Under the pieces are notes generated by a model. That model was not told where the DNA came from. It saw only the letters and a program-made list of their open reading frames with translations, and did not search any database. Made by a program: the position numbers and the translations under genes. A stretch of 64,000 bases of DNA, from positions 124,001-188,000 of the forward strand of contig NZ_NXLO01000002.1 in NCBI RefSeq assembly GCF_003364295.1, in the 5' to 3' direction. Source of the stretch: Helicobacter sp. MIT 99-5507 (lineage in GTDB: Bacteria; Campylobacterota; Campylobacteria; Campylobacterales; Helicobacteraceae). Positions 1 to 64,000 of the stretch are shown here, one piece after another (position 1 is the stretch's first letter; each line of letters starts with the position of its first letter).

Positions 1-1
1 C

Positions 2-997
2 TTTGAAAAAGAAATGAAACGACTTGAATATAGACTACCATTATTCAATGAAACACTTATTGAAAATCATAAAAAAATATTATCAAATATATTAAATATG
101 TCAAAAGCTGATATCGCTCAAGCAGTCCCTGAAACTACGATGGTGAGTACTTATGTAGAAATTAAAAAATTACTTCAAACAAAAGAAGCTTCAAAAGATA
201 GTTTTAATCTTGATGAAAAAAAATTAAAAGAGATTCTAGAACAAATCAAAAGAGGAAAATTAATAGTAGATAAAGCCAAAAATAAAATGGCAAAAAGCAA
301 TCTAAGACTTGTTGTATCAAATGCAAAAAAATATACAAATAGAGGTTTGCCATTTCTTGATTTGATACAAGAAGGCAATATTGGATTAATGAAAGCTGTG
401 GATAAATTTGAATATAAAAGAGATTATAGATTCTCAACATATGCTACTTGGTGGATAAAACAAGCAATAAGTAGAGCTATTGCAGACCAAGCACGAACAA
501 TTAGAATTCCTATTCACATGATTGACACCGTAAATAAAATAAATAAAACCCAAAGAGATTACATACAAAAATATGGAAAAGAACCAGATATAGAATACAT
601 TGCAAAAGAAGTATCACTTCCAGCAGATAAAATCAAAAATGTTATCAAAATGACAAAAGAACCAATCAGTCTTGATGCACCAATTGGTAATGATGAAGAT
701 GGAAAATATGGCGATTTTGTCGAGGATAAAAACACCATAGGACCTATGGAACAAGTATTAAAGGAGGATTTAAGAGGACAGATAGATGAAGTATTAATGC
801 AACTAAATGAAAGAGAGAGAGCCGTCATAAAAATGCGGTTTGGGCTTTTAGATGATGAAAGCGATAGAACTCTTGAAGAAATAGGAAAAGAGCTAAATGT
901 TACACGAGAAAGAGTTAGACAAATAGAATCTAGTGCAATAAAAAAACTAAAACATCCTAGAGTAGGTAAGAATCTTAAGAAATATATAGAAGATTAG
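2..997 (+). CDS. rpoD: RNA polymerase primary sigma factor RpoD (C-terminal part, 5' end outside window)
   Basis: Primary sigma-70 factor, which directs core RNA polymerase to housekeeping promoters. The reading frame is open to the left edge with no stop, so the gene begins outside the window; the first internal Met is at 14. Visible parts are region 2 ([30 protein letters not shown], the aromatic [14 protein letters not shown] strand that melts and reads the -10 box), region 3, and region 4 with its helix-turn-helix ([20 protein letters not shown]) near the C-terminus. The N-terminal region 1 is missing only because of the window edge. A separate gene, gdhA, starts 35 bases downstream. Confidence 0.96.
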
Positions 998-1029
998 AAA
1001 TATTGTAGTAATTTCAAAATTAGGAGTAA

Positions 1030-2385
<1,356 letters not shown>

Positions 2386-2390
2386 AATTT

Positions 2391-2418
2391 TATAAGAATC
2401 TTAGCTAAGATTCTTATA
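2391..2418 (+). terminator. 28-bp perfect palindrome after gdhA (probable terminator)
   Basis: The 14-base left arm ends in AATCTTAG and is matched exactly by the right arm, with no unpaired loop in the DNA. Outer bases (GTGCTAT before, ATAGCAC after) can extend the pairing. There is no clear T run, so Rho-independent termination is likely but not certain. The arms contain the AGAATCT/AGATTCT word found in two other intergenic hairpins of this window. Confidence 0.55.
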
Positions 2419-2441
2419 GCACCTAAATAAGAGAGAATAAA

Positions 2442-3227
2442 ATGAAAGTTACAATTTCTACTTTTCAAAAACTAAAAGGAAATGGCAAAATTACATCAAT
2501 TACCGCTTATGATGCCTTGTTTGCTAGAATTTTTGATGGCGAAGTTGATATGATATTAGTTGGTGATAGCTTATCAATGAGTTTTGGTGGAAATAAAGAT
2601 ACGATTCCATTGAGCTTAGATTCTATGATATACCATACACAAGCAGTATCAAAAGTAGTCAAAAAATCATTATTGATCGCTGATATGCCATTTGGTTCAT
2701 ACAATACAAATAAATCTGCTCTAAAAAATGCAACAAAGCTATATAAAGAAGGTGGGGCGGATGCAATCAAAATAGAAGTAAATGAAAACAAGATTGATAT
2801 GGTAAAAATGCTAAGCGATAATGGTATAGCAACTATGCCACATATAGGGCTTATGCCACAATTTTATAGGTTTGAAGGTGGATATAAGATAAAAGGCAAA
2901 AGCAAAGAAGAAAAAGATTCTATGCTAGAGCTTGCATTAAAACTTCAAGATGCAGGAGCGTTTTCCTTACTCATTGAGGGAACAAAAAGCGATATAGCTA
3001 GAGATATTACACAGAATTTAAAAATACCAACTATTGGCATTGGAAGTGGAAATCATACAGATGGGCAGATTTTAGTTTGGAGTGATATGTTTGGATTTTT
3101 TGATGAGTTTAAACCAAAATTTGTCCGCCAATATCTAAATGGAAAAGAACTATTAAAAAAATCAATAAAACAATATGCAGATGATGTCAAAAATTTACGA
3201 TTTCCAAATGATGATGAAAGCTATTAA
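2442..3227 (+). CDS. panB: 3-methyl-2-oxobutanoate hydroxymethyltransferase (pantothenate synthesis)
   Basis: Transfers a hydroxymethyl group from methylenetetrahydrofolate to 2-oxoisovalerate to make ketopantoate, the first committed step to pantothenate and CoA. The 261-residue length fits the PanB family. [12 protein letters not shown] near residue 40 holds the metal-binding Asp, [12 protein letters not shown] the region that binds the substrate, and [24 protein letters not shown] the conserved C-terminal block. The stop codon shares one base with the ruvB start (TAATG), so the two are translationally coupled. panB-ruvB is also the order I recall for H. pylori. Confidence 0.95.
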
Positions 3228-4225
3228 TGCAGAGAATAGTAGAGGTTGAAAAAATATCTTTTGAGGAAAAAGAAGAAAGCTCCCTTAGACCTCAAAACTT
3301 CAATGAATACATAGGGCAAAAAAATATCAAAAAAAATCTTCATATAGCAATAAGCGCAAGTAAAAAAAGAGGTGAATTTTTAGATCATATATTACTTTTT
3401 GGACCTCCTGGACTTGGTAAAACTACACTAAGTTTTGTTATTGCAAATGAAATGAATACAAATATAAAAGTCACTTCTGCACCTATGATTGAAAAAAGTG
3501 GCGATTTAGCAGCCATACTAACAAATCTAAATAAAGGTGATATATTGTTTATTGATGAGATTCATCGTCTAGGAAGCAATATAGAAGAGATTCTCTACTC
3601 TGCTATGGAAGATTTTAGATTAGATATTATAATTGGATCTGGACCTGCTGCACAAACTATAAAAGTAGATATAGAAAAATTCACGCTAATTGGAGCTACA
3701 ACTAGAGCTGGAATGCTTAGTAATCCACTTAGAGATAGATTTGGTATGACTTTTAGAATGCAGTTTTATGAACAAGGTGAATTATCCAAAATAATTAATC
3801 TTGCAGCAAAAAAATTAAATAAATCTATCATGCAAGATTCTAGTGATGAAATAGCAAAAAGATCGCGGGGGACACCTAGAATTGCACTTAGATTGCTAAA
3901 AAGGATTCGTGATTTTAGTGAATATTATGATGAAGATTCTATAAGTATTGATACTACATTAAAAGCACTAAATGAGCTTAAAGTCGATGCAAATGGCTTT
4001 GATGAGCTAGATTTGGCATTTTTGGATTTATTAGTCAAGGCAAGAGGAAAACCTCTTGGTCTTAGCACTATTTCTGCGAGTTTGAGTGAAGATGAAAGAA
4101 CTATAGAAGATGTAATAGAACCTTATCTTTTAGCAAATAATTATGTAGAGCGAACATCAAAAGGGAGAATTGCTACAAAAAAAGCTTATGATTTATTAGG
4201 TATTGCAAACAATGATTTGTTTTAG
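3227..4225 (+). CDS. ruvB: Holliday junction branch-migration ATPase RuvB
   Basis: AAA+ motor that works with RuvA to migrate Holliday junctions in recombinational repair. The order of parts is standard: N-terminal [11 protein letters not shown] block, Walker [10 protein letters not shown] near residue 60, Walker [11 protein letters not shown] near 105, sensor/arginine-finger stretch [18 protein letters not shown], and a C-terminal winged helix ([25 protein letters not shown]). Its 332 residues match the family. It starts on the last base of panB, and the next gene begins 9 bases after its stop, so panB, ruvB and the permease gene probably share a transcript. Confidence 0.96.
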
Positions 4226-4234
4226 GAGTAAAAA

Positions 4235-5269
4235 TTGAAACAAAAATATTTTTTTTGGATTATTTTTGCATTTACATTTTATTGGATATTACAGCTATAT
4301 AAACCATTTTTGATGAATCTATTAGTAGCTTTGTTATTATGTGTGGCTACATTTGGGTTAAAACAATTTGTAGATAAATTCATAAAATACAATTTTATTT
4401 CATCATTTCTAACTATCGTAATATTTCTTGGAATCTTCATATTTCCCCTTGCATTAGTCATAAACAACATGATACACGATATTGCAAATATCAATATTGA
4501 AGAACTATCAAAATTCATAAATGAATCAAAAATAAAAAGTATAGAATTACTAGAACAATTCCCATCAGCCCTAAAAGATAATGCAATAGACTTTATCACA
4601 TCAATTAATATCAATACAATTATAAGCTATGCTGTAAATTTTAGTGGCAAGATAGGAAAAGTAGGGATAAATTTTGTTACAGATTCTATTTTTATACTAA
4701 TATTTCTATATCTATTTTATTACTATGGTATCTTACTAAGAGATTATATTATTGACATAATACCTTTTGATAAAATCGATAGCAAAGAGATTTTAGAAGA
4801 AGTAAGCGGAGTGTTAAAAGTAGTATTTTTTAGCACAATCATATCAATGATACTTCAAGGATTTAGCTTTGGAGTGATAGCGTCATTTTTTGGATTTAGT
4901 GGAATCTTATTTGGCATGTTATATGGTATCGCATCAATTATACCTGTCGTTGGTGGTGCTATCATTTGGGTGCCTGTGAGTTTGTATATATATTGGGCTG
5001 GTGATTTAAGTGGAGCAATATTTATCGCACTATATTCTATGATATTTATTGGCACAATAATTGATAATGTAATAAAACCACTAATTATAAACATAGTAAA
5101 TAAGATTGTATTAAAAAATCCTGTCAAAATTAATGAGATGTTAATATTTATTGCAATCTTAGCAGGACTCGCTAGCTTTGGTTTTTGGGGGATTATCATT
5201 GGTCCTACTATAAGCTCATTTTTTATAGCATTACTTAGAACCTACCAATACAAATTCAAAGATACATAA
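4235..5269 (+). CDS. AI-2E family transporter (PerM-like membrane protein)
   Basis: Polytopic inner-membrane protein of the AI-2E/PerM family. Hydrophobic segments lie near residues 5-40, 57-80, about 150-170, 195-240 (a long glycine-rich pair), 250-280 and 300-335, and a soluble, charged stretch sits near 85-125. The late LFGMLYGIASIIPVVGGAIIW block and DNVIKPLII are family signatures. The start is a TTG with AGGAG six bases upstream; no ATG fits better. The substrate is unknown: family members have been linked to autoinducer-2 export or Na+/H+ exchange, and nothing here decides between these. Confidence 0.85.
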   Translation: MKQKYFFWIIFAFTFYWILQLYKPFLMNLLVALLLCVATFGLKQFVDKFIKYNFISSFLTIVIFLGIFIFPLALVINNMIHDIANINIEELSKFINESKIKSIELLEQFPSALKDNAIDFITSININTIISYAVNFSGKIGKVGINFVTDSIFILIFLYLFYYYGILLRDYIIDIIPFDKIDSKEILEEVSGVLKVVFFSTIISMILQGFSFGVIASFFGFSGILFGMLYGIASIIPVVGGAIIWVPVSLYIYWAGDLSGAIFIALYSMIFIGTIIDNVIKPLIINIVNKIVLKNPVKINEMLIFIAILAGLASFGFWGIIIGPTISSFFIALLRTYQYKFKDT

Positions 5270-5331
5270 AAGAATAAATCAAGCCTACTAAATTTGATAG
5301 AATCCACAAAATAGCTTTTTGGAGTAATAAA

Positions 5332-7020
5332 ATGGCAAATAATAATATAGTTTTACAAATCGGAGCGGGGGGCGTTGGCGGTGTTGTGGCACATAAAATG
5401 GCACAAAATAGGGAGGTTTTCTCACATATCGTGCTAGCTAGCCGCACACTTAGCAAATGCAAAGCAATAGCAGATTCTATCCGCACAAAGGGCTTGGGAG
5501 AAATCGAAATCGCAGAAGTTGATGCGGATAATGTGGATAGCTTGGTGGCTTTGATTGAGCGTGCAAAGCCGCTTGTGGTGGTGAATGTCGCCCTGCCTTA
5601 TCAGGATTTAAGCATTATGGAAGCCTGTTTGCGCACAGGCGTGCATTATCTTGATACCGCAAACTATGAACACCCAGACTCCGCGCATTTTGAATATAAG
5701 GAGCAATGGGCGTATGACACGCGCTACAAAAAAGCGGGGATTTTTGGGCTACTTGGTAGCGGCTTTGACCCGGGCGTTACGAATGTTTTTTGTGCCTACG
5801 CGCAAAAGCATTATTTTGATGAAATCCACAGCATCGATATTTTGGACTGCAACGCAGGGGATCACGGCTATGCCTTTGCGACTAATTTCAATCCAGAAAT
5901 AAATTTACGTGAAGTCTCTAGCAAGGCGCGATATTGGACGCGGGATTCTATGAATGCGGGCGAAGCAACGACTGTCATTGCGAGTGAGGAACGAGCGAAG
6001 CAATCTATGCCACCCGTCATTGCGAGCGAAGCGAAGCAATCCAACAACGACTTAACCCTAAACCCCGACTTACAAGAGGATAAAATCTATCGCAAATTTG
6101 AGTGCGAGGAAAAGCATTTTAAGCTAGATTCTAACACGCAGGATTTGCGTAATGAGCCTTATGCAGGCGGGACTTGGCGAGATGTTGTGCCACTAAAATT
6201 AATGAAAGAATGGGAATACCCAGAGGTTGGCGTGAAAAATTCATATTTGCTCTATCATGAGGAGTTGGAATCTCTTGTGCGAAATATCCGAGGGTTGCGT
6301 AAAATCCGCTTTTTTATGACTTTTGGGGAAAGCTATTTAACGCACATGAAATGCCTTGAGAATGTTGGGCTTTTGCGCGTTGATAGTGTGGAACATAAGG
6401 GGCAAAAAATCGTGCCAATAGAAGTGTTAAAGACTCTTTTGCCAGACCCTGCAAGCCTTGCGCCTCGCACAAAGGGGCAAACGCATATTGGCTGCTATAT
6501 GAAGGGGTTAAAGGACGGCAAGGAGCGCACAATTTATATTTATAATATTTGCGACCATGAGGCTTGCTATCGTGAGGTAAATGCACAAGGTGTGAGCTAT
6601 ACAACAGGCGTGCCAGCGATGATTGGAGCAAAGCTGATATTCGAGGGGAAATGGGGCATTGGACAGACTAAAAATGTGGCTCTCACTCAATCTTTACAGG
6701 AGCTTGAAAAATCTTCAATCGATAGGCAATCAGCCTTATCTCAATCAGATTTTTCTGCCCAACCTGCAAATCTTAAGCAAAATCCACATTTTTCAGATTC
6801 TATAGATTTTAATGCCGAGCGTTTAAAACTAAATAGCGATATGCCAAAAGGCGGGGAAGAACAGGGCGTAGATTCTAATAGCGGTGCTGGAATATGGAAT
6901 ATCGAGCAAAACGACCCCGACCCATTTATGGAAGAACTAAATAAACAAGGGCTACCCTATGTGGTGTGTGAGATAGATTCTAAAGGCGAGAGAAAAATAC
7001 TAGAGGATGGAAGGAGATAG
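5332..7020 (+). CDS. Saccharopine dehydrogenase-like / carboxynorspermidine dehydrogenase
   Basis: NAD(P)H-dependent reductase of the Lys9/carboxynorspermidine-synthase family, which makes carboxy(nor)spermidine for polyamine synthesis. The N-terminus has the Rossmann turn (QIGAGGVGGVVAHKMA); FGLLGSGFDPGVTNVFCAYA and LLYHEELESLVRNI are family blocks, and the C-terminus has EQNDPDPFMEELNKQGLPYV. At 562 residues it is far longer than the usual ~400. Two inserts account for this: one at about residues 210-285, built on palindromic repeats (VIASEERAKQS, VIASEAKQS), and a low-complexity one at about 460-520. Codons are visibly GC-richer (gcg, cgc, ggc) than in the neighbours, which suggests transfer. 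No decarboxylase gene lies nearby. Confidence 0.82.
   Translation: MANNNIVLQIGAGGVGGVVAHKMAQNREVFSHIVLASRTLSKCKAIADSIRTKGLGEIEIAEVDADNVDSLVALIERAKPLVVVNVALPYQDLSIMEACLRTGVHYLDTANYEHPDSAHFEYKEQWAYDTRYKKAGIFGLLGSGFDPGVTNVFCAYAQKHYFDEIHSIDILDCNAGDHGYAFATNFNPEINLREVSSKARYWTRDSMNAGEATTVIASEERAKQSMPPVIASEAKQSNNDLTLNPDLQEDKIYRKFECEEKHFKLDSNTQDLRNEPYAGGTWRDVVPLKLMKEWEYPEVGVKNSYLLYHEELESLVRNIRGLRKIRFFMTFGESYLTHMKCLENVGLLRVDSVEHKGQKIVPIEVLKTLLPDPASLAPRTKGQTHIGCYMKGLKDGKERTIYIYNICDHEACYREVNAQGVSYTTGVPAMIGAKLIFEGKWGIGQTKNVALTQSLQELEKSSIDRQSALSQSDFSAQPANLKQNPHFSDSIDFNAERLKLNSDMPKGGEEQGVDSNSGAGIWNIEQNDPDPFMEELNKQGLPYVVCEIDSKGERKILEDGRR
5974..6041 (+). repeat. Two copies of a REP-like palindromic repeat inside a coding sequence
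   Basis: Copies at 5974-6005 (32 bases) and 6016-6041 (26 bases) both begin GTCATTGCGAG and end GCGAAGCAATC; the first has 6 extra bases in the middle. The ends ATTGC and GCAAT pair. Each is a multiple of bases that keeps the frame open and adds VIASE...AKQS to the protein. I recall this GCAATGAC-type element as a dispersed palindromic repeat in several bacterial genomes, translated as VIASEAKQS, but no search was possible here. Confidence 0.75.
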
Positions 7021-7420
7021 GAAGTATTTAATTTATACTTTACTGTATCTGGTAGTTAGCGTATTAGAATATATGGCTAAATTCTCAAATATGCAATATG
7101 GCACTTTTATGTAAAAAGCTAATAAATTGCAAAATATGAGGTAGGGAAATCAGACAAAACATCGATACTATAGGATCTATGGGTTTGCTTGAATTATGAG
7201 AATCTTGTATTAAATGTTCTAAAGAATAAAACTTCATATTTAATTGGAGATACTCTATATATTAAATATAAAGAAAGATTGGAATTTATTTTGAGATTCT
7301 ATATAGTACTCGATAGAGGTGAAATTTATAAGTGCAAAGAGTGATAAAGATAGCCATAGCTAGATAGAAGCAGTGATTTAAACTAATACAGGACGATAGA
7401 GAAATGGAGGGAATGAAAGC
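7021..7420. other. Gene-free stretch, probably decayed coding DNA
   Basis: No intact gene is visible. A plus-strand frame stays open from 7174 to the stop at 7344 (56 codons, no ATG; contains YLIGDTLYIKYKERLEF), which looks like a remnant of something I do not recognise. The rest has stops in all frames. Together with the pseudogenes that follow, it marks this as a degraded boundary of the accessory region. Confidence 0.4.
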
Positions 7421-7752
7421 ATGGAATTTAGAAGTTTTATTCTTATCTTTGTTGTTTTATTTATGGCATCTATATTTAAAAGTTTTGCTGTTGCATTCTG
7501 ATAGCATATAAGGGTAAAGAAGCACTTTTAATTCAATGTAAAAATTGGCAGAACTCACAAGTCAAACAAGAGCACTTGCGATTATTTTTAGGAGATTGCA
7601 CAGCATATTTGGAGCAAAACCACAATATTTTTGCTAAAAAGAAAGTGAAGCGTGTGTTTGTGACAAGCTGTAAAAATATAGATTATGGCGTACAAAAATT
7701 TGTTGAAGAAAATAATGTGAAATACAAAATTATCCCTTACAATCATAGATAA
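7421..7752 (+). pseudogene. Broken restriction-endonuclease-like membrane-anchored protein
   Basis: From the ATG at 7421, after GGAGGG, 27 codons encode a hydrophobic N-terminus (ILIFVVLFMASIF) that ends in TGA at 7502-7504. In another frame, 7498-7752 reads LIAYKGKEALLIQCKNW and then RVFVTSCKNIDYGVQKFVEENN to a TAA. The QxK of IQCKNW, just after a hydrophobic strand, resembles the catalytic half of Mrr/PD-(D/E)XK nucleases, and such proteins often have an N-terminal membrane helix. The expected middle, including the catalytic Asp, is missing, so an internal deletion joined the two ends out of frame. Family assignment is inferred. Confidence 0.55.
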
Positions 7753-7793
7753 GTTACAAATATAAAATAAAGTAATTTTGGTAGATAGGCTTA

Positions 7794-8032
7794 GATGATT
7801 TTGCTTGGTAGCAACCAATCGCTGGAGCTTTAGTTATAGGCGGAGCATTAATTATGAATCTAAATTTAACTAGGAACAAACCATGACAAAACTACATTAG
7901 CAATATAAACAATAATAAAAAAATATTTTCTATAAATCTGATGATTTTGCTTGGTAGCAACCAATCGCTGGAGCTTTAGTTATAGGCGGAGCATTAATTA
8001 TGAATCTAAATTTAACTAGGAACAAACCATGA
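7794..8032 (+). pseudogene. Two copies of the 3' end of a dead membrane-transporter gene
   Basis: In each repeat copy, a frame after an in-frame TAG reads QPIAGALVIGGALIMNLNL and ends in TGA (7812-7886 and 7958-8032). The glycine-rich hydrophobic helix with a short basic tail resembles the last membrane helix of EamA/drug-metabolite transporters. The codon before it (TGG TAG) would be an aromatic codon turned into a stop. No upstream part of such a gene is left. The family call is an inference from the helix pattern only. Confidence 0.4.
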
Positions 8033-8085
8033 CAAAACTACATTAGCAATATAAACAATAATAAAAAAATATTTTCTATAAATCT
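7794..8085. repeat. Perfect 146-bp tandem duplication
   Basis: Bases 7794-7939 and 7940-8085 are identical on reading them side by side, and lie directly head to tail. The second copy ends just before AAGGA, the ribosome site of the glycosylase gene at 8096. Perfect identity in non-functional DNA means the duplication is recent, or it could be an assembly artefact. Confidence 0.93.
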
Positions 8086-8095
8086 AAGGATATAT

Positions 8096-8602
8096 ATGCA
8101 AACCCACCCATTTGCACCGACAAGTATTGATGAAAATTCTAGGATTTTGATACTTGGCTCATTTCCTTCTATTGTGTCGCGAGAAGTGGGGTTTTATTAT
8201 GCCAACAAGCAAAATCGTTTTTGGAAGCTACTCTGTGCGATTTTTGATGAAGAGTTACCACTGCTAGATTCTGCAAATATCGCGATATATCAAGATTTTC
8301 TCACAAAGCATGGGCTTGTATTGTGGGATATCGCTAAGCAATGTGAGATAACACACTCTGATGATGCAAGTCTTAAAATCCACGCGTTTAATGATATTTA
8401 CACAATTATCAAAAATACAAATATCCGCACCATCTGTCTAAATGGCGCAACTGCTACAAAGCTTTTTAAAGCCTATCAATCACAGCAAACATGCACCATA
8501 AATAACCTAAAAATCCACGCATTACCTTCCACAAGCCCACGAAATGCTAGGTATAATTTAGAGAAACTTAGAGAATCTTACATGTTGGCACTAGAGAGCT
8601 GA
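8096..8602 (+). CDS. DNA-deoxyinosine glycosylase (uracil-DNA glycosylase superfamily)
   Basis: Predicted base-excision enzyme that removes hypoxanthine from DNA. In 168 residues it has the N-terminal block ILILGSFPSIVSREVGFYYAN followed by NRFWKLL, a middle LVLWDIAKQCE, ICLNGATATKLF (the segment in the place of the superfamily's motif), and the C-terminal LPSTSPRNARY, which is typical of the deoxyinosine type. ATG 8096 is preceded by AAGGA. It sits alone between decayed DNA and the restriction locus; codon use is mixed. A mismatch-type uracil glycosylase is the alternative. Confidence 0.85.
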   Translation: MQTHPFAPTSIDENSRILILGSFPSIVSREVGFYYANKQNRFWKLLCAIFDEELPLLDSANIAIYQDFLTKHGLVLWDIAKQCEITHSDDASLKIHAFNDIYTIIKNTNIRTICLNGATATKLFKAYQSQQTCTINNLKIHALPSTSPRNARYNLEKLRESYMLALES

Positions 8603-8671
8603 TTACTATTAGCATTTAAGGCTATTTTTGATATCGTAGCAGCACCACTAAGTTAAAAGGTATACAATCTC

Positions 8672-10642
8672 ATGAACTATAAACTCGAATTTTACTCAAG
8701 ATTAGAAAGCTCTTATCTCGGCTCAAAAATTAAAGATATAAAAGATAAAAACGGCTTTACAAATTTGCTTGAAATTAAGGCAAAATATTTTAAACACTTA
8801 AAATCAAAACTAGAAAATTTCATAGGTGCAGATACTCATGAAAATCAAGACATTTACAACAAGCTTTATACCTTTTTTGATACTTATCTAAACGAAACAG
8901 GCACGCCATTTTTTAATAATACCCCAATTTATAAAAACATTTATGCTAGAGTTTATAGCAATTCTAGCGATACAAGCTTATTTTATAAAACGCAGGATTT
9001 ATACTATGTAAAATCTGATAAGCTTTATAAAAGCATGGAATTTGAGGGCGAAAATTATATACTCAAATTTGATGCGAGTGAATATAAGCAAAATACCGAT
9101 AACACTAAAAACAAAATTATTTTTAAGTTTGCGGGTGTTGAAAGTATAAATGGTGAAACAAATGATGAGGGTAAAGCGCAGATTCTTATCAAGGTTAGCA
9201 ACCAAAAAGACTTATTCCCCGAGCTTAATAATGTTTTCAAGCAAAATTCTAATGAGTTTAGTGAGGAGTTTTTAAAGGATTTAAGGCAAAATGAAATCCT
9301 TAAAAGTTCTAAAATTAAAATCAATGAGGAGGAACTCAAAAAAATCTTTAGAAGTTACAAAAAACAAAGCGAAATAGACTTCTTTATCCATAAAAATGCG
9401 CGTGAGTTTTTAAACGAGCAGTTTGACTTGTGGCTTTTTTCTTACTTACATAAAGATGATAAATTAAGTGATTTTACGCAAGAAACTTTAGCAAAAATTA
9501 CAAAAATCAAAGACGCCGCAAAGCTAACGATAGATTTAATCGCTGATTTTGAAGATGAGCTAAAGGCTGTGTGGCTAAAGCCTAAATTTGCTAAAAAGAC
9601 AGAGTATGTTTTTAGCCTTGATGTGATTTTAAATCAAATCGTGCGTAGCGCAAACCTTAAAAGCGTTGTCGGGGTGGGGGGAGAGTTTGAGAGGGGGGAG
9701 GGAGCGACTTCGCGTTCGTGCGAAGCACTAACCCAAACTTGCACATTCAAGCCCATCCCCTCTCTCATAAAAGAATTTTTAGGGTTAATAACAAACGACA
9801 AAGGCTTTGAATCCCAAATCAAAGAATGGCAAGAATTAAATCTCATTGATGAGGATTTTAACAAAGAGGATTTATTGAGTAATAACACATACCGCTATCT
9901 CCCCATAGATACGAAGCATTTTAGCAAAGAGACAAAATACAAGATTTTAAGTAGTTTTGAAAATTTAGAATCGCTACTCAATGGCGAGCTTATCAAGGCT
10001 GATAATTTCCAAGCCCTAAATACCCTAATGCCCAAATATCAAGGCAAAGTGGATTTGATTTATATTGACCCCCCGTATAATACAGGGAGTGATGGCTTTA
10101 TCTATGCGGATAATTTCAATCACGCCTCGTGGCTAAGTATGATGAATAATCGCCTAGAACTTTCCAAAGAGCTTTTAAATGATAAAGGGAGTATGTTTAT
10201 CAGCATTGATGATAAAGAACAAGCGAGACTAAAGCTTGTGTGTGATGAGGTGTTTGGAGAGGAGAATTTTGTAGCAAATTTTGTGTGGGAGAAAAAGGGA
10301 GGGAGGCAGAATGATGCGAAGTTTTATAGTGTAAATCACGAATACATTTTAAATTACTCTAAGAATTTAAATTTTTTTACACCAAATCTTTTGCAACGCA
10401 CCGATGAAATGTTGGAATCATATAAAAACCCCGACAATGACCCGCGTGGTGTATGGACTTCAATAACTTTGCAAGCCAAAAGTGGCAGTGAAAATATGCG
10501 TTATAAAGTTGTTTTTCCAAATGGTGTTGAATGGGAATCTCCAATCGGAACATACCCTAGATTTACAAAAGAAAAAATAATTGAACTTTACAATGATAAT
10601 AGACTTTGGTTTGGTGAAAACAAAAAAATACCCCGAGGTTAA
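8672..10642 (+). CDS. mod: Type III restriction-modification methyltransferase Mod, N-terminal part (frameshifted)
   Basis: N6-adenine methyltransferase and specificity subunit of a Type III R-M system, beta class: motif IV DPPYNTG (about residue 466) comes before the AdoMet-binding motif I, which lies in the next frame. The first ~450 residues are the variable N-terminal and target-recognition region, and a GC-rich insert sits at about residues 330-368. The frame ends early at a TAA (10640-10642), just where the conserved PRLKKFLTEVKDG stretch continues in another frame. A lost base in the A7 run (10622-10628) or the C4 run (10631-10634) explains it. As read, the protein lacks motif I and should be inactive. 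Confidence 0.88.
   Translation: MNYKLEFYSRLESSYLGSKIKDIKDKNGFTNLLEIKAKYFKHLKSKLENFIGADTHENQDIYNKLYTFFDTYLNETGTPFFNNTPIYKNIYARVYSNSSDTSLFYKTQDLYYVKSDKLYKSMEFEGENYILKFDASEYKQNTDNTKNKIIFKFAGVESINGETNDEGKAQILIKVSNQKDLFPELNNVFKQNSNEFSEEFLKDLRQNEILKSSKIKINEEELKKIFRSYKKQSEIDFFIHKNAREFLNEQFDLWLFSYLHKDDKLSDFTQETLAKITKIKDAAKLTIDLIADFEDELKAVWLKPKFAKKTEYVFSLDVILNQIVRSANLKSVVGVGGEFERGEGATSRSCEALTQTCTFKPIPSLIKEFLGLITNDKGFESQIKEWQELNLIDEDFNKEDLLSNNTYRYLPIDTKHFSKETKYKILSSFENLESLLNGELIKADNFQALNTLMPKYQGKVDLIYIDPPYNTGSDGFIYADNFNHASWLSMMNNRLELSKELLNDKGSMFISIDDKEQARLKLVCDEVFGEENFVANFVWEKKGGRQNDAKFYSVNHEYILNYSKNLNFFTPNLLQRTDEMLESYKNPDNDPRGVWTSITLQAKSGSENMRYKVVFPNGVEWESPIGTYPRFTKEKIIELYNDNRLWFGENKKIPRG
9663..9775 (+). 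repeat. GC-rich in-frame insert in mod, with a short palindrome
   Basis: The segment has G runs (GGGGTGGGGGGAG, GAGGGGGGAGGGAG), then CTTCGC and GCGAAG arms around a 6-base loop, then a C-rich end. This contrasts sharply with the AT-rich gene on both sides. It adds a glycine/serine/cysteine-rich loop (GVGGEFERGEGATSRSCEAL) between SANLKSVV and NDKGFESQI, which would otherwise join naturally. Borders are approximate. It looks like a dispersed repeat that landed in frame. Confidence 0.5.
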
Positions 10643-10686
10643 AAAAATTTTTAACCGAAGTAAAAGACGGAGTTATCCACAATACT

Positions 10687-11535
10687 TTGCTAATGCAAAA
10701 AGAGGTTGGAAACACACAGCAAGGCAAACAAGATGTTAAAGATAATTTTGAAAACTTAAGTTTTGATACTCCAAAACCCGAAAAACTTTTAAAACGCATT
10801 TGTGAAATTGCTACAAAGGTAGATTCTAAGGCGGAAGTATTTGAGATGAGAAATTGCGGTTTTCAAGACAAAGGCGAAGGGAGTTTAGTAAGTCTAAATG
10901 ACCAAGACTTTGGCGCAGAATCCGCGATTTATCGCTCAAAGACAACGCCTATTGTGCTTGACTTTTTTGCAGGGAGTGGCACGACCTTAGCCGTAGCTCA
11001 AAAGCTCGGGCGTAAATGGCTAGGTGTGGAAATGGGAGAGCATTTTTATAAGGTAATACTCCCTCGTCTTAAAAAAGTTATCGCAGGATTCCAAAGTGGA
11101 ATCAGCAAAGAATGCGATTACAAAGGCAATGGTGCATTTAGATACTATGAATTAGAATCCTATGAGGAAGCTTTAAGCCATTGTGAATATGTGCTAGATT
11201 GCAATAAAGAGCTACAAAAAGTAGAAAACACAAATAGCTACATAGGTAAAGACTATGCTAGGAGTGAAGCAATAATTGATTATAGAAAATCCCGCAAACT
11301 CATTGATAGGCTTAGTAAAGGCGAGAGTGTGTGCCTTGATATGCACACAGAGTATAGAGATGGCTTTGATGTTTTTCACACTATGGCAAATCTAATGGGG
11401 TGGAAAATCAAAAGATTATTTTTAGATTCTAAAGGCGTAGAATCTTGTGAGTTTGATAATGGAGAGATTCTAAACCTAGATTCTATTGATTTGGCAAAAT
11501 ACCCAAAACTGAAAAATCTCATTTGGTGGGAGTAG
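10687..11535 (+). CDS. mod: Type III methyltransferase Mod, C-terminal part (frameshifted)
   Basis: Continuation of Mod in the frame one base back from the N-terminal part. The frame is open from about 10630, where it reads PRLKKFLTEVKDGVI; 10687 is only the first TTG in it, and no independent ribosome site is seen. It holds the AdoMet-binding motif I (VLDFFAGSGTTLAVAQ, about 10950-10995), the following LGRKWLGVEMGEHFY, and the usual C-terminus LAKYPKLKNLIWWE. With one base restored, the whole protein would be about 954 residues, normal for Type III Mod. The KwaA-like gene starts 4 bases after its stop. Confidence 0.87.
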   Translation: MLMQKEVGNTQQGKQDVKDNFENLSFDTPKPEKLLKRICEIATKVDSKAEVFEMRNCGFQDKGEGSLVSLNDQDFGAESAIYRSKTTPIVLDFFAGSGTTLAVAQKLGRKWLGVEMGEHFYKVILPRLKKVIAGFQSGISKECDYKGNGAFRYYELESYEEALSHCEYVLDCNKELQKVENTNSYIGKDYARSEAIIDYRKSRKLIDRLSKGESVCLDMHTEYRDGFDVFHTMANLMGWKIKRLFLDSKGVESCEFDNGEILNLDSIDLAKYPKLKNLIWWE

Positions 11536-11539
11536 AAAA

Positions 11540-12136
11540 ATGGAATTATTTTTAAAAATATTTTATTATCTATATGTAGCTGTGGCAATTACCCCTTTTG
11601 CCATAATTTTTATTTTAAAAAATAGTGAAATTAAGATTAGCATAGAGATATGGGATTATGTGGTGAATAATTATCTTATTATCTTGATTATATTTGCCAT
11701 CTCTCTTTTCCTATCGTGGTTATATATTGTGGTTGTGCAGCAGTGCTATAAAGACACGCAAAGCGAGCAAATATGTAGCACAGAAATAGAGATAGCAGAG
11801 CCAAAGTATATACCTATTTATATTACTTATTTTGTGATTGCATTGAGTATTCCATATAGTCAAGAAAATAGCATACATGGTTGGATATTATTTAGTATTA
11901 CTTATCTTTTTATTTGGTTTTTGATATTAAAGGGTAAATTTTCATTTTTTAATCCCTACCTTTTAATTTGTGGCTTTAATTTCTATGAAGCTACAATTGA
12001 TAGTAAACGAAGTGAATATGCTCGATATAAAATATTTCTTATATCAAAGCAGGTAATTAAAAATATAAAACAGCATGACTCTTTGATACGATTGAATGAT
12101 TTTACTTATCTTGATAAAGGGGAATACAATGGATAA
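11540..12136 (+). CDS. Four-helix membrane protein, KwaA-like (candidate Kiwa anti-phage component)
   Basis: The 198 residues contain four hydrophobic segments (about 5-26, 44-66, 90-106, 113-130) and a polar C-terminal part with NPYLLICGFNFYEA and SLIRLNDFTYL. In the Kiwa system as described, KwaA is a ~200-residue, four-helix inner-membrane protein that senses phage attack and works with KwaB. Size, topology, the NP.LL..G..FYE motif and the next gene all agree with that. It overlaps the downstream gene by 8 bases and starts 4 bases after mod. I made the assignment from memory of family features, so a structure or profile search should confirm it. Confidence 0.58.
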   Translation: MELFLKIFYYLYVAVAITPFAIIFILKNSEIKISIEIWDYVVNNYLIILIIFAISLFLSWLYIVVVQQCYKDTQSEQICSTEIEIAEPKYIPIYITYFVIALSIPYSQENSIHGWILFSITYLFIWFLILKGKFSFFNPYLLICGFNFYEATIDSKRSEYARYKIFLISKQVIKNIKQHDSLIRLNDFTYLDKGEYNG

Positions 12137-12986
12137 AACAAAAATTTATGGCAAAACAAAAAAGCAACATTTTTGTTTGGTTGCGGAAGATGATTTAAGC
12201 GGTGTTTGGGATTTGCCTATAAATGAGTATCAAGAGATTAGCTTTATAGATAATTGCAACCACAAGTTAGAAGGGAATGAAATATTTTTTATTAAAACAG
12301 ATGACGATGATATAGAGCCATATTTGGAACACATTAATCAAACATCACACTGTAACAATGCCAATAATCAAGATATTTTAGAATTAGAAACCCTATACAT
12401 TTTTAAAAAAGAAAATCAAAAAATCCATCTTTACATACAGAGAATAACACCATCAAAAATATTGAGTAAAAATCTGATTAGTGCGAATAATTTGAAGATT
12501 GAAAGAAATAAGAATAGATTAATTATTGCAAATATTACCAATGTCTATTGGAATCAAGAACAACAAAAGGTATATTTCACGAATTTTGTTGATTTGGAGA
12601 ATGTGTTTCCTAAATTTTCTAAATATTATAGAGAGGCGAATACAGAAGACTTAAATAAGTTTCAAAGTGGTGAATATACTTTTCTTGATATTAAGTTTGA
12701 TATGAATACTACTTTGAAACAAAAAACTAGATTACGAAAAATAGCTCAAATAGTAGATATGCTTGATGAGGTAAAAGAAAACTTAAATGAATACCTTGAT
12801 TATTCTAAAAAATATGAAATAGATATTTTGAATAATGGACAATTTACTATTAAGAATACACAAGATATTGATACATTGCATCACATCGTATTTGGAGCTT
12901 TTTATACATCAGAAGTTGGTGATAAAGAACAAAGAATAGCTACAGCATTTAGACAAACTAATTTAAAGAACAAAAATGCAAAATAA
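12129..12986 (+). CDS. KwaB-like protein (DUF4868-type; candidate Kiwa effector)
   Basis: Soluble 285-residue protein with no membrane segment or enzyme motif I can name. The pattern fits DUF4868/KwaB: a middle block NLKIERNKNRLIIANITNVY, then VYFTNFVDLENVF and YYREANTEDLNKF, and a C-terminus with HHIVFGAFYTSEVGDKEQR. KwaB in Kiwa is a DNA-binding effector that blocks phage late transcription and replication together with KwaA. The ATG at 12129 follows AAGGGGAA; an in-frame ATG at 12096 would lie inside the upstream gene and has no ribosome site. It overlaps the KwaA-like gene by 8 bases and the truncated RhuM gene by 11. Confidence 0.58.
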   Translation: MDKTKIYGKTKKQHFCLVAEDDLSGVWDLPINEYQEISFIDNCNHKLEGNEIFFIKTDDDDIEPYLEHINQTSHCNNANNQDILELETLYIFKKENQKIHLYIQRITPSKILSKNLISANNLKIERNKNRLIIANITNVYWNQEQQKVYFTNFVDLENVFPKFSKYYREANTEDLNKFQSGEYTFLDIKFDMNTTLKQKTRLRKIAQIVDMLDEVKENLNEYLDYSKKYEIDILNNGQFTIKNTQDIDTLHHIVFGAFYTSEVGDKEQRIATAFRQTNLKNKNAK

Positions 12987-13236
12987 CATAATCCTCTACA
13001 CCACACAAGATAAAAAAGTCAAGGTTGAGCTTTATGAGCTAGGCGAGAGTGTATTTTTAGCCCAAGATGCTATGGCAAAACTTTTTCTAAAGAAACTTTG
13101 TTTTGACACCTCAAAACAAAATATCACGATGCACATTAGGAATATCCTCAAAGATGGAGAATTGCAAAAGGATTCAGTATGTAAGGAATACTTACATACT
13201 GCCAATGATGGCAAATCATACAAAGGTGCACAATGA
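12976..13236 (+). CDS. Truncated RhuM-family protein (N-terminal fragment)
   Basis: The 86 residues match only the first part of RhuM proteins: IILYTTQDKKVKVELYE, then QNITMHIRNILKDGEL and SVCKEYLHTANDGKSYK. Every region has a partner in the next gene (ISIKLENETLWLT, SVITKHIKNIFEEGEL, HTASDGKNYE). Where full-length members continue into YYNLDMIISVGYR, this one stops. It keeps overlapping junctions on both sides (11 bases with the KwaB-like gene, ATGA with the next). It is either a tandem partial duplication whose 3' end was lost, or a reduced regulatory paralogue. Confidence 0.72.
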   Translation: MQNNIILYTTQDKKVKVELYELGESVFLAQDAMAKLFLKKLCFDTSKQNITMHIRNILKDGELQKDSVCKEYLHTANDGKSYKGAQ

Positions 13237-14216
13237 AACAAGATAAGCAAGCAAATTCAATCATTATTTATCAGGATTCTACAAATACTCCAGCAATTAG
13301 CATAAAGCTAGAAAATGAAACCTTATGGCTTACACAAAGGCAGATTGCCGAGCTTTTTGATAAAGATAGAAGCGTGATTACTAAGCATATAAAAAATATT
13401 TTTGAAGAGGGTGAATTAGTGGAAAATTTAGTATGTGCAAAATTTGCACATACTGCTAGTGATGGCAAAAATTATGAAACGCTTTATTATAATCTTGATA
13501 TGATTATCTCTGTGGGCTATCGTGTCAATTCCAAAAGAGCCACGCAGTTTCGTCAATGGGCGAGTAGAATCTTAAAAGAGTATCTTATCAAGGGCTTTGT
13601 GCTTGATGATGAGAGGTTAAAGGGACAAAAGCAAGATTATTTTGATGAATTATTAGAAAAATTGCGTGATATTCGCTCAAGTGAAACTAGAATCTATACC
13701 CAAGTATTAAAAATTTATGCCACAGCGATTGATTATGATAAAAATGCAAATATAACTCAAGAACTTTTTAAAACAGTGCAAAATAAATTGCATTTTGCAG
13801 CACATGGAAATACTGCAAGCGAGGTTATTTACAATAGGATAAGTAGCGAAAAAATAAATCTAGGACTTACAAATTTTAAAGGCAAAATGCCAACAAAAAA
13901 AGAAGCGCAAATTGCTAAAAACTATTTGAGTGAAGAGGAGTTAAAAACATTAAATTTAATTGTTAGCATGTATTTTGATTTTGCTGAACTTGCAGCAAAA
14001 AATAAGCAAACAAAAACAATGCAAGAGCATATAGATGAATTAAATAAATTTTTACAATTTAATAATCGTGAACTTTTGCAGGGAGCAGGAAAAATAAGTC
14101 ATGAGTTAGCAATGGATAGAGTAGATTCTGAATACAAACTTTATAAGCAGAAAACAAAAGAGGAAATAGAGATTTTATATGAACAATTTGCGGAAAATAT
14201 TAAGGAATTAAAATGA
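13233..14216 (+). CDS. RhuM family protein
   Basis: Full-length RhuM (327 residues). The N-terminal DNA-binding-like domain reads LWLTQRQIAELFDKDRSVITKHIKNIF, followed by the family core YYNLDMIISVGYRVNSKRATQFRQWA and a long helical C-terminal half with NKLHFAAHGNTASEVIYNR and a coiled-coil end. RhuM was named from a Salmonella pathogenicity island, but its biochemical role is unknown; homologues are often seen next to restriction systems. It overlaps both neighbours by ATGA (13233-13236, 14213-14216), so it is translated as part of the defence operon. Confidence 0.88.
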   Translation: MKQDKQANSIIIYQDSTNTPAISIKLENETLWLTQRQIAELFDKDRSVITKHIKNIFEEGELVENLVCAKFAHTASDGKNYETLYYNLDMIISVGYRVNSKRATQFRQWASRILKEYLIKGFVLDDERLKGQKQDYFDELLEKLRDIRSSETRIYTQVLKIYATAIDYDKNANITQELFKTVQNKLHFAAHGNTASEVIYNRISSEKINLGLTNFKGKMPTKKEAQIAKNYLSEEELKTLNLIVSMYFDFAELAAKNKQTKTMQEHIDELNKFLQFNNRELLQGAGKISHELAMDRVDSEYKLYKQKTKEEIEILYEQFAENIKELK

Positions 14217-17077
14217 GCAAAAAGCACAATACACAAAAAGCAGATACGCTAATACTCAATGAAATCATTAATCAAGGTATTGATAAAACTAGCTTTCAAG
14301 ATATTTTAGAAAGTATTGATTTTACTAGTTTTAGCGATAAAATCACGCTTGAAAATTATCAAAGTGAAGCGCTTAGAAATGCTATTATTGCTTTAATGCT
14401 TTTTAAAGAATGCCCTATTCCTCAAGGAACTTATGATATAAAAGGCTTGCTAGCACATTATCAAAGTTATGATAGTAGGCTAAAACTTGAGAATATCAAT
14501 CGCGCGAGTTTTTGGATGACAACTGGGAGTGGAAAAACTATTGTTATGATAAAGCTTATTGCGATTTTAGCTAGGCTTATGCATAAAAAAGAATTAGAAT
14601 CTAAGCCCATAATGCTCCTTGCTCCCAATGATAAAATTTTAGAACAATTTAAAAATACTATCTTGCTTTATAATAATTTTCAAGAAAAGCCCATTCAGAT
14701 TCTAGAACTTAAAGAATATGAAAAACAAAGCATGCCAAATCTTTTTGAAAGTGCGTGCAAGCTGTATATAGCAAGGAGTGATTTACTTGATGAAGAAGTA
14801 AATGTAGGCAAAGGCAAAAAGGCAAAAAGGCTAAATTATAAAAATTATTTACGTGAAAATGGTTGGTATATCATGCTTGATGAAGCGCATAGGGGTGATA
14901 GCGGCTTTTCAACACGAAAAAGTTATATAAACGAGCTTGCAAAAGGACTTAGGCAAGATGCTAAACCAAGTGGATTTATCTTTAATTTCTCTGCGACTTT
15001 TGATGATGAAATTGATATGCAAACTTGTGCGTTTAATTATAATTTGGAACGCTTTAATCTTGATGGCTATGGTAAAAATATCGCTGTGCTAGATTCTGAT
15101 TTAAAGGCTTTTTCAAGTGGGGAAAACGAGGTAGAACAGCTTGAAAAAATCATGCAAAGTTTTATTATCTTTTCGGCTATTTTAAAGGCTAAAAAGGAGC
15201 TTTTTACGCAGTTTGAAAATTCTTTTGAGAAAGATGAACATAAAAAATTGCTTTATCATAATCCTTTAATCATAGCAGTTTCAGATAAGGTAAATACGAA
15301 AATAGCTGGTATAAAGCTGTATTTTGAAGCTATATTAAAGATAGTTAAAGGCGAGATTAAGGACTTTGAGGGTTTATTAGCAAAACTTTGCAAGGATTTA
15401 GAAAAAGCAAGCTTATATTTTGGGACGCATTATTTAGATAATGCACTTATAGAAAAGCTAAAAAACATAAGCTTAGATGAGGTAAAACAAAGTGTATTTT
15501 ATGCAAGTGCAAATGCTGGCATTGAGGCTTGCAGGATAAAGGGTAATGATAAGGAACTTGTTTTTAAAAGCAAGAATGCAAGCAAGCCCTTTTTACTTTT
15601 AAATATAGGAAATATTAAGGAGTGGCAAAAAGATTATATACTTGAGCTAGGAATTGATATAGGCGAGGATTTAGAGCAGGGATATTTTGCAAGCATTAAT
15701 GATATAAATTCGCCTATAAATATAATGATGGGTAGCAAGGTTTTTAGCGAGGGCTGGGATAGTAACCGCGTAAATATCATAAATTTTATCAATATAGGCA
15801 GCACACAAGCAAAAAAATATGTTTTACAAACCATAGGTAGAGGCGTGAGAATAGAACCTTTTGCATACTTGCGTAAAAGACTTGAAAAATGTGGCTTAAA
15901 AAGCTTTGATATAAGCTCAAAACTAGGCTTTAAAAATCAATGGCTTGAAACGCTTTTTATCATGGCTAGCGATAAAGAAGCGATTAAATATATCTTAGAA
16001 AAAATGCAGCAATTTAGCTCAAAAAAAGCCCTAAAAGGCTTTAGAAAAAATCAAACTTTTAAGCCTTTATATGTGCCAAAATATAAGACAGAAGCTATGC
16101 AAGAAAGAAGCTATAAGATTTCACAAGATGATTATAATGGGCTTTGTGATTTTATGCAAAGTTATGATGAAGATGTTTTGCTTTTAAGTGCTAATTTAAA
16201 AAGTGAAGCTTTGGGCTTTAAGACTTTAGAAAAAATCAAAAATAAAAGCAATATAGCCGTGATAGAAGGCAGAAAGCAGTTTCATGACTATGAAAAAATG
16301 CTAAAAATGCTTGATAGCTTTTTTACAAGAAGCTATAAGGTGCTAGAAAAATTTGAACCAATAAATGATGAGATAAAGCATTTTCATCATTTTACAAGCA
16401 CACTAGATTATAATATGATTGAGGAATTAAATCAAAAAATAAAAGAAGTTTTAAGAGCAAAAAGTGATAAAGAGTTAAAAGCAGAGTTTGAAGCAGGAAA
16501 AATCACCATAGATGAAGTCTTAAAACTCAAAGAAGCAGCTCAAGAGGCTAAATTTATGGACTACACTATTGATGCTGAATTAAAAGAGCATTATTATAGC
16601 CCCTTAATTTCTAAAAAAGATGATGATAAAATCTCTTATAGCATTAAAATACCAAGTGAAATTGAGTTTTTAAAGGAATTAAAAGAATATATAAAGCTTG
16701 ATGATAATGTTTTAAAAGCTTATGAATGGTGTTTTAGCAAACTTATAGAAAATATTGATGAAATTTATATCCCATATTTTGATAAAGAAGCACAAAGCGA
16801 AAAAAGATTCTATCCAGACTTTATTTTTTGGTTAAGACATAAAGAAACTAAGGATAATACTATAATATTTATCGACCCAAAGGGCTTAAAACAAGGGCAA
16901 GATATTGCACGCTTAAAGCTTGAAGGATTTAGAAACATTTTTGAGAATCAAACTCCAATAGAGAAAAATAATCAAAATATTGGTGTTAAGCTCTTTTTCT
17001 ATAACGAAGAAAAAACATTATATGGTTATGAGGAATATATCAAGTCAAGTGTAAAAAGTATTTTTGAATGCATATAA
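14213..17077 (+). CDS. res: Type III restriction enzyme Res subunit (SF2 helicase plus nuclease)
   Basis: ATP-dependent translocase and endonuclease partner of Mod, 954 residues. Motifs in order: Walker A FWMTTGSGKTIVM (about residue 102), DEAH box YIMLDEAHRGDSG (about 221), motif III FNFSATFDD (about 259), motif V/VI VFSEGWDSNRVN and QTIGRGVRIEPF (about 540), and the C-terminal PD-(D/E)XK nuclease PDFIFWL...IIFIDPKG (about 868-890). All key residues are present and the frame is intact. Res needs Mod for assembly, so with mod off it should be silent. Its ATGA overlap with RhuM is notable because res normally follows mod directly. Confidence 0.93.
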   Translation: MSKKHNTQKADTLILNEIINQGIDKTSFQDILESIDFTSFSDKITLENYQSEALRNAIIALMLFKECPIPQGTYDIKGLLAHYQSYDSRLKLENINRASFWMTTGSGKTIVMIKLIAILARLMHKKELESKPIMLLAPNDKILEQFKNTILLYNNFQEKPIQILELKEYEKQSMPNLFESACKLYIARSDLLDEEVNVGKGKKAKRLNYKNYLRENGWYIMLDEAHRGDSGFSTRKSYINELAKGLRQDAKPSGFIFNFSATFDDEIDMQTCAFNYNLERFNLDGYGKNIAVLDSDLKAFSSGENEVEQLEKIMQSFIIFSAILKAKKELFTQFENSFEKDEHKKLLYHNPLIIAVSDKVNTKIAGIKLYFEAILKIVKGEIKDFEGLLAKLCKDLEKASLYFGTHYLDNALIEKLKNISLDEVKQSVFYASANAGIEACRIKGNDKELVFKSKNASKPFLLLNIGNIKEWQKDYILELGIDIGEDLEQGYFASINDINSPINIMMGSKVFSEGWDSNRVNIINFINIGSTQAKKYVLQTIGRGVRIEPFAYLRKRLEKCGLKSFDISSKLGFKNQWLETLFIMASDKEAIKYILEKMQQFSSKKALKGFRKNQTFKPLYVPKYKTEAMQERSYKISQDDYNGLCDFMQSYDEDVLLLSANLKSEALGFKTLEKIKNKSNIAVIEGRKQFHDYEKMLKMLDSFFTRSYKVLEKFEPINDEIKHFHHFTSTLDYNMIEELNQKIKEVLRAKSDKELKAEFEAGKITIDEVLKLKEAAQEAKFMDYTIDAELKEHYYSPLISKKDDDKISYSIKIPSEIEFLKELKEYIKLDDNVLKAYEWCFSKLIENIDEIYIPYFDKEAQSEKRFYPDFIFWLRHKETKDNTIIFIDPKGLKQGQDIARLKLEGFRNIFENQTPIEKNNQNIGVKLFFYNEEKTLYGYEEYIKSSVKSIFECI

Positions 17078-17109
17078 AAATCTAATTTAAAGTCAAAGGC
17101 GTGTAAATA

Positions 17110-17420
17110 TCAAAATACCAACATCTCCCTTTTTAGCTTATTGAGTGCATCTATCTCTTTTTTTAACTTCTCCACTTCTGCATCAATTTGCTCAAGGAGT
17201 GCGAAAGTTAGTGTCTCTGGCATATCCTGCGAGCCGCGTTTAATCATGCTTAATTAGAATCTTAATATAATCAAGCATCGAAATTTTATATATCTGCTGG
17301 ATCTTTACTGCATTCAAAAACTGCTGTGCAATCAAGCAAAGATTTTTGGTATTTTACTTGCGAGCAACACCGCTGCAATATCTACCTTATCGCCACCATA
17401 GCTTAGTGCAATCTATTTCT
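17110..17420 (-). pseudogene. Decayed minus-strand gene of unknown family
   Basis: Reading the minus strand from 17420, pieces in different frames give IALSYGGDKVDIAAVLLAS, then LNAVKIQQIYKISMLDYIKIL, then a 45-residue frame (17247-17110) with PETLTFALLEQIDAEVEKLK and a charged coiled-coil end. Each piece has protein-like composition, but stops and shifts break them apart. It faces res tail to tail. I do not recognise the family; a coiled-coil end of this kind is seen in many restriction and DNA-binding proteins. Confidence 0.4.
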
Positions 17421-17488
17421 CCTTTTTACAAAAGTAACAAATACTTATAAATATTTGAATCTTTACCATTAAATCTAAAATAACTATA

Positions 17489-18125
17489 ATGTGCGAACTT
17501 TTATTTCAACATCATAAAAGAGGAAAAATAAAATTTTTATACATAATATCAGTTTTATTTTTGAGTATAAACTCTGTATTTAGTGCGGACATATCATATG
17601 AAGAATACATGAGAGAAAATACAATAAAAGAGTTAGAAAAAAATATATTGATAAAAATTCTATCTTTGGGCTTGGGCTAATGAGTTTTTCTATAAATCTA
17701 CAACAAACTTACACTAGAGTTACAAGTGATACAGACTGCTTTAATCTCCTTAAAAAATCTTGCGATAAAAATGATATGTATGCTTGCACGCTTTTAGGTA
17801 TAGTAAATAAAATTGAATTTGATGACAATATAGACAATAAAGATGTTGATTAAACCTTATTTCACCTTTAAATATGGATATATATGATTCTATTGAAGAA
17901 CTTGCTATTGGATGTGATGACAAATGCGATAGAGAGGCAGGACATAATATGCAAATAGGCAATCTAGCACAAGAAGTAATTAATATCATGGAACTTGCAT
18001 GTGATTATGGTGATTTTACAGGTTGTTTAGAGGTGACAAAATCCTATAAACAAATGCTTGAATATAGAGAATTACAAGCAGAGATAAATAATACACCATA
18101 TTTAAAATTCAAGATCTTTTCATGA
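17489..18125 (+). pseudogene. Broken Sel1-like-repeat (Hcp-type) secreted protein gene
   Basis: Three frames carry parts of one protein. 17489-17680 has a signal-peptide-like KFLYIISVLFLSINSVFSA. From 17680 the +2 frame reads CFNLLKKSCDKNDMYACTLLG to 17853. From 17874 a third frame reads ELACDYGDFTGCLEVTKSY to 18125. The paired cysteines spaced like C..GD..GC are typical of Helicobacter cysteine-rich Sel1-repeat proteins. The original start was probably the ATA at 17528-17530, placed after AAAGAGG; an ATG changed to ATA would remove it. Shifts near 17675 and 17850 break the frame. Confidence 0.5.
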
Positions 18126-18241
18126 TACGATAAGTTATTTCAATAACTAATAAAATCTACCTATTTTTAGAATTTATATACTTTAAAATAATAATAAGAT
18201 ACAAATTTATTATTAAGTTAATAATAAATTAACGAATTGGA

Positions 18242-18247
18242 TATAAT
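18242..18247 (+). promoter_or_regulatory. Probable -10 box for the pseudopilin gene
   Basis: TATAAT lies 51 bases before the ATG at 18298, with AT-rich DNA upstream and no clear -35, as is usual in Campylobacterota. AAAAAGGAG provides the ribosome site at 18284-18292. Confidence 0.5.
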
Positions 18248-18297
18248 TACAAGATTTATATTAAAATAATAGATTGTTATCATAAAAAGGAGATGTC

Positions 18298-19020
18298 ATG
18301 AGAAAAGCATTTACTATGCTAGAAATGGTATTTGTTGTGGTTATGCTTGGTGTTATGGCGGCAGTGTCTGTTATGTATATACCACAAACAAAGCTTCAAC
18401 AAGCTGCTGATTACATGATACAAAATATAAAATATGCAAAATCATTAGCACAAACTGATGATAGATACTTTGCTATGCAAGATAGTAGTTTATCCTCATA
18501 CACAAATCAACAAGCTCAATATTGGCAAGCAGGTATGTGGCAAGTCCAATTTCACTTAAATGGTAACACGGTTAAAAATAGTTATAGTATATATGCAGAT
18601 ACTGCAAGAAATGCAGGGACTACAAATTTTGATGGAAGACCAATGAGTGGGGATCTAATAGCAAAAGACCCACAAAATAGAGCATGCTTAAGTGGATATA
18701 GTGAAAACAATCTACCAAATGAGTGTAAAAACAATATAGCAAAAGAAGTAAGATTACAAGAAACATACGATGTTACAATTGATAGCATAGAATTGCCACA
18801 AAATTGCAACGAAAATGGAACAGCAAGAGTTTATTTTGATAACAAAGGATTGCCATATTGTGGCAAAGTAAATGTTGCTGGAGCTAATATAACTCTACCA
18901 CAAAGATTAAGTAGTAGCATAAAAATCACTTTAAAAAGACAAAAACAAACAGCCACCATATGCATATCACCAAGTGGCTTGATATATGGTTCAAATAATG
19001 GACAATGTAATAAAGTATAA
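18298..19020 (+). CDS. Type II secretion/type IV pilus-like pseudopilin (240 aa)
   Basis: The N-terminus has a prepilin peptidase site and a methylation helix: MRKA, then FTMLEMVFVVVMLGVMAAVSV with Glu at position +5 of the mature chain. The residue before the cut is Ala, where Gly is usual. The remaining ~210 residues are polar, with cysteine pairs (CLSGY...ECKNN; QNCNENG...YCGKV; TICISPSG...QCNKV) that suggest disulfides in an exported domain. No assembly ATPase, platform protein or secretin is present in the window. The start follows AAAAAGGAG. The gene after it overlaps its 3' end. Confidence 0.8.
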   Translation: MRKAFTMLEMVFVVVMLGVMAAVSVMYIPQTKLQQAADYMIQNIKYAKSLAQTDDRYFAMQDSSLSSYTNQQAQYWQAGMWQVQFHLNGNTVKNSYSIYADTARNAGTTNFDGRPMSGDLIAKDPQNRACLSGYSENNLPNECKNNIAKEVRLQETYDVTIDSIELPQNCNENGTARVYFDNKGLPYCGKVNVAGANITLPQRLSSSIKITLKRQKQTATICISPSGLIYGSNNGQCNKV

Positions 19021-19735
19021 AATAATATTTTTTATATTTATTCTTTTTGCTAGTAGCAATCTAAATGCAAATAGTAGTTATTATAGATTGGATGATTATG
19101 ATACAAACTATGATAAGCTACAAGACCCTCCATTAAAGCAAGAGCCACACAAAAAATTACACCCATCATCTATATACAAGCAGCAACGACCTACTAAACT
19201 ACAACAAGAGTATGATTATAGTAGAAGAGAAATCGCACAAAATAGTCAAGCTAATAATAGATTGAGTGGTTATCAAATAAATCCTACTAGACTTGATTAT
19301 TTTTTACTTGGAATTGGTGGAGGAATAGACTTATATGCTTATGATGAAAAAAGGCAAATATCACTAGATTTATACGCAAAGCTTGGGTATTTTAGGTATA
19401 TAAATCTAAATGCAATTAGAATCTATGCTAATATAGGCAGTGCAATACCACTTGCTAACTCAAATCCAAATACATTGACTTTTAGCGGAAATATTGATTT
19501 TTTGCTTAATCTTAAAGTTTTTCATATCTATGCTGGACTTGGATATGGTGGTGAATATTATAAAAGTCAAAAATTTTTATCACAAGGCTTAAATGTAAAT
19601 CTTGGTTTAAGCAAACAATTTGGAAGAAACGCTATTGATGTAGGACTTGTAATACCATTTTATACAATATACACAAAAGATGTAATTATTAAAAAAAATA
19701 TCATATTTTCATTAGAGTATAGCTACAAAATATAA
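18998..19735 (+). CDS. Putative outer-membrane beta-barrel protein, function unknown
   Basis: About 245 residues with a signal peptide (IIFFIFILFASSNLNA), a proline/glutamine-rich linker (residues ~35-85), and a barrel-like domain. That domain has alternating strands (FLLGIGGGIDLYAY, ISLDLYAKLGYFRY, IRIYANIGSAIP, FHIYAGLGYGGEYY) and ends in IIFSLEYSYKI, close to the aromatic C-terminal signal of outer-membrane barrels. ATG 18998 is chosen because it gives a compact signal peptide; 18986 is also possible. It overlaps the pseudopilin gene by 23 bases, so the pilin-like protein and this envelope protein are probably made together. Confidence 0.6.
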   Translation: MDNVIKYKIIFFIFILFASSNLNANSSYYRLDDYDTNYDKLQDPPLKQEPHKKLHPSSIYKQQRPTKLQQEYDYSRREIAQNSQANNRLSGYQINPTRLDYFLLGIGGGIDLYAYDEKRQISLDLYAKLGYFRYINLNAIRIYANIGSAIPLANSNPNTLTFSGNIDFLLNLKVFHIYAGLGYGGEYYKSQKFLSQGLNVNLGLSKQFGRNAIDVGLVIPFYTIYTKDVIIKKNIIFSLEYSYKI

Positions 19736-19754
19736 GCAAATTTTGGAGACAAAA

Positions 19755-21896
19755 ATGAAAGAATTAAGATTAAAGATTGATGGGATGAGCTGTGCAGCTT
19801 GTTCTAGCTCAATTGAGAGATCGCTAAATAGAAAAAATTTTATAGAAAAAATTGAAGTTGATCTAATAAATAAAAAGGCATTTATCGTATATGATGAGAA
19901 TCTAGCAAATACACAAACTATCATAAACCAAATAGAAAAACTAGGATATAAAGCAAATAAAACACAAAATACAGATTCTAATAATGATAAAAATAACAAA
20001 TATCTACTTGCAATCATTTTTGCTATTCCACTTTTTATCATCTCGATGGGAAGTATGTTTTTTGATATAGAAAATGAATTACTAATTTGTATTATTGAAA
20101 TAATATTACTACTTCCTATACTTTATGCAAGCTCACAAATATTTAAGAGAGGATTCTTATCATTAATAAAAATGGTGCCAAATATGGATTCTCTTATCAT
20201 GCTTGGCAGTAGTTCTGCTATCTTGTATAGCTTGTATATGATTATTTTATATTCAAATCAAGAAATTCATTCACTATTGCATAATATATATTTTGAGAGT
20301 GCTGGAGTAATTATTGCAGTTATTATGTTAGGAAAAAGGCTTGAAAATAATGCCACAACCAATGCAAAAAGTGTGCTAGATTCTCTTATAAATTTAACTC
20401 CTAAAAGCGCATTAAAATATGAAAATAACACAATTATACAAACAAATATAAATGATATTAATATAGGTGAAATTATCTCTATTCCAAAAGGATCTTTTGT
20501 AAGCCTTGATGGAATCTTGCTAAATGATAATTGCATTCTTGATACAAGCCTAATTACAGGTGAGAGCAAAAAGATAGAAAAGCAAAAAGGTGAAATAGTT
20601 TTAAGTGGTAGTATAAATCATGGCGAACAATTTTTCTTACAAGTAAGCACAAAAGCTGCAGATTCTACAATAGGAAAAATCATAAGTCTAATGCAAGGGA
20701 TAAAAAAAGCACCAATTGCTAGGATAGCTGATATCGTATCTGCTTATTTTGTGCCTACTGTGATTTTTATTGCATTAGCTGGGGCGATTTGCTGGTATTT
20801 AACAAAAGGGGATTTACACTTTTCTTTTATCATACTTACTTCAACATTACTTATTTCTTGTCCTTGCGCACTTGGGCTTGCTACACCACTTAGCATACTT
20901 GTAGCTACAAATAAGGCTTCAAAAAAAGCTATATATTTCAAAAGTGGAGAGAGCTTGGAGAAATTAGGCGGGATTGATGTAGTAGTATTTGATAAAACAG
21001 GAACTCTTACAAATGGAAATTTAGAAGTAGTAAATTTCATTAATAAAAATATTATAGATTCTAATGATCTTCTATCTTACATTTATGCCATAGAATCTAA
21101 AAGTGAGCATATAATAGCAAAAGCCTTGGTAGATTTTATTTCATCTAAAAATATTGACAAACAAGTAGAAGCAAGTGATATAAAAACTACGATAGGTAGC
21201 GGAATAAGTGGCATAATAGACAATAAAACCATAAAAATAGGAAATGCAAGATTTGTAGATGCAGATTGTAATCTAGATTCTAAATATAGCTCGGTATTTG
21301 TATCAATAGATGGAATCTTATGTGCTATTTTTGAAATAAGAGATTCTATGCGAGAGAATGCAAAAGAATTGATATCAAACCTAGAATCTATCCATATCCA
21401 AAGTATTATTTTAAGTGGAGATACATTTGAGTGCGTGCAAAGGGTAGCAAAAGAGTGTGGCATTAAAAACTATCATCACTCAAAATTACCAAATGAAAAG
21501 CTAGAATTTATAGAAAATTTACAAAAGGAAAATAAAAAAGTTGCATTTGTTGGTGATGGTATAAATGATACACTTGCATTAAAAAAGGCAGATATTGGAA
21601 TCTCACTAGCAGCTGCAAATGATATAGCAATCAAACAAGCTGATATTTTACTGCTAAATTCAAATTTAAATAATATTTATAATGCAATTTTGCTATCTAG
21701 AAAAACAATTTTAAATATAAAAGAGAATCTTGCATTTGCTTTTATTTATAATATTTGTGCTATTCCTATTGCACTTGGGATTCCACACATCTTTGGAATA
21801 AATCTATCACTAAATCCTATGATTGCAGGGGTTGCTATGGGTCTAAGCTCAATTAGTGTTGTAGTAAATGCAATGAGATTAAATAGGGCAATTTAA
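19755..21896 (+). CDS. copA: Copper-exporting P1B-type ATPase
   Basis: Inner-membrane pump that exports Cu(I). An N-terminal heavy-metal domain carries GMSCAACSSS (CxxC near residues 13-16). Paired helices follow, then the actuator loop LITGESKK, the membrane metal site SCPCALGLATP, the phosphorylation site DKTGTLTNG, and VGDGINDTLALKKAD in the hinge; two further helices end the chain. The family SEHP motif reads SEHI here. The 713-residue length is normal. ATG 19755 is preferred because TTTTGGAG precedes it; a TTG 12 bases upstream lies inside that ribosome site. Confidence 0.93.
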   Translation: MKELRLKIDGMSCAACSSSIERSLNRKNFIEKIEVDLINKKAFIVYDENLANTQTIINQIEKLGYKANKTQNTDSNNDKNNKYLLAIIFAIPLFIISMGSMFFDIENELLICIIEIILLLPILYASSQIFKRGFLSLIKMVPNMDSLIMLGSSSAILYSLYMIILYSNQEIHSLLHNIYFESAGVIIAVIMLGKRLENNATTNAKSVLDSLINLTPKSALKYENNTIIQTNINDINIGEIISIPKGSFVSLDGILLNDNCILDTSLITGESKKIEKQKGEIVLSGSINHGEQFFLQVSTKAADSTIGKIISLMQGIKKAPIARIADIVSAYFVPTVIFIALAGAICWYLTKGDLHFSFIILTSTLLISCPCALGLATPLSILVATNKASKKAIYFKSGESLEKLGGIDVVVFDKTGTLTNGNLEVVNFINKNIIDSNDLLSYIYAIESKSEHIIAKALVDFISSKNIDKQVEASDIKTTIGSGISGIIDNKTIKIGNARFVDADCNLDSKYSSVFVSIDGILCAIFEIRDSMRENAKELISNLESIHIQSIILSGDTFECVQRVAKECGIKNYHHSKLPNEKLEFIENLQKENKKVAFVGDGINDTLALKKADIGISLAAANDIAIKQADILLLNSNLNNIYNAILLSRKTILNIKENLAFAFIYNICAIPIALGIPHIFGINLSLNPMIAGVAMGLSSISVVVNAMRLNRAI

Positions 21897-21908
21897 TTAA
21901 ATTCATAG

Positions 21909-21914
21909 TATAAT
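21909..21914 (+). promoter_or_regulatory. Probable -10 box for the Bax-inhibitor-1/thiD2 pair
   Basis: TATAAT lies 44 bases before the ATG at 21958 in AT-rich DNA; AAAAAAAGGAG follows as the ribosome site. Confidence 0.5.
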
Positions 21915-21957
21915 AATATTTACCAAAACAAAAAGTTTTGAAAAAAAGGAGAATTAA

Positions 21958-22644
21958 ATGTCTTTATATGATAGAAATTACACTAGAGATGCTGACATAG
22001 CGGTTGAAACTAGTGAAAATACTCTTGTTAATTTTGTAAAACAAACTTATAAATTTTTTGCAGCATCAGTGCTATTTGCTACAATCGGTGCTTATATTGG
22101 AATGGGGTTTGTATCTTATATGACTAAGGGCGTATTCTTTGGACTTGTCATAGTAGAATTTGCATTATTATTAGGGCTTATTTTTCTAAAATCAAAGCCT
22201 ATTGTAAATGTGATGCTATTATTTGCATTTACTTTTATTACAGGAGTCACACTTGTGCCATTACTTGCTAGTGTGTTAGGATTGCAAGGTGGTGCTAGTA
22301 TCGTAGCTCAAGCATTATTGATGACAACAATTATTTTTGGTGTTATGTCATTTTTTGCATTAAAGACTACAAAAGATTTAGCAAATATGGGAAAAATACT
22401 ATTTGTAGCATTGGTTGTTATTGTTATTGCTAGTTTGGTAAATATATTTTTAGGCAATCCCCTACTCCAAGTGATAATAGCTGCTGTTGGTGCTATCGTA
22501 TTTAGCTTATATATCGCATACGATACGCAAAATATCATAAGAGGAAGATATGATAGCCCGATAATGGCTGCAATTAGTCTATATTTGGATGTATTAAATC
22601 TATTTATCTCTTTATTGCAATTACTATCTTTGAATAGAGAATGA
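21958..22644 (+). CDS. Bax inhibitor-1/YccA family membrane protein
   Basis: Inner-membrane protein of 228 residues with seven hydrophobic segments (from about residue 38 to the end). The family blocks are FITGVTLVPLLA, ATIGAYIGMG, and YIAYDTQNIIRGRYDSP near the end with the conserved Asp pair thought to form the pH-sensing, calcium-leak gate. In bacteria, relatives such as YccA interact with FtsH or act in membrane stress; the exact role here is unknown. Its stop overlaps the next start (ATGA), so the ThiD2 gene is coupled to it. Confidence 0.9.
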   Translation: MSLYDRNYTRDADIAVETSENTLVNFVKQTYKFFAASVLFATIGAYIGMGFVSYMTKGVFFGLVIVEFALLLGLIFLKSKPIVNVMLLFAFTFITGVTLVPLLASVLGLQGGASIVAQALLMTTIIFGVMSFFALKTTKDLANMGKILFVALVVIVIASLVNIFLGNPLLQVIIAAVGAIVFSLYIAYDTQNIIRGRYDSPIMAAISLYLDVLNLFISLLQLLSLNRE

Positions 22645-23027
22645 TATATAGAATCCTCGATGCCAACTTAAATAGGCTAAGAGAAGGAATACGCGTAGTA
22701 GAAGATATTACGCGATATTCTCTAAATAGCAAAACACTTTCCAAAAGATTAAAAGAACTTCGACACAAAGCAAGAATAAATACAGATTTATTACATTATC
22801 GAGATATCAAAAATGATGTATCAAAACAAAGTAATAATAGCGAAGCAACAAGAAAGAATCTAAAAGATATTAGTATTGCAAATTTTAAACGCTCACAAGA
22901 GAGTGCAAGAGTGATAGAAGAAATCTTAAAGCTAGATTCTAGTCTTGGTGATTATCTCATATTTAAAAATATAAGATATGAGCTATATGATATAGAAATA
23001 GAATATTTTAAAGAATTCAAAGAATAA
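22641..23027 (+). CDS. Stand-alone ThiD2-domain protein (thiamine synthesis)
   Basis: This 128-residue protein is all one domain. It opens with YRILDANLNRLREGIRVVEDITRYSL and has LKELRHKARIN, DIKNDVSKQSNNSE, ANFKRSQESARVIEEILKL and a final IRYELYDIE. This is the pattern of ThiD2, which in other bacteria is the N-terminal partner of thiamine-phosphate synthase (ThiE) and is proposed to act as a hydroxymethylpyrimidine-phosphate kinase. Here it stands alone with no thi gene beside it. It overlaps the Bax-inhibitor-1 gene by four bases and ends one base before the convergent PIN-PhoH gene. Confidence 0.8.
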   Translation: MIYRILDANLNRLREGIRVVEDITRYSLNSKTLSKRLKELRHKARINTDLLHYRDIKNDVSKQSNNSEATRKNLKDISIANFKRSQESARVIEEILKLDSSLGDYLIFKNIRYELYDIEIEYFKEFKE

Positions 23028-24422
23028 TTACATATTTTCTTCAAACCATTGTGCAATATCGCTTCTAATCGTATTTTTAAGCTGGATTCCACTTATAAAA
23101 TCACTATTTTGTGCTTTTTGCAAAAGCGTAACTGCACCATTTCTAAACTTGCTTAAATATGGATGGTCTATCTGTTTCCAATCACCTAAAAATACGATTT
23201 TACAATCTTGTGCAATCCTAGTGCCAATAAGCTTAATGGTAGAATCTTGAGCATTTTGCGCTTCATCAAAGATTACAAACTTTCTAGCAATGCTCACACC
23301 TCTTGCATGTGCTATATCCATCACTTCGATATTATGCTTTTTTATAAAATATTCTGTAGCATCTCTTTTTTCTATTGTATTCACATCACCGCTATATTCA
23401 ATCCTCTTTGCAAGCGAACTTTCTTGAAGTTTATCAATCGTAAAATTAATAGCACTATAAAGCGGATACATAAAATAATTTAGCTTTTGGCTTTCATCGC
23501 CCTTTCTATATCCAAGCTCTGCTTCTTTATCATTTGAAGTTATGGTATTTCGCATATAAATTATTCCATCTACAACACCCTTTTTTACTAGAGTGATTCC
23601 AGCCTGCAATGCCATCAATGTTTTTCCACTACCTGTGCTACCTGTAACAATACTTACTTTATTTTTTGGATTTATAAGTAGCGCATATAATAATTTTTGT
23701 TCTAAGTTTATTGGGCGAATATATGGCGAGTTTTCTTCTAGTATCAAATCGAGATTTTGACTTTCAAACTTTCCATCAATCTTAAAACCAAAATGCTTTT
23801 TACCTGTAAGATAAAGCGAACTATCTGTATTATCTTCTTCTAAAAGCTCAATAATGCTCCAATCTTTTAAAGTATTAAAAGATTTGCTAGATTCTAAATC
23901 GCTCAAACTAGAATCTTTATGCAAATTTAACTTAAACAAAAATTCTATATCACTTGGATTTTCAACCATATTTCTAAAAATAGATTCTGCTTTTATACCT
24001 TGAGAAAGGGCTTTTATCTTTAATGATACATCATTTGTAAGTAAAATAAAATTATAATCTTTTGCAATCTCTAAGATTCTGCCATCATTTAGACCATAAT
24101 CAAGATTTTTTGTTTTATATATCGGGCGATAAATCACATAAAGCGGCAATTCTACTAACTTATTTTTAAAATTCATTCTATAAATCATATCATTTTGAAG
24201 AGAATCTTTTTGATGCTTAATCGCATCATTTGAATTAATTGCACGAAAAAATTCTCTACTAAAATAGCCAAGCTCATTTTGAAGATCTTTTTTCTTATCT
24301 AATTCTTCTAAAACAATCTCTGAAATGAAAATATCATTTTCACCACCATCATAAAGATAGATTAAATTTTCTATATCATCTAATATTATAGATGTATCCA
24401 AAAGGTAACTTTTTTTGCCCAA
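23028..24422 (-). CDS. PIN domain plus PhoH-like ATPase fusion
   Basis: 464 residues in two parts. Residues ~1-135 form a PIN-type ribonuclease domain: YLLDTSIILDD with the first acidic residue, EIVLEELDKKK, NDGRILEIA and LLTNDVSLKIKA with later ones. Residues ~240-464 form the PhoH ATPase: Walker A VTGSTGSGKTLMALQAG, Walker B FVIFDEAQNA, and KIVFLGDWKQIDHP. This is the PhoH2/YlaK arrangement, proposed to couple RNA unwinding to cleavage. It is transcribed away from tpx and ends one base from the convergent thiD2. Confidence 0.88.
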   Translation of the reverse strand: MGKKSYLLDTSIILDDIENLIYLYDGGENDIFISEIVLEELDKKKDLQNELGYFSREFFRAINSNDAIKHQKDSLQNDMIYRMNFKNKLVELPLYVIYRPIYKTKNLDYGLNDGRILEIAKDYNFILLTNDVSLKIKALSQGIKAESIFRNMVENPSDIEFLFKLNLHKDSSLSDLESSKSFNTLKDWSIIELLEEDNTDSSLYLTGKKHFGFKIDGKFESQNLDLILEENSPYIRPINLEQKLLYALLINPKNKVSIVTGSTGSGKTLMALQAGITLVKKGVVDGIIYMRNTITSNDKEAELGYRKGDESQKLNYFMYPLYSAINFTIDKLQESSLAKRIEYSGDVNTIEKRDATEYFIKKHNIEVMDIAHARGVSIARKFVIFDEAQNAQDSTIKLIGTRIAQDCKIVFLGDWKQIDHPYLSKFRNGAVTLLQKAQNSDFISGIQLKNTIRSDIAQWFEENM

Positions 24423-24459
24423 AGTATTTTCCTTTGCTAATAAATCTAATATTTTCAGT

Positions 24460-24465
24460 TATAAT
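24460..24465 (+). promoter_or_regulatory. Probable -10 box for tpx
   Basis: TATAAT sits 31 bases before the tpx ATG at 24497, inside the 74-base gap that separates it from the divergent PhoH gene. AAAGGAAC serves as ribosome site. Confidence 0.55.
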
Positions 24466-24496
24466 CTTACCCTAAAACAACAATAAAGGAACAATT

Positions 24497-24994
24497 ATGA
24501 AGGTAAAATTTAAAGGAAATGAAGTAACATTATCTGCAAATCAAATCAAAGTAGGCGATAACGCACCAGCGATTTTTTTAAAAGCAAAAGATTTAAGTTC
24601 CATCCAAGTTGGAGGCAAAAAAGATAAAATCCAAATTATAAATGTAGTGCCAAGTCTTGATACACCTGTATGCTCAATTCAGGCAAAAACATTTAATAAA
24701 AATGCTGAAAAATTAAGTGGAGTAGAAATCAATGTAGTTTCTATGGATTTACCATTTGCACAAGATAGATTCTGTAGCACAAATGATATAAAAAATCTAA
24801 ATACATTAAGTGACTTTACAAAAAAAGAATTTGGCAAAGCTTATGGTCTATTAATAGAAGATTCTCCACTAGAAGGACTACTTACAAGAGCAGTTATTGT
24901 GGTGGATAAAAATGGCAAAGTAGTTTATGTAGAAATTTGTGATGAAATAACAAATGAACCAAACTATAATGCTGCATTAGAAGCTGCAAAATAA
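24497..24994 (+). CDS. tpx: Thiol peroxidase (atypical 2-Cys peroxiredoxin)
   Basis: Periplasm- or cytoplasm-facing scavenger of lipid hydroperoxides and H2O2, reduced by thioredoxin. It has 165 residues. The peroxidatic cysteine is C59 in SLDTPVCSIQAKTF, with the usual Thr three residues before it, and the resolving cysteine is C93 in AQDRFCSTND, the spacing of Tpx rather than AhpC. VIVVDKNGKVVYVEICDEITNEPNY is the family C-terminus. No signal peptide is visible. It has its own promoter and a strong hairpin after it, so it is a single-gene unit. Confidence 0.95.
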   Translation: MKVKFKGNEVTLSANQIKVGDNAPAIFLKAKDLSSIQVGGKKDKIQIINVVPSLDTPVCSIQAKTFNKNAEKLSGVEINVVSMDLPFAQDRFCSTNDIKNLNTLSDFTKKEFGKAYGLLIEDSPLEGLLTRAVIVVDKNGKVVYVEICDEITNEPNYNAALEAAK

Positions 24995-25010
24995 CTCTTT
25001 ATAAACTTTA

Positions 25011-25030
25011 TTGTGGCTTTAAAGCCACAA
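25011..25030 (+). terminator. Rho-independent terminator after tpx
   Basis: A perfect 20-base palindrome, TTGTGGCTTT followed by its complement, lies 17 bases after the stop. A T-rich stretch follows (ACTCTCTTTAACTTTT). Confidence 0.7.
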
Positions 25031-25115
25031 ACTCTCTTTAACTTTTAAGTGATTAAACAAGCCCCATAACTTTAGATATAATGCAATAATTTTAATAAAT
25101 TGGAGATAACTTTTT

Positions 25116-26156
25116 TTGGATTATTTTTCACTAATTTATAAAGACCCACTATTTAGCATTATGATTATTATTGCAATAATCACTTTAGTTGCTATTGCTG
25201 ATTACACAAAAAACAAATACAAACAAAAGACAAAAAAACAAAACCTAATTGATTTTGCAAAAAATTTTGAAAACTATGGCACTGATGAAAAAATAAGAGA
25301 TTTATTGGATGTATCAAAATATCCTATTTCTACACTTACTTTTATAGCAAATATATATGTGCAAAATGGAAATTTTGAGCAAGCAATAAAAATGTATCTA
25401 ACCATGCTTGATAAAACACAGAATCTTGGAGAAAAAATACAAGTTTTAGAATCGCTTGGAATGACATATTACAAAGCTGGATTTATGCAAAGAGCAAAAA
25501 ATATATTTATTGAGATTCTAAAAAATAATCCACGAAATCCAAAAGTATTATTATTATTAGTGCAGACTTATGAGATTCTAGGTGAATATAAAAATGCTTT
25601 ATCTGTGATATCTTGCCTTGAAGAACTTGATGAAAAAGTAGATAAAATAAAAAAATATATACAAATCTTAATACTAATAAATGATAGTTTAATGCCATTA
25701 GACAAAAGAGAGATTGAGATTTTACATATCAATAAAACAAGCAAAATCACAGAAAAAATCATACTAAACTACTTTAAAACATATAATATTCAAAGATTCT
25801 GGGAGATTATGCTTGAGAGTAAAAATATTTCTAATTATATTGATATTTTATGGAATATAGAAAATCCACCTCTAGATTTACTAAAAAATAATAAACAGAT
25901 TCTAGATATTTATCGCGCAAAAGGTATTATTGATGATGATGAAAAATGTGATATTTTTGAGCTTGAATCTCTTAGAGTGATAAATAAATATTCTAATAAA
26001 ATTGCAAATCTAGGATTTAAATATCGTTGTAGCTCATGCCAAGGGGTTTATCCATTTGAGGTATTTAGATGTCCTAATTGTTCAGAACTAGGCAAAGTCA
26101 ATCTTATCCTAGAAATCATGGAATTAAACAATGAAAAAAATTACTCTCTTTTGTGA
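25116..26156 (+). CDS. TPR protein with C-terminal zinc ribbon (LapB-like)
   Basis: 346 residues in three parts: one N-terminal membrane helix (FSIMIIIAIITLVAIADY); helical TPR-like repeats from ~60 to ~190 (QNGNFEQAIKMYLTML, LESLGMTYYKAGFMQRAKNIF, YEILGEYKNALSVI); and a C-terminal rubredoxin-like ribbon with two CxxC pairs (YRCSSCQGVYPF, FRCPNCSELGK). This is the plan of LapB/YciM, which with FtsH limits LpxC and LPS synthesis in enterobacteria. TTG is the start, with TGGAGA ten bases before it. It overlaps rnhA by 26 bases. The LapB role is inferred from architecture only. Confidence 0.72.
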   Translation: MDYFSLIYKDPLFSIMIIIAIITLVAIADYTKNKYKQKTKKQNLIDFAKNFENYGTDEKIRDLLDVSKYPISTLTFIANIYVQNGNFEQAIKMYLTMLDKTQNLGEKIQVLESLGMTYYKAGFMQRAKNIFIEILKNNPRNPKVLLLLVQTYEILGEYKNALSVISCLEELDEKVDKIKKYIQILILINDSLMPLDKREIEILHINKTSKITEKIILNYFKTYNIQRFWEIMLESKNISNYIDILWNIENPPLDLLKNNKQILDIYRAKGIIDDDEKCDIFELESLRVINKYSNKIANLGFKYRCSSCQGVYPFEVFRCPNCSELGKVNLILEIMELNNEKNYSLL

Positions 26157-26571
26157 TGGTTCATCGCTTGGCAATCCAGGATTTGGTGGTTGGTGTGCAA
26201 TTTTGCGATATAAAAATAATGAAAAAATACTAAAAGGCTCATTAATAAATACAACAAATAACAAAATGGAACTAACTGCTGTGATAGAAGGGTTAAAAGC
26301 ATTAAAAGAGCCTTGCGATGTGGAGATTGTAAGCGATTCTAAATATGTTTGTGAATCTATCAATTCTTGGCTTGAAAATTGGATAAGAAAAGATTTTAAA
26401 AATGTAAAAAATAAAGAACTTTGGCTTTCATATATGCAAATCTCAAAACTCCACAAAATAAAAACTAGATGGGTAAAAGGCCATAATGGACATATAGAAA
26501 ATGAACAATGCGATAAAATAGCAAAAGAACAAGCATTGATTTTAAAAGATTCTATTAAAGGTATAAAATGA
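26131..26571 (+). CDS. rnhA: Ribonuclease HI
   Basis: Cleaves the RNA strand of RNA-DNA hybrids (Okazaki primers, R-loops). It has 146 residues and all four catalytic acids: Asp in LFCDGSSLGNPG, Glu in NKMELTAVIEGL, Asp in EIVSDSKYVCES, and Asp in ENEQCDKIAKEQA, with KGHNGH supplying the flexible histidine. It starts inside the end of the TPR gene and overlaps rnc by ATGA, giving a tightly coupled chain of TPR, rnhA, rnc and aroC. Confidence 0.96.
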   Translation: MKKITLFCDGSSLGNPGFGGWCAILRYKNNEKILKGSLINTTNNKMELTAVIEGLKALKEPCDVEIVSDSKYVCESINSWLENWIRKDFKNVKNKELWLSYMQISKLHKIKTRWVKGHNGHIENEQCDKIAKEQALILKDSIKGIK

Positions 26572-27278
26572 AAAACTTATACGAAGAAAATAAAGAATCA
26601 CTAGAGAAATTGCAAAATAGTATCAAATATAATTTTAAAAATAAAAATCTCTTATTAGAATCTTTAACACATAAAAGTTATGATAAAAATAGAAATAATG
26701 AGAGATTAGAGTTTTTAGGTGATGCGGTGCTTGATTTGCTAATTGGTGAATATGTATATAAAAAGCTACCAAAAAGCAATGAAGGAGATTTGACAAAACT
26801 TCGTGCTAGCATGGTAAATGAAGCAAGTTTTGCAAAACTAGCAAGAGCAATAAATCTAGGAGATTATCTCTTTATTTCAAATGCAGAAATCAAAAATAAT
26901 GGTAAAGATAAGCCTTCTATTTTATCAAATGCCCTAGAAGCGCTCATTGGGGCAGTATATTTAGATAGCAATATAAATAATGCAAAAAAGATAAGTTATG
27001 CTCTTATAGAAAAAGTATATAAAAAATTAAATCCAGAAAATTTATTTAAAGATTATAAAACATTACTTCAAGAGCTAACACAAAGCATTTGCAGCTTGAT
27101 ACCAGAATATATTCTTATAGATTCAAGTGGTCCAGACCATAATAAAGTCTTTACAATGAAAATAGTAATAAATGGCATAGAATATGCTACAAAAAATGGT
27201 AAAAGCAAAAAAGAAGCCGAGCAAGCCTGTGCAAAAGCTGCATATGAGAAACTAAAAAAAACTAAAGAAAGGTTTTAG
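26568..27278 (+). CDS. rnc: Ribonuclease III
   Basis: Double-strand-specific RNase for rRNA precursor processing and mRNA regulation. The 236 residues include the catalytic signature [19 protein letters not shown], the second metal-ligand block [14 protein letters not shown], and a C-terminal dsRNA-binding domain ([12 protein letters not shown] ... [19 protein letters not shown]). Its start overlaps the rnhA stop by ATGA, and aroC begins three bases after its end. Confidence 0.97.
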
Positions 27279-27280
27279 AT

Positions 27281-28354
27281 ATGAATACTTTTGGAGAGAG
27301 GCTAAGGATTAGCACTTTTGGAGAATCTCATGGAAGCGGTATTGGCTGTATTATCGATGGTATGCCCTCAAATATAAAAGTAGATTTAGACTTTATACAA
27401 CATGAAATAGATAGAAGAAAAGGTGGATTAAATCTATATTCAACACAACGCAAAGAAAGCGACACAATAGAAATATTAAGCGGTGTATTTGAAGGATATA
27501 CTACAGGGACACCGATTGGAATCTTTATAAAAAACAATAATACAAAAAGTAGCGATTATGATGATATAAAAGATTTATTCCGCCCTAGTCACGCTGATTT
27601 TACATATTTTTATAAATATGATATTAGAGATTATCGTGGTGGTGGGCGAAGTAGCGCAAGGGAGAGCGTAGCAAGAGTAGCAAGCGGAGCATTTGCAAAA
27701 TTGTTACTAAATGAATTTAATATAAAAATAAAAAGTGGAATATACAGCATTGGTGGGTGTGAGTGTAAAAATATAGATTTTGATTATGCCCTAAAAAGTG
27801 ACATAAAAAGCCTAGATATTGATACAGAACAAGAACAAAAAGAATTGATAAGTAAAGCAAAGAAAAATCATGATAGTATTGGCGGGGTTGCTCTACTTTG
27901 TGCATCTAATGTACCTATTGGACTTGGTGAGCCACTTTATTACAAGCTAGATTCTGCAATCGGTAATTTAATGCTTGGATTAAATGGAGTAAAGGCAGTT
28001 GAAATTGGAAATGGCATAGAATCCTCAAAAATCTTTGGAAGCCAAAATAATGATGAAATTACAAAAAATGCCTTTCTAAGCAATAATAGCGGTGGAATCC
28101 TTGGAGGGATTAGCAATGGTGATGAAATAATAATAAAAGTCCATTTCAAGCCAACTCCTAGTATTTTCAAACCACAAAAAACGATATCAACAACGAATGA
28201 AGAGAGGATTTTAAACCTAAAAGGCAGACATGATCCATGTATCGCAGTGCGTGGTAGTGTAGTCGCAGAATCCATGCTTGCATTAATCATCGCTGATATG
28301 CTACTTTTAAATGCTAGTTCAAATATCAAATACCTAAAAAAAATATACAAATAG
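27281..28354 (+). CDS. aroC: Chorismate synthase
   Basis: Last step of the shikimate pathway, making chorismate from 5-enolpyruvylshikimate 3-phosphate with reduced FMN. The 357 residues carry the first signature [17 protein letters not shown], the second [21 protein letters not shown], and the third [20 protein letters not shown]. The protein seems intact. The pathway serves aromatic amino acids and, in this lineage, futalosine-route menaquinone (see mqnC), which also starts from chorismate. Confidence 0.97.
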
Positions 28355-28406
28355 ATAATTTTCTTTTAAGGAAATATTCAAAAAAAAAATGTTTAAATTC
28401 TATTTA

Positions 28407-28430
28407 CTTTTACTCTACTAGAGTTAAAAG
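28407..28430 (+). promoter_or_regulatory. Imperfect hairpin between aroC and the second pseudopilin gene
   Basis: CTTTTACTCT pairs with AGAGTTAAAAG except for one extra A. It lies 27 bases before the ATG at 28457 and is preceded by an A10 run (28380-28389). With no T run after it, it could be a weak terminator for aroC or a leader structure for the pseudopilin gene. Confidence 0.3.
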
Positions 28431-28456
28431 AAATTTTATTTCACAAGGAGTTTAGA

Positions 28457-28993
28457 ATGAAAAGAAGTGGTTTCTCAATGATTGAATTGGTTTTTGTTAT
28501 CGTTATACTAGGAGTTTTGGCAGCAGTGGCTGTGCCTAGATTTGTAACAACAAGGACAGATGCACAAGTGGCAATGGCAAGAAGTGATATTGCCTCTACA
28601 CTAAAAGCAATCCCTGCAAGAGTCTTTGCAGAAAATCTAGACCCTACAGCATCAACTCCTACTGGATTTAGTTCATGGGGTGATTGGATGATAGATACAG
28701 GAGGACTTGATCGAGGTAGATGGCAAGTTGGTGGAAATGGTGCAAATGGAAACAATGGGATCCAACCAATTGGAAATGTAACACAAAATGGAGGATCAAC
28801 AAATACAACTGGTGGCTGTGGAGCAGTAATAGTGCTAGATACTACAACTGGTAATCTACAATTTAAACCTGAAAATATCAATCTATCTAATCACGGAAAT
28901 GCTGGGACATTTTGTAAAGCACTAAAAGAATCTTATCCAAGTGGATCAAATAGAATAATCCATCTTGCTACAACTGGAGCAGTGAAATTCTAA
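28457..28993 (+). CDS. Pseudopilin with prepilin cleavage site (178 aa)
   Basis: It begins MKRSG followed by FSMIELVFVIVILGVLAAVAV, a full prepilin site (Gly before the cut, Glu at +5) and methylation helix, then PRFVTTRTDAQVAMARSDIAS as in major pseudopilins of the GspG type. The middle is unusually Gly/Asn-rich (residues ~95-125) and the C-terminal half has a cysteine pair (GGCGAVIV, GTFCKAL). Like the gene at 18.3 kb, it has no secretion genes beside it. Ribosome site CAAGGAG; a strong hairpin follows the stop. Confidence 0.85.
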   Translation: MKRSGFSMIELVFVIVILGVLAAVAVPRFVTTRTDAQVAMARSDIASTLKAIPARVFAENLDPTASTPTGFSSWGDWMIDTGGLDRGRWQVGGNGANGNNGIQPIGNVTQNGGSTNTTGGCGAVIVLDTTTGNLQFKPENINLSNHGNAGTFCKALKESYPSGSNRIIHLATTGAVKF

Positions 28994-29006
28994 ACAACCT
29001 TCTTAA

Positions 29007-29030
29007 AGATTCTAGCTTAAGCTAGAATCT
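29007..29030 (+). terminator. 24-bp perfect palindrome after the pseudopilin gene (probable terminator)
   Basis: The 12-base arm beginning AGATTCTAGC is followed directly by its exact complement. It begins 14 bases after the stop, and AAAACTTTATATTTAT follows. The AGATTCT word also forms the arms of the hairpins at 2391 and 56699. Confidence 0.6.
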
Positions 29031-29141
29031 AAAACTTTATATTTATCTTTATTGTTACTTTTTGTTATTAAAAATTATCTCACTTAATATAACTAAAAAT
29101 ATCAAACTCTAAAATCAATTCAAAAATAATCTCTATAAAGT

Positions 29142-29147
29142 TATAAT
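29142..29147 (+). promoter_or_regulatory. Probable -10 box for gltS
   Basis: TATAAT occurs 39 bases before the ATG at 29181, within a 187-base, very AT-rich gap that otherwise holds only the terminator of the pseudopilin gene. Confidence 0.45.
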
Positions 29148-29180
29148 TATTTTTATAAATTTTAAGTTAGGAAATTATTT

Positions 29181-30413
29181 ATGGAACTTAATTTTTATGC
29201 TACTTTAGTGTGTATGGTTGCTGTGCTACTTATCGGTAGATTTATCATAAAAAGGATTGCATTTTTTCACAAATACAATATACCAGAATCTGTTGTAGGT
29301 GGGATTATTGCTGCTATTATATTATTTATACTAAATATAAAATTTAATGTGCAAATAAAATTTGATGAATCCATAAAAGAACCATTAATGCTTGCTTTTT
29401 TTGCTTCAATTGGGCTTAGTGCTGATTTTGCTTCATTGAAAAAACAAGGAAAAATCATAGTAATATTTCTATTTTGTGTAACGATTCTACTATTTGCACA
29501 AAATGCAATAGGTGTTTTATTATCACAAATTATGGGTGTAAATCCACTTCTTGGATTGCTTGGTGGATCTATTACAATGAGTGGAGGACATGGCACCGGT
29601 GCTGCGTGGGCGGATGTATTTATTAAAGAGCCATATTTATTTGCTCCTGCAAAAGAAGTAGCTCTTGCTTCAGCTACATTTGGGCTTATTATGGGCGGAA
29701 TCATTGGCGGACCTGTAGCTAGATATTTGATAAACAAAAACAATCTAAAGCCAGATATTGCAGAAAATAAAGATTATGAAATAAAAGATGATGATTACAA
29801 AGATGAAAGCTTATTTGAAACACCAAAAAAACAAAAACTAATAACAAGCGATACATTTATAGAATCTTTAGCACTTATTGCAATACCATTACTTATTGGG
29901 ACACAAATCGCAGGAACATTAAAAGATACTGCATTTTCATTACCTACATTTGTTTGGTGTTTATTTATTGGAGTATTGGTTAGAAATACCTTGCAAGGAC
30001 TAAAAGTCCATAAAGTATTTGATAGAGAGGTTTCTGTGATTGGAAATGTAAGCTTATCTTTGTTTTTAGCTCTTGCATTAATGACTATCAATCTATCACA
30101 ATTAGTAGCCCTTGCTGTGCCAATTTTGGTGATTCTAATAGCACAAGTTGGTTTGATGATATTATTTGCGATGTTTATTACATTTAAGATTATGGGCAAG
30201 AACTATGATGCAGCGGTATTGTCTGCAGGACATTGTGGATTTGGTCTTGGGGCAATGCCAACTGCTATGGTAAATATACAAACAATCACAAATCATTATG
30301 GTCCAAGCCATTTGGCATTTATCGTTGTGCCTTTGGTTGGAGCATTTTTTATTGATTTAATTAATGCATTAACAATACAGGGATTTTTGTATTTTATTAA
30401 ATTTTTTTATTAA
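29181..30413 (+). CDS. gltS: Sodium/glutamate symporter
   Basis: Inner-membrane Na+-coupled glutamate carrier of the ESS family, 410 residues with about ten hydrophobic segments. The two pore-loop repeats have the expected GSITMSGGHGTGAAWADVF near residue 130 and AGHCGFGLGAMPTAMVNIQ near residue 350, and PESVVGGIIAA lies at the N-terminus. A charged cytoplasmic loop (about 195-220) splits the halves. It is transcribed alone, and its last 17 bases overlap the convergent murG 3' end. Confidence 0.93.
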   Translation: MELNFYATLVCMVAVLLIGRFIIKRIAFFHKYNIPESVVGGIIAAIILFILNIKFNVQIKFDESIKEPLMLAFFASIGLSADFASLKKQGKIIVIFLFCVTILLFAQNAIGVLLSQIMGVNPLLGLLGGSITMSGGHGTGAAWADVFIKEPYLFAPAKEVALASATFGLIMGGIIGGPVARYLINKNNLKPDIAENKDYEIKDDDYKDESLFETPKKQKLITSDTFIESLALIAIPLLIGTQIAGTLKDTAFSLPTFVWCLFIGVLVRNTLQGLKVHKVFDREVSVIGNVSLSLFLALALMTINLSQLVALAVPILVILIAQVGLMILFAMFITFKIMGKNYDAAVLSAGHCGFGLGAMPTAMVNIQTITNHYGPSHLAFIVVPLVGAFFIDLINALTIQGFLYFIKFFY

Positions 30414-31479
30414 TCTTTGAAATAATTACATCAATTATCTCATCTACGCCATTTGGCGAAATTATGCTTTTTAGATTCTTGCTAGATTCATATAGATTCA
30501 AATTATCTATATAGTTAAAAAAATCATCTTTATTTAATTTATCTTGTAAAGTGATTTTACATAAATCGCCTAAAAATAGAGCATTAAAATATTGATGGTT
30601 TTTTGCAGCATAAGGATATGGTATAAAAAGGCTAGGAAGTCTATTTGCACACAATTCCCAAAGGCTACTAGCTCCACTTCTAGATATACAAAAATCTGCT
30701 TTTTGTATATATTTAATCAATTCTTTAGTGAAGCTAAATAGGGTTATTGTAGCACCATTTTTAGAGATAAATTTCACACCTTCATCATTTTTTTTGATCT
30801 CATCAAATCCAATATTTTTATATTCATCAAAAAGATGTTTAAATTCTAGCTTTCCGCATTGATGAATGATATTTATATTCCTATCTATTAAATCACTAGC
30901 GATACTTAATGCAAATGCATTAATAGCACTTGCCCCTTGTGAGCCACCAATAAAAATAATTGTATTTAAATTTTGCCTATCTCTTGCAAATTTGAAAAAA
31001 TCATTATTAATAGGATATGAAGTCTTTATAAAACCCTCCAAGCCAAAACTGCAAAATTTTGCTTTTGCAAATGGAGATAAGATCTTATTTAATGTGCCAA
31101 GCACAGAATTTTGCTCGTGAATAAAAAGTGGGATTCTGCTTATAACACTAGCAAAACTAGCTCCTCCAGCACTAAAGCCCCCTACACTAATAACTGCATC
31201 AATTTTATATTTTTTTAGAATTGTTATACTTGAAAATATCGCTTTTACTTGCAAATAAAGTGATTTCAATTTCGCAAAGCCTCTCTTATTTACAACTCCA
31301 CTAGATTCTAAAAAATAACAATTTTTAAAAATATCACTATCTTCAAACCACAATCTATCTTGACCGCTAGTAGAACCAATATAATAGATATTAAACCCAC
31401 GATTTTTACAAGAGATGGCAAGTGCCTTAGCAATGCTTAAATGTCCGCCTGTGCCTCCGCCTGTAATTAATATATTCAT
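30397..31479 (-). CDS. murG: UDP-GlcNAc:undecaprenyl-PP-MurNAc-pentapeptide GlcNAc transferase
   Basis: Peripheral membrane enzyme that makes lipid II from lipid I for peptidoglycan. The 360 residues begin MNILITGGGTGGHLSIAKALA, with the glycine loop, followed by VISVGGFSAGGASFAS and FIHEQNSVLGTLNK; the C-terminal donor domain has FIGGSQGASAIN and ISRSGASSLWELCANRLPSLFIPYPYA. It overlaps the LysE-type gene upstream by four bases and so belongs to a minus-strand run with it. The 3' ends of murG and gltS overlap. Confidence 0.95.
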   Translation of the reverse strand: MNILITGGGTGGHLSIAKALAISCKNRGFNIYYIGSTSGQDRLWFEDSDIFKNCYFLESSGVVNKRGFAKLKSLYLQVKAIFSSITILKKYKIDAVISVGGFSAGGASFASVISRIPLFIHEQNSVLGTLNKILSPFAKAKFCSFGLEGFIKTSYPINNDFFKFARDRQNLNTIIFIGGSQGASAINAFALSIASDLIDRNINIIHQCGKLEFKHLFDEYKNIGFDEIKKNDEGVKFISKNGATITLFSFTKELIKYIQKADFCISRSGASSLWELCANRLPSLFIPYPYAAKNHQYFNALFLGDLCKITLQDKLNKDDFFNYIDNLNLYESSKNLKSIISPNGVDEIIDVIISKINKKI

Positions 31480-32048
31480 AATAAATCCCTAAAAAGTCTA
31501 ATAAGTAAAATTACAACAAATATAAGAAAAATAAATGCACAAATTTTATCTATTATATTAAATAATTTGTTTGTTATAAATCCCCTAAAATACAAAGCAA
31601 TAAAAATTACTAATAAAAATGAACTAAACAATCCTAAAAATAAAAGTGTTAGATTAAATAGCATATTTTTATCCATATATGGAGCAACAATAATACTAAA
31701 AAATAAAATTGCCTTTGGATTTGAGAGATTTATAAATAAACCTCTTTTATATCCACCAACTATTTTAGAATCTTTGAAATCTAAATTGTTATCATTTTTA
31801 TATAGTAAAAAACTAAGATACAAAAGATAAATAACCCCAAATATACTTAACACAATTTGAGCAAAATTGCTTGTAAAAAAATTTACAAAACCAAAATATA
31901 AAATTGCTAGATAAAAAATCCATCCACTTGCAATACCAAACAATGTAATTAGTGCTTTTTTTATCCCGAATCTAAGCGTAGTTTGAAGTATGAGTAAAAT
32001 ATCGGGTCCCGGTGTAATAGCCCCAATAAATGCTATAAGAAAAATCAT
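31476..32048 (-). CDS. LysE/RhtB family amino-acid exporter
   Basis: A small inner-membrane exporter of 190 residues with six hydrophobic stretches. The N-terminus has the family pattern FIGAITPGPDILLILQTTLRFG, then ALITLFGIASGWIFYLAIL and LFINLSNPKAILFFSIIVAPYM in the middle. The exported substrate (lysine, threonine, homoserine or similar) cannot be read from the sequence. It overlaps murG by four bases and starts 9 bases after the stop of the GT90 gene. Confidence 0.88.
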   Translation of the reverse strand: MIFLIAFIGAITPGPDILLILQTTLRFGIKKALITLFGIASGWIFYLAILYFGFVNFFTSNFAQIVLSIFGVIYLLYLSFLLYKNDNNLDFKDSKIVGGYKRGLFINLSNPKAILFFSIIVAPYMDKNMLFNLTLLFLGLFSSFLLVIFIALYFRGFITNKLFNIIDKICAFIFLIFVVILLIRLFRDLL

Positions 32049-32057
32049 AAATAACCC

Positions 32058-32993
32058 TTAATTAGTAAATTTAAAATATTTCTCTAAAACTAAAAGTGAT
32101 ATTATAATTTCTCTCTTTTTATCCATAAATTCTTTACAATAAGAATTTGCATTATTGATGATTTTTTCTGCTAATTCTGGGTTGTTTTTATAATAATCAA
32201 TTTTTTCAAATACATTATTATAATCATCATCAATCTCAATATAATGATAATCTCCTTTTAATCTCCCCTCCATAAACCAAGTCTCAAATTTTGGTTTTGG
32301 CATCACCGCGATAGAATTGCTATTCATAATCCATTTTAGATTGCTTGCTACATCATTTCCTTCTAATGATAAAATAAATTTATGTTTTAAATGTTCTTTC
32401 TTGCTTGATTTTGGCTTGATAAAATCTTTATTAGATTCTCCAATGCTTCCTACATGTCCTAAATCACATCTATCATCATGAAAATATTTATTTAAAAACC
32501 TAATACGATGTTCTTGATATACGCCCCCTCGAAAATACAAAATATCATCTTTTTTATAAAATGGGATCTTATCTTCTATAAAGCTAAAATGCCTTATTTT
32601 ATCTAGGTTTAAAAGTATGTTATTTTTATTATTGGAATCTATAGGACGAGATTTTGTAAGTGCAGGATATGAAAGATCATAATTTACATCTCCACTCTCT
32701 AAAATAAATTCTAAATCTTTAGGAAAATATACCAAATATTCATAACTATCATAAAAGTAATTGATTAGCTTTTTTGGTATTTTATAATCTTTAATTGCAA
32801 TTTTCTTATTACAACCCCACTCTACTTGCATATCAATTTTAGAATCCAATTTATTGTAATAATTCACTCTATCAATGATGTATTTATAATCGCTTCTTTG
32901 CTCTACCTTATCTAAATATTTATGTTTATCAAATAAGATTTTTGGTGCTAAATATCTAAGTATTCCATTCAGATTATAGAAAAACCTCCGCAT
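32058..32993 (-). CDS. GT90-type glycosyltransferase (LPS sugar transferase)
   Basis: 311 residues, no membrane segment. The pattern follows family GT90 (CAP10/LpsA-like): YFRGGVYQEHRIRFLNKYF, then KHKFILSLEGNDVASNLKWIMNSNSIAVM and FETWFMEGRLKGDYHYIEI with the conserved EG.D.AS..KW block, and a helical end. Bacterial members add sugars to lipooligosaccharide. The sugar and acceptor are unknown. It lies one base from tyrA and 9 from the LysE-type gene, in a minus-strand run that includes murG. Confidence 0.8.
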   Translation of the reverse strand: MRRFFYNLNGILRYLAPKILFDKHKYLDKVEQRSDYKYIIDRVNYYNKLDSKIDMQVEWGCNKKIAIKDYKIPKKLINYFYDSYEYLVYFPKDLEFILESGDVNYDLSYPALTKSRPIDSNNKNNILLNLDKIRHFSFIEDKIPFYKKDDILYFRGGVYQEHRIRFLNKYFHDDRCDLGHVGSIGESNKDFIKPKSSKKEHLKHKFILSLEGNDVASNLKWIMNSNSIAVMPKPKFETWFMEGRLKGDYHYIEIDDDYNNVFEKIDYYKNNPELAEKIINNANSYCKEFMDKKREIIISLLVLEKYFKFTN

Positions 32994-32994
32994 T

Positions 32995-33822
32995 TTAGAG
33001 AATCTCTCTTAATTTATTAGCACTAATCATCCAATCTTTCAATTCATCAAATTGATTATTCTCAATCAATTTTTTTGCATAACAAAGTTCATCTAATATC
33101 GTATCAATAGATTCTAATAGATTATCTTTATTTTGCTTTGCTATTGCAGACCACATCACTCCGCTACTTTTACTAATCCTACTCATTCCTTTAAAGCCAC
33201 CGCCAGCAATAGCTACAATATCTTGAGGATTCTCTTGCTTTAAAACTGCATTTGCTAAAGCATAGCTTAAAATATGTGGCATGTGGCTAATAAATGCTGT
33301 ATGTCTATCGTGGTCTTTGCTATCCATTTTGATTATATTCATACCAAGTTTCATACAAATTTCTCTAGCTAAATTTAGCTGATATTGTCCGCTTTTTGCA
33401 ATATCTACAAAAATCATAATTTGATTTTTATATAAGTCCTTAAAAGCTGCTTTTGGTCCAAAATTTTCTGTGCCACACATCGGGTGCAAACTAACAAAAT
33501 TATTTCTTAATGATTGTGGGATAGATTTTACAATCTCTTTTTTAACTCCACCAAAATCAATCACTAATTGATCATCTCTTAGATTTTTAATATTCTTTAT
33601 AATCTCTACAATAGAATCTACAGGAGTGCATAAAAAAATCACATCACAATCTAAAATCCCTTTAAAATCAAGGCATTCATCTACAAGTCCAAGATAAATA
33701 GCCTGTCTTCTATGCACAGGATTTGAATCATCACCTACAATAAGACTAAATAATGAGCTTTCTTTTAGAGCCAATCCCAAGCTTCCGCCCATAAGACCAA
33801 GTCCTATGATTCCTGCTTTCAT
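32995..33822 (-). CDS. tyrA: Prephenate dehydrogenase
   Basis: Converts prephenate to 4-hydroxyphenylpyruvate with NAD(P)+ for tyrosine synthesis. The 275 residues start with a Rossmann turn GIIGLGLMGGSLGLALKE, then VIFLCTPVDSIVEII, FVSLHPMCGTENFGP (substrate histidine) and DSKDHDRHTAFISHMPHILSYALA (catalytic histidine). No chorismate mutase domain is fused. It heads the minus-strand run tyrA, GT90, LysE, murG, and is divergent from bamA. Confidence 0.93.
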   Translation of the reverse strand: MKAGIIGLGLMGGSLGLALKESSLFSLIVGDDSNPVHRRQAIYLGLVDECLDFKGILDCDVIFLCTPVDSIVEIIKNIKNLRDDQLVIDFGGVKKEIVKSIPQSLRNNFVSLHPMCGTENFGPKAAFKDLYKNQIMIFVDIAKSGQYQLNLAREICMKLGMNIIKMDSKDHDRHTAFISHMPHILSYALANAVLKQENPQDIVAIAGGGFKGMSRISKSSGVMWSAIAKQNKDNLLESIDTILDELCYAKKLIENNQFDELKDWMISANKLREIL

Positions 33823-33882
33823 TTTTAATCCTTTTAAATTATTCCTTAAATATTATGTAGTAGAATTATAGCTTTTAAAAAT

Positions 33883-33888
33883 TATAAT
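33883..33888 (+). promoter_or_regulatory. Probable -10 box for the bamA operon
   Basis: TATAAT lies 67 bases before the bamA ATG in the 132-base gap between divergent tyrA and bamA; the region is nearly all A and T, so confidence is moderate. Confidence 0.35.
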
Positions 33889-33954
33889 TATTTTTTTCAA
33901 TATTTTTATAGCTAGATATCATAAATGCTAGCATCTCAAGGAAATAAAACTTAA

Positions 33955-36213
33955 ATGAGAATTATCACTCTAATTTGCTTATTAAATTCTATTGTATTTG
34001 CAAGTGAGATAAAGTCAATAACATACAATGGCTTAATTAGGATGTCATATTTAATAGCAAATGAGATTGCTAATATTAAAGTTGGCGATGAATTAGATAA
34101 AGAAAAAGTCAATCAAGCAATCATTGCATTTTATAAACAAGATTATTTTGATGATATATATGTAACTTTTGATGACAACAATGGAAATCTAAACTTCTAC
34201 TTCAAAGAAAAACCAACCATTAATAATATAGAAATAAAAGGCTATGGCAACGAAAAAGAAACAACAGAGATTGAAAAATTAATCAATATTAAAAGAGGCG
34301 ATACTTATGATATATACAAAGAACAATATGCAAAAGAAATCATAACTAAAACACTAGAAGACAAAGGTATATATGGCTCTGTAGTAGAAGTCGATAATAT
34401 AAAAATCGAAGATTCTATAAGTCTTATATTTAATGTAAATAAAGGTGAAAATATCATCATTAGAAAGTCATATTATGAAGGCGCTACGCTCCCTAAAGAT
34501 GAAATAGAATCCCTTAGTGCAAATAGAGAAAGGCATAGTTGGCTAGGCTGGCTTCCTTGGTGGAGTAATGGTGAGTTAAAACTAAAAGAATTAGAATTTG
34601 ACAATCTTAGAATCCAAGATGTTTATATGAGAAAAGGATATCTTGACGCAGTCATTTCAAATCCCCTAGTAAATGCAAACTTTTTAAATTATGATGCAAC
34701 TCTTATATATAAAGTAATAGAAGGAAAAAGATATAAAGTAAATGGTGTTGAAATTAGAAAAAATGACGATACTGATGATATTTTTCCTATTACCACACTA
34801 GAAGAATTAATAAAAATCAAAGAAGGTGAATATTTCAATATAGAAAGTGTTAGAAATGACATTGAGATTCTACGATCACATATAATGGATCAAGGATATG
34901 CATATGCAAGAATCCTGCCAGATTTGGATAAAAATGAAGAAAATGCGGAAGTCAAAGTCATCTTTAGCGTAGATATAGGCAAAAAAGTCCATATAAACAA
35001 TGTTATAGTCACAGGAAATACCGTTAGTGCAGATAGAATCATAAGAAGAGAAATACTTATCGCCCCAGGTGATATATATAGTATAACAGATATAAGAAAA
35101 AGTGAAAATGCTCTTCGTAGAACGGGTTTTTTTGATAAAGTCCAAATATCAGAGATTAGAGTTGATGAAACTTCTATGAATTTATTAGTTGAAGTAGTAG
35201 AAGGGCGAACAGGCGAAATTATGTTTGGACTTGGCTATGGAAGCTATGATAAGCTAATGGTAAATGCCTCACTAAAAGAAAGAAATCTATTTGGCACAGG
35301 AATAAGCACACAATTTTATGTCAATTATAGTAAATATACACAACTATTTAATATTGGAATTACAAATCCTAGAATCCTAGATTCAGAATATAGCTCTTCT
35401 ATTAATCTTTATCAAAGTTATTTTAATAATTATGACTATATAGAAACTTCAACTGGATTTAATATATCTTTTGGAAGAAATCTTACAGACACTCTAGCTG
35501 CAAATGTGGTATATGAGCTTTCAAAAACTAGAATTAGTGATTTTGAGGATCAAGCACAAGGTGGATTGTTATATGCTAATTATTTTCCAATAAATGGTGT
35601 TTTAAAAAGCTCGATTACACCTGGACTTTATTTTGATAATACAGATGATTATTATTTCCCAAAAAATGGTGCGATACTAGAGGCTAGCTCAGAATTTGCA
35701 GGACTTGGTGGAAATGCAAAATATATAAAATTATTTGGAAAAGCTGGATTATATTATCATCTACAAAATTTAATTGATTTTGATTTGATCCTTAGATATA
35801 AAGCACAAATTGGTGGAATCTTTGGTGAAATCGGTAATAAAGGTATAAAAGGTGTGCCGATTACAAATACATTTTATATGGGCGGTATTGGCACGGTTAG
35901 AGGATATGAAACATATTCTCTAACACCTAGAGATACAAATGGTTTAAGAATTGGTGGAAGATATATTTTTGCAAACTCAATAGAAGCTAGCTATGGATTT
36001 TTAAGTGCTATAAATATGAGAATTGCTGCCTTTTTTGATTATGGGATGATTGGTAGAGATAAATTTAATGAAATAGATAGAATGTCATGGGGATTGGCAC
36101 TTGAGTGGGTATCGCCAATAGGTCCTCTTGTATTTGTATTTCCATTTGCCATCAATCCAAAAGAAGGTGATAATACATCTAGCTTTGAATTTACAATGGG
36201 AACAAGATTCTAG
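33955..36213 (+). CDS. bamA: Outer-membrane protein assembly factor BamA
   Basis: Central pore of the BAM machine that inserts beta-barrel proteins. The 752 residues begin with a short signal peptide (ITLICLLNSIVFA), followed by about five POTRA repeats (for example VNNVIVTGNTVSADRIIRREILIAPGD near residue 360) and a barrel from ~410 with GLGYGSYDKLMVNASLKERNLFG, the lid-lock VRGY motif in FYMGGIGTVRGYETYSLTP, and the final FTMGTRF with terminal Phe. It is followed 18 bases later by mqnC, and then by the M16 gene, the order I recall for H. pylori. Confidence 0.95.
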   Translation: MRIITLICLLNSIVFASEIKSITYNGLIRMSYLIANEIANIKVGDELDKEKVNQAIIAFYKQDYFDDIYVTFDDNNGNLNFYFKEKPTINNIEIKGYGNEKETTEIEKLINIKRGDTYDIYKEQYAKEIITKTLEDKGIYGSVVEVDNIKIEDSISLIFNVNKGENIIIRKSYYEGATLPKDEIESLSANRERHSWLGWLPWWSNGELKLKELEFDNLRIQDVYMRKGYLDAVISNPLVNANFLNYDATLIYKVIEGKRYKVNGVEIRKNDDTDDIFPITTLEELIKIKEGEYFNIESVRNDIEILRSHIMDQGYAYARILPDLDKNEENAEVKVIFSVDIGKKVHINNVIVTGNTVSADRIIRREILIAPGDIYSITDIRKSENALRRTGFFDKVQISEIRVDETSMNLLVEVVEGRTGEIMFGLGYGSYDKLMVNASLKERNLFGTGISTQFYVNYSKYTQLFNIGITNPRILDSEYSSSINLYQSYFNNYDYIETSTGFNISFGRNLTDTLAANVVYELSKTRISDFEDQAQGGLLYANYFPINGVLKSSITPGLYFDNTDDYYFPKNGAILEASSEFAGLGGNAKYIKLFGKAGLYYHLQNLIDFDLILRYKAQIGGIFGEIGNKGIKGVPITNTFYMGGIGTVRGYETYSLTPRDTNGLRIGGRYIFANSIEASYGFLSAINMRIAAFFDYGMIGRDKFNEIDRMSWGLALEWVSPIGPLVFVFPFAINPKEGDNTSSFEFTMGTRF

Positions 36214-36231
36214 CTATAACAAGGAATATTT

Positions 36232-37278
36232 ATGAAAAGAGTTAATAATGATGAAATATTGCAAGAGATAAAAACAACACCACTAAAAGAATTAGGCAAA
36301 AGAGCCTATGAAATAAAAAAAGAGCTTCATAGCGATAATATTACTACATTTATCATTGATAGAAATATAAATTACACAAATATATGCTGGGTTGATTGCA
36401 AGTTTTGCGCCTTTAAGCGAAAAATAAATGAAGATAGCGCTTATATACTTAGTTTTGAAGAAATAGATTCTAAGATTGATGAATTAATCGCAATTGGTGG
36501 GACGCAGATATTATTCCAAGGTGGCGTGCATCCAAGTCTAAAACTTGAGTGGTATGAAGATTTAGTCCGACATATACACCAAAAATATCCCAACATCACG
36601 ATACATGGATTTAGTGCTATTGAGATTGATTATATAGCAAAACTTTCAAAAGTATCCATAAAAGAAACACTGCAAGCATTAAAAAAAGCTGGGCTTAGCT
36701 CGATTCCTGGTGCTGGAGCTGAAATATTAAGCGATAGAGTAAGAGATGTTATTGCACCAAAAAAACTAGATTCTGATGAATGGATAGAAATACATAGACA
36801 AGCTCACTATCTTGATATGAAAACAACAGCAACAATGATGTTTGGAAGTATCGAAGATGATAGCGATATAGTAGAGCATTTTAATAAGATTAGAGATTTA
36901 CAAGATGAAACCGGTGGATTTAGAGCATTTATCTTATGGAGTTTTCAACCAGATAATACACCACTTCAAAGAGAGATTCCACATATCAAAAAAGCATCAT
37001 CAAATAGATATTTAAGACTTCTTAGTGCAAGTAGAATCTATCTTGATAATTTTAAAAATATTCAAAGTTCTTGGGTAACACAAGGGCAATTTGTAGGACA
37101 ATTAGCACTTCATTTTGGAGCAAATGACCTAGGAAGCACGATGATGGAAGAAAATGTCGTATCAAGTGCAGGGACAAAAAATAGTGCAAATACACAAGAG
37201 CTAATAAATCTCATTGTAGATGCGGGTGAAATACCTGCCATAAGAGATACTGCCTATAATATCTTAAAAATGTGTTAG
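36232..37278 (+). CDS. mqnC: Cyclic dehypoxanthinyl futalosine synthase (menaquinone pathway)
   Basis: Radical-SAM enzyme that cyclises dehypoxanthine futalosine in the alternative menaquinone route. The 348 residues carry the cluster motif CWVDCKFCAF near residue 53, FQGGVHPSLKLEWYEDL, SSIPGAGAEILSDRVRDVIAPKK and FILWSFQPDNTPL, all typical of MqnC. MqnE, which shares the fold, is less similar in the middle section. It lies in the bamA-mqnC-M16-recG run; the pathway is usual for Campylobacterota that make menaquinone from chorismate. Confidence 0.93.
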   Translation: MKRVNNDEILQEIKTTPLKELGKRAYEIKKELHSDNITTFIIDRNINYTNICWVDCKFCAFKRKINEDSAYILSFEEIDSKIDELIAIGGTQILFQGGVHPSLKLEWYEDLVRHIHQKYPNITIHGFSAIEIDYIAKLSKVSIKETLQALKKAGLSSIPGAGAEILSDRVRDVIAPKKLDSDEWIEIHRQAHYLDMKTTATMMFGSIEDDSDIVEHFNKIRDLQDETGGFRAFILWSFQPDNTPLQREIPHIKKASSNRYLRLLSASRIYLDNFKNIQSSWVTQGQFVGQLALHFGANDLGSTMMEENVVSSAGTKNSANTQELINLIVDAGEIPAIRDTAYNILKMC

Positions 37279-37288
37279 GGGGCGATTT

Positions 37289-38578
37289 TTGCGAATTTTA
37301 TTTATTTTTATACTAATTATTGGACTAACAAAAGGAAATAATATGAATGAAATAACTTATATGGAAGTAAATAATAGCAAGATTCCAATTATTCAAGAAA
37401 TATCAAATATTTTACCTATAGGATTTATTGAGATTATATTTAATGGAGCTGGAAGTTTAAATGAAAAAAAGACTGGATTATCCTCATTTAGTGCAACGAT
37501 GTTAGATAGAGGTAGTAAAAAAAGAGGAGAATACGGCTTTGCACAAGAATTAGAAAAAAGAGCAATAAATTTAAATGTAAATAATAGCTATGAAAATATA
37601 TCTCTTAGCATTGAATTTTTGAAAGAAGAACAAGATAAGGCTATTGAATTATTAGGCGAACTTATAGCAAATCCAAATCTAACCAATGAAGCGCTAGAAC
37701 AAACAAAATTGATATTAAGCGGATATTTATTATCTAAAGAAAATGATTTTGATTATATCGCACAAAAAAATCTAAAATCTATTTTATTCAAAGGAACACC
37801 GCTTGCTAAAACAAAAATAGGCACTATAGATGATATAGAAAAAATAAATTTAAGTGATGTAGAGGAATTTTTAAGCGATAAATTATTGTTAAATAATGCA
37901 GTAATACTTATAGGCGGTGACTTGGATATAGAAAAAACAAAAATACAACTAAAAAAGATTCTAGAGATTCTAGAAAATGGCACAAAATATACTAGCACAA
38001 AATACTATCCAAACGCAGATTCTAAAGAAATAATAGATACAAAACCAACAAAACAAGCATATATTTATTTTGGCTCACCATTTGATTTTAAAAACTATGA
38101 AGATGAATTACACAAAGCGCAGATAATGAGCTTTATCATGGGTGCAAGCGGATTTGGCTCAAGAATGATGGAAGAAATAAGAGTAAAAAGAGGGCTTGCT
38201 TATTCGGCATATTTTTATAATTCAATAGATAATGTTAGTTCAAGTACTTTTGGATATTTACAAACAAAATTAGAAAATAAAGATGAAGCAATCAAAGCTA
38301 TAAAAGAAACTATTGCGGACTTTTTAAAAGGGAATGTAACAAAACAAGAGCTAGATGATGCAAAATCATATATTCTTGGCTCAAGAGTATTAAGCGATGA
38401 GACACTAAGTAGCAGACTTAGCAAAAAATATATAAATTTCTATCGTAATTTACCACTAGATTATGACAAAACATTGATACAAAAAATAAAAGATTTGACA
38501 TTAGATGAACTTAATAAATATATAAAATCACATAAAGAAATAAATAATTTGAGCTTTAGCATAGTGATTGATAAATGA
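37289..38578 (+). CDS. M16 family peptidase-like protein without the zinc motif
   Basis: 429 residues with a short hydrophobic leader (ILFIFILIIGLTKG), then two M16 domains. The place of the inverted zinc motif HxxEH reads GLSSFSATMLDRGSK, so no zinc site is present. The second half has the conserved R/Y stretch RVKRGLAYSAYFY. This is the signature of the non-catalytic subunit of two-chain M16B peptidases; its partner with HxxEH should be elsewhere. The TTG start follows AGGGGG; an ATG at 37343 would remove the leader. It overlaps recG by ATGA. Confidence 0.82.
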   Translation: MRILFIFILIIGLTKGNNMNEITYMEVNNSKIPIIQEISNILPIGFIEIIFNGAGSLNEKKTGLSSFSATMLDRGSKKRGEYGFAQELEKRAINLNVNNSYENISLSIEFLKEEQDKAIELLGELIANPNLTNEALEQTKLILSGYLLSKENDFDYIAQKNLKSILFKGTPLAKTKIGTIDDIEKINLSDVEEFLSDKLLLNNAVILIGGDLDIEKTKIQLKKILEILENGTKYTSTKYYPNADSKEIIDTKPTKQAYIYFGSPFDFKNYEDELHKAQIMSFIMGASGFGSRMMEEIRVKRGLAYSAYFYNSIDNVSSSTFGYLQTKLENKDEAIKAIKETIADFLKGNVTKQELDDAKSYILGSRVLSDETLSSRLSKKYINFYRNLPLDYDKTLIQKIKDLTLDELNKYIKSHKEINNLSFSIVIDK

Positions 38579-40371
38579 ATAGATTAGCTAAAATAGGTAT
38601 AAACAACCTATTTGAAGCCATTTTATACACTCCAAAATCATATACAAATACAACAATTCTAAAATCTCTAAATAAATATTCTACAAATGAAGGTGCAGTA
38701 AAAATAATCATAAATTCTAAAGCAGGATTTGGTAAAACACTTAAATTCCAAGCATATATGCTAGATTTAGATGAGAATCTAGAGATAATAATATTTAATC
38801 CAAAACCATATCACAATAAAATTTTTATTCAAAATAAAGAAATGTATATTTTTGGAAAATTTGAATACAAATATGGAATCTATACCATTGTCCAGCCAAG
38901 AATTACTACAAATATCAATCAAATCACTTTGAATTTTGCTACAACAAGAATAAAAAATCTTAATAATATTTTTAGAGAAATTATCTCACAAGAAAATTTA
39001 AACACTCTAAATTTTGATGATGAAATAAAAAAATCAATATTTAGCATTTTTCACCCAGAATCTGATATATTTTATCTAGATGAATTTAATAAAAATAATG
39101 GACTTTTTGGTAAATATCTTGAGGCGATTAAATTTGTAGAAATATATTATTATATGAGTGAATTACGCAAAAAAAGATACTTTTTTGAAGCTACAAGTAT
39201 TTTAAATGGGGATTATAAAAGTTTTATAAAATCTCTTCCTTTTTCTCTTACAAATGGTCAAGAAAAATGTATTGATTATCTAAGCAAAAAGCTGGATTCT
39301 AAAATTGCTACTAGATGTGTTGTTATGGGTGATGTAGGCTGTGGAAAGACTATTGTAATCCTCTCTTGTGTAATGATGGCTTATCCAAAAAAATCTATAC
39401 TTCTTGCACCAACAACAATACTTGCAAGTCAAATATATAATGAAGCAATAAAATTCTTACCAAAAAATATCAGTGTAGGACTTGCCATCAAGGACAATCA
39501 GATTGTAGATTGTGATTTTTTGATAGGAACACATTCACTTTTGTATAAGGATATTTCATCTTTTAGTCTATTTATGACCGATGAACAACATAGATTTGGG
39601 ACAAATCAAAGAATGACGATAGAAAAAATGCTAGAAATTGATGGCAAAAAACCGCATAGCATTCAATTTTCTGCTACACCAATACCACGCACAATGGCAT
39701 TAATAGAATCTAATATAGTTGATTTTTGCACTATAAAAGATTTACCATTCAAAAAAGATATCACAAGCAAAATTATTACAAAAGATGACTTTAGTACATT
39801 AATAGCACATATAAAAGAAGAGATTAAAAAACATATGCAAATTGCAATAATATATCCATTAGTAGAACAAAGCAATACAATAGCATATCAATCCATAGAA
39901 GAAGGCTTGCCATTTTGGCAAAAAAATTTTAAAAATGTTTATTCAACGCATGGCAAAGATAAAAATAAAGAAGAAATCATTGATTCTTTTAGAGATAATG
40001 GTGATATTTTGATTGCAACTACATTATTTGAAGTGGGTATCTCTCTTCCTAGATTATCAACAATTATTATTGTTGGGGCGGAGAGACTTGGATTTGCTAC
40101 ATTACACCAACTAAGAGGCAGGGTAAGCAGAAATGGAGCAAAAGGATTCTGCTTTTTATATACAAATGAAGCAAAAAGAGCAAGGTTGAATGATTTTATA
40201 AAAACAAATAATGGCTTTGAGATTGCAGAGCTAGATTTGAAATATAGAAATAGCGGGGATATTTTAAAAGGGATTCGCCAAAGTGGCATGCAATTTAAAT
40301 ATTTTGATATAGCAACAGATAAAGAAATAGCAAACAATGCAAAAAATTTACTTAATGAAGGCACAAAATGA
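38575..40371 (+). CDS. recG: ATP-dependent DNA helicase RecG
   Basis: Reverses stalled forks and moves branched DNA. The 598 residues have a reduced N-terminal wedge domain compared with the ~690 of E. coli; helicase motifs are complete: VVMGDVGCGKTIV (Walker A), FMTDEQHRFGTNQRM (DEQH), IQFSATPIPRTMALI, TTLFEVGISLPRLSTIIIVGAERLG, and LHQLRGRVSRNGAKGFC. Short RecG is what I recall for Helicobacter. It is coupled by ATGA overlaps to the M16 gene before it and the glycosyltransferase after it. Confidence 0.93.
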   Translation: MNRLAKIGINNLFEAILYTPKSYTNTTILKSLNKYSTNEGAVKIIINSKAGFGKTLKFQAYMLDLDENLEIIIFNPKPYHNKIFIQNKEMYIFGKFEYKYGIYTIVQPRITTNINQITLNFATTRIKNLNNIFREIISQENLNTLNFDDEIKKSIFSIFHPESDIFYLDEFNKNNGLFGKYLEAIKFVEIYYYMSELRKKRYFFEATSILNGDYKSFIKSLPFSLTNGQEKCIDYLSKKLDSKIATRCVVMGDVGCGKTIVILSCVMMAYPKKSILLAPTTILASQIYNEAIKFLPKNISVGLAIKDNQIVDCDFLIGTHSLLYKDISSFSLFMTDEQHRFGTNQRMTIEKMLEIDGKKPHSIQFSATPIPRTMALIESNIVDFCTIKDLPFKKDITSKIITKDDFSTLIAHIKEEIKKHMQIAIIYPLVEQSNTIAYQSIEEGLPFWQKNFKNVYSTHGKDKNKEEIIDSFRDNGDILIATTLFEVGISLPRLSTIIIVGAERLGFATLHQLRGRVSRNGAKGFCFLYTNEAKRARLNDFIKTNNGFEIAELDLKYRNSGDILKGIRQSGMQFKYFDIATDKEIANNAKNLLNEGTK

Positions 40372-41369
40372 AAATAGCATTTGAAGCAAATGCCCTTACA
40401 TCTCCGCATACAGGCATAGCAAAAAGCTTAATCAATCTAATAAAACATATAAAAGATGCAGAAATAATCCTATTTACAAATAATAATAAAAAAATAAATC
40501 TAAATTTAGGGTTTAAATACACTTTTATAGACTTAAATGGGGGGGGGTGGAATAAATCATTAGAATCTTGTGATTATTTACATTATCATCAAAATGGCGG
40601 AATCTTGCCAAATTTCAGTAATAATGTTTTAATGATACACGATGTTTTGCCACTAATACTAGATAAAAATCCATTGCGAACTTTTAAATATAAACAAAAT
40701 ATAAAAAAGCAAATAAAACTAGCAAAAATAATACTCACTCCAAGCTTGTATTCAAAAACACAAATACAAAAACACTTCAAAGTTACTAAAGAAATACATG
40801 TATTACCTCATGGAATAGATAAGATAGAAATACCAAGTAAAAATAGAGGTGATTATTATATTTATGTGGGTGGATATGATCCTAGAAAAGGTTTGGATAA
40901 TTTATTAGAAACTTTTATTAGACTAAATAGAAAGATTATTTTTGTAGGCGAAATACGATATTTTTCACCATATTTTAGATTCTTATCACAAAAAGCAATG
41001 GAATTAGGAATCTTAACACAAAGTGGCTATGTAAATGAGATGGAATTAAAAAAATTAATAAAACACGCAAAAGCTCTAATCTATCCATCAAAATTTGAAG
41101 GTTTTGGTTTGCCACCATTGGAATCTATGGCACTTGGCACACCTGTAATAACAACTCCATTTAGTAGTATCAAAGAAGTATGCAAAGAATGTGCTTTGTA
41201 TTTCAATCCAGATATAAAAAATAGTCTTTATGAGAAAATAATAGAATTTGAAGAAAATAATATTGCAGAAAAACTAATAGAAATGGGGTTAAAAAATGCT
41301 AAAAATTTTAGCTGGGAAAAAAGTGCAAGAGAATATATAAATATTTTATATAAATCTCATTTGCAATAA
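40368..41369 (+). CDS. Phase-variable GT4 glycosyltransferase
   Basis: Predicted cytoplasmic glycosyltransferase with a GT-B fold, 333 residues. The start reads FEANALTSPHTGIAKSLINL; the donor half has VLPHGIDKIEIP, YIYVGGYDPRKGLDNLLE and YPSKFEGFGLPPLESMALGTPV with the conserved Glu pair. A run of nine G at 40539-40547 encodes Gly-Gly-Gly in DLNGGGWNK, so the gene is in frame now, but any change not a multiple of three ends it early. It is coupled to recG by ATGA. Substrate is unknown; LOS or capsule-type surface sugar is likely. Confidence 0.88.
   Translation: MKIAFEANALTSPHTGIAKSLINLIKHIKDAEIILFTNNNKKINLNLGFKYTFIDLNGGGWNKSLESCDYLHYHQNGGILPNFSNNVLMIHDVLPLILDKNPLRTFKYKQNIKKQIKLAKIILTPSLYSKTQIQKHFKVTKEIHVLPHGIDKIEIPSKNRGDYYIYVGGYDPRKGLDNLLETFIRLNRKIIFVGEIRYFSPYFRFLSQKAMELGILTQSGYVNEMELKKLIKHAKALIYPSKFEGFGLPPLESMALGTPVITTPFSSIKEVCKECALYFNPDIKNSLYEKIIEFEENNIAEKLIEMGLKNAKNFSWEKSAREYINILYKSHLQ
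40539..40547 (+). repeat. Poly-G tract (G9) in a glycosyltransferase gene
   Basis: Nine consecutive G in a gene otherwise about 30% GC, 172 bases after the start codon. Long G runs in coding DNA of Helicobacter and Campylobacter are classic slipped-strand contingency sites. The count seen here keeps the frame open. Confidence 0.9.
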
Positions 41370-41386
41370 GAATCCAAATATCTGTT

Positions 41387-41458
41387 TTAATCAACTTTTG
41401 AAATTTTAAATATAAAAAACATAGCTAAAAGCACAATGCCTATGATTATCCACCGCAT
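41387..41458 (-). CDS. Possible 23-residue membrane peptide downstream of ilvC
   Basis: A short frame reads MRWIIIGIVLLAMFFIFKISKVD and ends in TAA, so it is a single hydrophobic helix with a basic end. It starts 35 bases after ilvC ends on the same strand, and AAGGGAGAGAG lies 10-20 bases upstream. The helix is well formed for chance, but the peptide is very short, and no known family comes to mind. Confidence 0.4.
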   Translation of the reverse strand: MRWIIIGIVLLAMFFIFKISKVD

Positions 41459-41492
41459 ATATGCTTACTCTCTCCCTTCTTTGTTATAGTTT

Positions 41493-42559
<1,067 letters not shown>

Positions 42560-42652
42560 GTTTATTTTAAATTTTATTCCACTTATAAAAGATTTTTTAA
42601 ATAATTTGATATAAATCATAGATATTTAACTTTTAAAAAAGCTGCTATAAAA

Positions 42653-44551
42653 ATGGATAAATTTTTATTAAATCTTATATTTGGAATAAGTGAAATACCA
42701 AAAAATAAAATTCAAATTTTTAAAGACTTAGATTCTATGAATGCAATAGAATACACAAAAAAATCATTCAAACTAAAAGATAAATTTATCATAGGCTACA
42801 TCGATGCAATAGAAAATAAAAATTTATATTTTTTAAAGCCATTAAAAGAAAGTAAAAAAGACTATAAGATTCTAGGTAAAACCCATCTTTGTAATAATGA
42901 TTTAGTCCTTGCAAGAAAAAAATCAAATAAGGACAAAAGACCAAAAGCGACAATAATTAAGATTCTAAAAAGAGAAAATACAAAAGGTATTGGAATTTTA
43001 AAAAAAATTAATAACAATCTAAAAATATGCAATCTAAAAAATGGTGAAATAATTCCTATAAAAGTATCACAAAAATCACTAAATGCACTTCCGCTAAATT
43101 GCCTATTTGAAATTGATTTGACAAATCTAAAAATACTAAATGTCTTAGGCATGTTAGATGAAGCCAAAAATGATCTTTTAATCGTGCTTTTGATGCACAA
43201 CAAAGTAGAATCTTTTAGCAATGAAACTCTATCTTTTTGCAATAGTTTTAAATCAAATTTAGATTCTAGCTATTATCCAGATAGGATTGATTTAACTCAT
43301 TTGCCATTTATCAGCATTGATCCAGATGATGCAAAAGATTTTGATGATGCTTTGTATTTTGATGGCACTTATCTTTATGTGGCAATAGCTGATGTAAGCT
43401 ATTATGTCCCACCAGATTCTACGATCGATAAAGAAGCTTTCAATAGAGGATTTAGCATGTATTTTCCAAACAAAGTAATACCAATGCTGCCAGATATACT
43501 TAGCAATGATTTATGTTCGCTAAAAGAAGGACAAAATCGCTTAAGCTTTATTTGGAAATTAAAAATCAACAAAAAAACTATGCAAGTATCACAAAGTGAG
43601 CTATTTGAAGGTATAATAAAAGTATCAAAAAATTACACTTATGATGAATTTAACAACATATTAAAAGATAAAAACAATCTTTTTTCTAAGCTTTTTTCTA
43701 TCACTTCAAAGATTCGCAAAAATCGTCTAAAAAATGGACTTGATTTTGCAAATAAAGAAATAAAACTAGAGCTAGATTCTAATTTTGAGATCAAAAATAT
43801 CACCCAAAAATGCGAGTTAGATTCTAATCATTTAGTAGAAGAATGTATGTTACTTGCAAATAAAGAGAGTGCAAAAATGCTAGAACAATATTGTGGAATC
43901 TATAGAATCCACGATGAAATAGATGAAATCAACCTAAAATCATTATTTAGTGATTTATCATTTTTAGACAAAGAAGGAAATATTAAGTTTAATAAAAAAT
44001 TAAGCCTAAGAGATAATATCTACGCATTGCAAAATATCGCAAAAAAACAAGATTTAAGTGAGATTGTAGATAAAATAATCATCACTTATTTGCCAAAAGC
44101 AAAATATTCACCAAAAAATAGCGGACATTTTGCACTAGGTTTTTCTTCATACTCGCATTTTACATCACCAATTAGACGATATAGCGATTTAATCGTGCAT
44201 AGAATCTTAAAAGAAATATTACATTGCAATCAAAAAAAGATAAATTATATAGGCAAAAATCTAGAGGCAATATGTGCTAGATTAAATTTTTTAGAAAAAG
44301 ATATTGCAAATTTAGAGCTTGAATTTAATGATAGAAAATTTGCTAGATTCTACAAAGTAGGTGATATATTAGATTGCATAATCACACAAACAAAAGATGA
44401 AATAAAAGCAAAGATTCTTGGCTCAAATGCAAGAATCTTTTTAGACAAAAGCTTTTTAGCTAAAAAATACCAAAGATTTTCAATAATAAAAGCAAAAGTA
44501 ACATCAAGCAATGTAGAAACTTCAAGGATAGAAGGAAAGATTCTAGTTTAA
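42653..44551 (+). CDS. rnr: Ribonuclease R (RNase II family)
   Basis: 3'-5' exoribonuclease for structured RNA. The 632 residues are shorter than E. coli RNase R (~813), mainly through a reduced N-terminus, as I recall for Helicobacter. The catalytic core has FISIDPDDAKDFDDALYFD (metal-binding Asp cluster), FPNKVIPMLPDILSNDLCSL, and YSHFTSPIRRYSDLIVHR; a short C-terminal S1-like part follows (CIITQTKDEIKAKILGSNARIFL). It is divergent from ilvC. In H. pylori, from memory, rnr is next to holA; here about 10 kb lie between them. Confidence 0.93.
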   Translation: MDKFLLNLIFGISEIPKNKIQIFKDLDSMNAIEYTKKSFKLKDKFIIGYIDAIENKNLYFLKPLKESKKDYKILGKTHLCNNDLVLARKKSNKDKRPKATIIKILKRENTKGIGILKKINNNLKICNLKNGEIIPIKVSQKSLNALPLNCLFEIDLTNLKILNVLGMLDEAKNDLLIVLLMHNKVESFSNETLSFCNSFKSNLDSSYYPDRIDLTHLPFISIDPDDAKDFDDALYFDGTYLYVAIADVSYYVPPDSTIDKEAFNRGFSMYFPNKVIPMLPDILSNDLCSLKEGQNRLSFIWKLKINKKTMQVSQSELFEGIIKVSKNYTYDEFNNILKDKNNLFSKLFSITSKIRKNRLKNGLDFANKEIKLELDSNFEIKNITQKCELDSNHLVEECMLLANKESAKMLEQYCGIYRIHDEIDEINLKSLFSDLSFLDKEGNIKFNKKLSLRDNIYALQNIAKKQDLSEIVDKIIITYLPKAKYSPKNSGHFALGFSSYSHFTSPIRRYSDLIVHRILKEILHCNQKKINYIGKNLEAICARLNFLEKDIANLELEFNDRKFARFYKVGDILDCIITQTKDEIKAKILGSNARIFLDKSFLAKKYQRFSIIKAKVTSSNVETSRIEGKILV

Positions 44552-44574
44552 ATATTTCATAAAATAATCTTAAG

Positions 44575-44580
44575 TATAAT
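44575..44580 (+). promoter_or_regulatory. Probable -10 box for the DUF465-pyrG-recJ run
   Basis: TATAAT lies 27 bases before the ATG at 44607, and AAGGAGG follows as a very strong ribosome site. Confidence 0.5.
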
Positions 44581-44606
44581 TCACATAAATTTTTAAGGAG
44601 GATTCT

Positions 44607-44834
44607 ATGTTACACGAATATAGGGAAGAAATAACAGAGCTAAAGATGACAGATGCTCACTTTACAAAGATTTTTGATAAACACAATGAGCTTGATGAAA
44701 AGATCGCAGAAGCTGAAAAAGGTGCTATATATATAGATGAATTTGAAATTGATAGAATGAAAAAGGAAAAATTAAGATTAAAAGATGAAGCTTATGCAAT
44801 AATCTTAGAGTATAAAAAATCAAAACAAAAATAA
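44607..44834 (+). CDS. YdcH/DUF465 family small protein
   Basis: 75 residues, entirely helical and charged: HEYREEITELKMTDAHF, FDKHNELDEKIAEAE and MKKEKLRLKDEAYAIILEYKK match the DUF465 pattern of two antiparallel helices with a turn. The function is unknown. It is directly followed by pyrG with no gap (TAA then ATG) and has its own promoter-like site and AAGGAGG. Confidence 0.85.
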   Translation: MLHEYREEITELKMTDAHFTKIFDKHNELDEKIAEAEKGAIYIDEFEIDRMKKEKLRLKDEAYAIILEYKKSKQK

Positions 44835-46490
44835 ATGCAAACAAAATATATCTTTGTTACAGGGGGAGTTTTAAGCTCCCTTGGTAAAGGAATATCTTCA
44901 TCTTCTATTGCCACATTAATAAAACATGCAAATCATAAAGTCTCAATACTAAAAATCGATCCTTATATAAATGTAGATCCTGGAACAATGAGCCCCTTAG
45001 AACATGGTGAAGTTTTTGTGACATATGATGGTGCAGAAACAGATTTGGATTTGGGGCATTATGAAAGATTCTTGGATATGAATCTTTCAAAAAAACATAA
45101 TTTTACAACAGGACAGGTATATCTATCAGTCATTGAAAAAGAAAGAAGTGGATTTTATCTTGGAAAAACTATACAGATAGTCCCGCATATTGTTGATGAA
45201 ATCAAAAGTAGGATCAAAGAAGCCGGTATTGGAAGTGAATTTTTAATTGTAGAGCTTGGTGGGACAGTTGGTGATATAGAGGGTATGCCATACTTAGAGG
45301 CAATGCGTCAGCTAAAGCACGAGCTTGGAAATGGTATGGTAATTAGCATACATGTTACACTCATACCACTTATAAAAGCAGCAGGTGAGCTAAAAACAAA
45401 ACCAACACAGCATTCTGTCCAAGAGTTAAGAAGAATAGGGATAAATCCACAAATAATCCTTGCAAGATGCGAAAAGCCACTATCAAGAGATTTAAAACAA
45501 AAATTATCTCTAAGTTGCGATGTAGATGATGATTGCGTGATTGTAGTAGAAGATAGTGATAGTATTTATAAAGTACCTCTAAATTTAATGAGAGAAAATA
45601 TCCTTAGCCCAATATCACGATATTTTAACCTCACTTATCAAATAACTCCTAAGATGGATGAATGGGATTTTTTAGTGAAACGAATAATCTCTCCAAATAG
45701 CGATGTGAAAATAGCATTTGTAGGCAAATATCTTGATTTAAAAGAATCTTACAAATCCCTAACAGAAGCCCTAACTCACAGCGGAGCACACACTGATACA
45801 AGGATCAATATAAAATGGATTGATAGCTCACTGCTTGATTCTAGCAATATCAATGTTGAATTAGGCGATATTGATGCTATTTTGATACCTGGCGGATTTG
45901 GTGAAAGAGGCATTGAAGGTAAGATTTTAGCTACAAAATACGCTAGAGTTAATAATATTCCATTTCTTGGAATCTGCCTTGGAATGCAACTTGCAATAAT
46001 AGAATTTTGCAGAAATGTATTAGATATGAAGAATGCACAAAGTGTAGAATTTGACAAAAACACAAAAGAGCCAGTTATTTATCTAATAGAAGATTTTATC
46101 GATTTTCAAGGTAAAAAGCAGTTTAGGACACATACTTCACCTATGGGCGGAACAATGCGGCTTGGAGAATATCCTTGCGATTTAAAGCCAAATACAAAAA
46201 TCCATGCAGCATATAACAAATCTACAATTTATGAACGACATCGCCACAGATACGAAGCAAATATAAAATATAAAGAGATTCTAGAAGAAAATGGGATAAT
46301 TATTAGCGGTCAATCAAATGGGCTAATTGAAACAATAGAGCTAAAAGATCATGTATGGTTTGTTGGAGTGCAATTCCACCCAGAATTTACTTCAAAATTA
46401 CAGAATCCAAATCCTATAATATTAGAATTTATAAAACAAGCAAAACAATATAAAAATAGTAAAGATGAGCGTTTTAAAACAAGTTACTGA
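44835..46490 (+). CDS. pyrG: CTP synthase
   Basis: Makes CTP from UTP, ATP and glutamine. The 551 residues have the synthetase domain first ([53 protein letters not shown]), then from ~300 a class I glutamine amidotransferase with nucleophile Cys in [11 protein letters not shown] and His-Glu in [10 protein letters not shown]. All catalytic residues are present. The last 26 bases overlap recJ. Confidence 0.97.
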
Positions 46491-48024
46491 TATTTTAGAA
46501 AGTAGAAATTTAAATACTTTTAAAAAGATAAATCAAATACCATATTTTGATACTCTTTTTGGAGTGAAAGAAGCAAGTAAAATTATAAAAGATTCTATCT
46601 TGCAAAATAAAAAAATCGCTGTTGTTGGGGATTATGATGTAGATGGTATAACTTCTATTTGCATAATGGAGAATTTTTTTAAAGATTTGGGATATGAAAA
46701 TATCATTTTTAAGATTCCAAATCGCTTTATTGATGGATATGGAATAAATATTGATATAGTAAAAGAACTTGATGCAGATGTCTATATCACCGTTGATAAT
46801 GGAATTAGTGCATTTGAAGTAGCTAATTTTTGCAAATCTTTAAATAAGATTCTAATTATTTCTGACCATCACAAACCTTTAATAGAAAATGGCAAAGAAA
46901 TACTTCCAGATGCAGCAGCTATAATAAATCCAAATCAACAAAATTGTAATTTTATACAAAAAGATATATGCGGGGCAGTAGTGGCATTTTATCTATGTGG
47001 TGGGATTAAAAATGAACTTAGTAAAAATATCAAGCTTGATAGCTATACTCCATTTTTATCTTTAGCAATCATAGCTGATATGATGCCACTAACGTCGCTA
47101 AATAGAATCTTGTTTAAACATGGAATTGAAAATATAAAAAAATCAAACATTGCAGCATTTAAAACTTTTAAAAATATTTATGGCGAAATAAATACACAAA
47201 ATATTAGCTTTAATATTGCACCGACGCTAAATAGTGTCGGTAGATTAGAAGATGCAAAAATCGCACTAGATTTTTTTAGAGAGCAGAATCTAATAAAGAA
47301 TGATATGCTATTTAGGCAATTAATAGAGATAAACAATAAGAGAAAAAATATACAAAATGACATCACGCAAATCGCACTAAAAAATCCAAAAAAAAATAAA
47401 AACTTTATTTTAAGCTATGGAGAAAATTGGCATGAAGGAGTGCTAGGAATCGTAGCATCAAAGCTTGCAGAAGAATTCAATATGAGTGCATTTTGCCTAA
47501 GTCTAAAAGATGGAATCTTAAAAGGCTCTGGTAGAGCAAGAGGTGGGATAAATCTAATACATTCAATCCAACATTGCAAAGATTTATTACTTGGCTTTGG
47601 TGGTCATAGTGGAGCTGTAGGGCTTAGTCTAACACTAGAAAATTTAGATAAATTTATGCAAGAATTGGATAAAAATTGCATAATAGATTGTGCAAATGAA
47701 AACAAAGAAGAAATTTATACTAAATTATGCGATATTAATGATGAATTATTAGCAGTTTTAGAATCTTATGAGCCATATGGCATTGGAAATGAGAAAATAG
47801 AATTTTATGCTAGTGATGTTTTGATAGTAGATTCCACTTTATTTGGTAAAAACAAAGAACACCAAAGATTGAAATTTAGCCAAAATAGAATAATTAGAAA
47901 TGGAATCTTATTTAATAATAAAAATGAATGGTTAAATAAAAATGTTGATATAAGGTTTAATATTACTAGAAATAAATTTAATGAAACGCAATTAATAATT
48001 AATAACATAAATTTTAGAGATTAA
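46465..48024 (+). CDS. recJ: Single-stranded-DNA exonuclease RecJ
   Basis: 5'-3' exonuclease for mismatch and recombination repair, DHH superfamily, 519 residues. Motif [23 protein letters not shown], the DHH motif LIISDHHKP, and [13 protein letters not shown] lie in the first half, and the DHHA1 motif [13 protein letters not shown] lies near residue 375. The C-terminal OB-like part is short. The ATG at 46465 is inside the pyrG end, and the start of the recognisable domain follows within ~40 residues. Confidence 0.93.
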
Positions 48025-48073
48025 GGACATTTTTTGTAAAATCTTTCCTTGAAGAAAGCCAAAAAGAGTTGAT

Positions 48074-50638
48074 ATGATTGATGTAAGAGACAAATTTTTA
48101 AAATTTTTTGAAAACAAAGGGCATAAGATTTATAGTAGTATGCCACTTGTTCCTGATGACCCTAGCTTATTATTTACAAATGCTGGAATGGTGCAATTTA
48201 AAGATATTTTTACAGGCAAGATTCCAGCCCCAAAAAACAAAAGAGCTACAAGCTCGCAGTTATGCATTCGCGCAGGTGGAAAACATAATGATTTAGAAAA
48301 TGTAGGATATACAGCAAGGCATCATACTCTTTTTGAAATGCTTGGAAATTTTTCATTTGGTGATTATTTTAAAGAAGATGCGATTTCTTTTGCATTTGAA
48401 TTTATCACAAAAGAGCTTAAATTTGATACTAAAAAAATATATGTAAGCGTCCATGAAAGTGATGATGAAGCATTTGCTATATGGGAAAAATATCTACCAA
48501 AAGAGAAAATTAAAAGATTTGGAGATAAAGATAATTTTTGGCAAATGGGAGATATCGGACCTTGTGGTCCTTGTAGTGAAATATACATAGACCAAGGGGA
48601 AGAAAATTTTAACTCAAAAGAAGACTATTTTGGCGGTGAAGGAGATAGATTTTTAGAGATTTGGAATCTTGTATTTATGCAATATGAAAGAGATAAAGAT
48701 GGCACTCTACATCCTCTACCAAAGCCAAGTATTGATACAGGAATGGGATTAGAGCGGATTGTTGCATTACTTGAGGGAAAAACTAATAATTTTGATACAA
48801 GTCTATTTATGCCACTTATAAACAAAAGTGTAGAAATCACAAATAAACCATATAATGACAAATTCAAAGCTTCACATAGAGTCATAGCTGACCATTCAAG
48901 AAGTATTGCTTTTCTTTTAGCACAAGGTGTAAATTTTGATAAAGAAGGGCGAGGATATGTTCTTAGGAGAATCTTGCGTCGTGCTGTGCGACACGGATAT
49001 TTACTTGGTTTAAAAAAGCCGTTTTTATACGAAATCATTGGCATGGTTTGTGATAATCTAGCTTATCATTACTCATATCTAGCTGACAAAAAAACTTATA
49101 TTCAAGATCAATGCAAAGCAGAAGAAGAGCGATTTTTTCAAACAATAGAATCTGGAATGGAAATATTCAAAAAAGAATTAGAAAAAACAAAAGACATCTT
49201 TAGTGGCAAAATAGCTTTTAAACTTTATGATACATATGGATTCCCACTTGATTTAACACAAGATATGCTAAGAGAAAAAAATATACAAATCGATATTAAT
49301 ACCTTTGAGCAATACATGAATGAACAAAAAACTCGTGCAAGAGACGCATGGAAAGGAAGTGGCGATGAAATTAAAAATGGTGATTTTGCTAGCATACTAG
49401 AGGAATTTGGCGAAAATAAATTCATAGGATATGACACAAACAAAGCAAAATGCAAGATTCTAGCCCTACTTGATATTAATTATAAAAGAGTTGATAAATT
49501 AGAAGGTGATGGATATATATTTTTGGATGAAACCCCGCTTTATCCAGAAGGTGGGGGACCAATTGGTGATAATGGGGAAATATATAAAAATGATAAAAAA
49601 ATAGGTGAAATAATCTATACAAAAAAATATTTTGGATTAAATATTAGTGAAGTTAGCATAAAATCTCAAATAAAAATAAATGATGAAATAGAGATTCTAG
49701 TAGATAAAAATAGATTTGAGATTGCAAAACATCATAGTGCTACACATTTACTACATGCAAGCCTAAGGAAGATTCTAGGCTTACATATTAGTCAAGCTGG
49801 AAGCTTAGTAGAATCAAATAGGCTTAGATTTGATATTACTCATCCAAAACCAATATCAAAAAAAGAGCTAGAATTAATTGAATTTGAAGTAAATAGGATA
49901 ATAAATCTTGGCTTAGAAACAAAAATAGAACTCTTGCCGATTAATGAAGCAAAAGCAAAAGGTGCTATGGCATTATTTGGTGAAAAATATGGGGATATAG
50001 TTAGAGTTATTAGCTTTGGAGACGAAAGCTGTGAATTATGCGGAGGCATACACATTAGTAATACAGCCAATATTGGCAATTTTTATATCACAAAAGAAAG
50101 CGGAATCTCAAGTGGTGTGCGAAGAATTGAGGCAGTATGTGGGCTTGCTGGATATAATTATACAAAAGAAAATATAGAGATTTTAAATAATGCAAAAGAG
50201 TTATTAAAGCAAAACGACATTATTCTTGGGATTAATAAACTAAAAGATTCTATACATAAATTAAAAGATTTGAAAAATAAGACTGATGATGGTGTAGGGC
50301 TAAAAAGTTTAAATTTTGAAATGATAAAAAACACCAAGTTAATAGTCGCGGAAGTAGGAGAATCTATCAATATTAAAAAAGCAATTGATGAAGCAAAAAA
50401 AGATAATGATAGTGTAGCCATATTTTTAATTTCAAATGATGATGGCAAAATAAATATTGGCTGTGGCGTGAAAAATATAAATAATTTAAAAGCAAATGAA
50501 TGGATAAAAGAAATCTCTAAAATCATTGGTGGCGGCGGAGGCGGAAGAGATGATTTTGCCACAGCTGGTGGAAAATATGTAGATAAAATCATAGAATCTC
50601 TAAAAAAAGCAAAAGAATATGCACTTTCAAAGATATAA
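48074..50638 (+). CDS. alaS: Alanyl-tRNA synthetase
   Basis: Charges tRNA-Ala. In 854 residues: class II catalytic core (FTNAGMVQFKDIFTG, RHHTLFEMLGNFSFGDYFK, DTGMGLERI), tRNA-binding helical part, editing domain with zinc ligands HHSATHLLHASLR and CELCGGIHISNT, and the C-terminal domain with GGGGGGRDDFATAGG. It is complete. The ATG follows AAGAG, and ccoS begins 20 bases after its stop. Confidence 0.97.
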   Translation: MIDVRDKFLKFFENKGHKIYSSMPLVPDDPSLLFTNAGMVQFKDIFTGKIPAPKNKRATSSQLCIRAGGKHNDLENVGYTARHHTLFEMLGNFSFGDYFKEDAISFAFEFITKELKFDTKKIYVSVHESDDEAFAIWEKYLPKEKIKRFGDKDNFWQMGDIGPCGPCSEIYIDQGEENFNSKEDYFGGEGDRFLEIWNLVFMQYERDKDGTLHPLPKPSIDTGMGLERIVALLEGKTNNFDTSLFMPLINKSVEITNKPYNDKFKASHRVIADHSRSIAFLLAQGVNFDKEGRGYVLRRILRRAVRHGYLLGLKKPFLYEIIGMVCDNLAYHYSYLADKKTYIQDQCKAEEERFFQTIESGMEIFKKELEKTKDIFSGKIAFKLYDTYGFPLDLTQDMLREKNIQIDINTFEQYMNEQKTRARDAWKGSGDEIKNGDFASILEEFGENKFIGYDTNKAKCKILALLDINYKRVDKLEGDGYIFLDETPLYPEGGGPIGDNGEIYKNDKKIGEIIYTKKYFGLNISEVSIKSQIKINDEIEILVDKNRFEIAKHHSATHLLHASLRKILGLHISQAGSLVESNRLRFDITHPKPISKKELELIEFEVNRIINLGLETKIELLPINEAKAKGAMALFGEKYGDIVRVISFGDESCELCGGIHISNTANIGNFYITKESGISSGVRRIEAVCGLAGYNYTKENIEILNNAKELLKQNDIILGINKLKDSIHKLKDLKNKTDDGVGLKSLNFEMIKNTKLIVAEVGESINIKKAIDEAKKDNDSVAIFLISNDDGKINIGCGVKNINNLKANEWIKEISKIIGGGGGGRDDFATAGGKYVDKIIESLKKAKEYALSKI

Positions 50639-50658
50639 ATTTTATAGAGGGTTTTTAA

Positions 50659-50859
50659 TTGGATAATGGAATAATTGCAATTATGCTTGGCGTATCACTT
50701 ATAATGGGACTTCTAGGACTCATCGCATTTCTTTGGGGGCTTAGAAGCGGACAATTTGATGATGAAAATAAATTTACACAAGGAATCCTAATGGATAGTG
50801 TAGATGAACTAAATGAAGCATACAAAAATACCAATAAAAAGGAAAGAAATGGAAAATAA
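50659..50859 (+). CDS. ccoS: Cytochrome oxidase cbb3 maturation protein CcoS
   Basis: Small inner-membrane protein (66 residues) needed to insert cofactors into the cbb3 oxidase. One hydrophobic helix (IAIMLGVSLIMGLLGLIAFLWGL) is followed by the RSGQFDDENKF signature of CcoS. The start is TTG with GAGGG ahead. The usual companions ccoGHI are not near; instead it overlaps the flavoprotein gene by 11 bases and follows alaS closely. Confidence 0.88.
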   Translation: MDNGIIAIMLGVSLIMGLLGLIAFLWGLRSGQFDDENKFTQGILMDSVDELNEAYKNTNKKERNGK

Positions 50860-51814
50860 AATTTACAATATAGCTATAGTTGGCGGCGGACCAGGTGGGA
50901 TTGCAGCTGCTGTTGAGAGTGTGATTTTAAAAATTGATGATGTTATTTTGCTTGAAAAAGGTGAAAATCATTCAACTACAATTAGAAAATTTTATAAAGA
51001 TAAAAAAAGAGTTGATAAAGATTATAAAGGTGTAAAAGTAGATTTAGGTGGAAATATACGTTTTATGGATGGAACAAAAGAAAGCACTCTTGATTTATTT
51101 GATGAGATGTTATCAAAAAACAATATTGATGCAAGATTCAAAATAGAAGTTGATAGCATAAAACAAGAAGGTGATATTTTTGTTTTACGCACTACAAATG
51201 GCGATGAATTAACAGCAAGATTTATTGTAATATCTATTGGTAAAATGGGCGTCCCAAATAAGCCATCATATCCTATTCCGCTTGATATTAGAAACAAAGT
51301 TTTTTTCAATGCAAATTCTATAAATGATAATGACAAAGTGCTTGTTGTTGGTGGTGGAAATTCTGCTGTTGAATATGCATATTTTTTAGCCCAAAGCAAT
51401 GATACAACGCTAAATTATAGACGAAATGAATTTGGCAGAATCAATGATACAAACAAAGATTTACTATATAAAAGTATCGATGAAGGCAAGCTAAAAACAA
51501 AGCTAGGCATTGATATCACAAATCTTGAAGTTCAAGATGGAAAGCCAAAAGTCAATTTTACAGATGGGAGTACTGAAGTATTTGATAAAATAATCTATGC
51601 AATCGGTGGAGTTGCACCTATTGATTTCTTGAAAAAATGTGGATTGGAGCTAGATTCTGCTGGTGTGCCAATAGTTAGTAGCTCTTGCGAGAGTTCTATA
51701 AAAAATGTATTTGTATCTGGAGATTTATTGTTTAAATCTGGTGGTTCTATCGCTCATGCATTAAATAATGGATTTGATATTGTTACAGAAATACATAAAA
51801 GAATAAAAGAATAA
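50849..51814 (+). CDS. FAD/NAD(P)-dependent oxidoreductase, thioredoxin-reductase-like without active cysteines
   Basis: The 321 residues carry two dinucleotide folds: FAD turn IAIVGGGPGGIAAAVE at the start and NADPH turn VLVVGGGNSAVEYAYFLAQ near residue 165; KIIYAIGGVAP and VFVSGDLLFKSGGSIAHALNNG close the FAD domain. No CxxC is present between them, so it is not a normal thioredoxin reductase; a bacillithiol-type or ferredoxin/flavodoxin reductase-like enzyme is possible. ATG 50849 follows AAAAAGGAAAG; an upstream in-frame ATG at 50813 adds only a basic, unstructured leader inside ccoS. Confidence 0.82.
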   Translation: MENKIYNIAIVGGGPGGIAAAVESVILKIDDVILLEKGENHSTTIRKFYKDKKRVDKDYKGVKVDLGGNIRFMDGTKESTLDLFDEMLSKNNIDARFKIEVDSIKQEGDIFVLRTTNGDELTARFIVISIGKMGVPNKPSYPIPLDIRNKVFFNANSINDNDKVLVVGGGNSAVEYAYFLAQSNDTTLNYRRNEFGRINDTNKDLLYKSIDEGKLKTKLGIDITNLEVQDGKPKVNFTDGSTEVFDKIIYAIGGVAPIDFLKKCGLELDSAGVPIVSSSCESSIKNVFVSGDLLFKSGGSIAHALNNGFDIVTEIHKRIKE

Positions 51815-51819
51815 AAAAT

Positions 51820-51850
51820 ACTAGCTTTAAAATATTTAAGCTAGTTTTTT
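51820..51850. terminator. Rho-independent terminator before rpmB
   Basis: ACTAGCTT, a 10-base AT loop, AAGCTAGT and then six T. It lies 5 bases after the flavoprotein stop and 50 before rpmB. This is the clearest classical terminator in the window. Confidence 0.8.
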
Positions 51851-51900
51851 AATAAAATCAATAGAATAATAAGTTTATTTTAAATTTTAGAGGTTATTCA

Positions 51901-52089
51901 ATGGCAAAAAAATGTTTTTTTAGTGGTAAATCGCCTATGGTTGGTAATAATGTAAGCCATGCAAACAATAAAACAAAAAATAGACTTTATCCAAATTTAA
52001 GAACAATTAGAGTTACACTTGATGATGGAAGTAAAGTAAAATTAAAAGTCGCAGCTTCTACTCTTAGAACTATGAAAAAAAGTTCTTAA
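51901..52089 (+). CDS. rpmB: 50S ribosomal protein L28
   Basis: A 62-residue protein with the L28 pattern: [23 protein letters not shown], then [11 protein letters not shown]-like [17 protein letters not shown] and a basic end. The ribosome site is GAGG. The potassium-channel gene follows 21 bases later, the same pair as I recall in H. pylori. Confidence 0.96.
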
Positions 52090-52110
52090 TTTTAGTGGCT
52101 TTTAAAAGCT

Positions 52111-53235
52111 ATGTCTAAGTTATTATGGTTTTTAAACTTTGATAATAGCAAAAAGCCAGATATTGATTTAACTCCAGAACTCTTAAGCGAATTATCTCGT
52201 TTTAGATTCCCATTTGTAGTCGTCCAAATATTTTTAGTTATTGGCACACTTGGATATTTAGCATTAGAAGATTACACACTAATTGAAGCTTTTTTTCAAA
52301 CTACATATACATTTACAAATACAGGCTTTGGTGCATTAAAAGAACATCAATTTAGTCCAATTACTATCATTTTTACAACAATTTTGATGGTAATTGGTGC
52401 AGCTACAATTACATTTTGTGTTGCGATAGTTGTAAATGTAATTATGGGTGGAAAACTAATATCCATAATCAAGGAAATAAAGATGATTAATAAAATAGCA
52501 AGACTTAAAAATCACTATGTAATTTTTTATCATAATGAATTTTCAATCCAGCTAGCCGAGCAATTCTTACAGGCACAGATTCCATTTGTAGTTATTGACC
52601 CAGATAAAGATTTTGAAAAAGAAGCGATAAAATATAGATATCCTTATTATATAAATAATGATCCACATTTAATAGATACGATATTAAAATCTCACTTATC
52701 ATCCGCAAAAGGTGCTGTTATATTTTCTAAAAATATTACTGAAAACATAGCACTTATTGTATCTATTAGATTATATGAAAAAGAATTAAAACGACATTCT
52801 TACAATATCATATCAATCGCAAATAACAATGAAGAAATAAGCAGACTAAATAAAATTGGTGCAAATTATATAATCTCACCTACAAATCTAACCGCCCAAA
52901 GAATTAGCTCTATTATCATACAACCTGGTAGTGAAAATATCATAGAACACTTTATGAGTAAAAAAGAAAATTCTCTAAGCCTTGAGGAAGTTGTAGTGCC
53001 TAGATATAGTTGGCTTGTCCTAAAAAAATTAAAAGAAGCTCATTTAAGAGAGGTGACAAAAGCAACCGTGATTGGAATGGAGCAAAAAGATGGCAAATAT
53101 ATCTCAATGCCAACAGGCGATACAATCATAACAAGCGAATGCAAATTGCTTATCATAGGAAATTCAAGCCATATAAGACAGACAAAAAGAATTATTATGA
53201 AAAAAGAAAAACCAGAGGAATTAAAATATGTTTGA
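52111..53235 (+). CDS. kch: Two-helix potassium channel with RCK (TrkA-N/TrkA-C) domains
   Basis: KchA-type K+ channel, 374 residues. TM1 is about residues 33-52, the pore helix and filter TTYTFTNTGFGALKE are around 67-80, and TM2 is about 88-115. A cytoplasmic RCK domain follows (HYVIFYHNEFSIQLAEQFL ... VVIDPDKDF), then a TrkA-C part from ~290. The filter has TGFGA where most channels have TVGYGD. RCK modules bind ligands such as Ca2+ or nucleotides to gate the pore. It overlaps argJ by 8 bases. Confidence 0.88.
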   Translation: MSKLLWFLNFDNSKKPDIDLTPELLSELSRFRFPFVVVQIFLVIGTLGYLALEDYTLIEAFFQTTYTFTNTGFGALKEHQFSPITIIFTTILMVIGAATITFCVAIVVNVIMGGKLISIIKEIKMINKIARLKNHYVIFYHNEFSIQLAEQFLQAQIPFVVIDPDKDFEKEAIKYRYPYYINNDPHLIDTILKSHLSSAKGAVIFSKNITENIALIVSIRLYEKELKRHSYNIISIANNNEEISRLNKIGANYIISPTNLTAQRISSIIIQPGSENIIEHFMSKKENSLSLEEVVVPRYSWLVLKKLKEAHLREVTKATVIGMEQKDGKYISMPTGDTIITSECKLLIIGNSSHIRQTKRIIMKKEKPEELKYV

Positions 53236-54409
53236 TATTATCCCGCTTAGTGGTGGAATTAGCGTAGTTGATGGAATCTATTGTGATGGCGTACATTGTG
53301 GATTAAAAGCAAATAATGCACTTGATTTAGCATTTATTTATAGTGATACAATGCTAGATGTAGAATCTATTTTTACAAATAATATCTTTAAAGCTGCCCC
53401 AATAGAGTATTATCTAAGAAACACAAAAGGCAAACAAAGTAATTTTGTCCTAATCAATACAAAAAATGCAAATGCAATGACAGGCGATAAAGGCATAGAT
53501 GATGTAGGTGAAGTATTAAACGCACTAGAATCTAAATTTAAAAATATAAAAAATCCTATTTTTTCTAGCACAGGCGTGATTGGTCAATACTTGCCAAAAG
53601 AAAAAATCCTAAGTGGCTTTAATCTATTTAATCTAGAATCCAAAAATCATACAAATGCTTCAAATGCAATTCTTACAACAGATAGATTTAGTAAAGAAGT
53701 CGCATTTAGAGTAGATTTAAAAGATTCTAGCTTTAAGATTGGTGCAATGGCAAAAGGTGCGGGAATGATAAATCCTGCTATGGCAACAATGCTATGTTTT
53801 ATTACAACAGATGCAAATATACCAAAAGATGATATGAAAGAATTGCTAAATGATTGTGCTAAAAATACTTTTAATGCAATTAGTGTAGATGGGGATACAA
53901 GCACAAATGATAGTGTATTTTTGATGACAAATAAAAAATCAAATGCCTATAACAAAGAGGCTTTCAAGATGGCATTAGATTTAGTGATGAAAAAACTCTC
54001 ACTTGATATACTAAAAGATGGCGAGGGTAGCTCTAAAGTCGTAGCATTTGAGGTAATAGGTGCAAAAAATGATAATGAAGCAATGATTTGTGCAAAAGCA
54101 CTATCAAATTCATTATTAGTAAAAACTGCTCTTTTTGGTGGCGACCCAAATTGGGGGAGAATAGCTTCTACTATTGGTTCATGTGGAATCTATGCAGATC
54201 CAAATACACTAAAAATATATATTGGTGATGTTATTGTATATGATTGTCAAAAAATATATTTTGAGAGTGAAGAGAAAACTGCAAAAATTATGCAAATGCA
54301 AGATTTTAAGATTACTTGTGATTTGGGTGTAGGAAATGGTAAATTTATCGCGTATGGCTGTGATCTTGGCTATAAATATGTAGAGATAAATTCAGATTAT
54401 AGAAGCTAA
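53228..54409 (+). CDS. argJ: Bifunctional ornithine acetyltransferase/N-acetylglutamate synthase
   Basis: Recycles the acetyl group from acetylornithine to glutamate in arginine synthesis. The 393-residue precursor cuts itself before the nucleophile Thr in the motif KGAGMINPAMATMLCFITTDA (about residue 180). SVDGDTSTNDSVF and GGDPNWGRIASTIG are other active-site blocks. The full family length is present. It overlaps the channel gene by 8 bases and holA by one. Confidence 0.94.
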   Translation: MFDIIPLSGGISVVDGIYCDGVHCGLKANNALDLAFIYSDTMLDVESIFTNNIFKAAPIEYYLRNTKGKQSNFVLINTKNANAMTGDKGIDDVGEVLNALESKFKNIKNPIFSSTGVIGQYLPKEKILSGFNLFNLESKNHTNASNAILTTDRFSKEVAFRVDLKDSSFKIGAMAKGAGMINPAMATMLCFITTDANIPKDDMKELLNDCAKNTFNAISVDGDTSTNDSVFLMTNKKSNAYNKEAFKMALDLVMKKLSLDILKDGEGSSKVVAFEVIGAKNDNEAMICAKALSNSLLVKTALFGGDPNWGRIASTIGSCGIYADPNTLKIYIGDVIVYDCQKIYFESEEKTAKIMQMQDFKITCDLGVGNGKFIAYGCDLGYKYVEINSDYRS

Positions 54410-55407
54410 TGTATAAAAAAGATTTAGATAATCTCTTAAAATCTAGCATCCCAAAAGCTAGCTTTTTATATGGAGAATGTGATTTTTTAATCGATTATTA
54501 TGGGAAAAAAATCAAAAATTTGATAATAAAAAATGGTGATATAGATGTATTTTTGTTTTATTTTGATGAATATAATAAAAATGCAATAATTGACATATTT
54601 AGTCAACAATCGCTATTTGCAACTTCTAGCCTTGTTTGTATAAAAATAGATTCTACAAAAATAAAAAAAGGTAAAAATAATGATTTCAAAGAATTGTTAG
54701 ATATTTTAAAAAATAATCCACAAAATTATTTAATAATAGAGTTTTATAATAATGGCTCACAAAGCTATGCAAAAGATTCAAAAGCAATAGCCTTGTATTT
54801 TAATAATAATAATTTTATAAATACTAGATTCTTCAAACCAAATACAAAAGAGGCGCTGGAAATCCTGCAAGATTCTGCAAAATTATTTAAAATAAATATC
54901 AATCAAATAAATTTAGCATATTTATATGAACTACAAAATCAAGAACTTGGAATCTGCGTCAATGAATTGCAAAAATTTAGTGTTTTTGATAGAGAGATAA
55001 CAAAATCTGATATTGACACGCTAAGCTATGGGCTTTTTACAAATACGATAGATGAATTATGCGATGCTATGCTCTCAAGAAGGGAGTATATAAAGATTCT
55101 AATCAAACTCGAAGAACACGGGATTGCTGATATGGAAATCATAAATACAATGCATATGTATTTTTATAGATTATTTCTATTTTTTTCTCATATTAAGATA
55201 AATGGTACATATAATTCAAAAGATGTGCTTGGATATGCTTTACCAAAAAATATAGAAGATAAATATGTTCAATTTGCTACAAGACTGCGAGAATCTCAAT
55301 ATTTAGAAATATTTAAAACATTAAATAATTGGCGGCTTTTTAGTATCAATGGTAAGGATAAAAACTATCTACCAAATTTAATAAAAATTCAAGCAATAAT
55401 TAAATAA
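54409..55407 (+). CDS. holA: DNA polymerase III delta subunit (clamp loader)
   Basis: Opens the beta sliding clamp as part of the clamp loader. The 332 residues are diverged but follow the delta fold: FLYGECDFLIDYYGKKI in the position of the degenerate P-loop, FSQQSLFATSSLVCIKID, NYLIIEFYN, and the helical C-terminal collar domain with LFTNTIDELCDAMLSRR. It starts on the last base of argJ. The order holA-rpsF-ssb-rpsR matches what I recall for H. pylori. Confidence 0.85.
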   Translation: MYKKDLDNLLKSSIPKASFLYGECDFLIDYYGKKIKNLIIKNGDIDVFLFYFDEYNKNAIIDIFSQQSLFATSSLVCIKIDSTKIKKGKNNDFKELLDILKNNPQNYLIIEFYNNGSQSYAKDSKAIALYFNNNNFINTRFFKPNTKEALEILQDSAKLFKININQINLAYLYELQNQELGICVNELQKFSVFDREITKSDIDTLSYGLFTNTIDELCDAMLSRREYIKILIKLEEHGIADMEIINTMHMYFYRLFLFFSHIKINGTYNSKDVLGYALPKNIEDKYVQFATRLRESQYLEIFKTLNNWRLFSINGKDKNYLPNLIKIQAIIK

Positions 55408-55433
55408 AATGCTTGCTTTTATTTTAATTCCTT

Positions 55434-55457
55434 GCTTTAAATAAATATATTTAAGGC
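55434..55457 (+). promoter_or_regulatory. Stem-loop in the leader of the rpsF operon
   Basis: GCTTTAAATA can pair with TATTTAAGGC (one G-U) around a four-base loop, 20 bases before the S6 start. A possible -10 (CATAAT, 55457-55462) overlaps it. S6:S18 bind their own leader in many bacteria, but the conserved bulge is not evident here, so this may be chance in AT-rich DNA. Confidence 0.25.
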
Positions 55458-55477
55458 ATAATCCATAAGGAGAAAAT

Positions 55478-55951
55478 ATGCGATACTACGAGACTATGTT
55501 TATTTTAAAACCTACTCTAACTCAAGAAGAAATCGATGCAAAAATTGAATTCTTCAAAAATATACTACTAAATAATGATGCTAGCATTGATGGTTGTATA
55601 AATATGGGCATGAGGAATCTTGCTTACGAGATTAAAAAAAATAAACGTGGATATTATTATGTGATTTATTTTAAAGCTAATAGTAATCTTATTGCTGAAT
55701 TAGAAAGAAATTATAGAATCACAGAAGATATACTAAGATTTATTGTTATCAACTACAAAAATAAAAGAGAGCAAAAAACTTGGCAAACTTTAGTTGATAT
55801 TTCAAATGGCAAGCCAGACCCAAGAAAACAAAAGCCAAAATTAAAGACTAAACCTCAAGAAGCAAAGATAGAAGATAACAAAATAGAAGAGCAAAAAGTG
55901 CAAGAAGAAACACAAGATTCTACACCAGAATCTTCTAATACAGAGGCATAA
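55478..55951 (+). CDS. rpsF: 30S ribosomal protein S6
   Basis: The 157 residues begin [17 protein letters not shown] and contain [20 protein letters not shown] and [18 protein letters not shown], the S6 fold. The last ~45 residues form a charged Lys/Gln/Glu-rich tail with no fixed structure, longer than in E. coli. It heads the operon with ssb and rpsR, 12 bases apart from each other. Ribosome site AAGGAG. Confidence 0.96.
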
Positions 55952-55963
55952 AGAGATATTACT

Positions 55964-56410
55964 ATGTTTAATAAAGTCATAATAGTTGGTAACCTCACTA
56001 GAGATGTAGAATTAAAATATTTGCCTAGTGGAAGTGCTGCAGCTACAATAGGGCTTGCTTCAAATAGAAAGTTTAAAAAACAAGATGGAACGATGGCAGA
56101 TGAAACTTGTTTTGTAGATGTAAAGCTATTTGGAAGAACAGCAGAAGTTGCAAATCAATACCTAAAAAAAGGCTCACAAATTCTAATAGAAGGAAGGCTT
56201 ACCCTAGAAACATGGAATGACGCAACTGGTGCCAAACGAAGCAAACATAGTATAGTAGCAGAAAATATGCAAATGCTAGGTAAAGCACAAAGTGCCGATA
56301 CATCAAGCTATGATGCAAATAATTCTATGCAAGATTATCAAAGCCAAAATACTATGGAAAACGGAAGAAATATACAAGTTGATATAAATGAAGATGAAAT
56401 ACCATTTTAA
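55964..56410 (+). CDS. ssb: Single-stranded DNA-binding protein
   Basis: 148 residues: the OB fold begins [23 protein letters not shown] and includes [29 protein letters not shown]; a Gln/Asn/Ser-rich linker follows, and the acidic partner-binding tail ends in DEIPF as usual. It lies between S6 and S18 as in most bacteria. Confidence 0.97.
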
Positions 56411-56422
56411 AAGGAAAATAAT

Positions 56423-56683
56423 ATGAATGAGAAAAAAAGATATTCAAAAAGATACTGCAGATACACAGAAGCAAAACTAGAATTTATCGATTATAAAGAT
56501 ATAGAAATGCTTAAATATTCTCTATCAGAGAGATATAAAATTATGCCAAGAAGACTAACAGGAAATACAAAAAAATGGCAAGAAAGAGTTGAAGTAGCGA
56601 TAAAAAGAGCAAGACATATGGCACTAATTCCATATATCATTGATACTAAAAATGTAGTAGATAATCCATTTAAAATAGGATAA
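56423..56683 (+). CDS. rpsR: 30S ribosomal protein S18
   Basis: 86 residues with the S18 signature: [39 protein letters not shown] followed by [21 protein letters not shown]. The first cysteine is retained, but the zinc-type cysteine set is incomplete. It is the last gene of the operon; a long hairpin follows 15 bases after the stop. Confidence 0.97.
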
Positions 56684-56698
56684 ATAATATTTTTATCT

Positions 56699-56732
56699 AG
56701 AATCTTGCTTATTTTAATAAGCTATAGATTCT
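56699..56732 (+). terminator. Terminator-like hairpin after rpsR
   Basis: Nested inverted repeat: outer AGAATCT...AGATTCT, inner GCTTATT-TT-AATAAGC, followed by TTAATACTT. It is the third intergenic hairpin in the window with AGATTCT/AGAATCT arms. Confidence 0.6.
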
Positions 56733-56855
56733 TTAATACTTCAAAGATAAAGAATGCAAAATATCTTTAGGCTACTTTATCGAGTGTTATGAAGTATATT
56801 TAGATAATATTTAATCAAATATATTTCAATAACATTTATTTTTTTAGGAATTGTT

Positions 56856-57794
56856 ATGCCCAAGTTTTCAATCATTGTGCCAATGTATAAAGCAGAGCAT
56901 CACATAAAAATAGCACTAGATTCTTGCGTCAATCAAAGTTTTCAAGATATTGAAGTTATCATTATTAATGATAATGAATATGGGGGGGGGGTGCAAGCTG
57001 ATATAGCAATCGCACAACAATATGCCTCTACTTATCCTTTTGTAAAACTCTTTCATAATCCAAAAAATCTTGGACCTTTTCTCTCTCGTAACAGCGGCGC
57101 ACTACAATCAAATGGTGAATATCTTTTGTTTTTAGATTGTGATGATTATTTGGATTTAAATGCTTGTGAGAGTTTATCTAATGCTTTGGATTCTTCAAGA
57201 GATTTTCAAACTCCTGATATTATAGGCTTTAATTTCTTTAAGCAAGAAAATAAAACTTTTTATAAAGACACACTTTTTACGCAAGATAGCTATTTCACCG
57301 CTAAGCAGTTTTGGCTCTATCTATTTTCACAGAAAAAATGTTATTGGAATCTTTGTAATAAAGCTTACAAAAAGTCCACCTATCTTGATGCCCTAAAAAG
57401 TATGGACTTACAAGATAAAGTGCTAATGGCAGAAGATACTTTTGCGTTTCTTGCACTTTTGTGTCAAGCTAAAAATGTGCAAACACTAAGCTCTGCGCTT
57501 TATTATTACACACAAAATCCCCACTCTATAACCCAACGCACTGACAAATCAAAGTTTGAACAAAGCATAAAATATCACAAACTCATCTTGCATAAAATCT
57601 CTAATCTTTCTATTACGCAATCTTTGGATAAGCAATTTTTATGTAAGATTTTCTCTTATGATTTATACTGCACACTTCTTAATGAAATGCGAATATACAG
57701 AGGTAATACGCTTTTTTATATCTACTCAAATATACAAAAAAAGCTCTTAAGATTTAAGCGCAAAATTGCACTTAAAAAATTAAAACAATATTAA
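56856..57794 (+). CDS. Phase-variable GT2 glycosyltransferase
   Basis: 312 residues, GT-A fold: FSIIVPMYKAEHHIKIALDSCVNQS, IIINDNEYGGG, the NPKNLGPFLSRNSGA block and the metal-binding LLFLDCDDYLD. The C-terminal part is basic (FKRKIALKKLKQY), which suggests membrane contact. A run of ten G (56982-56991) encodes Gly-Gly-Gly-Val in the loop after the first Asp, and is in frame now. The gene stands alone between the rpsR terminator and the minus-strand miaA, with slightly higher GC than the neighbours. The sugar is unknown. Confidence 0.9.
   Translation: MPKFSIIVPMYKAEHHIKIALDSCVNQSFQDIEVIIINDNEYGGGVQADIAIAQQYASTYPFVKLFHNPKNLGPFLSRNSGALQSNGEYLLFLDCDDYLDLNACESLSNALDSSRDFQTPDIIGFNFFKQENKTFYKDTLFTQDSYFTAKQFWLYLFSQKKCYWNLCNKAYKKSTYLDALKSMDLQDKVLMAEDTFAFLALLCQAKNVQTLSSALYYYTQNPHSITQRTDKSKFEQSIKYHKLILHKISNLSITQSLDKQFLCKIFSYDLYCTLLNEMRIYRGNTLFYIYSNIQKKLLRFKRKIALKKLKQY
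56982..56991 (+). repeat. Poly-G tract (G10) in a glycosyltransferase gene
   Basis: Ten consecutive G, 127 bases into the gene. Loss or gain of one G ends translation soon after, which gives an on/off switch of the encoded enzyme. It is read as on in this sequence. Confidence 0.9.
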
Positions 57795-57866
57795 TTTAAT
57801 TTATCCTTGAAAATAAATGCCCAAATATTAAGACTTTGTGATTAATCCTTATTAGCCTTAGTAGCT

Positions 57867-58736
57867 CTATATATTTTTATCCAGAGATTCTTCTATTGCT
57901 TTTTTTACTTCTACAAAATCACCGCGAAAAATATCGCAAAATTGTGTCCTATTAAAAGTCCTTTGTCGCTTTGCTAGTTGTATTGTGTTTTTTATGATAA
58001 GTTCTTTGCTTTGCTCTTTTGTAATCTTAGAATCCAAAAAAGAGATGATTTCTTTTATACCGATTGCTTTTAGCGTTTGTGAGCTTGGATAAGATGAAAT
58101 AAGATTCTGCACCTCATCTATCAATCCATTTTCATACATAGCTTTAGTTCTAGATTCTATATCTTTTATCAAAATTTCTTTTGGTTTTATCAATTCAAAA
58201 ATCTTTATTTCTATATTTAGTTTTTCTTTTTTATTTTCCATAAAAAATACACTTGGGCTTTTACCCGTAAGAAGATAAATCTCTAAACCCTTTGCTATCC
58301 TATATGTGTCATTTTTATGAATCTTTGATGTGTAAGTTTCATCAATTTTTGTCAATAATTGATAGGCTTCGTATTTATTTAAAGATTCTACATATTTGCT
58401 AATTTCTTTATTTTGTTGTGGAATCTTTGATAATCCATCTATTATTGATTTTAAATAAAAGCTACTGCCTCCTACGATAATTAACCTTTTTTGAGACAAG
58501 CTATTTAGCAAGTCAAAAAATAATTTTGCATTACATTTTTCATCTGGATTTAGCACATCAATACCATAATGCTTAATTTGGCTTAATTCAGCCTTGCTTG
58601 GTTTTGCAGAAGCAATATCAATATACTTATAAATACTAAGAGAATCTATTGAAAAGATATCAAGTTTATATTTAGATGCTAGGTAAAATGCAAGGGCACT
58701 TTTACCGCTTGCAGTCGAACCTATGATAGCTAGCAT
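57867..58736 (-). CDS. miaA: tRNA dimethylallyltransferase
   Basis: Adds an isopentenyl group to A37 of tRNAs that read U-first codons. The 289 residues have the P-loop IIGSTASGKSALAFYLA, FSIDSLSIYKYIDIASAKPS, IVGGSSFYLKSIIDGLS and KRQRTFNRTQF at the C-terminus. It is the last gene of the minus-strand run; its ATG follows the proC stop with no gap. Confidence 0.95.
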   Translation of the reverse strand: MLAIIGSTASGKSALAFYLASKYKLDIFSIDSLSIYKYIDIASAKPSKAELSQIKHYGIDVLNPDEKCNAKLFFDLLNSLSQKRLIIVGGSSFYLKSIIDGLSKIPQQNKEISKYVESLNKYEAYQLLTKIDETYTSKIHKNDTYRIAKGLEIYLLTGKSPSVFFMENKKEKLNIEIKIFELIKPKEILIKDIESRTKAMYENGLIDEVQNLISSYPSSQTLKAIGIKEIISFLDSKITKEQSKELIIKNTIQLAKRQRTFNRTQFCDIFRGDFVEVKKAIEESLDKNI

Positions 58737-59501
58737 TCAAGATAAAGTTTTGGCTTTTTTATGTGCTGCATGGACTGCATTTATAAAAGCGGCTCTAGTA
58801 GCACTATTTTCTAATTCTACAATACCATCAATAGTAGTTCCGCCTGGACTTGTTGTATCAAGTCTAATTGAATTTGGTGATTTTACTTGAAGTAATTTTG
58901 AAAATCCATCAAACAATCCATTTACTAACTTAGTAGATATGTCAAGATTTAGCCCCTCTTTTATACCTGCATCAATTAATGCTTCAGCTACTAAGCCAAG
59001 ATATGCTGGACCACAGCCTGAAATTGCACCAGCACTATCGATTTGTTCTTCTTTATCAACAAAAATACTGCTTCCTAATGTATCAAAAATATCACTTGCT
59101 AGTTTTTTAATCTTTATATCATCACTATAAAGCACACTTAAACCAGAGCCAATCAATGACGCTACATTTGGCATAACTCTACAATACGACTTAGAATCTA
59201 ATATACTCTGTAGTTTTGATATGCTAATACCTGCCATAATATTAAAAACTGCTATGCTTTGATTTTCATATTTAAAATATTCTAGCGCATAAGGCTTGAT
59301 TGCTAAAATTAGAATCTTATCTTTGATATCTATTATTTTTTCAGTATGAAGTGAAGTTGTATTTAATAAATTATTTTCTTGTATGAAATTTTGTATTTTT
59401 TCTTTGTCTCTACCAATTATCTCTAAGGCAAACTTACCATTAAGACCACAGGCTATAGCTTTTGCCATTTTACCATAACCAATAATTGATATTGTTTGCA
59501 T
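58737..59501 (-). CDS. proC: Pyrroline-5-carboxylate reductase
   Basis: Last step of proline synthesis. The 254 residues begin SIIGYGKMAKAIACGL (dinucleotide turn); RVMPNVASLIGSGLSVLY, AISGCGPAYLGLVAEALIDAGI and TSPGGTTIDGIVELE are the conserved ProC blocks. It shares one base with the fliW stop and touches miaA, so it is translated within the same run. Confidence 0.93.
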   Translation of the reverse strand: MQTISIIGYGKMAKAIACGLNGKFALEIIGRDKEKIQNFIQENNLLNTTSLHTEKIIDIKDKILILAIKPYALEYFKYENQSIAVFNIMAGISISKLQSILDSKSYCRVMPNVASLIGSGLSVLYSDDIKIKKLASDIFDTLGSSIFVDKEEQIDSAGAISGCGPAYLGLVAEALIDAGIKEGLNLDISTKLVNGLFDGFSKLLQVKSPNSIRLDTTSPGGTTIDGIVELENSATRAAFINAVHAAHKKAKTLS

Positions 59502-59896
59502 TATTTTTCTTTTAAAAATTTTGATATTGGTTCAGATATATTATATTCTGGATATTTCATGATATCTAAAACAACTTGTGCCATAGTTTGATTATCAAAA
59601 TTAAATATAAGAGGAGCGATAAAATTAATCGTTGAATCTTTGATTTCTTTATATACAACCATAATATTTGCAATCAAAATATTTTTTGATTTTTGCTCAT
59701 CAATATCTAATAATACTTGTATTGCAGTTGGTATTTCAAAGCTATATTCTCTCAATGCAAAAGGATTTACAAGAGTAAATGATGGCAAGTCACCACTTAC
59801 ATTATCTAATCTCATAAAAATATCATCAATTTTTTCTAACTTCATTCTGCTGACATTTTCAAACCCAAGTATCGGCGACTTTACTTCAAATTCCAT
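59501..59896 (-). CDS. fliW: Flagellar assembly factor FliW
   Basis: Binds flagellin and CsrA, linking flagellin supply to mRNA control in Campylobacterota. The 131 residues fit FliW: PILGFENVSRMKLEKID, LPSFTLVNPFALREYSFEI, and APLIFNFDNQTMAQVV. CsrA and flagellin genes are not in the window. It follows comM by 58 bases and shares its last base with proC. Confidence 0.88.
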   Translation of the reverse strand: MEFEVKSPILGFENVSRMKLEKIDDIFMRLDNVSGDLPSFTLVNPFALREYSFEIPTAIQVLLDIDEQKSKNILIANIMVVYKEIKDSTINFIAPLIFNFDNQTMAQVVLDIMKYPEYNISEPISKFLKEK

Positions 59897-59954
59897 TATA
59901 CAGATTCCTTTTTTTAGTTATATTATTTTACTTAATTTTTTCAAAAATGATAAG

Positions 59955-61454
59955 CTATAAAGCCCTAAAAGATAATGCTTCAAGTAGATGATTTCGTTTT
60001 ATTGTTTCACTTTTATCAATATCGGCAATGCTTCTACTTAATTTTATCACCTTTACCCTTCCACGATGGCTTAATCCAAATCTATTAATCGCTTGATTTA
60101 ACAAATCCAATGCATTGTCATCCAAAATACAAAATTTTTCAATCTCATCATCATTTAGCTTTCCATTTAGCCTTGTCTGCCCTCTTTCTTTTTGTATCTT
60201 AAATGCACTAAGCACAATATTAAATAAATCTTTGGAATAGATTCTCTCATTGCTTTTTGTTTCTTCCATTTTTACAAATAAATCAATCCTATCCAAAAAT
60301 GGCTCTGATAGTTTATTTCTATAACTTTTAATTTCACTCTCTTTACATCTACATTCTTTTGTCAAACTATACAAATTCCCACAAGGACAAGGATTCATTG
60401 CACCAATAAATAATATTGATGATGGATATGTGAATTTTAAATTTACTCTTGAAATGCTTAATTCATTGTTTTCTAGTGGTTCTCGCAAAGATTCTAAAAT
60501 ACTTTTATGAAAATTTGGCAACTCATCAAAAAATAAGATTCCATTATGACTTAAACTAATTTCACCTGGTCTTGCTTCATTTTGTATAATTGAGCCTAAA
60601 ATTGAAGCTTTTGAGCTACTTTGATGAGGATTTCTAAATGGACGAATTGGAGAATAAATAGAATCTTTATTATTTAGTGCGTTTATTTTTACACATTCAC
60701 ACATCTCCTCAAAACTAATAGGTGGCAAAATATATTGCATTCGTTTTGCAATCATACTTTTTCCACAACCTGGACTTCCATCAAATATAATATTATGCAT
60801 TCCAACAGCAGCAATTAGTGCCGCTCTTTTTGCAAAAACTTGTCCAGCTACATCATAAAAATCAAGCTTAAAATTATCATCATAATAGTATTTAGCAGAA
60901 TCTAATATTATAGATTTGAAATCAAAATCATATTTTTTAGATTTATTTTGTGGATTTTTAATCAAATCTAGTGCTTCATTTAGATTGCTTGCAAAATATA
61001 TATTTAGATTTGGCACATTTGAATAAAGATTCTCTCCACTTTTTGGCAATAAAACATTGCTATTTGGATACATATTTGCTACTTCTAATAAAAGTGGATA
61101 AATAATAGGAGAATCTTTTATAGTAGAATCCAACCCAAGCTCGCCAAAAGCAAACCAATTTGATAAATCAATATCAACTCTATTCAATGCTACAAGCAAA
61201 GCTATGGGCAAGTCAAAATGTGAGCCATTTTTGGCAATATCAGATGGTGATAGATTTATTGTAATTTTAAAATTTGGACTTTCAAAATTACTATTTGATA
61301 ATGCACCGCTTACGCGTTGTTTTGCTTCTTGTATAGAATTTCCAGCAAGTCCTGTGATAATAAAGCTAGGCAATCCTTTTTGAAATATTGATTCAACTTC
61401 AATTATCTTTGCCCCTACGCCAAATCTAGTAGCACAAAGTAACTTTTTTACCAT
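59955..61454 (-). CDS. comM: ComM/YifB family AAA ATPase (Mg-chelatase-like)
   Basis: Hexameric helicase that promotes branch migration during uptake of transforming DNA. The 499 residues have a Lon-like N-terminal domain (VESIFQKGLPSFIITGLAGNSIQEAKQRV), Walker A IIFDGSPGCGKSMIAKR near residue 215, Walker B GILFFDELPNF, and RNPHQSSSKASILG. A small cysteine cluster (CPCGN...CRCKES) lies at ~360. It suggests natural competence, which is common in this lineage. It starts 7 bases after the def stop. Confidence 0.93.
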   Translation of the reverse strand: MVKKLLCATRFGVGAKIIEVESIFQKGLPSFIITGLAGNSIQEAKQRVSGALSNSNFESPNFKITINLSPSDIAKNGSHFDLPIALLVALNRVDIDLSNWFAFGELGLDSTIKDSPIIYPLLLEVANMYPNSNVLLPKSGENLYSNVPNLNIYFASNLNEALDLIKNPQNKSKKYDFDFKSIILDSAKYYYDDNFKLDFYDVAGQVFAKRAALIAAVGMHNIIFDGSPGCGKSMIAKRMQYILPPISFEEMCECVKINALNNKDSIYSPIRPFRNPHQSSSKASILGSIIQNEARPGEISLSHNGILFFDELPNFHKSILESLREPLENNELSISRVNLKFTYPSSILFIGAMNPCPCGNLYSLTKECRCKESEIKSYRNKLSEPFLDRIDLFVKMEETKSNERIYSKDLFNIVLSAFKIQKERGQTRLNGKLNDDEIEKFCILDDNALDLLNQAINRFGLSHRGRVKVIKLSRSIADIDKSETIKRNHLLEALSFRAL

Positions 61455-61461
61455 TTAATTT

Positions 61462-61977
61462 CTATAAAACTTTTTGTTTTTTATATTCTTTTTCAAATTT
61501 TTTACGTTTTAAAATCGATAATTTATCAATAAATAAAATACCATTTAAATGATCTATTTCATGTTGCAGGGCAACTGCTAAATAATCATTTGCCTCAAGC
61601 TCTTTTACCTTGCCATCTCTATCTTGATATTGAAGTTTTATATAACTATATCTTTTTACATATTCATAAAAATTTGGAATACTAAGACAGCCTTCTTGAA
61701 ATAAAATCTCTCCGCTAGATTCTAAAATCTTTGGATTTATCACTTCTATTAAATCTTCTTTATATTGAATCTTGTCATCTCTTGGAATATTAACAATTAA
61801 GATTCTATCCATTTTCCCTATTTGGACACCTGCTAAACCAATACCATTTTTATCCATCATTGTTTCATACATATTATCCAATGTTTGACTTAGAGCACTA
61901 CCAAACTCAACGACTTCTTTTGAAATTTCTCTTAGCCTGCTATCTGGATAAATTACAATTTCTTCAATCATTGTCAT
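61462..61977 (-). CDS. def: Peptide deformylase
   Basis: Removes the formyl group from new proteins with a metal ion. The 171 residues contain the three motifs GIGLAGVQIG, EGCLS and QHEIDHLNGILF with the metal ligands Cys, His and His. The N-terminus IYPDSRLREISKEV is typical. It overlaps the GGDEF-like gene by 14 bases. Confidence 0.96.
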   Translation of the reverse strand: MTMIEEIVIYPDSRLREISKEVVEFGSALSQTLDNMYETMMDKNGIGLAGVQIGKMDRILIVNIPRDDKIQYKEDLIEVINPKILESSGEILFQEGCLSIPNFYEYVKRYSYIKLQYQDRDGKVKELEANDYLAVALQHEIDHLNGILFIDKLSILKRKKFEKEYKKQKVL

Positions 61978-63028
61978 CCTCTTTATAAACTACATATTTA
62001 ACTTTATTTTGCTGCGCAAGTCTTAATGCTAAAATCGCATAATTTAAAGAATCTTGGGCACTTCTATTTGGCTTAATCTTTGATATGCCTATATTTAGAT
62101 TTAGGCTTAATTCATTGCTACCAAGAAATATATTTGTATTTTGCAATAATTCAATCAATCTATCACTTGCTCTTTTTGAACTAACAACATTAGAATGCTT
62201 AAGCAACATACCAAAGATTCCATTGCCAATATAGCCTATCATATCACTTCTTCTTGATGTTTTTAGCAAGAGTTTTGCAACCGTTTTCATAACCACAAGC
62301 GCCATTTGTTCGTTGTTTAAATATTGTGTAATACTATAAGGCAATGCCATCATAAGTATCGTAGAATTGTGATTAAATTTATTTACTGCAATAGATTCTT
62401 CTTGCACTAATTTTATAAAATATCGTTTATTATAAACATCAAATTTTGAATCATACATAGTATTTGTATTTATATTTTCTAGTGCGTGGGAGCATTGTTC
62501 ATAAAGTGATTTTAAAGTAATAACTTGTTTATCTATGTAATCTTTATTTTGCCTTAGTTTATCTAGCATTTGAGAATCTACATTTGTTTTATCTGCTTTT
62601 ATTAGCTGTTCATAAATATCATTCATCAAAATAAAACTTTTATAGATTGAGGAAGTGCATTTAAGCAAATCTTTTGTTTTAGCAAATGCTATATAAATAT
62701 TTTTTTCAAAATCTATATTCCTATCATCATTTTTTGTATCAGTTTCAATTAAATCATAAATTTTTTTTTGAAAATCTAAATCATATTTACCCAATATTTG
62801 TTCAAAAAACGCTTGATAATTAGCAGGAAGAGGCGGAATATTTTGGCTACTTAAAGCACTCAACACTTCATTTGAAAGAGAATCTAAACTAGCTTGCGGA
62901 GAATCGATAGATGTGTTGGTATTTGTATCAATATTTAAGTCATCAATATTTTCTAAATCGTTATGAAGATTCTCATCTAAATCTATAGATTCTGTTTCTT
63001 TAGAATCGTTTTTTTCTAATCTTATCAA
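61964..63028 (-). CDS. Degenerate GGDEF-domain protein
   Basis: 354 residues. The first ~195 are acidic and helical; the C-terminal part matches a diguanylate cyclase fold (FDVYNKRYFIKLVQEE, ILMMALPYSITQYLNNEQ, LKTSRRSDMIGYIGNGIFGML, LNLNIGISKI, AILALRLAQQNKV). The active-site GG(D/E)EF is IGNGIFG here, so c-di-GMP synthesis is not expected; a sensing or scaffold role is more likely. An A9 run in the coding strand (62761-62769) encodes Lys-Lys and could slip. It is coupled to def and starts 10 bases after clpP. Confidence 0.8.
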   Translation of the reverse strand: MIRLEKNDSKETESIDLDENLHNDLENIDDLNIDTNTNTSIDSPQASLDSLSNEVLSALSSQNIPPLPANYQAFFEQILGKYDLDFQKKIYDLIETDTKNDDRNIDFEKNIYIAFAKTKDLLKCTSSIYKSFILMNDIYEQLIKADKTNVDSQMLDKLRQNKDYIDKQVITLKSLYEQCSHALENINTNTMYDSKFDVYNKRYFIKLVQEESIAVNKFNHNSTILMMALPYSITQYLNNEQMALVVMKTVAKLLLKTSRRSDMIGYIGNGIFGMLLKHSNVVSSKRASDRLIELLQNTNIFLGSNELSLNLNIGISKIKPNRSAQDSLNYAILALRLAQQNKVKYVVYKEDDND

Positions 63029-63037
63029 TTTATTACC

Positions 63038-63628
63038 TTATTTTAGACTCTTATCCAATATATTATCAATAATCCCATATTCTTTAGCCTCTTTGGCACT
63101 CATAAAAAAATCTCTATCTGTATCATTAGAGATCTTTTTGATACTTTGATTTGTATTTTTTGCCATTATTTCATTTAGACTTTTCTTTATATATAAAATT
63201 TCTTTTGCTTGAATCTCAATATCACTTGCCTGCCCTTTTGCTCCACCTAATGGCTGGTGTATCATTATTCTTGCATTAGGTAGAGCATATCTCTTGCCTT
63301 TTGTCCCGCTACTAAGCAAAAAAGCTCCCATAGATGCGGCTTGACCTATACAAATAGTAGAAATATCTGGCTTTATATAATTCATCGTATCATAAATACT
63401 AAAACCACTTGTAACAGCACCACCAGGAGAATTTATATAAATATAAATATCTTTTTGTGGATCTTCTGCTTCCAAAAATAAAAGTTGTGCTACTATTGAT
63501 GAAGCGATATTATCATCGATTTCACCACTTAAAATCACAACTCTATCTTTTAATAATCGTGAGTAAATATCATAGCTTCGCTCGCCACGACTTGTCTTTT
63601 CAATAACATAAGGAATATAATTCATCAA
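63038..63628 (-). CDS. clpP: ATP-dependent Clp protease proteolytic subunit
   Basis: Barrel-shaped serine protease that works with ClpX/ClpA. The 196 residues include the nucleophile Ser in [19 protein letters not shown], the His in [17 protein letters not shown] and the Asp in the [10 protein letters not shown] stretch. It follows tig by 32 bases, a conserved pair in bacteria; the chaperone and protease are thus made together. Confidence 0.97.
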
Positions 63629-63660
63629 AATACCTTTTATTTTTTTCTTACCCTTTTATA

Positions 63661-64000
63661 TCAATCTTTTTTGATTGTAGATTCTAATAGATTATTTAGA
63701 ATCTTATTTTCTAAAATCGTCATTTTTAGCGCTGGTATCATATTGTTTTTTTCATAATGTTCTAATACTTCTTTTGGATTAGTACCCATCATCATAGCTT
63801 CATAATAAAGCACTTGATAAAGTTCATTATCACTAACTGCTACTTTATCTCTCTTTGCAAATTTATCAATAATAAATGTTAATTTAACACTTTTTTGTGC
63901 CTCATTCCTAAAAGATTCTCGCTTGTCTTTTGCTTTATCTTTATCATTTTGCAAGGCTTGTAGTTCTTCTGTATCAATATTTTGCAAACTATTTCTAAAA
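63661..64000 (-). CDS. tig: Trigger factor (C-terminal part, 5' end outside window)
   Basis: Ribosome-bound chaperone and peptidyl-prolyl isomerase. Only the last ~113 residues lie in the window; the frame is open to the right edge with no stop. It covers the end of the helical C-terminal body: RNEAQKSVKLTFIIDKFA, VSDNELYQVLYYEAMMMG and MTILENKILNNLLESTIKK. The next gene is clpP, as expected for tig. Confidence 0.9.
   Translation of the reverse strand, partial: FRNSLQNIDTEELQALQNDKDKAKDKRESFRNEAQKSVKLTFIIDKFAKRDKVAVSDNELYQVLYYEAMMMGTNPKEVLEHYEKNNMIPALKMTILENKILNNLLESTIKKD

Follow-up and report, generated by a model that had tools for sequence, protein, structure and literature searches.

A G10 tract in the donor-nucleotide loop of an accessory GT2 glycosyltransferase gene as a candidate phase-variation switch in Helicobacter sp. 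MIT 99-5507

Results

An accessory GT2 gene between rpsR and miaA

The window analyzed in this work, a stretch of 64,000 nucleotides from Helicobacter sp. MIT 99-5507, carries on its forward strand a GT2 glycosyltransferase gene of 312 codons (56856–57794) whose frame is open across an internal G10 tract. This assignment draws on the open reading frame, the PF00535 profile, a structure model and a fold match. Specifically, the protein matches PF00535 with an E-value of 6.6e-22 and scores 78.7 bits, where the curated cut-off is 23.3. An AGGA read from the sequence 6 nt 5′ of the ATG (56846–56849, + strand) is a possible ribosome-binding site. A promoter scan returned 6 sites against a shuffle mean of 9.6, and terminator-like sites numbered 3 against 0.4 in shuffles; the interval from rpsR to the GT2 gene has none.

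With respect to conserved residues, we relied on two alignments, A2 with 12 homologues (11 from relatives and 1 from the organism's own genome) and A3 with 37 loci drawn from several phyla, in named genomes or MAGs. The D94-C-D96-D97 motif (57135–57146, + strand), which we take to be the metal-binding Asp motif of GT2 enzymes, is invariant in both. The conserved E193-D194 pair (57432–57437, + strand), presumably the catalytic base region, is retained almost as strictly, with E193 found in 12/12 and 35/37 homologues and D194 in 12/12 and 37/37. The window protein thus contains D39, D94, D96, D97, E193 and D194, and P9 is also kept; the motif is altered in its D-x-S part. The structure model used throughout was built on A3 and has a mean pLDDT of 86, and its match to 5hea (Z 25.7 over 266 residues) identifies a GT-A fold. 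A single-sequence structure reached a pLDDT of 43 and was set aside.

The gene occupies a variable slot between rpsR and miaA (56682–57866), delimited by comparison with congeners. The order of the neighboring genes is preserved for 13 of the 13 tested in G003 and G004, for 11 genes within the fetched stretch of G002, and for 7 genes in G001, all on the side of miaA in a stretch that does not include rpsR. In G003, the closest congener by MiaA (89%) with a genome that is 56% complete, the slot holds a 145-residue protein with sub-threshold CopD similarity only; in G002 it holds a cation-efflux protein, and in G004 about 156 bp separate the flanking matches. Since the slot is without a GT2 gene in G002, G003 and G004, the three congeners in which it can be read, the gene is an accessory insertion. 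In three species of the genus the slot itself (L138, L139 and L140) is filled by three different genes, and in a fourth it has no gene; from these contents it is apparently a small insertion spot with unrelated cargo. Elsewhere in the window, the flank of an H. anseris locus, one of the best 80 of 513 relatives kept from an alignment scan, aligns to positions 46077–46456 with 71% identity over 389 columns, so a place in Helicobacteraceae is likely.

The G10 tract and its reading frame

The G10 tract is located at 56982–56991 on the + strand, where it spans codons 43–45 and the first base of codon 46. The 126 nt from the ATG (56856) to the tract set its frame as GGG GGG GGG GTG, encoding Gly43-Gly44-Gly45-Val46, and so the G10 run encoding glycine that an earlier note had placed here is exact in position, strand and reading. 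This run is the sole G10 on either strand of the 64-kb window, and none of 100 dinucleotide shuffles contained one, which is at odds with a chance origin. It falls at codon 43 of 312, and the downstream frame is open as assembled (the ON state). The two other frames close almost immediately, at a TGA (56999–57001, + strand) and a TAG (57004–57006, + strand) that lie 7 and 12 nt past the tract and leave products of about 48 and 50 residues, respectively; off-frame tract lengths would in this way abolish the enzyme. At ten bases, the run is also long enough to slip when compared with H. canadensis, in whose reads lengths of G9 and longer varied (tables of PMC2823697).

The state of the tract is that of one assembly, and the tract is a candidate for slippage. 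A 23-base flank that includes the tract start had no match in the viral contigs searched, and no second allele of the tract was present in the other large sequence collections scanned, among them genome contigs in which a single-protein scan matched 46 stretches, none of them a relative.

One further tract is found in the window. A G9 run at 40539–40547 (+ strand) is situated in a gene for a 333-residue GT4-type protein (40368–41369; run listing, and PF00534 with an E-value of 5.6e-22), and no C run of at least 7 is listed in the window. This G9 is the only other + strand run of at least eight G, and so the earlier note was right to describe the G10 as the second tract, in a second glycosyltransferase.

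In terms of origin, the nearest homologues of the GT2 protein among 121 family genomes are 50% and 49% identical (G130 and G129, respectively), and matches at 1e-20 or better occur in 51 of the 121. Both nearest homologues are flanked by other glycosyltransferase-like open reading frames, as judged by sequence and not by family search. Their fetched loci have no G or C run of at least 6, and their loop at the tract site is of the length standard for the alignments, so the G10 tract is probably derived. No glycine triplet is present at this site in the homologues, which favors birth of the tract by insertion over drift from glycine codons that were already there.

The tract loop inside the enzyme

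Codons 39–46 (56970–56993, + strand), placed from both alignments and the model, comprise Asp39 and the tract-bearing loop. Asp39, which on the pattern of the GT-A fold presumably contacts the donor nucleotide, is conserved in 12/12 sequences of A2 and 36/37 of A3 (48/49 overall), with Asn in the remaining one. The model shows a strand at residues 32–38, a helix at 47–59 and no regular structure between them. The earlier note had assigned the tract to a loop next to the nucleotide-binding Asp, and this placement is borne out by the model, which sets residues 43–45 after the strand that leads to Asp39 and before the helix that follows. These tract glycines are the sole internal segment with a pLDDT under 50, the other segment being C-terminal (306–312). 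Such low values may reflect flexibility, or merely an insertion that is absent from every homologue.

The length of this loop sets the window protein apart. Between the Asp39 column and the residue-53 column, 9 residues are found in 49 of 49 homologues and 13 in the window GT2, although the exact site of the 4 extra residues is uncertain by a few positions. The standard length that the window protein departs from is a common trait of these alignments and not a formal GT2 criterion. It had been suggested that length changes of three bases would probably be harmless here; this is doubtful given the fixed loop length of the homologues. The alignments argue that extra loop residues are not neutral in general, and the window protein, if active, would be an exception.

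G tracts in other GT2 genes

On contig C1 of the same genome, a G11 tract at C1:243558 separates two pieces of one GT2 that are in differing frames, an OFF-like arrangement. The upstream and downstream pieces match PF00535 over positions 1–37 and 51–128, and the A2 profile over 3–39 and 57–131, and by these boundaries the G11 falls in the same loop as the window G10. A third GT2 tract, at C4:128727, is near position 78–82 of the A2 profile. Two same-loop cases do not show selection for that place.

Beyond this genome, the pattern GATGAT-N(0-15)-G8 has matches in 44 of 120 family genomes. Using a profile built from A2 (E ≤ 1e-3), 4 of 30 pattern loci (L163–L192) were found to have a GT2 domain, and none of the 4 has a coding-strand G tract in or near it. 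Pattern loci that would read Asp-Asp-Cys-Gly-Gly are thus not GT2 by this test. In a sample of 50 loci of relatives picked for their GT2 matches (81 domain matches, with overlap between three longer stretches and shorter loci), the loop is free of G or C runs of at least 7. The sample yielded 22 rows of such runs within 60 nt of a GT2 domain (some tracts appear twice), with nine at profile positions 106–129, eight at 223 or beyond, three where the domain begins and single ones at 83 and 152. A tract in the Asp39 loop is thus rare in this sample of relatives.

A more elaborate arrangement was observed at L068:4100–5547 (G000:C1:361099–362546), in which an N-terminal GT2 piece is followed by a G9, a complete GT2 in another frame and a G10 at the end. 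Similar tandem GT2 matches about 400 nt apart are present in long open frames of relatives.

Poly-G tracts across the genome

The organism's own genome (1.53 Mb in 7 contigs) contains 98 tracts of at least eight G, of which 64 are G9, 26 G10, 5 G8 and 3 G11. A simple rule on open frames sorts 38 of them as split between frames, and in 23 a single frame is open both before and after the tract. Of the rest, 19 are close to a 3′ end; close to a 5′ end are 4 that are open and 9 whose open frame lacks a start; the last 5 are of other kinds. The 38 split tracts are an upper figure for OFF states, as a split may also mean overlapping neighbor genes. Among 117 tract-associated pieces, Pfam matches include PF00535 GT2 (12), Methyltransf_23 (PF13489; 9), FkbM (PF05050; 7), GT61 (4) and GT group 1 (3). 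Four congeners have 69, 142, 28 and 12 tracts of at least eight G. The view that two switches give at least four surface states is, with 98 tracts in the genome, a large undercount, and the pair of tracts in the window has no special standing.

Contig C1 (465 kb) holds 66 of the 98 tracts, many in dense runs of neighboring genes at about 106–113 kb, 230–246 kb, 354–377 kb and 395–420 kb. At the 19 tracts near a 3′ end, slippage would alter the C-terminus alone. The word CAGC directly follows 17 of the 98 tracts, where a first-order Markov model predicts 0.56 (examples in G000 are C1:236519, C1:372873, C2:405538 and C4:92384), while it follows 5 of 1501 exact GGG and none of 42 runs of 5–7 G. 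Tract plus CAGC occurs in 26 of 121 family genomes, and reversed controls in G000 gave 0. The genes concerned are mostly unrelated to one another, and where at least 60 codons are open downstream (n = 15), the word is read as Gln-Gln in 12 cases, Ser in 2 and Ala in 1. From this distribution, the tract with its CAGC flank may have been copied between genes.

Discussion

Taken together, these observations point to a poly-G contingency locus, and very probably to an accessory GT2 that undergoes translational ON/OFF phase variation and is ON as assembled. Slippage at the G10 during replication would shift the frame after codon 45, and the gene would flip between the 312-residue enzyme (ON) and a stub of 48–50 residues (OFF). 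We infer both the sugar and the surface target of the enzyme, which would most likely add one sugar to a cell-surface glycan; a flip would then add or remove that sugar. The 38 split tracts and the 23 open on both sides are the mixture that switching loci would give. Of the earlier note's proposal, a poly-G tract at which a frameshift would cut a glycosyltransferase short, within the loop that follows the GT2 Asp, is supported, and the two-switch, four-state count is not.

There is a slim chance that the tract has two modes, in which single slips turn the enzyme off and three-base slips, through gain or loss of a glycine beside the bound nucleotide, grade it or change its donor use. In-frame lengths encoding two, three or four glycines would all still yield protein but alter the flexibility of the donor loop and thereby activity or donor use. 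Gly43–45, beside Asp39, are indeed the one internal stretch of low pLDDT, a tract is present at this place in one more GT2 of the genome, and loop length is fixed in 49/49 homologues, so a change in it could matter. On the other hand, no in-frame variant was seen in the one assembly, and the low pLDDT may only reflect an insertion missing from homologues. Truncating slips, by one or two bases, are moreover expected more often than slips by three, and this counts against a graded mode. Given the same-loop tract in the second GT2, a two-mode arrangement would be repeated and selected and not a single accident.

We consider it improbable that the enzyme is decaying or inactive, with switching of no effect after an insertion into a conserved catalytic loop had already spoiled it. 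The loop that is 4 residues longer than in 49/49 homologues and the altered D-x-S part would fit such a history, but P9, D39, D94, D96, D97, E193 and D194 are all kept, the frame is open over 312 codons, and, the loop and the C-terminal tail aside, most of the protein is modeled with confidence. The confidence placed in these readings overlaps with that in the switch, since a graded or an impaired enzyme could switch too. Also improbable is an almost stable tract that gives the GT2 a glycine-rich loop without a useful switching rate: the assembled gene reads through in frame, and the one assembly shows no variation, but G10 is within the lengths that vary in H. canadensis (PMC2823697 tables, G9 and above), and split frames occur at many tracts of comparable length in the genome studied here.

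The ON/OFF switch that we favor is a candidate of a known kind, and ordinary in a genome full of such runs. Its unusual aspect is the place, with a glycine run prone to slippage lying in the donor-nucleotide loop, and one OFF-like GT2 of this genome shows the same. Should the locus switch, it would be one more random variable in a lineage already rich in tracts (98 here and 12 to 142 in four congeners), and would bear on the diversification of these bacteria in their hosts. The window GT2 is also a natural test of how far a GT-A donor loop tolerates change, as the poly-G entered a loop of otherwise fixed length among 49 homologues.

With respect to known enzymes, the window model shares its whole fold with GT2 structures at 21–22% identity, namely 5hea (GalT1), S. 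aureus TarS and TarP. The superpositions gave Z 25.7 and rmsd 3.4 Å with 266 residues aligned for 5hea, and Z 25.6 and rmsd 3.6 Å with 268 residues aligned for TarS (5tzk). Unlike the window GT2, 5hea and 3bcv have a loop without insertion relative to the A2 profile in the alignments shown, and the shared fold does not imply a poly-G switch for 5hea, TarS or TarP.

As for known poly-G systems, the phasomes of Campylobacter, a different genus, resemble this genome in having poly-G as the main tract type and surface-structure modification genes among its carriers, and resemble the window GT2 in that tract-bearing genes have tract-free homologues, according to the part of the PhasomeIt report cited here (PMC6321876). 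The same source suggests several routes of tract birth, including insertion and drift of existing codons, whereas the window homologues offer no glycine triplet from which to start. Poly-glycine tracts of Campylobacter, again in a different species, likewise have G on the coding strand, and the variable ones described in the cited part of PMC539331 are in LOS genes.

A close parallel comes from H. canadensis, for which the cited sections of PMC2823697 report that 29 of 29 gene-associated tracts varied in read data, with a caution from the authors on homopolymers with their sequencing method. That figure stands beside 98 tracts of at least eight G here, under differing counting rules. One of the H. 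canadensis genes, the glycosyl transferase HCAN_0101, has a G11 that ranges from G9 to G14, and in eight genes of the species slippage changes only the C-terminus (PMC2823697). In both organisms, coding poly-G tracts of about 9–14 bases are found in sugar-modification genes and in regional clusters, and the tract-dense areas of contig C1 are much like the tract-rich cluster described in that report.
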